Origin: an uncultured Alphaproteobacteria bacterium
GTDB taxonomy: Bacteria > Pseudomonadota > Alphaproteobacteria > HIMB59 > GCA-002718135
DNA: 34,528 nucleotides
Assembly: GCA_902512415.1 (NCBI GenBank)
Contig: CABXJB010000008.1
Span: forward strand, 1 to 34,528
Direction: 5' to 3'
The translations under genes were made by a program, and so were the position numbers. Under the pieces are notes generated by a model that saw only the letters and a list, made by a program, of their open reading frames with translations, was not told the origin of the DNA and searched no databases. Shown in pieces: positions 1 through 34,528 of this stretch. Within the stretch, counting starts at the first letter, position 1; each line of letters begins with the position of its first letter.

Positions 1-537
1 GGTTCCATCGATGTTAAAAGCTAATCCTGCTGGAGCTGATTCTTGAGAACTGACATCAAAACTATCAACAAAAGAGGCGGTAGAAACATCAAAACCTGTA
101 GATAATGTATATTCATTCACATCATCACCGCCAGCCACAACAAACATTTTGGTTCCATCGGTGTTAAAAGCTAATCCTAATGGAGATGTATCTTGAGAAC
201 TGACATCAAAACTATCAACAAAAGAGGCGGTGGAAACATCAAAACCTGTAGATAATGTATATTCATTCACATCAGAACCAATAACACCCGCAACAAACAT
301 TTTGGTTCCATCGGTGTTAAAGGCTACTGCTCTTGGAGCTGTTTCTTGAGAATTAACACTAAAACTATCAACAAAAGAGGCAGTAGAAACATCAAAACCT
401 GTAGTTAATGTATATTCATTCACATCGCGATCGTTAAGACCCACAACAAACATTTTGGTTCCATCTGCGCTAAAGGCTAATCCTAATGGAAATGTATCTT
501 GAGAACTGACATCAAAACTATCAACAAATGTAACGCC
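1..537. repeat. Tandem coding repeat, period 150/153/153 bp (units start at 1, 151, 304, 457; last partial)
   Basis: The motif ggttccatc(g/t) recurs at 1, 151, 304 and 457 with highly similar nucleotide sequence between units. Length differs by one codon in a variable loop. Confidence 0.9.
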
Positions 538-639
538 GGCTAAAACCTTAGAAGATAATAGTGTTAGAATAATAAAAAGAAGAATGGATACTTTAAAAAA
601 ATATCTTAATTTATAGTTCAGAGAGAGGAATACAAACAC
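1..639 (-). CDS. Partial secreted tandem-repeat protein (beta-propeller/lactonase-like repeats, GTKMFVV..VNEYTLSTGFDVSTASFVDSFDVSSQ), truncated by the window edge; probable GTG start
   Basis: Open reading frame on the minus strand through position 1. It has an N-terminal hydrophobic signal-like segment (KVSILLFIILTLLSSKVLA|GVTF) followed by repeats of about 50-51 aa. No in-frame ATG; GTG at 639..637 is the candidate start. Not in the supplied ORF track, probably because it runs off the edge. Confidence 0.7.
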   Translation of the reverse strand, partial: MFVFLSLNYKLRYFFKVSILLFIILTLLSSKVLAGVTFVDSFDVSSQDTFPLGLAFSADGTKMFVVGLNDRDVNEYTLTTGFDVSTASFVDSFSVNSQETAPRAVAFNTDGTKMFVAGVIGSDVNEYTLSTGFDVSTASFVDSFDVSSQDTSPLGLAFNTDGTKMFVVAGGDDVNEYTLSTGFDVSTASFVDSFDVSSQESAPAGLAFNIDGT

Positions 640-666
640 TAAACTTTTACCATTTAAATAAATTTA

Positions 667-1785
667 TCAAAAATAAAATTGTTCTTTTAGAGATCTCATT
701 ACATATTCAAAACTCTCAGATGTTCTAAAAAGCTCTCTTTTTTTTGAAGACCCTGTCCCTTTTGTAAGAATTTCATCTACCATACTGAGATAATGCGAAG
801 ATCCCAGAGATATCATTGTTGGCTCAACTAATTTACAAAGATCCTGAATTGCTTTTCTAATATTTAATTGTTGCAAGGTTAAGGGGTCAATAAAGATTCC
901 ATCGAGTCCATATCGAACAGCTTGCCATTTATTTGATTCTAAAATTTGAATATGAACGTTTGGATATTTTTGTAAATTTTGTAATGTTACAACTAGAGCT
1001 TGTATTAAGGCTACTAAAGTAAGTATTTCTTTAAAAGTAACAGGAATATCACAAATTCTAATTTCAACAGTACCAAAACCAGGGTGAGGTCTCACCTCCC
1101 ACCATAAATCTTTTACAGATTTTATAACTTTAGCATCTGTTAAATTGTTTGTTAGTTTTACAAAATGATCCCAATCATCTAAATAATCAGGCAATCCTGC
1201 TAAAGGTAAAGATTCAAATATTTTTGTTCTATAAGAATGTAATCCTGTGTCTGTGCCCTCATAAAATGGAGATGATGTAGTAAGGGCTAGCAGTAAAGGT
1301 AAATACATTCTTAAGGCATTATTAACATTTATGGCTTTTTCAGAATCATGTATGCCCACATGAACATGGAGACCTTGTGTAATAAAACGCGTTCCTATAA
1401 TTTGAAGATCTTTCATAATACGTTTATAGCGAGAATCATCTGTAATAATTTGATCTTTACCCCTAGCAAAAGGATGAAGGCTACTAAAATTTATTGAAGC
1501 ATTATAATTTGTTAAAATATTTTCTAAATGGTTTAATGTTTGTTGAATATCATTGTCCACCTCTTGAATTGTATTACAAATACCAGTATTAATTTCTATC
1601 ATTGATTCAAAAAGTTCATATTTTATTCTATCAGAAAATTTTTTATCTATATCAGCAAGTATTTTGTGAGAAATATTTTTTAAATCAAAAGTGACATTGT
1701 CAATTAATTGAAGCTCAATTTCAACGCCTATAGTAGGGTTGATGCTAGAATTAAATTCAATATTTTTCATTACTATATTCTTCAT
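667..1785 (-). CDS. Carboxylate-amine ligase, glutamate-cysteine ligase family 2 (YbdK-like)
   Basis: 372 aa ORF; GVEIELQLID N-terminus, GLHVHVGI, EVRPHPGFGTVEIRICD motifs typical of GCS2/YbdK proteins. Confidence 0.8.
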   Translation of the reverse strand: MKNIVMKNIEFNSSINPTIGVEIELQLIDNVTFDLKNISHKILADIDKKFSDRIKYELFESMIEINTGICNTIQEVDNDIQQTLNHLENILTNYNASINFSSLHPFARGKDQIITDDSRYKRIMKDLQIIGTRFITQGLHVHVGIHDSEKAINVNNALRMYLPLLLALTTSSPFYEGTDTGLHSYRTKIFESLPLAGLPDYLDDWDHFVKLTNNLTDAKVIKSVKDLWWEVRPHPGFGTVEIRICDIPVTFKEILTLVALIQALVVTLQNLQKYPNVHIQILESNKWQAVRYGLDGIFIDPLTLQQLNIRKAIQDLCKLVEPTMISLGSSHYLSMVDEILTKGTGSSKKRELFRTSESFEYVMRSLKEQFYF

Positions 1786-1840
1786 AATATAATTTGATTT
1801 GACTTTTATAAAACCTAACTTACTGTTTTGATAGGTTTTT

Positions 1841-3040
1841 ATGGAAAAAGAAATTTATAAAATAATTGATAAGGAAAAACTTAATATTGTTGGTGAATCG
1901 ATTGAAAATGCTCACGGTTTACCTAATGAATGTTATTTAAATGGACCATATACAAATATTGAACGTAAAAAAATTTTTGAAGATAAATGGGTTACTATTG
2001 GTGTAGCAAGCTCTATACCCAACCCAGGAGATACTAAACCGTTTGACTTACTTGGAATTCCTCTCATTATTATTCGTGATAAAAAAAATCAAGTAAGAGT
2101 TTTTCATAATGTATGTAGTCACAGAGGATATAAATTAATTAATGAAAGCTGTTCTTTAAAAAATGTTTTACGATGCCCCTATCACTCGTGGTCTTACGAT
2201 TTTGAAGGTAATTTAATAGCAACACCTCACTTAGGAGGAATTAATAAAAATGAACATGTTGATTTTGATAAATCCAAAAGTAAACTAAAAGAAGTAAGTT
2301 CAACCGTTTGGCTTGACTTAATTATGGTAAATATTTCTGGTAATGAATTACCTTTTGAAGAATATATCAAACCACTAGAAGAAAGGTGGGCAGATTTTTG
2401 GACGAAAGAGGATCAAGCCATGATTTCTCATGCTGAAGATTATGGATATTTTCTTCTAGAAGCTAAATGTAATTGGAAGTTTGCTATAGAAAATTATTGT
2501 GAGAGCTATCATTTACCGTTTGTTCATCCTGGTCTAAATGCCTATTCAAAAATTGATGATCATTATCATATACAAGGATTGCCAAATCGTTTTGCTGGAC
2601 AAGGTACTGTCGTGTATGATCCGCGATTTAAAAATGATAAAAAGTTTCCAACCTTCCCAGGTTGGTCAAAAGAAAAAGAAAAGCATGCTGAGTATGTGGC
2701 ATTGTTTCCAAATGTGATGCTAGGAATTCATAAAGATCATTACTATGTATATTGGTTAGAACCTGTAAGTCATGATTTTACAAGAGAACATATGGAAATT
2801 TACTATGTGGGAGAAGAAGCAGCTCGTGGAAATACTTATAAATCCCTAAGAAAACAAAATTTTGAACAGTGGCATAGTATTCAATCAGAAGACTTAAGTA
2901 TTATTGAAGGAATGCAACAGGGTCGAAACTCTCCAGTATACAATGGTGGAAATTTTTCACCTGTTCTTGATAATCCTACCCACCATTTTAATAAGTGGGT
3001 TGCTACTTCATTAACAGACAATGATTTTTCAACAAATTAG
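1841..3040 (+). CDS. Rieske [2Fe-2S] aromatic-ring-hydroxylating-type oxygenase alpha subunit (GbcA/CntA/stachydrine demethylase-like)
   Basis: Rieske motif CSHRGYKL...CPYHSW and mononuclear iron site NYCESYHLPFVHP. Confidence 0.85.
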   Translation: MEKEIYKIIDKEKLNIVGESIENAHGLPNECYLNGPYTNIERKKIFEDKWVTIGVASSIPNPGDTKPFDLLGIPLIIIRDKKNQVRVFHNVCSHRGYKLINESCSLKNVLRCPYHSWSYDFEGNLIATPHLGGINKNEHVDFDKSKSKLKEVSSTVWLDLIMVNISGNELPFEEYIKPLEERWADFWTKEDQAMISHAEDYGYFLLEAKCNWKFAIENYCESYHLPFVHPGLNAYSKIDDHYHIQGLPNRFAGQGTVVYDPRFKNDKKFPTFPGWSKEKEKHAEYVALFPNVMLGIHKDHYYVYWLEPVSHDFTREHMEIYYVGEEAARGNTYKSLRKQNFEQWHSIQSEDLSIIEGMQQGRNSPVYNGGNFSPVLDNPTHHFNKWVATSLTDNDFSTN

Positions 3041-3050
3041 AAAGTAACAA

Positions 3051-5093
3051 ATGACAGACTCATTACTACAACCTTTTCAGTTGAAACATTTGAATCTAAA
3101 AAATCGCATTTTAACCACAAGTCATGAACCAGCCTATAATGAAGATGGATTTCCAAAAGATAGGTATATAGCTTACCATTTGGAAAGAGCTAAAGGGGGA
3201 ATAGCGATGACTATGACTGCAGGTTCAGCTGTAGTATCAAAGGACAGTCCTCCTTCTTTTGATAATATTCATGCTTATAAAGATGAAGTTGTGCCTTGGA
3301 TTAAAAAACTCACAAAAGTAATTCATGATCAAGATTGTGCGATAATGATACAATTAACACATTTAGGCAGAAGAACATCATGGAATAAAGGAGATTGGCT
3401 TCCTTCAATTTCTTCTGGAAAACACCGCGAACCTGCACATAAAGCTTTTCCTAAAGTCGCAGAGAGTTGGGATATTCAAAGAATAATTAAAGAGTTTGGA
3501 GATGCTGCAGAAAGAATGAAGGAAGGGGGTATGGATGGTGTTGAGCTTGAGGGTCAAGGACATTTAATTGGACAATTTTTATCTCCATTAACAAACGAAT
3601 TAGAAAATGAATATGGTGGCAGTTTAGAAAATAGATTACGTTTTACACTAGATATTTTATCTGAAATTAGAAAAAAAGTTGGTAAAAATTTTATTTTGGG
3701 AATACGTAGCGTCTTTGATGAAGTTCAAGCAGGAGGAATAACAAAAACAGACGGATTCAAGATTGCTAAAATTTTATCTGAATCAGGTTTGATAGATTAC
3801 TTAAATATTAATAGAGGACGAATACATACCGATCCAATTTTAACAAAACAGATACCAATTCAAGGAATGAAGAGCGCTCCCCATTTAGATTTTGCGGGTG
3901 AAATTAAAAAAGAGATTAATTTACCTGTATTTCATGCATCTAAAATTTCTGATGTAGCAACAGCTAGATATGCTATTTCTAATGGTTTAGTTGATATGGT
4001 TGGTATGACTAGAGGACACTTAGCAGATCCATACATTGTTACAAAAATAAAAGAAAAAAGAGAAGATGATATTAGACCATGTGTTGGAGCAACTTATTGT
4101 TTAGATAGAATTTATCAAGGAGAAGAAGCCTTATGTATACATAATGCTGCAACAGGTAGAGAGTTAAGATTTCCAAATATTATTACTGCATCAAAATCAA
4201 AAAAAAAGATTGTTATTGTTGGCGCCGGCCCTGGAGGACTTGAAGCGGCAAGGATTGCTGGGGAAAAAGGTCATGAAGTTGTTGTTTTTGAGGCAGCGCC
4301 TGATCCAGGGGGGCAAATTAGATTATGTGCAAAATCTAACAGAAGAAAAGATATGATAGGTATCATTGATTGGAGGATGCAACAATGCGCAAAAAGAAAT
4401 GTTAAATTTAATTTTAATATTTTAGCTGAAAGTCAACATGTTCTTGAGGAGAATCCTGATACTGTCATTATTGCAACGGGAGGGATGCCCAACCTTGAAC
4501 TTTTTGAAACAAAAAAAGATTTAGAAAATGTTTTTACAAGCTGGGATATAATTTCAGGGGATATTAAGTTAGCTAAAAATATATTAATCTATGATGAGGC
4601 GGGGGATCATACCGCTATGCAATCAGCAGAAATAGCCATTGAAAATGGATCAACAGTTGAATTTATGACACCTGACCGATTAATTTCTTCTGAAATTATG
4701 GGAATGAATTTAACTCCTTATTTAAAAAATCTTCAAAATAAAAAAATAACATATTCCATTGCTAAAAGATTAATAGATGTATCGATACAAGGAAATAAAT
4801 TAAATGCTGTCATTGGTTCTGATTATGATGGACAGTTTAAATACAACTCTACTTATGATCAAATTTTTTTAAACTATGGAGTAAAACCTTTAGATGAGTT
4901 ATATTTTAATCTTGTATCTCTCTCCAAAAATGAAGGTGAAGTGAACTACGCTCAATTTATAAAAGGTGAGCAACAAAATATTATTAAAAATAAAAATAAC
5001 AAATTTAATTTATATAGAATAGGAGATGCTGTTTCTTCTAGAAATATCCATGCCGCTATTTATGATGCTTTAAGATTAGTAATAAACTTATAA
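3051..5093 (+). CDS. NADH:flavin oxidoreductase / TMADH-DgcA-like demethylating flavoprotein (OYE-type barrel plus FAD/NAD(P) domain)
   Basis: 680 aa; N-terminal FMN barrel (LLQPFQLKHLNLKNRI, DGVELEGQGHLIGQFLSPLTNE), Cys cluster CVGATYC..LC, then IVIVGAGPGGLEAARIAGEKGHEVVVFE dinucleotide-binding fold. Starts 10 bp after the Rieske gene. Confidence 0.85.
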   Translation: MTDSLLQPFQLKHLNLKNRILTTSHEPAYNEDGFPKDRYIAYHLERAKGGIAMTMTAGSAVVSKDSPPSFDNIHAYKDEVVPWIKKLTKVIHDQDCAIMIQLTHLGRRTSWNKGDWLPSISSGKHREPAHKAFPKVAESWDIQRIIKEFGDAAERMKEGGMDGVELEGQGHLIGQFLSPLTNELENEYGGSLENRLRFTLDILSEIRKKVGKNFILGIRSVFDEVQAGGITKTDGFKIAKILSESGLIDYLNINRGRIHTDPILTKQIPIQGMKSAPHLDFAGEIKKEINLPVFHASKISDVATARYAISNGLVDMVGMTRGHLADPYIVTKIKEKREDDIRPCVGATYCLDRIYQGEEALCIHNAATGRELRFPNIITASKSKKKIVIVGAGPGGLEAARIAGEKGHEVVVFEAAPDPGGQIRLCAKSNRRKDMIGIIDWRMQQCAKRNVKFNFNILAESQHVLEENPDTVIIATGGMPNLELFETKKDLENVFTSWDIISGDIKLAKNILIYDEAGDHTAMQSAEIAIENGSTVEFMTPDRLISSEIMGMNLTPYLKNLQNKKITYSIAKRLIDVSIQGNKLNAVIGSDYDGQFKYNSTYDQIFLNYGVKPLDELYFNLVSLSKNEGEVNYAQFIKGEQQNIIKNKNNKFNLYRIGDAVSSRNIHAAIYDALRLVINL

Positions 5094-5099
5094 ATACAA

Positions 5100-6374
5100 T
5101 TAAACCAGATTAAGAGGAATGGAAGATAATAATTTCAACCCTTTATCAGTAACTAAATACTGGTCTTCTAATTTTGCCCCTTCATTTCCGCCTACTTCCC
5201 CAATATAACTTTCAACACACACCACCATATTTTCTTGAAAGGCGCCGCTATAATCTCCATTACTATAATCTTCATTGGGATAAGCAATAAACGGCCATTC
5301 GTCACTCATTCCAACACCATGTATTTGACATGGATAGTGATTATCAAAACAATTATCTGGAAGTTGCCAGGCTTTTTCTGCAAATTCTCTAAAAGATACT
5401 CCGGGTTTAATTAATCGTTCATTATATTTTACATTGTCATATGCCAAACTATGAATTTTATTTTGATCATTGCTTAACTTTCTACCTTCTACAAATGTTC
5501 TCGAAATATCAGCGCAATATCCATACGGTCCAACCATATCGGTATCAAAAGCAACGAGCTCACCTTCTTGTATAATTCTATTACTGCACTCTTGAAACCA
5601 GGGGTTAGTTTTTGGGCCTGAATTTAGTAATCTTGTTTCAAACCATTCACCTCCATTTTCAATGTTTGTTTTATGTAAAATTGACCACAATTCTTCTTCT
5701 GTCATTCCTGCTTTTAAATTTTCATGCATAAGTAAAATGCCTTTTTCAGCTGTTTTAATTGAAGCTTTCATGCATATAATCTCATCTTGAGACTTTATCG
5801 ATCTTGCAATCTCCAAAAATTTTTGAGCGTTAGTTATTTTATAATTATAATTATTGTTTAAAGCATTGATTCCAGCTGGATCACAAACATCTATAGCCAG
5901 TTTTTTATTTTCAGAACTATACTGTTTCATTAGATCATCAATAATCTTTGACCATTCAAGAGCTTTATCATAAACATTATTTCCCCAAGAAAAATGATCC
6001 CAGCTGATAACTTCTCTTACCTCATCGATGGTGCAATTATTCTCGTAAATATGTTCACATTTTGGATATTCAAATAATACTACTGGCCCACTGGCAGGAA
6101 TAAAAACATATCGTGTCATTAAGTGAAAAGAAAATACCGCCATATTTCTTGTATCCGTAGCATAACGAATATTTATCGGATCAAATAAAATACATGCACC
6201 TATCTCATTTTGTTGTAATTGATCTCTTACTCTATTTAATCGATACATTCGCATACGATCAAAATTAATTTTATCTTCATAAAGTTTTGGTTTAAATCTG
6301 TTGCTTATAATAGAATCTTTTTCCCCAAACTTGGGACCAATTTTTCTATTGATATTCTTTGTATTAAAATTCAT
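5100..6374 (-). CDS. M24 metallopeptidase-fold protein, DddP (DMSP lyase)-like
   Basis: GGEWFETRLLNSGPKTNPWFQECSNRIIQEGELVAFDTDMVGPYGYCADISRTF, IHGVGMSDEWP, VCVESYIGEVGG and AKLEDQYL retain the D-D-D-H-E-E metal-ligand pattern and resemble recalled DddP sequence. Biochemical function not provable from sequence. Confidence 0.7.
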   Translation of the reverse strand: MNFNTKNINRKIGPKFGEKDSIISNRFKPKLYEDKINFDRMRMYRLNRVRDQLQQNEIGACILFDPINIRYATDTRNMAVFSFHLMTRYVFIPASGPVVLFEYPKCEHIYENNCTIDEVREVISWDHFSWGNNVYDKALEWSKIIDDLMKQYSSENKKLAIDVCDPAGINALNNNYNYKITNAQKFLEIARSIKSQDEIICMKASIKTAEKGILLMHENLKAGMTEEELWSILHKTNIENGGEWFETRLLNSGPKTNPWFQECSNRIIQEGELVAFDTDMVGPYGYCADISRTFVEGRKLSNDQNKIHSLAYDNVKYNERLIKPGVSFREFAEKAWQLPDNCFDNHYPCQIHGVGMSDEWPFIAYPNEDYSNGDYSGAFQENMVVCVESYIGEVGGNEGAKLEDQYLVTDKGLKLLSSIPLNLV

Positions 6375-6420
6375 ATTATAATAATATACATCATACTTAT
6401 AAACAAAAACAGAGGAAGAT

Positions 6421-6798
6421 ATGGATGAAGAATTATTTAAAAAAGGTCTAGAAAAAAGAAAAGCTACATTAGGTAAAGAATATGTAGAAAAAAATTTAGA
6501 AAAAGCTGATGATTTTACACTGCCTTTTCAACAGGCCATGACTGAATGGTGTTGGGGTTTTGGTTGGGGAGATGAAGTTATTGATATGAAAACTAGATCA
6601 ATGATGAATTTATCAATGATTGGAGCTTTAGATAAAATGCAAGAGTGGGAAATTCATTGCAGAGGTGCAATTACTAATGGTGTTACAAAAGAAGAAATAA
6701 GAGCAATAATTCATGTAATTGGTATTTATTGTGGCGTACCCCAGGCTTTAGAATGTTTTAGAGTTGCTAAAAAAGTATTAGAAGAAGAAAATCTTTAA
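6421..6798 (+). CDS. Carboxymuconolactone decarboxylase (CMD/AhpD-like) family protein
   Basis: 125 aa with CMD-type core (RSMMNLSMIGALDKMQEWEIHCRGAITNGVTKEEIRAIIHVIGIYCGVPQALE); SD-like AGAGGAAGAT before ATG. Confidence 0.8.
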   Translation: MDEELFKKGLEKRKATLGKEYVEKNLEKADDFTLPFQQAMTEWCWGFGWGDEVIDMKTRSMMNLSMIGALDKMQEWEIHCRGAITNGVTKEEIRAIIHVIGIYCGVPQALECFRVAKKVLEEENL

Positions 6799-6806
6799 AT
6801 TGGTTT

Positions 6807-7727
6807 TTAATTATAAATATAAAAAATATAACCAACGTATAATATCAAACCAATAGATCCATAAGTCCTTCCTATTCTTTTTAAGAAAAACATAAAACCT
6901 AAAATCATTACAGTAACAAACAACATAAATAGTAAATCTTCAGCACCTATAACTGTAGGTATGCTAAAGTTACCAAAAAATGATGATACTCCTAGTACAC
7001 CTAAAACATTATAAATATTTGAACCTAAAACATTACCAAGTGCAAAATCAACTTTTCGCCTAACAGCAGATAAAATGCCTACAACTAGTTCCGGTAGAGA
7101 AGTTCCAAAAGCAACTAATGAAACTCCAATTATTGCTTCAGATATATTCAGTTGGTTTGCAATGTTTATAGCTGAGTCTACAAAAAGATCTGAGCCATAA
7201 ACTAATAAAATAATACCGCCGATAATAAATATAATAGATATTACAAGCGAATAATCACCTTTTTCTTCAACTTCAGAGATATCTAATGTGCCTTTTTTGA
7301 CCTGGAGCCACATAATAATAAATAGCAAACAGATTGATAAAATTCCAAATATAAAATTAAAAGATATAATTAAATAACTCATGACAATTAACATTACAGC
7401 TAGCGCAATATTAATCCAAGCCTGGTTAATTTGATTTTGGTTAATATTACTAATAGGAATTAAAAAAGATGTAGCCGCCATGACGAGTATTAAGTTTGCT
7501 ATATTACTGCCAATGACAGCACCAACAGCTAAATCAGCATGATTTGTGACAACAGCATTAATACTACTTGCTAATTCTGGTAAGGATGTTCCTCCAGCAA
7601 CAATCACTACACCAATAGCAAATAAAGAAACTTTAAATTTTCTTCCAAAACTAACCGAGCCTCTAATTATTAATTCTGCGCCTAATATTAAAAGAGCTAA
7701 ACCAACTATTAATAAAAATAAGTTCAC
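6807..7727 (-). CDS. Calcium/sodium antiporter, CaCA family (YrbG-like)
   Basis: Two alpha-repeat motifs GGTSLPELASS and AFGTSLPELVVG with multiple TM segments. Confidence 0.88.
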   Translation of the reverse strand: MNLFLLIVGLALLILGAELIIRGSVSFGRKFKVSLFAIGVVIVAGGTSLPELASSINAVVTNHADLAVGAVIGSNIANLILVMAATSFLIPISNINQNQINQAWINIALAVMLIVMSYLIISFNFIFGILSICLLFIIMWLQVKKGTLDISEVEEKGDYSLVISIIFIIGGIILLVYGSDLFVDSAINIANQLNISEAIIGVSLVAFGTSLPELVVGILSAVRRKVDFALGNVLGSNIYNVLGVLGVSSFFGNFSIPTVIGAEDLLFMLFVTVMILGFMFFLKRIGRTYGSIGLILYVGYIFYIYN

Positions 7728-7733
7728 TATAAA

Positions 7734-9068
7734 TTAACTACCGTAAATATAGTGTGGAAGCCATAAAGCAATTTGAGGAAAAATGATAATTAGAGCTAAT
7801 CCAATAACTTGAATTACCATAAATTGCATCATCCCAATATAAATATCTTTTAAATCCCATTCAGGGACAACACCTTTTAAAAAATATGCTGAGAGTGCTA
7901 CTGGTGGTGACAACCACGCTGTCTGTAAATTAACGGCAACAAGAATTGCAAACCAAATAAGATTAAATTCTAATCCTTCTATTAAAGGCAGTATAATTGG
8001 AACTACTATTAAAACAATTGGAACCCATTCTAGAGGCCAACCTAATAAAAAAATCATTCCCATTACTATTATTAAAATCAAATACCTATTTACCTCTAAG
8101 CCTAGTAGGAAGTCAGTAATCATTGTAGGTGTTCCTAATCTCGCAAACACAGATCCAAAAAAGTTGGAAGCTGCAACTAACAACATAATTAAAGCAGTTA
8201 TCTCTAATGTTTTGATTAACCCATCTTTTAATTTTTCTAATGTTAATTTACGATAAGCGAGCGCTAATAAAATAGAACCAAGAGCACCACATCCCGCTGC
8301 TTCAGTTGGTGTTGCTAAACCTAACAAGATACTTCCAAGTGCAGAAAATACTAGTAATGCAGGAGGCACCAATCCCATAAAAAATTCATATATAACAACC
8401 TTAATATCTTTTTCTCTATCTTCTTCAGGAACTACTGGTCCAAGAGAAGGATCTAAATAGCACCTAATTGTAGTGTAGCCAGCATAGAGAACAGCTAACA
8501 TAATTCCTGGAATAATTGCTGCTGCAAAAAGATCCGTAACGGGTATTTCCATTATTGGCCCCATAACAACAAGCATAATACTTGGGGGGATTAAAATACC
8601 TAATGTTCCTCCAGCTGTAATAGTTCCAGCAGCTAATCTCACGTCATATCCAGATCTATTCATAGACTTCGCAGCCATTATTCCTAGTATTGTTACTGAA
8701 GCACCGACAATACCTGTTGCTGCAGCAAAAATTATAGATACAAAAAGTACTGCATAAAAAAGTGATCCTCTTACACGAGACAGCATCATTTGAACGGATG
8801 CAAATAGCCTTTCCATTAATCCAGCTTGTTCCATCATGATACCCATAAAAACAAAGAGCGGGACCGCGGCTAATGTTTGTTCTGTCATGACCATGGAGAA
8901 CTGCAGTGTCATTAAATAAAAAACTAATTTCCCAAATCCTAAATATCCAAAAACAAAACCAAGGAAAATTAAGGTGAACGAGATAGGAAAGCCAACAAAA
9001 ATTGAAAATAGCATTACTGCTATCAAAAAAATTCCTAAAATTTCTGGACTAACAAACTCTGCAATCAT
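7734..9068 (-). CDS. dctM: TRAP transporter large permease (DctM/IseM-like)
   Basis: 444 aa hydrophobic protein with DctM features (VPLFVFMGIMMEQAGL, GASVTILGIMAAKSM, GGTLGILIPPSIMLVVMG, ATPTEAAGCGALG). Confidence 0.92.
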   Translation of the reverse strand: MIAEFVSPEILGIFLIAVMLFSIFVGFPISFTLIFLGFVFGYLGFGKLVFYLMTLQFSMVMTEQTLAAVPLFVFMGIMMEQAGLMERLFASVQMMLSRVRGSLFYAVLFVSIIFAAATGIVGASVTILGIMAAKSMNRSGYDVRLAAGTITAGGTLGILIPPSIMLVVMGPIMEIPVTDLFAAAIIPGIMLAVLYAGYTTIRCYLDPSLGPVVPEEDREKDIKVVIYEFFMGLVPPALLVFSALGSILLGLATPTEAAGCGALGSILLALAYRKLTLEKLKDGLIKTLEITALIMLLVAASNFFGSVFARLGTPTMITDFLLGLEVNRYLILIIVMGMIFLLGWPLEWVPIVLIVVPIILPLIEGLEFNLIWFAILVAVNLQTAWLSPPVALSAYFLKGVVPEWDLKDIYIGMMQFMVIQVIGLALIIIFPQIALWLPHYIYGS

Positions 9069-9676
9069 TCGTCACCAGGCCATTTGCCATTTTTCATAGC
9101 ATAGTGACTTTTCAATAACTCTGATAATCCTTGAATTAATAAAAAAACAATTCCAAGCCACAAACAAGATTTAATTGGCCATAGATATGGCATCCATGCA
9201 GTATCCATACCTTTTTCTCCACGCTGAATTGATTCCATTACAAAAATGGTAGTCATATACAAACAGAAATATAGGCCAGGAAAATAAAAAAATATATATA
9301 ACCAAAAATCAACCATCCCTTGCGTTTTTATTTTAAAATTACGATATAAAAAATCAGCTCTAATATGCACTCCTCTGGATAAAGCATATCCTGACCCCAT
9401 CATAAACATTGCGCCGTAAAAAAATCTACTCATGTCATAAGCCCAATAAGTCGGGGCTAAAAAAAACTTTCTTGCTATAACTTCATATGCCATACACAAA
9501 AATAAAGGCACAGTAATCCAGCACACTGTCTTACCAATAAGTAAACTAAATTTATCAATATTTATTATTGTTTTATAAACCCAATTTGCCATATCAGTTG
9601 GTTTATCGAAATATCCAACTTTTCTTTCAGCAATTAGTTCATCTTTTAAATCATGGTCTTGAATATTATCTGACAT
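9065..9676 (-). CDS. dctQ: TRAP transporter small permease (DctQ/IseL-like)
   Basis: 203 aa, four TM segments, overlaps dctM by 4 bp. Confidence 0.88.
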   Translation of the reverse strand: MSDNIQDHDLKDELIAERKVGYFDKPTDMANWVYKTIINIDKFSLLIGKTVCWITVPLFLCMAYEVIARKFFLAPTYWAYDMSRFFYGAMFMMGSGYALSRGVHIRADFLYRNFKIKTQGMVDFWLYIFFYFPGLYFCLYMTTIFVMESIQRGEKGMDTAWMPYLWPIKSCLWLGIVFLLIQGLSELLKSHYAMKNGKWPGDE

Positions 9677-9696
9677 TTTATTATTCTACAGGAATA

Positions 9697-9722
9697 AAAG
9701 AGCGGACACTAGTCCGCTCTTT
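9697..9722 (-). terminator. Perfect 11-bp stem, 4-nt loop hairpin between dctP and dctQ (attenuator/terminator or mRNA stabiliser)
   Basis: AAAGAGCGGAC-ACTA-GTCCGCTCTTT. On the minus strand it follows the dctP stop and precedes dctQ; strongly GC-rich relative to surroundings. Confidence 0.75.
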
Positions 9723-9734
9723 ATTTACATTAAA

Positions 9735-10832
9735 TTATTTCAGTGTTGCAGCATGAGCCATACCTAACTTAGCGTTAGACATTTGAGCTCCACTCCAGAA
9801 AGGAACAGCAATATCAGCGAATTCTTTCATAGAAGTATAAACTTCATTAAAAAATTCATTTTCTTCAGCATTTTTATTTAAAGTTGCTAAAGCTGCTGCC
9901 ATGTATTCAGTAAAATAATCTGAAGGTGTGTCATGAAGAATAACACCAGCTTCTTCTGTTAACATTCTAAGAGCTTTTCCATTTTCATAAATTCTATCAG
10001 ATAAAGTTAACATCAATGATGCATCAGCTGCTACCTGTAATGAAGCTTTTTCATGATCGGTTAAACTATCATATGTAGTACCGTTCATATAAAAGTCTGC
10101 ATTTACAACAACTTGGTGCAAACCTTGAAGGTAGTAATGCTTTAAGACTTTTTGAAAACCAAATACACTATCAGGTTTTGGACAACACCATTCTGCCGCA
10201 TCAATTGTGCCAGCTTCAAGAGCAGGAAGAATATCTCCTCCGCCCATTGCTACTGAAGCAATACCAATATCTTTATATGTTTGACCTGGTATGCCTGGAG
10301 GTGTTCTAAAACGATATTTTCTAAAATCTTCCATGCTATTAATTGGTTCTTTAAACCAACCAAGAGCTTCAGGTCCAACAGGTTGAAGCATAAAACCTTT
10401 TATGTCTCTACCCATTTCATCCCAAAGTTGTTCGTATAATTCTTTTCCACCAGCAGCATTAAACCAAGATAAAAAAGCAAGGTTATCAATACCTACACCG
10501 CCACCTGCTACAGGTGAACCAAAAAGCATTGCAGCCGGATGTTCTCCTGACCAATAGTGAGTCCAAGCAAAACCACAGTCGATTAAGCCTTTATCAATAG
10601 CGTCTAGTGTTTCTTTTCCACCAACAACTGTACCTGCTGGCATTATTTCAAATTCTAAAGATCCACCAGTTAACAGTGTTACTCTATCAGTAAACTCTTC
10701 TTTTAATAGTCTAGCTTCATCACTTTTAGCATTCAAAACTGTTTGACACTTAAGTGTTTTAGCTTTTACAGATACAGTCATAAATCCTAAAGCAACAACT
10801 GTACCTAAAACTATAGTTAATAGTTTTTTCAT
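9735..10832 (-). CDS. dctP: TRAP transporter substrate-binding protein (DctP/TakP/IseK-like)
   Basis: Signal peptide MKKLLTIVLGTVVALGFMTVSVKA; DctP features (AMGGGDILPALEAGTIDAAEWCCP). The ORF-track start at 10877 is TTG; ATG at 10832 has an ideal SD (GGAGGAAAC-ATG), so the start is revised. Confidence 0.92.
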   Translation of the reverse strand: MKKLLTIVLGTVVALGFMTVSVKAKTLKCQTVLNAKSDEARLLKEEFTDRVTLLTGGSLEFEIMPAGTVVGGKETLDAIDKGLIDCGFAWTHYWSGEHPAAMLFGSPVAGGGVGIDNLAFLSWFNAAGGKELYEQLWDEMGRDIKGFMLQPVGPEALGWFKEPINSMEDFRKYRFRTPPGIPGQTYKDIGIASVAMGGGDILPALEAGTIDAAEWCCPKPDSVFGFQKVLKHYYLQGLHQVVVNADFYMNGTTYDSLTDHEKASLQVAADASLMLTLSDRIYENGKALRMLTEEAGVILHDTPSDYFTEYMAAALATLNKNAEENEFFNEVYTSMKEFADIAVPFWSGAQMSNAKLGMAHAATLK

Positions 10833-10842
10833 GTTTCCTCCC

Positions 10843-10911
10843 GAAATTAATAATGAAAAAGACCTAGCACATGCCAATTCATTTACAACCTTGTTCTCAG
10901 ATATTAATTTC
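10843..10911. promoter_or_regulatory. 10-bp perfect inverted repeat GAAATTAATA (10843-10852) / TATTAATTTC (10902-10911) in the divergent dctP-GMC intergenic region
   Basis: Read directly; arms separated by 49 nt, one near each gene's ribosome-binding site. Confidence 0.5.
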
Positions 10912-10927
10912 TTTAATAGAGGATATT

Positions 10928-12529
10928 ATGATTAAGGATTTTGATTATATAATTATTGGCGCAGGATCAGCTGGTTGTGTTTTGGCCAATAGACTATCTA
11001 AAAAAACAAATATTTCAGTACTATTAATAGAGGCAGGTGGTAAAGATAATTATCCATGGATACATATTCCGGTTGGCTACTATAAAACTATGCACAATCC
11101 TAAGACTGATTGGTGCTTTAAAACAGAACCTGATGACTCAATTAATGGACGATCAATAAATTATCCTCGGGGTAAAACTTTAGGAGGTAGTTCTTCTATT
11201 AATGGACTTTTATATATTAGAGGGCAATCACGAGATTACGATATATGGCGTCAACAAGGAAATACTGGATGGGGTTGGGATGATGTTCTTCCATACTTTA
11301 TCAAATCAGAAAATCAGGAAAGAGGAGCAAATGAATTTCATGGTGCAGGTGGTCCTTTATCTGTTTCTGATATCAGAATTAAACTAGATATTTTAGATGA
11401 ATTTCAAAATGCCGCAGAAGAAATAGGTATCCCCAAAATAAAAGATTTTAATACTGGAGATAATTTTGGTTGTGATTATTTTCAGGTCACTGAAAAAAAT
11501 GGGTTACGTTGTAGTACAGCTGTTGCTTATCTAAATCCTGCAAAAAAAAGATCTAATTTAAAAGTAGAAGTTAACGCACATGTAAAAAAAATTAATTTTG
11601 AGGGGAAAAAGGCTGCTGGTATTTCATATTGGAAAAATAATGAATTAATTACCGTAAAGGCTAATAAAGAAGTAATTTTATCTGCCGGATCAATTGGTTC
11701 TCCACATATTTTACAAACATCAGGTATTGGTGATGAAAAGAAATTACGTGATTTAGGCATTCCTATTATTCATCACAACACCAGTATAGGGAAAAACTTA
11801 CAAGATCACTTGATGTTACGACCAGTTTACAAAGTGAAAAATATTAAAACATTAAATAAAACTATTAATAGTTTTTTTGGCAAAATGATGATTGGAATGG
11901 AATTTGTGTTTTTTAGAAAAGGCGTCATGACGATGGGGGCCAGTCAATTATGTGGTTTTGCTAAAAGCGATGAGAATAGAGAAACGCCAAATTTACAATT
12001 TCATGTTCAACCTATTAGTACTGATAGATTAGGTGGTTCTAATCTTCATAGCTTTAATGCGTTTACACCCACTGTCGCAAACATCAGACCCACAAGCAGA
12101 GGGGAAGTTTTTATTATTTCAAAAGACAGCAGAGATTATCCAAAAATCAAAATGAATTATTTATCTACTGATGAAGATCGACAGGTATCTGCTGCAGGTA
12201 TAAGATTAATTAGAAAAATTATTTTTGAAAGTGAAACATTTAAAAAATACAATCCAGAAGAATTTAGACCAGGCATACAATTTCAAAGCGATGAAGAAAT
12301 AATTCAAGCGGCAAGCGAACATGTTCAAACTATATTCCACCCAGTTGGAACTTGTAAAATGGGGAAGGATGATACCTCAGTTGTTAGTGACAGACTAAAA
12401 GTTCATGGTATTGACAATTTAAGAGTTGTCGATGCTTCTATTATGCCAAATATTACATCAGGCAATACTAATGCTCCGACAATTATGATTGCTGAAAAAG
12501 CAGCTGATATAATTATTGCTGATCAATAA
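10928..12529 (+). CDS. GMC-family FAD oxidoreductase; candidate isethionate dehydrogenase (IseJ-like), otherwise choline-dehydrogenase-like
   Basis: DFDYIIIGAGSAGCVLANRLS, YPRGKTLGGSSSINGLLYIRGQ, HPVGTCKMG, NTNAPTIMIAEKAAD motifs. Start revised from 10871 to ATG 10928, preceded by an AGAGGA SD. Substrate inferred from linkage to xsc and TRAP genes. Confidence 0.85.
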   Translation: MIKDFDYIIIGAGSAGCVLANRLSKKTNISVLLIEAGGKDNYPWIHIPVGYYKTMHNPKTDWCFKTEPDDSINGRSINYPRGKTLGGSSSINGLLYIRGQSRDYDIWRQQGNTGWGWDDVLPYFIKSENQERGANEFHGAGGPLSVSDIRIKLDILDEFQNAAEEIGIPKIKDFNTGDNFGCDYFQVTEKNGLRCSTAVAYLNPAKKRSNLKVEVNAHVKKINFEGKKAAGISYWKNNELITVKANKEVILSAGSIGSPHILQTSGIGDEKKLRDLGIPIIHHNTSIGKNLQDHLMLRPVYKVKNIKTLNKTINSFFGKMMIGMEFVFFRKGVMTMGASQLCGFAKSDENRETPNLQFHVQPISTDRLGGSNLHSFNAFTPTVANIRPTSRGEVFIISKDSRDYPKIKMNYLSTDEDRQVSAAGIRLIRKIIFESETFKKYNPEEFRPGIQFQSDEEIIQAASEHVQTIFHPVGTCKMGKDDTSVVSDRLKVHGIDNLRVVDASIMPNITSGNTNAPTIMIAEKAADIIIADQ

Positions 12530-12531
12530 TT

Positions 12532-14301
12532 TTATTGGGCTACAGTATCTTTACTATTAATACCAGCAACCTCAACAGGTGCTTTCATAGCATCTCTTCT
12601 AAAAGGTTCTCCTAATTCTTGATTTAAAATAACCTCAATAAAAGTTGTAATGCCATTCATTTGGTCCAGGCATGATACTTTTAGTGCTTCAGTTAACTCT
12701 GATTGAGTTGTAACTTTAACACCTTTAAAACCACATGCCTCTGCAATTTTTGAATAACTTAATTTTGGATCAAGTTCTGTTCCGATAAAATTATTATCAT
12801 ACCAAAGTGTTGTATTTCTTTTTTCTGCACCCCATTGATAATTTCGGAATATAACCATTGTGATATTTGGCCATTCTTCTCGACTACATGAGGTCATCTC
12901 ACTCATACTAATTCCAAAAGCACCATCTCCTGAAAAACCAATAACTGGAGTATCAGGACATCCAATTTTAGCTCCTAACACTGAAGGAAAACCATACCCA
13001 CATGGTCCAAATAAACCAGGTGCTAAATATTTTCGTCCCTTTTCAAAAGTAGGATAAGCATTTCCAATTGCACAATTATTTCCAATGTCACTTGAAATAA
13101 TAGCATCATCGGGCAAACCGGCTTGAATAGCTCTCCACGCCATACGAGGTGACATTCTATCGGGATCTCTTTCCCTAGAATCTTTATTCCACGATGTTCC
13201 TTCATCGTCCTCTTCATGATCGAGGCTTGTTAGTGTTTGAAGCCATGCAGATTTAGTCTGATGAATTAATGCTTTCCTGTCTTCTCTTCCATCATCACCT
13301 GCAGTTGATGATAATTGACTAAGAATTTGCTCAGCAACTAGTTTAGCATCACCGCAAATTCCTATTGATATTTTTTTTGCTAAACCTATTCGATCAGAGT
13401 TTATATCAACTTGAACAATCTTTGCTTTTTTGGGCCAGTAGTCAATTCCATAACCTGGTAAAGTAGAAAATGGATTTAATCTTGTTCCAAGTGCCAATAC
13501 AACATCAGCTTTTGAAATTATTTCCATAGCCGCTTTAGAGCCATTGTATCCAAGTGGGCCAACCGCTAGAGGATGTTTTCCTGGAAAACTATCATTGTGT
13601 TGGTATCCACAAGCTACTGGAGCGTCTAATTTTTCTGCTATTTTTTTACAATCTTCAATGGCATCAGCAAGTACTACACCTGCACCAGATAATATTACTG
13701 GAAATTTTGCATTAGATAAAAGTTCTGCAGCTTCACTAATAGCCGTAGCACCTCCAGCAGGCCTTTCAAACTCTATAATGGATGGCAATTCAATATCTAC
13801 AACTTGTGTCCAAAAATCTCTTGGCACATTTATTTGAGCAGGTGCTGATCCTCTTTTCGCTTTTAATATCACTCTATTTAAAACTTCAGCCATTCTGGAT
13901 GCATCACGAACCTCTTCCTGATAACAAACCATGTCTTTAAATAAGTTCATTTGTTCAACTTCTTGAAAACCACCCTGACCCATTGTTTTGTTTGCAGCTT
14001 GGGGTGTGACTAAAAGCATAGGTGTATGATTCCAATAAGCTGTTTTTATAGGAGTTACTAAACCTGTTATACCCGGTCCATTTTGTGCAATACACATGGC
14101 AATTTTTCCAGTTGATCTGGTATAGCCATCAGCAATTAGCCCGCCATTAGACTCGTGAGCAACATCCCAGAAAGTAATACCAGCTTTTGGAAAAAGATCT
14201 GAAATTGGCATAAAAGCCGAACCAATTATTCCAAAAGAATGTTGTATTCCGTGCTTTTGTAAAACTTTTACAAAAGCTTCCTCAGTAGTCATTTTAGCCA
14301 T
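12532..14301 (-). CDS. xsc: Sulfoacetaldehyde acetyltransferase (ThDP-dependent)
   Basis: GSAFMPISDLFPKAGITFWDVAHESNGGLIADGYTRSTGKIAMCIAQNGPGITGLVTPIKTAYWNHTPMLLVTPQAANKTMGQGGFQEVEQM is characteristic of Xsc; ThDP-binding GFSGDGAFGISM. Track start 14307 is TTG; ATG 14301 with upstream GGAG preferred. Confidence 0.9.
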   Translation of the reverse strand: MAKMTTEEAFVKVLQKHGIQHSFGIIGSAFMPISDLFPKAGITFWDVAHESNGGLIADGYTRSTGKIAMCIAQNGPGITGLVTPIKTAYWNHTPMLLVTPQAANKTMGQGGFQEVEQMNLFKDMVCYQEEVRDASRMAEVLNRVILKAKRGSAPAQINVPRDFWTQVVDIELPSIIEFERPAGGATAISEAAELLSNAKFPVILSGAGVVLADAIEDCKKIAEKLDAPVACGYQHNDSFPGKHPLAVGPLGYNGSKAAMEIISKADVVLALGTRLNPFSTLPGYGIDYWPKKAKIVQVDINSDRIGLAKKISIGICGDAKLVAEQILSQLSSTAGDDGREDRKALIHQTKSAWLQTLTSLDHEEDDEGTSWNKDSRERDPDRMSPRMAWRAIQAGLPDDAIISSDIGNNCAIGNAYPTFEKGRKYLAPGLFGPCGYGFPSVLGAKIGCPDTPVIGFSGDGAFGISMSEMTSCSREEWPNITMVIFRNYQWGAEKRNTTLWYDNNFIGTELDPKLSYSKIAEACGFKGVKVTTQSELTEALKVSCLDQMNGITTFIEVILNQELGEPFRRDAMKAPVEVAGINSKDTVAQ

Positions 14302-14409
14302 CTTCAAATCTCCAGTTAGTATATTAGGTACTTATTTGGACTTATTTATTAAAATTCAAATTTTTGAGTATAATAATTTAGGATCATAATCTAGGGATTT
14401 AATTAGATA

Positions 14410-16296
14410 ATGAATAAAAAAGAGCTTAAAACTATAAATCAGCATCAAAATATTAAGCCTAATTTAAAAGGACAAGAAATTATAAAATTTATAGCTAAGA
14501 CGCTACCTCATCAGCCTGGCGTATATCAAATGGAAGATGAAGATGGAAAAATATTATATATAGGAAAAGCAAAAAATCTTGCGAAGAGAGTAATTAATTA
14601 CACCTCTCTTAATAACTTAACTCGTCGTTTACAAAGAATGATAAGTTTAACAAAAAAAATGAATTTTTTTGTTACAAATACTGAAATTGAAGCTCTACTT
14701 CTTGAATGTAATTTGATTAAGAGACATAAGCCACGCTTCAATATAATTTTAAGAGATGATAAATCTTTTCCTTATATTCTCATAAACAAAGAGCATAAAT
14801 ATCCTCGATTACAAAAATACCGAGGTTTAAAAAAAATTAAAGGTGATTACTTTGGTCCATTTGTATCCCCATCAGTTGCTGACTATACCATAATTTCTCT
14901 TCAAAAAGCTTTCTTATTAAGGAGTTGTTCAGATGGGGTTTTTAATAACAGGTCTCGTCCTTGTTTGCTATTTGATATCAAAAGATGCAGTGGGCCATGT
15001 GTGAGTTATATAGATGAGTCAAAATATAAAGAAAGTATTGATGATGCGAAAAAATTTTTAAAAGGGAATACAAAAAAAATTGAAAAAAAACTTAATTCTA
15101 AAATGCAATCAGCTAGCAAAAATAAAATGTTTGAAGAAGCAGCTCGATTGCGTGATAGAATTAAATCAGTAAATCAGATTCAAAAATATCAATCTGTGTA
15201 CATTAAAGAAATGCGGAATATTGATATTTTTGCCATTAAACTTATTGATAATAAAAGTTGTATCCATGGTAAGTTTTATAGAAATGGTAGTAATTATGGT
15301 AACAAATCATTTTTTCCATCTCATGAAGATACCAGTGAAGATATTGAAATCCTTGAATCATTTTTGTATCAATTTTATGCCGATAAGGACACTCCGCCTA
15401 AAATATTAATAAATATTGATAACAAATTTTTCAAAGAAGTTGAAAAAATACTAAATAAAAAAAATAAATTAAAAACAAAAATATTAAAACCTAAGTCAGG
15501 AGAAAAACTACAGCATATCTTATTGGCAGAAAAAAATGCACTCGAAAGTATAAAACTTAAAAAGACTAGTTTAGAGGCTCATCATTCAGCATTAGATTCT
15601 TTATCTCGATTGTTGGATATCAAACATGACATAAATAGAGTAGAAATATATGATAATAGTCATACTTTTGGTAAAAACTCTGTAGGAGTTATGGTTGTGG
15701 CAGACAAAGAAGGATTGAGCACAAAACATTATAGAAAATTTAACATTCGTTATGACATAAATGATAAAAAAATTTCGAGCGTTGATGATTATTATATGAT
15801 GAAAGAGGTATTAGTCAGACGTCTTAGCAAAATTAGTCAAAATTATGAATCTGTATCGCCTGATGTTATCATAATAGATGGAGGTAGAGGACAATACAAC
15901 ATTGTATTGAAAGTTTTAAAAAAATATAAATTAGAAAATATTAAATTATTAAGTGTTTCAAAAGGGCCAGAAAGAAATGCAGGGAGAGAAATTGTACATC
16001 TTGAAAATAAAAATATTAATCTTAATCCTAATGATTCTTTACTAAATTTTATTCAAAGACTTAGGGATGAAGCACACAGATTTGCTATTACCGCTCATCG
16101 ATCAAGAAGATTTAAATCAACTATAAAATCTGTATTTGATGAAATTAAGGGCATTGGACCAAAAAGAAAAAAAGATTTACTATTACATTTTGGAACTATA
16201 GAAAAGATTAAATCAGCATCTTTAAATGAACTGAAGCAGATTAAAACTATACCAATTAAAAAACTTGAAGATATATATGAATTTTTTAATGGCTAA
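14410..16296 (+). CDS. uvrC: Excinuclease ABC subunit C
   Basis: GIY-YIG N-terminus (PHQPGVYQMEDEDGKILYIGKAKNLAKRV), UvrB-binding and RNase H-like domains, C-terminal HhH (IKGIGPKRKKDLLLHFG). Confidence 0.95.
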   Translation: MNKKELKTINQHQNIKPNLKGQEIIKFIAKTLPHQPGVYQMEDEDGKILYIGKAKNLAKRVINYTSLNNLTRRLQRMISLTKKMNFFVTNTEIEALLLECNLIKRHKPRFNIILRDDKSFPYILINKEHKYPRLQKYRGLKKIKGDYFGPFVSPSVADYTIISLQKAFLLRSCSDGVFNNRSRPCLLFDIKRCSGPCVSYIDESKYKESIDDAKKFLKGNTKKIEKKLNSKMQSASKNKMFEEAARLRDRIKSVNQIQKYQSVYIKEMRNIDIFAIKLIDNKSCIHGKFYRNGSNYGNKSFFPSHEDTSEDIEILESFLYQFYADKDTPPKILINIDNKFFKEVEKILNKKNKLKTKILKPKSGEKLQHILLAEKNALESIKLKKTSLEAHHSALDSLSRLLDIKHDINRVEIYDNSHTFGKNSVGVMVVADKEGLSTKHYRKFNIRYDINDKKISSVDDYYMMKEVLVRRLSKISQNYESVSPDVIIIDGGRGQYNIVLKVLKKYKLENIKLLSVSKGPERNAGREIVHLENKNINLNPNDSLLNFIQRLRDEAHRFAITAHRSRRFKSTIKSVFDEIKGIGPKRKKDLLLHFGTIEKIKSASLNELKQIKTIPIKKLEDIYEFFNG

Positions 16297-16323
16297 TAAA
16301 CTAAACTTAATTTAAAAAAAATT

Positions 16324-16872
16324 ATGAAATTAAATATTTCAAATTTACTAACATTAGCAAGGGTCATAGTTATACCCATTATCGTTTTATGCATTTATAT
16401 GAAAAGTCCTTTCTATGGTTGGGTTGCCTTTGTGCTCTTTTGTATAGCAAGCATTACTGATTATTTCGATGGATATATTGCACGAATTAGAAATGAAGTG
16501 ACAAATTTTGGAACATTTCTTGACCCTATAGCGGACAAATTATTAGTAGCATCAGTTATTTTAATTTTAACTTCTAAAGAAGTAATAGCGGATTGGGAAA
16601 CTATTCCAGCTTTAATAATATTGTTAAGAGAGATTGCTGTGTCAGGATTAAGAGAATATTTAGCTAAAATAAAAGTTAGTGTTCCTGTTTCAAGAATTGC
16701 TAAAATTAAAACGGCAATGCAATTAATCGCCCTTGCTTTTTTAATTTTAAGTGAAAGTGGAATAACAATTATTCCTATAATATCTATTGGTAAAATTGCA
16801 CTATGGGTTGCAGGAATGTTAACTTTATATACCGGATACGATTATCTTAAATCAGGATTAAAGCATTTTTAA
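16324..16872 (+). CDS. pgsA: CDP-diacylglycerol--glycerol-3-phosphate 3-phosphatidyltransferase
   Basis: CDP-alcohol phosphatidyltransferase motif DYFDGYIARIRNEVTNFGTFLDPIADK. Confidence 0.92.
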   Translation: MKLNISNLLTLARVIVIPIIVLCIYMKSPFYGWVAFVLFCIASITDYFDGYIARIRNEVTNFGTFLDPIADKLLVASVILILTSKEVIADWETIPALIILLREIAVSGLREYLAKIKVSVPVSRIAKIKTAMQLIALAFLILSESGITIIPIISIGKIALWVAGMLTLYTGYDYLKSGLKHF

Positions 16873-17117
16873 TGAAAATTAAATATTTTGCATGGATTAA
16901 AGAAATAACGAGTCATGAAGAAGAGCAAATAGATTCAAATGAGATAAATAATTTGGATAAATTAAAGATATTTATTATATCAAAATATCCTGATTTAAAA
17001 AAACATCTTGATCAAGAAATTCTAAGATTTGCGGTTAATCAAGATTACGTTGTAGAAAATATTGATTTAAACAAAGATGATGAGATTGCAGTTTTTCCTC
17101 CTGTAAGTGGCGGGTAA
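16872..17117 (+). CDS. moaD: Molybdopterin synthase small subunit
   Basis: 81 aa ubiquitin-like protein ending in GG (FPPVSGG); overlaps pgsA and moaE. Confidence 0.9.
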   Translation: MKIKYFAWIKEITSHEEEQIDSNEINNLDKLKIFIISKYPDLKKHLDQEILRFAVNQDYVVENIDLNKDDEIAVFPPVSGG

Positions 17118-17533
17118 TGATTAAAATTCAAAAAGAAGACTTTAATTCAGAAGAGGAAATTAATAACATTAAAAAATTATATTCTAACGTAGGTGCAATA
17201 ACATCATTTATAGGATACGTTAGGGATAAAAATAATAATAATAAAGTGCAATCGATTAATTTAGAAGTTTATAAAGATATGGCATATAAACAATTAGAAA
17301 AAATTATTACTAAAGCAAGATCAAAATGGAATCTTATAGATTGTTTGATTATTCATCGATATGGAAAACTAAATATAAATAGCAAAATTGTTTTTGTAAC
17401 TTGCTTCTCAGAACATCGTAATGATAGCTTTGAATCATGTAATTTTATTATGGATTATCTTAAAAAAGACGCGCCATTTTGGAAAAATGAATTTTATGAT
17501 AAAAAAAATGAATGGTTAATTAATTCTAACTAG
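17117..17533 (+). CDS. moaE: Molybdopterin synthase large subunit
   Basis: FIGYVRD, LEVYKDMA, IIHRYGKLNI, CSEHRNDSFESCNFIMDYLKKDAPFWKNE. Confidence 0.93.
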   Translation: MIKIQKEDFNSEEEINNIKKLYSNVGAITSFIGYVRDKNNNNKVQSINLEVYKDMAYKQLEKIITKARSKWNLIDCLIIHRYGKLNINSKIVFVTCFSEHRNDSFESCNFIMDYLKKDAPFWKNEFYDKKNEWLINSN

Positions 17534-18410
17534 AATTATTGACTAACTCACTAAAATCACTCATAAATTTAAAAGTAGTTGTATTATCACCTGTAGCGAA
17601 ATTCACATTATCTATAGATTTTATTGGAGTAATCTCTGCCGCAGTACCTGTTAAAAAAGCTTCATTATAATTTCCAATTTCATCTGGCATTATATGTCTC
17701 TCAGTAATTTTAAAACCTTGTTCAGTTGTCATTTTAATAACTGCTTGTCGTGTAATTCCATTCAAAAAACAATCTGGAATTGGAGTATGGATATGATTAT
17801 CTTTTATAAAAAAAATATTAGCACCAGTTCCTTCTGCTACGTACCCTCTATAATCTAACATCAAAGCATCATGGTATCCTTTTGATTCTGCAAACTCTTT
17901 TGACATCGTACAAATTATGTAAGGTCCTGAAGCTTTAGCTTCGTACGGAGCTGTATCTGGAGCTGGTCTTTTCCAAGGAGAAGTAATTAGTTTAAGTCCT
18001 GCTTTTCGATCTTCAATTTTAAAATAAGATGCCCAATCATCCCAAACAGCAATTGCTACATTAATATTTGATTTAGTTGTTGATATGCCCATTTGATCAC
18101 CGCCTCTCCAAGCCAAAGGTCTTACATAGCAATCTTTATAATTCATTTTTTTAATTAGCTCTTTTTTTGCGTTATTAATTTGTTCTGCTGAGTAAGGTAT
18201 TACAATACCAATTATTTCTGCTGACTTAAAAAATCTTTTTGTATGTTCTTCAGATTTAAATATATTTCCATTATATGCTCTTTCACCTTCAAAAACTGCA
18301 CTTGCATAATGCAAACCTTGAGAAATAATATGTGAAGTGGCACCTTTCCATGGAATAAAATTGCCATTCATCCATATCCACCCATCTCTGTCTTCAAAAG
18401 ATTTAGTCAT
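17526..18410 (-). CDS. ilvE: Branched-chain amino acid aminotransferase
   Basis: DGWIWMNGNFIPWKGATSHIISQGLHYASAVFEGERAYNG, EGTGANIFFIKD, GITRQAVI; SD AGGAG upstream. Confidence 0.92.
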   Translation of the reverse strand: MTKSFEDRDGWIWMNGNFIPWKGATSHIISQGLHYASAVFEGERAYNGNIFKSEEHTKRFFKSAEIIGIVIPYSAEQINNAKKELIKKMNYKDCYVRPLAWRGGDQMGISTTKSNINVAIAVWDDWASYFKIEDRKAGLKLITSPWKRPAPDTAPYEAKASGPYIICTMSKEFAESKGYHDALMLDYRGYVAEGTGANIFFIKDNHIHTPIPDCFLNGITRQAVIKMTTEQGFKITERHIMPDEIGNYNEAFLTGTAAEITPIKSIDNVNFATGDNTTTFKFMSDFSELVNNSS

Positions 18411-18473
18411 TTAATCTCCTACAAGTCTTTTTTTAATGACAATTGACTATCAGTGATGCATAATTAAGTCAAT

Positions 18474-18959
18474 ATGGCTGACCTAAATAATTTAATATCT
18501 CCCTTTTTTTTAAATGACAAAGAAATTAAAAAAGTAATAGAGTTGATTTTCTTTTCTTATAGGGATTTTACAGCAGGACCTGACAAAATTCTTGAAAAAC
18601 TTAGTTTTGGACGAGCTCATCATCGGGCAATTTATTTTGTTGGAAAAAAAAATAACATTACAATCAAAGAACTTCTTGGAGTATTAAAGATAACAAAGCA
18701 AAGCTTATCAAGAGTATTGAATCAATTAGTCAAAGAAGGATTTATAGTTGTATCAACTGGTTTAGATAAAAGAACAAAAACTCTATCGTTGACAAATAAT
18801 GGAAAAAATCTTGAGAATGAACTGTCAACAATTCAGATAAATAAAATTAAAAAAGTTATAAATAATTTTAATCATGAAGACATTAATGGTTTCAAAAAAA
18901 TTCTATATGAAATGATTGAAGCTGATAATAAAAAAACTTTTCAAGATTTAAATGCATGA
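18474..18959 (+). CDS. MarR-family transcriptional regulator (PetP-like)
   Basis: 161 aa wHTH (LLGVLKITKQSLSRVLNQLVKEGFIVVSTGLDKRTKTLSLTNNG); overlaps the downstream response regulator by 4 bp. Confidence 0.8.
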   Translation: MADLNNLISPFFLNDKEIKKVIELIFFSYRDFTAGPDKILEKLSFGRAHHRAIYFVGKKNNITIKELLGVLKITKQSLSRVLNQLVKEGFIVVSTGLDKRTKTLSLTNNGKNLENELSTIQINKIKKVINNFNHEDINGFKKILYEMIEADNKKTFQDLNA

Positions 18960-19642
18960 TAATGAAGAAAACAATTCTTTTAGTGGATGATGATCAAAGA
19001 TTAAGAGAGCTATTAAAAGATTATTTACATGAAAAAAAATTTCAAGTATTTACTTCTCAAGATTTTACTGAAGCTAAAGAAATTTTAGATTTTTTTTTAT
19101 TTGATTTAATTATTTTAGATAGAATGATGCCAAGTGGTGATGGAATGGATTTAATTAAACATATAAAAAAAGCTTCAAAAACACCAGTCATCATGCTGAC
19201 TGCTATGGGTGAAGATAATCAAAAAATAGAGGGATTAAAAACAGGAACTGATGATTATCTATCCAAACCTTTTGAGCCAGAAGAATTATATCTTCGCATT
19301 CAAAATTTATTAAAATTATATGAAAATATTAATCAAGGTGAATTACTTATTAATTTTGGAAATTATATTTATGATACAAAAGCTAATTCACTTAAATTCA
19401 ACAATGAAAACGTATATCTGACAGAGGGTGAAAATAGTTTATTATTAAAACTTATAAATAATAGGAATGACACTCTTTCAAGAGAGGAATTAGCAGAGAA
19501 AGAATTTGATGAGAGTGAATTGAGAAAAGTTGATGTTGGGATAACTAGACTTAGACAAAAAATCGAAAAAGTCCCCAAACAACCGCAGCATATTAAAACT
19601 ATTAGAGGAAAAGGCTATATGCTTATCTGTAAAGAAATATGA
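18956..19642 (+). CDS. OmpR-family response regulator (PetR-like)
   Basis: ILLVDDDQRLRELLKDYL receiver, LILDRMMPSGDGMDL, KPFEPEELYLRI, C-terminal winged helix. ATG at 18962 is an alternative start. Confidence 0.88.
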   Translation: MIMKKTILLVDDDQRLRELLKDYLHEKKFQVFTSQDFTEAKEILDFFLFDLIILDRMMPSGDGMDLIKHIKKASKTPVIMLTAMGEDNQKIEGLKTGTDDYLSKPFEPEELYLRIQNLLKLYENINQGELLINFGNYIYDTKANSLKFNNENVYLTEGENSLLLKLINNRNDTLSREELAEKEFDESELRKVDVGITRLRQKIEKVPKQPQHIKTIRGKGYMLICKEI

Positions 19643-20934
19643 TTATTAGAAAGATACTTCCGATTTCATTATTAGGTCGATCTATAATAATTATATTTAT
19701 GCCAATATTCTTATTAGTAATTATCACATCAATAATTTTTTATCAGACTTCTTGGAACATAATCTCTAAAAGATTAACTGAGTCAGTAGTAGCTGATATT
19801 AATGTCATCGTTAAATTAATAAATAAAGATTTAGAAAACGAAGCAGTTAGTATCGCTAAAGAAGATTTTAAAATGAATATTAACATTCAACAAAATTCTA
19901 AAATTAATAACATTATTTTTATAAAACAAAGAGGAATCTTATCTAAAAGACTAAAACAAGCATTAATTAATATAAATAAACCTTTTACTTATGATTTAAG
20001 CAATATTGATAAGGGTGTAAAGATCGTCATTCAACTAGATAAAGATTTGCTTTTAATAAATGTTGATAAAGATAGATTGTATAGTGAGACAGCTTTTGTT
20101 TTCTTATTATGGATGATCTTTGCTTCTATATTATTACTTATTTTATCATATTTTTTTATGAATAAACAGATAAGACCTCTGAAAAGATTATCAATCATTG
20201 CTGAGACCTTTGGTAGAGGATTAGATGCCCCAGAGTTAGAATCAGCTGGTGCTTCTGAAATTAGACAAACAGCAAATGCATTTAATCAAATGCGTACACG
20301 TATTAAGAGATTTTTAAAACAAAGAACTGATATGCTTGCAGGGGTTAGTCATGATCTTAGGACGCCTTTGACTAGAATGAAACTTCAGCTTTCTCTTTTA
20401 AAAGATGAAAAAGCAAAAAAAGAACTTGAGTTAGATATCAATGAAATGACAGCAATGCTTGATAGTTATGTTAGTTTTGTAAGATCTGAAGCGCCTGAAC
20501 CTATAGAAAATATAAATTTAAATAAATTATTAAAAGAAATAATTAGCAATATAAATAAAGAAAAAATACAAGTATATTTAAATGAAAAAAATATCGTTCG
20601 AACCTCAGCAAGGCCTTTGCAAATAAAAAGAGCATTTCAAAACATCATTGACAACTCAATCCGTTATTCAGATAAATTAAATATTGAGATTTTAACTAAT
20701 GATGAGGGATGTTACATTTTATTTGAAGATAACGGACCTGGTATACCAAATAAAAACTATGAAGATGTGTTTAAGCCTTTTTTTACTCTTGATCCTTCAC
20801 GCAATAAACTAAAAGGAGAGAGTGGTTTGGGATTAGCAATAACAAGAGATATTATAAGATCACACGGTGGAGAGATCAGACTTGATAAGTCTAAATTGGG
20901 AGGATTGAAAACAATATTTCACCTACCTATTTAA
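19639..20934 (+). CDS. Sensor histidine kinase (EnvZ-like, HAMP + HisKA + HATPase)
   Basis: Two TM segments, HAMP, GVSHDLRTPLTRMKLQL H-box, DNGPGIP G1 box, GLGLAI G2 box. Confidence 0.92.
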   Translation: MIIRKILPISLLGRSIIIIFMPIFLLVIITSIIFYQTSWNIISKRLTESVVADINVIVKLINKDLENEAVSIAKEDFKMNINIQQNSKINNIIFIKQRGILSKRLKQALININKPFTYDLSNIDKGVKIVIQLDKDLLLINVDKDRLYSETAFVFLLWMIFASILLLILSYFFMNKQIRPLKRLSIIAETFGRGLDAPELESAGASEIRQTANAFNQMRTRIKRFLKQRTDMLAGVSHDLRTPLTRMKLQLSLLKDEKAKKELELDINEMTAMLDSYVSFVRSEAPEPIENINLNKLLKEIISNINKEKIQVYLNEKNIVRTSARPLQIKRAFQNIIDNSIRYSDKLNIEILTNDEGCYILFEDNGPGIPNKNYEDVFKPFFTLDPSRNKLKGESGLGLAITRDIIRSHGGEIRLDKSKLGGLKTIFHLPI

Positions 20935-21272
20935 TAAAGCTTCCCACCGTTTGCCACTTCCATATCTGGACTTATTAAAATTGGCTCACCATTATGATCA
21001 GGAAATCCGAGAACTAATACTTCGGAGATTAAATTACCAATTTGCTTTTGAGGAAAATTAATAACTGCTGCTATCTGTTTATGGATTAATTGTTCTGCTT
21101 TATAATTTTTTGTTAATTGAGCTGAACTTTTTCTAATTCCAATCTCTTCTCCAAAATTAATTTTCAATACGATTGATGGATTCTGCAGTTTATCATTTAA
21201 ATCTGCAGATATTATAGTCCCTACCCTAATCTCTATTTTTGCAAATTCTGAATAATTTATTAAATCTTTCAT
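20931..21272 (-). CDS. csaA: tRNA-binding-domain protein (CsaA-like)
   Basis: 113 aa, EIRVGTIISADLNDKLQNPSIVLKINFGEEIGIRKSSAQLT. Confidence 0.85.
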   Translation of the reverse strand: MKDLINYSEFAKIEIRVGTIISADLNDKLQNPSIVLKINFGEEIGIRKSSAQLTKNYKAEQLIHKQIAAVINFPQKQIGNLISEVLVLGFPDHNGEPILISPDMEVANGGKLY

Positions 21273-21814
21273 AAAAATAACTTAACAAACTTTTCTGATT
21301 GATCTAAGTTTTTATCAAGTGCAGTCATAGTTTTTTCTAAGGATGAATTTTTATCATCCATCCATTGAAAAAAAGTCACAAAATATACTAACATTAAACC
21401 TTTTAATCTGATTGTTCCTTTTAAACCATTAACATTATACTTTGACAACTCAGCAGTTACGATCATACTTTCTAGAAATGAGGGAAGTAACTTAATAAAA
21501 TATTGAGGTTTTTTTTTAAAAACTTTGTAAATTTCTAAAAATGATTTTCTATTTAATTGTAATATATCAAATCGTGCCATTAAAACTTCAAATAGCATAT
21601 CTTTAGTGGAAGAGTTTTCAATAGATCTTATTTTTTTAATCAACATATTATCAACGTATCTATTAATATTTTTAAGCAAATCAAATTTTGAATTAATATC
21701 AATATGTTTATTTTTATTATTTTTTAAAGCTTGATCTAAAGACAGGGCACTCCAAGATTTTTTTTTTAAAATATCTAGAGTTTGTTGAGCAATTTTTTTT
21801 TCGCACTCAATCAT
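21269..21814 (-). CDS. TetR/COQ9-like alphaproteobacterial helical protein
   Basis: Weak N-terminal HTH-like region; C-terminal FEVLMARFDILQLNRKSF...LVYFVTFFQWMDDKNSSLEKTMTALDKNL resembles the TetR/COQ9-like family. Overlaps csaA by 4 bp. Confidence 0.6.
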   Translation of the reverse strand: MIECEKKIAQQTLDILKKKSWSALSLDQALKNNKNKHIDINSKFDLLKNINRYVDNMLIKKIRSIENSSTKDMLFEVLMARFDILQLNRKSFLEIYKVFKKKPQYFIKLLPSFLESMIVTAELSKYNVNGLKGTIRLKGLMLVYFVTFFQWMDDKNSSLEKTMTALDKNLDQSEKFVKLFL

Positions 21815-22627
21815 TTATTTCTTTCCTAGCTTAAAAGCTCTCTTATAAGCACTTAAAAAAGTATTGTACATTATCTGATTGATATTATTTTTTTTAAGAA
21901 CTTTTATTCCAGCTTCTGTTGTACCTCCTTTGACAGCAATTGAGTTAGCTAAATCACTTGGCTCTTTTTTAGTTTTTTCCATTAATTTAGCTGAGCCTAA
22001 TATAGTTGATAAAACTATTTCTCTTGATATTGATTTTGAGAAACCAATTTGTTGAGATGCTTTTTCAAAAGCATCAATTAAGGTAAAAACATAACCTGGA
22101 CCGCTTCCCGATATAGCAGTCGCCTTATCAATCTCTATTTCATTTTGTAACCAAATAATTTTACCAACTTTTATAAAAAGATCATCAATAATTTTTTTAT
22201 TATTCTTACTAAAATTTTTATTTGATACAAAACAGCTAACACCTTCATTTATTAATGCGGGCATGTTTGGCATTACTCTAACTATTTGAATGGCATTTTT
22301 AATATTTTTTTTAAAAAAACTGATTTTTTTCCCAGCAACAATACTTGCAATGACACAGTTTTTTTTAAATTCAAAATTTTGATATTCACTTACAACTTTT
22401 TTAGCAACTTGAGGTTTGATTGCAAAAATAATTATATCAAAATCTTTAATCTGACTTTGATTTAGTTTTTTATCAAAAAATTGTATTTTTTTTTTAGAAT
22501 ATTTTTTTTTTAATTCATTATAATTAAAAGGATCAACAACTGTAAAAGAATAAGATTTTAAGTCCATCCATGCATTTAAAAGAGCTGAACCCATATGTCC
22601 GCATCCAACTAAAAGAATTTTTCTCAT
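21815..22627 (-). CDS. proC: Pyrroline-5-carboxylate reductase
   Basis: LLVGCGHMGSALL, AIKPQ, RVMPNMPALINEG, AISGSGPGYVFTLIDAF, VKGGTTEAGI. Confidence 0.93.
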   Translation of the reverse strand: MRKILLVGCGHMGSALLNAWMDLKSYSFTVVDPFNYNELKKKYSKKKIQFFDKKLNQSQIKDFDIIIFAIKPQVAKKVVSEYQNFEFKKNCVIASIVAGKKISFFKKNIKNAIQIVRVMPNMPALINEGVSCFVSNKNFSKNNKKIIDDLFIKVGKIIWLQNEIEIDKATAISGSGPGYVFTLIDAFEKASQQIGFSKSISREIVLSTILGSAKLMEKTKKEPSDLANSIAVKGGTTEAGIKVLKKNNINQIMYNTFLSAYKRAFKLGKK

Positions 22628-22671
22628 TTATTAATATTTAATTATACTTTTTAGAAAAAAAAAATAGTTTT

Positions 22672-23160
22672 TTAGGCAGTGCCAATTACTTCAAAATTTG
22701 CAAATACTAATGATTTAGATGGCAGAATATCATCGAACAGTACTTGTTGAAATGATGGGTAGTATTTTTCACATTCATAGATAGAAATATCCACTAAGTT
22801 CTCTAGATTTTTATGTAAAAAATCATTATCTGAGCTGGAAAATAAAGTATGTCGAAAAGCCGGTATGCCATTCTTGCTTGTTATATCAAAATGTCCAATC
22901 CATAATTTTTCATTTATTAAGCCAATTAATTCATAAGCTTTAGAAAGTTTTAATTGAGGAAATTTTAAATCAAAAGTAACAGTAAAGCTCATTGCTCTAA
23001 CATTCTCTGACCAAGTAAAATACAATCTATATTGGCACCATTTTGAGGCTATATCAGCAACTAATTCGTAATCATCAGCCCTGCTAAAGCTCCATTTTTT
23101 TTGGTAAATTACATCCTCTACTATATCAATAGGATTTAAAGGTATATTTTCTATATCCAT
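22672..23160 (-). CDS. YbjN domain-containing protein
   Basis: 162 aa, NPIDIVEDVIYQKKWSFSRADDYELVADI...YRLYFTWSENVRAMSFTVTFDLKFP. Confidence 0.78.
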   Translation of the reverse strand: MDIENIPLNPIDIVEDVIYQKKWSFSRADDYELVADIASKWCQYRLYFTWSENVRAMSFTVTFDLKFPQLKLSKAYELIGLINEKLWIGHFDITSKNGIPAFRHTLFSSSDNDFLHKNLENLVDISIYECEKYYPSFQQVLFDDILPSKSLVFANFEVIGTA

Positions 23161-23274
23161 ACTCTATGTAGTGCAAATATTTTAAATGCTACTATATTTA
23201 GATACTAAATTATTAACTAGTTTCGCAAGTCAAATAAAAGTAATAATCAAAAAAAGGTGGATAATTCTTATTTT

Positions 23275-23547
23275 TTAGGCCTTTTTTTTCTTTTTAATAG
23301 ATTTTTTCTTTCTAATTATCTGTTTTTTTTGGGATTTTTTAAGTTTTTCATTTTCTATTAGCATTTTTTGAACCATTTTCTTCAAAACATCAAATTCATC
23401 CCTTTTTACCAAATTCATTTTATTTATAATATTATTAACTCTAAGAGAAACAAGTGTTTCTATTTCTTTTTTTAAACTAGAAAATGTACTCATTGCATCA
23501 ACAGCAATTTTTGATAAGTCAGATAAAATTTTGCTCTTATTAACCAT
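23275..23547 (-). CDS. UbiK/BMFP-domain accessory factor with Lys-rich tail
   Basis: 90 aa coiled-coil protein; REEF-like VKRDEFDVLKKMVQKMLIENEKL, terminal KKSQKKQIIRKKKSIKKKKKA. Located upstream of lgt on the opposite strand. Confidence 0.7.
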   Translation of the reverse strand: MVNKSKILSDLSKIAVDAMSTFSSLKKEIETLVSLRVNNIINKMNLVKRDEFDVLKKMVQKMLIENEKLKKSQKKQIIRKKKSIKKKKKA

Positions 23548-23572
23548 AATATAATAAGTTATTTAAAACATA

Positions 23573-24349
23573 ATGATTTTTATTCAACCCTCAATAAACC
23601 CTGTTATTGTATCATTAGGTTTTATTGACATTCGTTGGTACAGTTTAGCGTATATTTTTGCATTTATACTTGGTTCGATTTTCATCAAAAAATTGAATAG
23701 GAGCTCATATAAACTATTATCTGATTTTCAAATTGATAAATTTTTCGTATGGGCTGTCATAGGGGTGATTATTGGAGGAAGAATTGGTTATGTCTTTTTT
23801 TATCAAACTAATTTATTTATTTCTAAGCCATTATACATACTAGAAATTTGGAATGGAGGAATGTCTTTTCATGGGGGGTTAATTGGAATGATTTTTTCCA
23901 TTTACCTTTTCTCCATAAAGCACAATATACGATTCTTTTATTTATCTGATTTAGTATCGTTAGTTGCACCTATTGGTTTATTTCTAGGAAGAATTTCTAA
24001 TTTCATTAATACTGAACTATATGGGAGGATCACTGACTTTCCTTTTGCAATTATATATCCTCTCATCGATAATAATCCAAGACATCCTTCACAATTATAT
24101 GAAGCATTATTTGAGGGAGTAATATTATTTTTAATTTTGTTTATTTATTTTAACACAAAATCAAAGCAATATTTGATTGGTAATATAAGCGCATTATTTT
24201 TAATTTTTTATTCTATTTTTAGATTTCTTATTGAGTATTTAAGAGAGCCTGATTATCATTTGGGTTTTGTATTTTATTATTTCTCTATGGGACAGCTTTT
24301 ATGTATTCCTCTTTTTTTCGCTGGTTTAATAATTTTTGTTCGTAAATGA
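23573..24349 (+). CDS. lgt: Prolipoprotein diacylglyceryl transferase
   Basis: IGGRIGYVFFY, WNGGMSFHGGLIG, GRISNFINTELYGR, RHPSQLYEALFEG. Confidence 0.95.
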   Translation: MIFIQPSINPVIVSLGFIDIRWYSLAYIFAFILGSIFIKKLNRSSYKLLSDFQIDKFFVWAVIGVIIGGRIGYVFFYQTNLFISKPLYILEIWNGGMSFHGGLIGMIFSIYLFSIKHNIRFFYLSDLVSLVAPIGLFLGRISNFINTELYGRITDFPFAIIYPLIDNNPRHPSQLYEALFEGVILFLILFIYFNTKSKQYLIGNISALFLIFYSIFRFLIEYLREPDYHLGFVFYYFSMGQLLCIPLFFAGLIIFVRK

Positions 24350-25383
24350 CAATAGAAAAGTTAATCATCAATAAAATAATTAATAAAGGGAGTATTGATG
24401 TTGGTGAATTTATACAACTATGCCAATTTGAAAATGATGGGTATTACTTAAATAACAATCCTATAGGAAGAAAGAATGATTTCATCACTTCACCAGAAAT
24501 ATCTCAAATGTTTGGAGAAGTTTTTGCAATATTTCTAATAAATTATTGGGAAAAAAAAATTAAGACTAACTTTAACCTGGTAGAATTAGGGCCAGGTACG
24601 GGGGCTTTATTAAACGATTTATTACGTATTTCATCTAATAATCAAAAATTTTTAAATGCCATCAATCTAACACTTATAGAAAAAAACAAATATTTAATGC
24701 AGCTGCAAAAAAGTAATGTAAATTTTGAAAATACTAATTGGAGTGAAGAATTTAATCTACAAAATAATAATATACCTTCAATAATATATTCTAATGAGTT
24801 TTTTGATTGTTTTCCAGTAAGACAATTTTATAAAAAAGGAAAATGGTGTGAAAAAATAATCAAATATAATAATTCTGAAAAAAATTTCACTTTTTCATCT
24901 AAAAAAGTTGAAGATAATAAGATTTTAAAAAACCTTGAAAAATTTGATCATGTTAAAGTAGCAGAAATCTCTGAGTCACGAACTAAGTACTTTAATTTAA
25001 TTTGTAAGTTTATAAAAAAAAATAAAGGAGTTTTTGTAACAATTGATTACGGTTATAAAAATCTACCAAACCACCTATCATTACAATCTGTTTATAATCA
25101 CAAAAAAACTCATATATTTGAAAACATAGGTAATCAAGATATTACAGCTCATGTTAATTTTGATGAATTAATTGATTTAGCCAATGCGCATAATCTTCAA
25201 ATAGATCTATTTTGTACTCAAAAAGATTTTTTAATAACCTGTGGTATAAAAGAAAGAAAAAATAATTTGCAAAAAAATAAAAATGAAGAAACGATTAAAA
25301 AATTAAATTTAGATTATAAACGTTTAGTAAATAAATCTCAAATGGGAGAAATTTTTAAAGTACTAGTAGTATCATGTTTCTAA
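24346..25383 (+). CDS. SAM-dependent methyltransferase, MidA/NDUFAF7 family
   Basis: DFITSPEISQMFGEVFAIFL, LVELGPGTGALLNDLLR, IIYSNEFFDCFPVRQF. Confidence 0.9.
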   Translation: MTIEKLIINKIINKGSIDVGEFIQLCQFENDGYYLNNNPIGRKNDFITSPEISQMFGEVFAIFLINYWEKKIKTNFNLVELGPGTGALLNDLLRISSNNQKFLNAINLTLIEKNKYLMQLQKSNVNFENTNWSEEFNLQNNNIPSIIYSNEFFDCFPVRQFYKKGKWCEKIIKYNNSEKNFTFSSKKVEDNKILKNLEKFDHVKVAEISESRTKYFNLICKFIKKNKGVFVTIDYGYKNLPNHLSLQSVYNHKKTHIFENIGNQDITAHVNFDELIDLANAHNLQIDLFCTQKDFLITCGIKERKNNLQKNKNEETIKKLNLDYKRLVNKSQMGEIFKVLVVSCF

Positions 25384-26138
25384 AAAAAAATTATTTATCT
25401 ATAAAAAGGACCTCTATTAAACATGGTTTTTTTACACGTTTAAAAGGATTATCAAAAAAACAATTTAAATCATTAAATTGCAGTATTTCTAATGGTGATA
25501 ATAAAAAGATTGTTTTTAAAAATAGATTAATTGCTATGCAGAAATTGAATTTAGAGAAGAAAAAACTGATATTAATAAAGCAAACTCACTCTTCAAAAGT
25601 AATCCGAATTAATAAAACTAATTTAAATAAAAACTTAGAAGCAGATGGAATGATTACTTCATTAAATAATATTGTTTTAGGAGTATTAACCGCAGATTGT
25701 GCTCCTATTTTTATTTATGATGACGCAAACAAATTTGTATGCAATTTACATTCAGGCTGGAAAGGTTCTCTAAATAATATTTCTAAAAAGGCAGTAAAGT
25801 TATTTGATAAACATAATATTAAAGTAGATAAGCTAACTGCAATAATTGGACCTTGTTTGAGTGTAAATAATTATGAGGTAGATAAGGATTTTGAAAGAAC
25901 ATTTATCAACAAAGATATTAGATACTCTAAATTTTTCCGAAACAAAAATAAGATTAAATCTTATTTTAATCTTCGAGGATTAATCAATTATCAACTAAAA
26001 GAATTAGGACTAAAGAAAATATATAACATTAATCGAGATACTTACTCTAACAAAAATCTATTTTTTAGTTATAGGCGTTCTACTCATAAAGGTAAAAAAA
26101 CAACTGGTAGATTAATTAATTTGATCTCTCTTACTTAA
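25374..26138 (+). CDS. pgeF: Polyphenol oxidase / laccase-domain protein (YfiH)
   Basis: KQTHSSKV, EADGMIT, GVLTADCAPIFIYD, LHSGWKGSLNNI, IGPCLSVNNYEV, YRRSTHKGKKTTGR. Confidence 0.93.
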   Translation: MFLKKNYLSIKRTSIKHGFFTRLKGLSKKQFKSLNCSISNGDNKKIVFKNRLIAMQKLNLEKKKLILIKQTHSSKVIRINKTNLNKNLEADGMITSLNNIVLGVLTADCAPIFIYDDANKFVCNLHSGWKGSLNNISKKAVKLFDKHNIKVDKLTAIIGPCLSVNNYEVDKDFERTFINKDIRYSKFFRNKNKIKSYFNLRGLINYQLKELGLKKIYNINRDTYSNKNLFFSYRRSTHKGKKTTGRLINLISLT

Positions 26139-26182
26139 TGGTTGATCTATTTATATACTTATATATTGATCTAAAATATTAA

Positions 26183-27118
26183 ATGAAAATTATTGCCTGT
26201 AACAGTAATAAAATTTTGGCTGACGCAATATCTTCTTATATTGGTGTAAAGTTAGCAAATGCTTCTCTTAGAAAATTCGCAGATAGAGAAATTTTTGTTG
26301 AAATAAATGAAAATATTAGAGGTGAAGATGTCTTTATAATCCAGTCAACTTCACATCCTGCTAATGACCATCTTATGGAATTACTTATTACCATTGATGC
26401 TGCAAAAAGAGGTTCAGCAAAAAGAATAACAGCGGTTATTCCTTATTATGGATATGCTCGTCAGGATAGGAAAACAGGTCCTCGTACACCTATTACAGCA
26501 AAACTTGTAGCTAATTTAATCACTTCTGCAGGGGCGGATAGAGTTTTAACAATGGATTTGCATGCAGGTCAAATACAAGGTTTTTTTGATATACCCTTGG
26601 ATAATATATTTTCTGCCCCACCAATAATAAAAGATATGAAAGATAAATTTGGTAATAATAAAAAATTAGTAATTACTTCCCCTGATGTAGGTGGTGTTGT
26701 AAGGGCTAGGGCTTTTGCAAAAAGGTTAAACGCAGGTTTGGCAATTGCTGATAAAAGAAGAGAAAAAGCTGGGGAGTCTGAAGTAATGAACATTATAGGT
26801 GATGTGAAAGATAAAACATGTATTTTACTTGATGATATTGCTGACTCTGCTGGCACTTTGTGCAATGCTGCTAAAGCACTTAAAAAAAATGGAGCTAAAG
26901 AAATTTACTCTTATATAGCACACGGAGTCTTATCAGGAGAGGCCTTAAATAAAATTGAAAGATCCGCAATTCAAGAATTAGTACTAACAGATAGTATTCA
27001 AGCTTCAAATAAGGTTAAAAATACAAAAAATATTAGACATATCAGCATTGCTCCTTTAATGGGTGAGGCCATAAAAAGGATTAACAGTGATTCATCTGTT
27101 TCAGCCCTTTTTGATTAA
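26183..27118 (+). CDS. prs: Ribose-phosphate pyrophosphokinase
   Basis: [76 protein letters not shown]. Confidence 0.96.
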
Positions 27119-27129
27119 TTTTAAAGAAT

Positions 27130-27801
27130 ATGGAAAAATATAAAGTAATAGATAGATCTAAAGTTACTGGTTCAACTCATTCTTTACTAAATAAGGGTAT
27201 GGTACCAGGTATAATTTATGGCAAAGGTACTGAGCCTACAAAAATAGCTTTTGAAAATAAAGCTCTTCTTAAACTTATGCATACTGGTTCTTTTTACTCT
27301 AGCATTCTTGATATAGATATTGAAGGCAAAACTGAAAAAGTTCTCCCAAAACAATTACAATATCATCCAGTAACAGATAAATTAATTCACTTTGATTTTC
27401 TAAGAGTTCAAAATGATACAAAAGTAACTGTTGAAGTTCCTGTGGAATTTTTGAGTCAAGATATTTGCCCTGGATTAAAAAAAGGTGGTGTCCTTAACTT
27501 AGTTAGACGCGAAGTAGAGTTAAGTTGTAATGCGAATAACATACCGGATAAGTTGCAATATGATCTGGTGAGCAGTGAAATAGGTGATTCTATAAAAATA
27601 AGCAATATTGAGCTTCCAGAAGGGGTTACACCCACTATTACTGATAGAGACTTTGTTGTAGCTACTTTGGTTCCACCTACTGTAGAAGTTGAGACAAAAC
27701 CTGCTGAAGAAGAAGAGGAAACTACTGAAGAAGGTAAAGAAGAAAAATCTGAAGATAAAACAGAAGATAATAAAGAAGAAACTAAAGAAGAAACTAAGTA
27801 A
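27130..27801 (+). CDS. rplY: 50S ribosomal protein L25 (Ctc form) with acidic tail
   Basis: GMVPGIIYGKG, LPKQLQYHPVTDKLIHFDFLRV; acidic EEEEETTEEGKEEKSEDK tail. Confidence 0.93.
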   Translation: MEKYKVIDRSKVTGSTHSLLNKGMVPGIIYGKGTEPTKIAFENKALLKLMHTGSFYSSILDIDIEGKTEKVLPKQLQYHPVTDKLIHFDFLRVQNDTKVTVEVPVEFLSQDICPGLKKGGVLNLVRREVELSCNANNIPDKLQYDLVSSEIGDSIKISNIELPEGVTPTITDRDFVVATLVPPTVEVETKPAEEEEETTEEGKEEKSEDKTEDNKEETKEETK

Positions 27802-27820
27802 AATAAACTATAATTAGAAA

Positions 27821-28381
27821 ATGTTTTTAATATGTGGCCTTGGTAACCCAGGGAAAGAGTACATCAACACAAGACATAACATCGGATTTAACCTTGTAGA
27901 TAAACTATCAAGTTTTTATAATTTTTCATCCTTTAAAAAAGATAATAAAAAAGAAGTTCTTAAAGGCTTAATAGATAATCATTCATGTTTATTAATGAAA
28001 CCATTAAATTTCATGAATTTATCAGGGCAACCAATTCAAGAAATAATAAACTTTTATAAAATTAAAAAAAATAATATTTATGTAATTCATGATGACATAG
28101 ATTTAGAATTGGGAAAAGTAAAATTAAAGTTTGGGGGAGGAAATGGCGGTCACAATGGTCTCTCTAGCATTGATGAAATGATTGGTAATAATTACCATAG
28201 AATTCGTATAGGCATTGATCATCCAGGCACGAAGCATCTTGTCTCAAATTATGTTTTGAATAAATTTACAAATGATGAAATGAATTTAATAGAAGATAGA
28301 CTGTATAAAATAACAAGTAACTTTAATATACTTTTAAAGGATTCAGTTCTCTTTTTAACAAAATTAGCAGATGGTAATTAA
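27821..28381 (+). CDS. pth: Peptidyl-tRNA hydrolase
   Basis: GLGNPGKEYINTRHNIGFNLVD, KPLNFMNLSGQ, HDDIDLELGKVKLKFGGGNGGHNGL. Confidence 0.95.
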   Translation: MFLICGLGNPGKEYINTRHNIGFNLVDKLSSFYNFSSFKKDNKKEVLKGLIDNHSCLLMKPLNFMNLSGQPIQEIINFYKIKKNNIYVIHDDIDLELGKVKLKFGGGNGGHNGLSSIDEMIGNNYHRIRIGIDHPGTKHLVSNYVLNKFTNDEMNLIEDRLYKITSNFNILLKDSVLFLTKLADGN

Positions 28382-29481
28382 TGGGTTTTAAATGTGGAAT
28401 TATCGGTTTGCCAAATGTAGGAAAATCTACACTATTTAATGCTTTAACTGAGTCAAACAAAGCAGAGGCTGCAAATTATCCTTTTGCAACAATTGAACCT
28501 AATATTGGCAGAGTTCCTGTTCCTGATGAAAGATTAAATATTTTAGCTACAATTGGTAAAAGTGAAAAAATAATACCTTCTTATATGGATTTCGTAGATA
28601 TTGCAGGATTAGTCAAAGGAGCCTCTCAAGGTGAAGGGTTAGGAAATAAATTTTTAGGACATATTCGTGAAGTTGATGCGATAGCACATGTTGTTAGATG
28701 CTTTAATGATGAAAATATTACGCATGTATCTAATATTATTGATCCAATTAATGATATTGAAACAATTAACACCGAGCTACAATTAGCAGACATTGAAACA
28801 CTAGAAAGTAAGAAAAAATCTTTAGAAAAAAAATCAAAACAAGGAGATAAGGAGATATTGCATCAAATAAAAATAATTGAAAAAATTATAGAAAATTTAA
28901 ATCATTTATCTTCCTTACAAAAAAATAATTTTACAGAAAAAGATAATGAATTTGTTAAAACGCTAAATATCATAGCTATTAAGCCAATGTTATACATCTG
29001 CAATGTTGATGAAGAATCCGTCAAAAGTGGGAATGAGATGTCAAAAAAAGTAAGAGATTATGCTAATAAAAAAAATCATAATGCAGTTATTGTATCAGCA
29101 TCAATTGAGTCACAAGTAGCTGAATTAGAAAATAATGACGAAAAATTAGCAATGATAAAGGAGATGGGTCTTAGTGAAACTACTCTCTCAAAAGTAATAA
29201 AAAGTGGTTACAGCTTACTTAACTTAATAAATTATTTTACATGTGGTCCAAAGGAAACACGCTCATGGACCATTAATAAAAATACTTTTGCACCCCAAGC
29301 TGCAGGAAAAATACATACTGATTTTGAAAAAGGTTTTATTAGAGCTGAAACAATAGCGTATCAAGATTTTGTAGAGCTTAATGGAGAGTCTGGCAGTAGG
29401 GACGCGGGAAAACTAAGACAGGAAGGGAAAGATTATGTTGTTAGAAATGGTGATGTGATGCACTTTCTTTTTAATGTTTAA
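28381..29481 (+). CDS. ychF: Redox-regulated ATPase/GTPase YchF
   Basis: GIIGLPNVGKSTLFNALT, FVDIAGLVKGASQGEGLGNKFL, TGS-like C-terminus. Confidence 0.95.
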   Translation: MGFKCGIIGLPNVGKSTLFNALTESNKAEAANYPFATIEPNIGRVPVPDERLNILATIGKSEKIIPSYMDFVDIAGLVKGASQGEGLGNKFLGHIREVDAIAHVVRCFNDENITHVSNIIDPINDIETINTELQLADIETLESKKKSLEKKSKQGDKEILHQIKIIEKIIENLNHLSSLQKNNFTEKDNEFVKTLNIIAIKPMLYICNVDEESVKSGNEMSKKVRDYANKKNHNAVIVSASIESQVAELENNDEKLAMIKEMGLSETTLSKVIKSGYSLLNLINYFTCGPKETRSWTINKNTFAPQAAGKIHTDFEKGFIRAETIAYQDFVELNGESGSRDAGKLRQEGKDYVVRNGDVMHFLFNV

Positions 29482-30230
29482 TGCACATCTCTCCAAAGTC
29501 TATTTTTTGCTAAATATACTACAACCCCAAGTACTAAGAAAAATAAAATAACCTTAATTCCTAAATTTTTTCTAACTTCTAATTCAGGTTCTGCTGCCCA
29601 CTTTAAGAAAGTAACTACATCTTCAGCAAGTTGTTTAGCGTTATTATCTGTTCCATCATCATAATCAACGCTACCATCATATATTGGTTCTGGCATAGAG
29701 ATTTGATTACCTGCTACCCATTTATTGTAATACATTCCATCACCTATTTCCATTCCTTCAGGTGGTTCTTCATAACCTAGAATAAAATTATAAATATAAT
29801 CTTCACCGTATTTTCGAGCTTTTGTTATAACACTAAGGTCAGGTGGATAAGCACCATTATTACTTAATCTAGCTTCATTGTCATTTGCGAAAGGAGAAAC
29901 AAATCTATCTGCTGGTCTTGCATCTCGCTCATACATTTCACCTTCATCATTAGGTCCATCAAGAACTGTATATTCAGCAGCAATAGCTTTCACTTCTGCT
30001 TCAGAAAATCCAATATCTATAAGATCTCTATAATACAATAATTTCATTGAATGGCATCCTGAGCAGACTTCTTGGTAAACCTTAAAACCTCTCTGCAATG
30101 CCGCCCTATCAAAAGTACCTGTTATTCCATTGAAAGACCATTTATGCTTAGGTATTGGTCCTGAATTTGATTCATCAGCAGATATACTTGTAGATAATAA
30201 AAATAGTAAAATTATAATAATAAATCTCAT
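29478..30230 (-). CDS. petC: Cytochrome c1
   Basis: Heme motif CSGCHSM; RDLIDIGFSEAEVKAIAAEY; C-terminal TM anchor. Confidence 0.95.
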   Translation of the reverse strand: MRFIIIILLFLLSTSISADESNSGPIPKHKWSFNGITGTFDRAALQRGFKVYQEVCSGCHSMKLLYYRDLIDIGFSEAEVKAIAAEYTVLDGPNDEGEMYERDARPADRFVSPFANDNEARLSNNGAYPPDLSVITKARKYGEDYIYNFILGYEEPPEGMEIGDGMYYNKWVAGNQISMPEPIYDGSVDYDDGTDNNAKQLAEDVVTFLKWAAEPELEVRKNLGIKVILFFLVLGVVVYLAKNRLWRDVH

Positions 30231-30233
30231 GGA

Positions 30234-31499
30234 TTAAATAATCTCTTTTTGTCCAGTAGGGGTTGGAGACTCTTTACCTCCCCCTAAATAAAGATCACTA
30301 ATCCCTAAAGGAAGACTTTTTGGTATTTCAATCTTATGTATAAATGGTGTTATTATTAAGAAAAAACCAAAATAATAAACAAGACCTATTCTTGCTATTA
30401 AAAGATATAATCCTTCAGCTGGCAACATGCCTACATATCCAAGAATAAAAAAATTAACAAAAAATAACATTACAAACCATTTATAAATCGGTCTAAAGTT
30501 ACAACTTCTCACCTTTGATCTATCTAACCAAGGAAGCACAAACAATATTGCAATAGATCCAAACATCAATAGGACGCCGCCTAGCTTATCTGGAATTGCT
30601 CTCAATATGGCGTAAAAAGGTGCTAAATACCAATTGGGAACTATATGAGCAGGTGTTACAAGTGGATCTGCTGGTATGTAATTATCAACTTCAGCCATTA
30701 GGTTAGGTCCAAAAAATATTACTGCAGAAATTATTACACCAAACACACAAGTTGCTAATGTATCCTTCATAACCATATATGGAAAAAATCTTACAGTATC
30801 ATTTTTTGATTTAATATCAATTCCCGCTGGATTGTTTGAACCATGAACATGAACTGCAGCAACATGAAGTCCCACAACTCCTAAAATAACAAACGGTAAA
30901 ACATAATGTAAAGCAAAAAATCTATTAAGTGTTGCATTGCCAACTGTATAATCCCCAAGTAGCCAAGTTTTTAATCCTTCACCTATAAACGGTATAGCAC
31001 TAAATAAATTTGTAATAACTGTTGCGCCCCAATAAGACATTTGACCCCATGGTAGAACATATCCCATAAATGCTGTTACCATCATTAGAAGATAAATAAA
31101 TACACCAAGTATCCAGTTAAGCTCTCTTGGATATTTGTATGAGCCATAATACATTCCACGTAGTATATGAATATAAACTATTATAAAAAAGAAAGCTGCG
31201 CCATTAGAATGAATATAGCGAAGTAACCAGCCAAAATTAACATCGCGCATAATTCTTTCTACACTATCAAAAGCCATATCAGTATGAGGTGTATAATTCA
31301 TAGCAAGAAAAATTCCGCTTATAATCAAAACCATAAGCGTAATTGTTGCTAAAGCACCAAAACTCCAAAGATAATTACAATTCTTTGGCATTGGATAATC
31401 ACCATACTCCTTTTCGAAGTATGAAATTATTGGAAGTCTAAATTCTATCCAATTTAAAAGAGAGTTTTTATATTTTCTAGGTTCTGGATTTCCACTCAT
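30234..31499 (-). CDS. petB: Cytochrome b of bc1 complex
   Basis: [57 protein letters not shown], PEWYLxPFYA-equivalent [22 protein letters not shown]. Confidence 0.96.
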
Positions 31500-31501
31500 A
31501 A

Positions 31502-32029
31502 TTAACCAATTTTAATAGTTGTATCATTTAAAAAGGAATATGGAGGAACAGGAAGATTTTCAGGTGCAGGTCCTTTTCTAATTCTCCCAGATGTATCATA
31601 GTGAGATCCATGACAAGGACAATACCATCCATTATATTCACCTTTAGTATCCGTTAATTTTTGACCAAGAGGTACACATCCTAAATGTGTACAAACACCC
31701 ACAAGAACTAACCATTCTTCTTTTTTAACTCTATCAACATCTTGCTCAGGGTCTTTTAAATCTAAAATATTCACTGCTTTAGCTTCTTCAATTTCTGTCT
31801 CAGTTCTTTTACGAATAAAAACAGGTTTCCCTCTCCATTTTACAGTAATACTTTGACCTTCCTCTATACTACTTATATCAACTTCTGTTGTTCCGAGAGC
31901 AAGAGTATCTTCTGCAGGATTCATACTTTTTAAGAAAGGCCATATAAAAGCTGCTGAACCAACAGCACCAAGTGTGATGGTGCTCAGTTGTAAAAAGTCT
32001 CTTCTTTTATTATCGGGATTTTCAGCCAT
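31502..32029 (-). CDS. petA: Ubiquinol-cytochrome c reductase iron-sulfur subunit
   Basis: TAT-like [18 protein letters not shown] and CPCHGSHYD Rieske motifs. Confidence 0.96.
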
Positions 32030-32124
32030 AAATTGATTTTCTCTTATAGCTTAAATTCGAAAAAAAATATCAAATTATATGTGCCAGCGTGACGCAATCA
32101 TATAAATACTGTAGACAATAGTTT

Positions 32125-32586
32125 ATGAGAATAGCTCTATATCAACCCGATATTCCTCAAAATACTGGCAATATATTTCGACTAGGTGCTTGTTTAGGTG
32201 TTCCCGTTGATATTATTGAGCCGACCGGCTTTATTTTTGATGATAAAAAATTCAAAAGAAGTGCAATGGACTACATAGATCACATTGATTACAAAAGACA
32301 TATTGATTGGGAACATTTTTATGATTGGATAAAAGAGAACAAATTTCGATTAATTTTAATGACCACCAAAAGCCAAGAAAGTTTATACAACTTTAAATTT
32401 CATCCTTCTGATATTTTATTATTTGGAAGAGAAAGTGCGGGAGTACCAGAAAATATTCATGAGATCGTTGACCATCGTTTAACAATTCCTATGAAAGAAG
32501 GGGTTAGATCAATGAATCTAAGCAGTTCAGTTGCTTTAGTATTAGGTGAGGGTCTTCGACAAATAAATCTACAAATAACTAATTAA
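32125..32586 (+). CDS. trmL: tRNA (cytidine(34)-2'-O)-methyltransferase
   Basis: SPOUT motifs ALYQPDIPQNTGNIFRLGACLG, LLFGRESAGVP, RSMNLSSSVALVLGEGLRQ. Confidence 0.93.
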   Translation: MRIALYQPDIPQNTGNIFRLGACLGVPVDIIEPTGFIFDDKKFKRSAMDYIDHIDYKRHIDWEHFYDWIKENKFRLILMTTKSQESLYNFKFHPSDILLFGRESAGVPENIHEIVDHRLTIPMKEGVRSMNLSSSVALVLGEGLRQINLQITN

Positions 32587-33364
32587 TAATATTATCAATT
32601 TTATTAAGACATTTTTTTAAACCTAATTCGTAGTTAGTTTTAATAAAATGCTCTTTTAGAATTTCTACCCATTTAAATTTAACATGCGATTGATAAAAAC
32701 AATTTAAAGGATATGGCATATTAAACATTTTTAATACTTCTTGGCGCATTACATCATTTGTTAAGACAGCTAATGACTCATGGATATATTTTTCAACAAT
32801 TTTTTGTGTTTTATTATTAATTAAGGGCAAATCAAACAAACCAAGAAAGCGAAAGTATCTATAAATCCTCAAATAATCTTCTTTAATTCTATCCTCAATT
32901 TCTCCAATAAATTTTATTGTTTTTGCCTCAAGATCTTTTTGACCATTATAATAATCATAAATTTTAAAATCTTCACCAAGATATAATGCATTAAATGTAA
33001 AGTCCCGTCTTGCTGCATCCTTCTTCCAATCTTTTGTATATAAAACTGAAGTATGTCGTCCAAGTTGGTTTATATCTTCTCTTAAGGAAGTGATTTGAAT
33101 TTTTTTATTTTTCGGGTAAGCAATAATTGAGCCATATCGAATGGCAAAATCATCGTATTCAATATTATTTTTCTTAAGTAAATCAAGCACCTCATTAGGT
33201 TCTAATGAAGTCGCAGAATCTATATCGCCAATTTCTCTATTAATCAGAACGTCCCTTATACTTCCTCCTACTAAACGAAGTTCTGAATTGTAATTTTTAA
33301 AAATTGAAAACAAAAACTTTACATGATCTGTCTCTAATAAAGTTTTTGTTTTATTCTCGTTCAT
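32579..33364 (-). CDS. CCA tRNA nucleotidyltransferase / poly(A) polymerase head domain, unusually short (261 aa)
   Basis: LRLVGGSIRDVLINREIGDIDSATSLEP head motif, RRDFTFNALYLG, KEDYLRIYRYFRF; ends soon after LTNDVMRQEVLKMF. Confidence 0.85.
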   Translation of the reverse strand: MNENKTKTLLETDHVKFLFSIFKNYNSELRLVGGSIRDVLINREIGDIDSATSLEPNEVLDLLKKNNIEYDDFAIRYGSIIAYPKNKKIQITSLREDINQLGRHTSVLYTKDWKKDAARRDFTFNALYLGEDFKIYDYYNGQKDLEAKTIKFIGEIEDRIKEDYLRIYRYFRFLGLFDLPLINNKTQKIVEKYIHESLAVLTNDVMRQEVLKMFNMPYPLNCFYQSHVKFKWVEILKEHFIKTNYELGLKKCLNKIDNIIN

Positions 33365-33403
33365 ATATAGATATCTTTCTAAAACAATTTATATTAATGA
33401 TTA

Positions 33404-34012
33404 ATGTCGATTTTTTCAAAAGAAAATACTAATGAAATATTTGAGTATATTAAAAAAAACCTAGCAAAGGGTATCAAAGATAGGAAGCACACTTTTCATA
33501 CTCCTGTTTTTTCAAACATAAATGATGAAAATTCTGTTGAATCAAGAGTGGTGGTTTTACGTCAATTTGACTCTCATAATATGATCTTAAATTTTCACAC
33601 CGATATTAGGTCTCCAAAAGTTAATGATCTTAAGAAAAACAGTCATTCCTTATTTGTTTTTTACGATCATAAATTAAAACTTCAATTACGAATAAAAACA
33701 GTTTCTATAATTAACAATCAAAATAAAATTACAAAAGAAATGTGGGAGGAAACAAAATTATCTAGCAGGAAATGTTATTTAACTGCAAAAGCTCCAAGCT
33801 CTGTTACTAGCTTACCAGAAGATGGAATTGATAAGAGCTTAGAAGGCAAAGATCCAACTTTAATGGAAAGTGAGAAAGGTTATAAAAATTTTACAGTTAT
33901 CGAAAATCAGATACAGCAAATTGATTGGCTATACTTAGCATCAAGTGGGCACAGAAGATTGAAAGTTATTATAAAAGAAAAAATACCGTATTTTGAATGG
34001 ATGATACCCTAG
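33404..34012 (+). CDS. Pyridoxamine 5'-phosphate oxidase-family flavoprotein
   Basis: VESRVVVLRQFDSHNMILNFHTDIRSPKVNDLKKN...WLYLASSGHRRLKV; FMN-binding split-barrel family. Confidence 0.75.
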   Translation: MSIFSKENTNEIFEYIKKNLAKGIKDRKHTFHTPVFSNINDENSVESRVVVLRQFDSHNMILNFHTDIRSPKVNDLKKNSHSLFVFYDHKLKLQLRIKTVSIINNQNKITKEMWEETKLSSRKCYLTAKAPSSVTSLPEDGIDKSLEGKDPTLMESEKGYKNFTVIENQIQQIDWLYLASSGHRRLKVIIKEKIPYFEWMIP

Positions 34013-34046
34013 CAAATGAGTCAAGTTATCAATAAATCAGTAACTA

Positions 34047-34095
34047 TTTGATTAATTTTTAATATTTTTTGATTATTTTTATATTTTTTTGAGTA
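34047..34095 (+). repeat. TTTGATTA / TTTGATTA / TTTGAGTA motifs at 34047, 34068 and 34088, upstream of the rpmH promoter
   Basis: Direct reading; 21- and 20-bp spacing within an A/T-tract region. Confidence 0.5.
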
Positions 34096-34100
34096 TCTAT

Positions 34101-34129
34101 TTGACTTATATACTATCAATTCGTAATAG
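34101..34129 (+). promoter_or_regulatory. Putative sigma70-type promoter for rpmH (TTGACT-17 bp-TAATAG)
   Basis: Good -35, weak -10, 17-bp spacer, directly upstream of rpmH. Confidence 0.4.
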
Positions 34130-34150
34130 GGCTCAAAAATTAGTTAAATT

Positions 34151-34285
34151 ATGAAAAGAACTTATCAACCAAGCAAGCTGATTAGAAAACGAAGACATGG
34201 TTTTCGTGCTAGAATGGCAACTAAGGCTGGAAGGCAAATCATAAACCGTAGACGTGCAAAAGGAAGAGCTCAACTTAGCGCTTAA
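34151..34285 (+). CDS. rpmH: 50S ribosomal protein L34
   Basis: 44 aa: [44 protein letters not shown]. Too short for the supplied ORF track. Confidence 0.97.
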
Positions 34286-34294
34286 TCTGGCCTT

Positions 34295-34528
34295 ATGGCC
34301 CCACAATTATTTACTATAAAAAAAAGAGCAACGTTTGTTAATATCCGCGAAAATGGAGTATTTATTCGCAGCAATAATATTAATATCCAGAAATTAATTA
34401 ACCAAGATTTAGCTAATAAGATTGGAGTTGGTTATACAGCAACAAAAAAAATAGGTAATGCAGTAAAAAGAAATAAAGCTAAAAGAATAATGAGAGAATT
34501 AGCAAAAAAAATATTGATTAAATGTAAA
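34295..34528 (+). CDS. rnpA: Ribonuclease P protein component, 3' truncated by window end
   Basis: MAPQLFTIKKRATFVNIRENGVFIRS...IGVGYTATKKIGNAVKRNKAKRIMREL, immediately after rpmH. Confidence 0.93.
   Translation, partial: MAPQLFTIKKRATFVNIRENGVFIRSNNINIQKLINQDLANKIGVGYTATKKIGNAVKRNKAKRIMRELAKKILIKCK

Follow-up and report, generated by a model that had tools for sequence, protein, structure and literature searches.

The window analysed here, a stretch of 34,528 nucleotides from an uncultured alphaproteobacterium, belongs to the HIMB59/AEGEAN-169 order. On its minus strand, positions 5100-6374 hold an intact open reading frame that starts with ATG and encodes a DddP-like M24 enzyme of 424 amino acids (hereafter the M24 protein), in which Pfam detected a Peptidase_M24 (PF00557, 100.6 bits) and a Creatinase_N domain (PF01321, 27.5 bits). 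The closest loci, 91-94% identical, were titled Pelagibacterales SAG-MED31 or uncultured Alphaproteobacteria, and further orthologues carried the titles HIMB59, MarineAlpha5, and Pelagibacteraceae. The ORF was retained across the order at 62-94% identity with reading frames nearly always intact. Orthologues of 62-67% identity were found in most genomes of one family (f2), and the gene was patchily distributed in another (f1). A decayed copy with eight in-frame stops was seen in one f2 genome (G498:C1:47139-48377).

The M24 gene faces two genes on the plus strand. The first (1841..3040) encodes a Rieske oxygenase, assigned by Pfam, PDB comparison, and residue reading, whose nearest PDB match was the carnitine monooxygenase CntA (120 bits). 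At the bridging position, a role described for E205 of CntA (PMC10952381), this protein carries Glu, within NYCESYH. The cysteine pair of CntA and Stc2 is missing. The second gene (3051..5093) encodes an OYE/TMADH-type flavoprotein of 680 amino acids, assigned by Pfam, NCBIfam, and residue reading, and lies tail-to-tail with the M24 gene, ending at 5093 with a 6-bp gap before the M24 gene ends at 5100. The flavoprotein has Ala for one Cys (CVGATYC) of what we take to be the Fe-S cluster motif of the TMADH type. Since the Rieske protein is without the cysteine pair and the flavoprotein has Ala for Cys, the term "demethylation module", used for this pair in the initial annotation, is plausible only. 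The pairing with M24 was kept only in near relatives, with M24 proteins 91-94% identical. The OYE/TMADH-like subfamily defined by CVGA-x-YC, in which the second Fe-S Cys is replaced by Ala (3051-5093 in the window), was also present in two unrelated genomes (L098 3264-5300 and L074 1-1282; 62% and 53% identity), each time adjoining a DddP-like gene. On the other side of M24, a divergent gene for a carboxymuconolactone-decarboxylase-family protein (6421..6798, plus strand; Pfam) is kept beside M24 in HIMB59 relatives. Beyond it, positions 6807-14307 hold a TRAP transporter (DctM 7734-9068, DctQ 9065-9676, and DctP 9735-10877), a GMC/choline-dehydrogenase-like flavoprotein (10871-12529), and the sulfoacetaldehyde acetyltransferase Xsc (12532-14307; 940 bits vs a cut-off of 676). 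This stretch looks like an isethionate catabolic cluster, presumably IseKLM, IseJ, and Xsc.

The resemblance of the M24 protein to DddP far exceeds chance. It matched the NCBIfam DddP model at 3.8e-109 (365.4 bits) and RlDddP (4rzy) at 5e-83 by phmmer, and prolidases resembled it weakly (E 1e-12 to 1e-13). The stretches that had been read as DddP-like (GGEWFETRLL, TNPWFQEC, and HGVGMSDEWP) were all found in the protein, as was each element of the claimed M24 metal-ligand pattern: DTD (D277, D279), ADIS (D289), HGVG (H352), VES (E388), and LED (E403). Positions were transferred from RlDddP (Rl) through the printed 4rzy alignment, which was checked against its own numbering. All six metal ligands of DddP were present, encoded on the minus strand: D277 and D279 (Rl D295 and D297; 5538..5546), D289 (Rl D307; 5508..5510), H352 (Rl H371; at the end of 5319..5336, a segment that opens with Y347, Rl Y366), E388 (Rl E406; 5211..5213), and E403 (Rl E421; 5166..5168). 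D279 corresponds to the extra sixth ligand of DddP, where the outgroup carries Gly. D358 (Rl D377; 5301..5303, minus strand) occupies the place of the proposed catalytic base of DddP (PMC4108388, PMC5395565), a position that is His in the peptidase-like outgroup. At Rl positions 277 and 377, four of the five outgroup rows had His where the M24 protein has W259 and D358. A review of DddP describes the two M24 histidines as replaced by Asp and Phe, the Asp being the base (PMC5395565); Trp instead of Phe in our alignment is likely a one-column shift, with F260 directly after W259. An AlphaFold model of the monomer (pLDDT 85.3) had RlDddP and RdDddP (4rzy, 4b28) as its top four PDB folds by Foldseek (E 1.8e-43, TM 0.85). 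The next fold other than DddP matched at 6.6e-24 (prolidases), and creatinase and DoeA were also far behind.

Other members of the M24 superfamily were weighed against this resemblance. With Xaa-Pro dipeptidase and prolidase the protein shares the M24 fold and five metal ligands, and peptidase activity, as in Xaa-Pro dipeptidase or aminopeptidase P, would fit the weak prolidase similarity as well as the Dpp-type ABC transporter immediately upstream of one orthologue (L008). However, both peptidase-type His positions are exchanged (W259, D358), the sixth ligand D279 is present, prolidase models scored far under their cut-offs, and separate PepQ-like M24 proteins occur in HIMB59 genomes; in DddP, the same changes accompany no measurable Val-Pro activity (PMC5395565). 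Peptidase membership was rejected by HMM, fold, and residues, W259 and D358 standing where most outgroup rows have His, and we consider this activity very improbable. Hydrolysis of the C-N or amide bond in a small N-methylated or cyclic solute, in the manner of creatinase or ectoine hydrolase, agrees with the M24/creatinase-N architecture, with the fold common to creatinase and DoeA (TM about 0.66), and with the surrounding amine-catabolism genes. DoeA/EutD and creatinase are M24-fold enzymes for osmolyte-type small molecules. The fold is nevertheless much further from these enzymes (15-17% identity) than from DddP, and the loss of the peptidase-type histidines together with D279 and D358 points to DddP chemistry, leaving such a hydrolase unlikely. 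Membership in DoeA was rejected (ectoine hydrolase models gave 47.6 bits against a cut-off of 575 and 22.8 against 613), as was membership in creatinase, DddP being by far closer in fold.

We further investigated if the M24 protein is itself a DddP. The NCBIfam model NF043017 has a curated cut-off of 600 bits, against which the protein scored 365.4; this cut-off is strict, in that several members of the DddP clade scored 509-592 bits. In a tree of 69 proteins, where two very long outgroup rows left the root position and the nearest DddP-like group of HIMB59 unfixed, the DddP clade (support 100/99) included RlDddP and three of our loci (L060, L061, and L063), and the proteins of the HIMB59 order formed a clade of their own (100/99) outside it. 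Joining the two clades cost 43 log units and was rejected by the AU test on 47 proteins without the long outgroup rows (p-AU 0.002). Identity was 36-38% to RlDddP, 33-38% to the Roseobacter-type DddP core, and 33-43% to DddP-clade members. The sulfur in DddP is bound by a Trp and a Tyr, according to the review (PMC5395565). At the substrate-cage tryptophan W95 of DddP, the M24 protein has F81 (6132..6134, minus strand, by alignment); this position was W in all 34 DddP-clade rows and F in all 10 HIMB59 proteins. Judged by score, clade, and W95, the M24 protein is not a DddP. The description "DddP-like" thus held and a possible DMSP lyase became less credible. Placement outside the DddP clade, one half of what was to speak against the proposal, was observed; the other half, grouping with prolidases or creatinases, was not. 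Tyr and Asp at the catalytic positions of DddP are kept (Y347, D358), and the substrate-cage W95 is replaced.

The genomic context of DMSP metabolism differed as well. The DddP-clade loci L060, L061, and L063 adjoin a gene from a cluster of MDR reductases resembling AcuI, and the dddP of SAR116 was reported with such an AcuI-like neighbour (PMC3338564). AcuI is an accompanying trait of DddP and not a strict criterion. It was found in none of 70 genomes of the HIMB59 order at E <= 1e-30, the host genome of the window being 62% complete, and Pelagibacter possesses AcuI homologues (PMC3338564). This absence argues against acrylate production, short of proof. DmdA was above its cut-off in 56 of the 70 genomes; in the host genome, only relatives below the cut-off (339 bits) were found. 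A divergent DMSP or DMSOP lyase, with the chemistry and substrate of DddP and with DMS (or DMSO) plus acrylate as products, has points in its favour: DddP is the closest characterised relative in sequence and fold, the catalytic residues are retained, W95 is exchanged for another aromatic, and the order handles DMSP through DmdA. Teng et al. 2021 reported activity for nine environmental sequences from five families including DddP (PMC8520302), a set that may or may not comprise HIMB59-type proteins. Against it stand the position outside the DddP clade, the score and the low identity to the Roseobacter-type core, and the lack of AcuI in the order, and we hold such a lyase to be doubtful, about as much so as the hydrolase.

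The retained Y366 and D377 do not discriminate in its favour, being family-wide. Our set of the DddP-like family comprised 118 proteins, and several genomes carried two to four such genes each. Among the 74 proteins outside DddP and HIMB59, D297 was kept in 73, Y366 in 73, D377 in 61, and W95 in 59. Y366 and D377 were consequently rejected as diagnostic of DMSP cleavage; the four residues mark the broad DddP-like family rather than that reaction. The M24 protein belongs to this uncharacterised DddP-like M24 branch, having the DddP-type residue set and lying outside DddP proper. With the other alphaproteobacterial DddP-like proteins, which often number several per genome, it shares this residue set, at most 48% identity, and gene neighbourhoods of methylated-amine metabolism, and it differs from them in the separate HIMB59 clade and its invariant F at 95.

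The initial annotation had held that context matters for M24 enzymes, and the orthologues in HIMB59 genomes bore this out. Rieske and OYE genes together lay beside M24 in the window and in five other loci (L003-L006 and L013), and a Rieske gene without OYE was present in L007-L011. A Rieske gene was near M24 in f1 genomes and, as a 41% identical homologue, in L015 and L042. In L008, M24 is the last gene of the Dpp-type ABC operon, and in L124 it adjoins the same transporter gene. Carnitine-dehydrogenase-like, 2OG-oxygenase-like, and hydroxyisobutyrate-dehydrogenase-like genes follow M24 in L007, L009, and L011; the first of these in L007 scored 359 bits, under its cut-off, and starts 17 bp downstream of M24 on the same strand. 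The same-strand series after M24 in L007 (7289-11159) consists of this gene, a HalD/PhyH-like oxygenase, a 3-hydroxyisobutyrate-dehydrogenase-like gene, and a second HalD-like gene, and is a possible pathway for a beta-hydroxy onium acid. An aminotransferase gene lies beside M24 in L012. Two homocysteine-methyltransferase (BHMT-like) genes and an FAD oxidase are divergent from M24 in L141 and its relatives, and in L178 M24 adjoins a BHMT-like gene (PF02574 match) and an FAD oxidoreductase/GcvT-like gene of 806 amino acids, the latter read from the sequence. A gene for a 370-aa protein precedes M24 in 26 loci of f2, overlapping it in many and separated by a short gap in a few. This protein (L016 4890-6002 and 25 further f2 loci) had no Pfam or NCBIfam match and contains a SAM-binding-like motif, FDAGTGDGS. 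The common theme of these neighbours is the catabolism of small N-methylated compounds, with no one fixed substrate. More complete HIMB59 genomes carry 2-4 copies of Rieske and 2-5 copies of S-methyl_trans in about 1.4 Mb, so single neighbour cases within HIMB59 could be due to chance.

For the wider DddP-like family, genes around the fetched loci were called with a GC3-aware procedure and clustered, and cluster representatives were identified by Pfam and NCBIfam. Recurrent neighbours were MttB-family methyltransferases, DMGDH-type DAO-FAO_M-GcvT proteins, MR_MLE enzymes, and AMP ligases. With expected counts taken from genome-wide copy numbers, and with P values that are optimistic since the loci are related, 11 of 57 DddP-like loci had an MttB gene no more than 4 kb away versus 0.52 expected (P about 1e-11), and 7 of the 57 had a DMGDH-type FAD/GcvT protein nearby versus 0.57 expected (P about 2e-6). 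On the tree, no fewer than 11 changes were needed to account for the MttB label, indicating that the link was gained or lost repeatedly, and W95, Y366, and D377 were kept in nearly all MttB-linked proteins. MttB thus accompanies other DddP-like proteins, whereas Rieske/OYE, BHMT-like, or carnitine-dehydrogenase-like genes accompany those of HIMB59. Two MttB-family proteins have been tied to glycine betaine demethylation in R. pomeroyi (PMC12478193). Elsewhere in the set, a DddP-clade gene is preceded on its own strand, at a distance of about 58 bp, by a gene for a Rieske protein with the same bridging Glu (L062 3-1406 and 1465-2802, G079), and in L159-L167 (GTDB family code f174) DddP-like genes scoring 470-483 bits have an adjacent same-strand DMGDH-type gene, with a phosphonate-binding-like protein at the other side.

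These neighbourhoods also bear on whether the M24 gene has an unrelated function and lies by coincidence, in a streamlined genome, next to catabolic genes that vary. The differing M24 neighbours among genera, the convergent orientation in the window, and the common occurrence of the gene in f2 regardless of neighbours, patchy as it is in f1, are all consistent with such an accident, but across the family MttB and DMGDH are enriched too strongly and too repeatedly to be explained by chance, which makes it improbable. The link to a methylated osmolyte, proposed from the adjacent Rieske/OYE pair, is in this sense partly supported, family-wide and by the varied demethylation genes in HIMB59, while that particular adjacency extends only to near relatives. 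The better-supported half of the original proposal is accordingly a new osmolyte hydrolase or lyase, as methylated-amine genes recur both family-wide and across the HIMB59 orthologues.

We tentatively favour, at somewhat under even confidence, the view that the M24 protein is a metal lyase (or hydrolase) of the DddP type whose substrate is an N-methylated onium osmolyte, a reading that draws on the modelled fold, the residues, the phylogenetic position, and the neighbourhood statistics. It belongs to the large DddP-like M24 branch, within which DddP, the genuine DMSP lyase, forms one nested clade. The enzyme would be cytosolic, dinuclear in metal, and probably dimeric. Because it keeps the catalytic apparatus of DddP, with all six metal ligands, Tyr347, and Asp358 in the role of general base, and lacks the peptidase histidines, chemistry of the DddP type is most likely, from which a lyase rather than a hydrolase is inferred. 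The metals would hold the carboxylate of the substrate, Asp358 would take the alpha proton, and the charged group would depart from the beta carbon. The likeliest class of substrate would be an N-methylated (quaternary ammonium) osmolyte from seawater, whose nitrogen part may then be handed to the demethylation enzymes encoded nearby. Several observations weigh against this onium reading. M24 is transcribed towards, and not with, the Rieske/OYE pair, and the pairing occurs only in close relatives. The ABC transporter (L008, L124), aminotransferase (L012), and SAM-methyltransferase-like neighbours do not point to a single substrate, and the base rate of Rieske and BHMT-like genes within HIMB59 is not negligible. 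The W95F exchange could also mean an altogether different pocket. To our knowledge, DddP is the only member of the DddP-like branch with an established activity. Our literature search returned no paper on this HIMB59 gene or on DddP-like non-lyases, and the AEGEAN-169 paper mentions neither DddP nor DMSP.

An extension of the favoured reading, speculative and clearly less probable than the reading itself, would make the whole DddP-like branch onium lyases that carry out beta-elimination of quaternary-ammonium osmolytes, trimethylammonium propionate or carnitine-like compounds for example, and feed the linked demethylases. DddP would then be an offshoot specialised for sulfur, and the enzyme of HIMB59, a lineage abundant in the ocean, would be a nitrogen-type member.

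DddP is among the most counted marine DMSP-lyase genes, and every DddP-like protein listed here scored better than 1e-40 on the DddP model. For DddP, one published survey listed an E-value of 1e-30 as its HMM threshold and no identity cut-off (PMC8520302), and another added 40% identity to ratified sequences (PMC10686828). With the M24 protein at 1e-109 and the DddP-like proteins past 1e-40, HIMB59 genes would probably be tallied among the DMS producers in surveys that rely on E-value only; for the M24 protein, the 40% identity filter is borderline. To list the HIMB59 enzyme among the sources of DMS, a climate gas, would probably be a mistake. Together, our data suggested that DddP originated in a family of quaternary-amine breakdown in which the metal site and the base were already present, and the origin of a DMS-producing enzyme thereby becomes directly testable.
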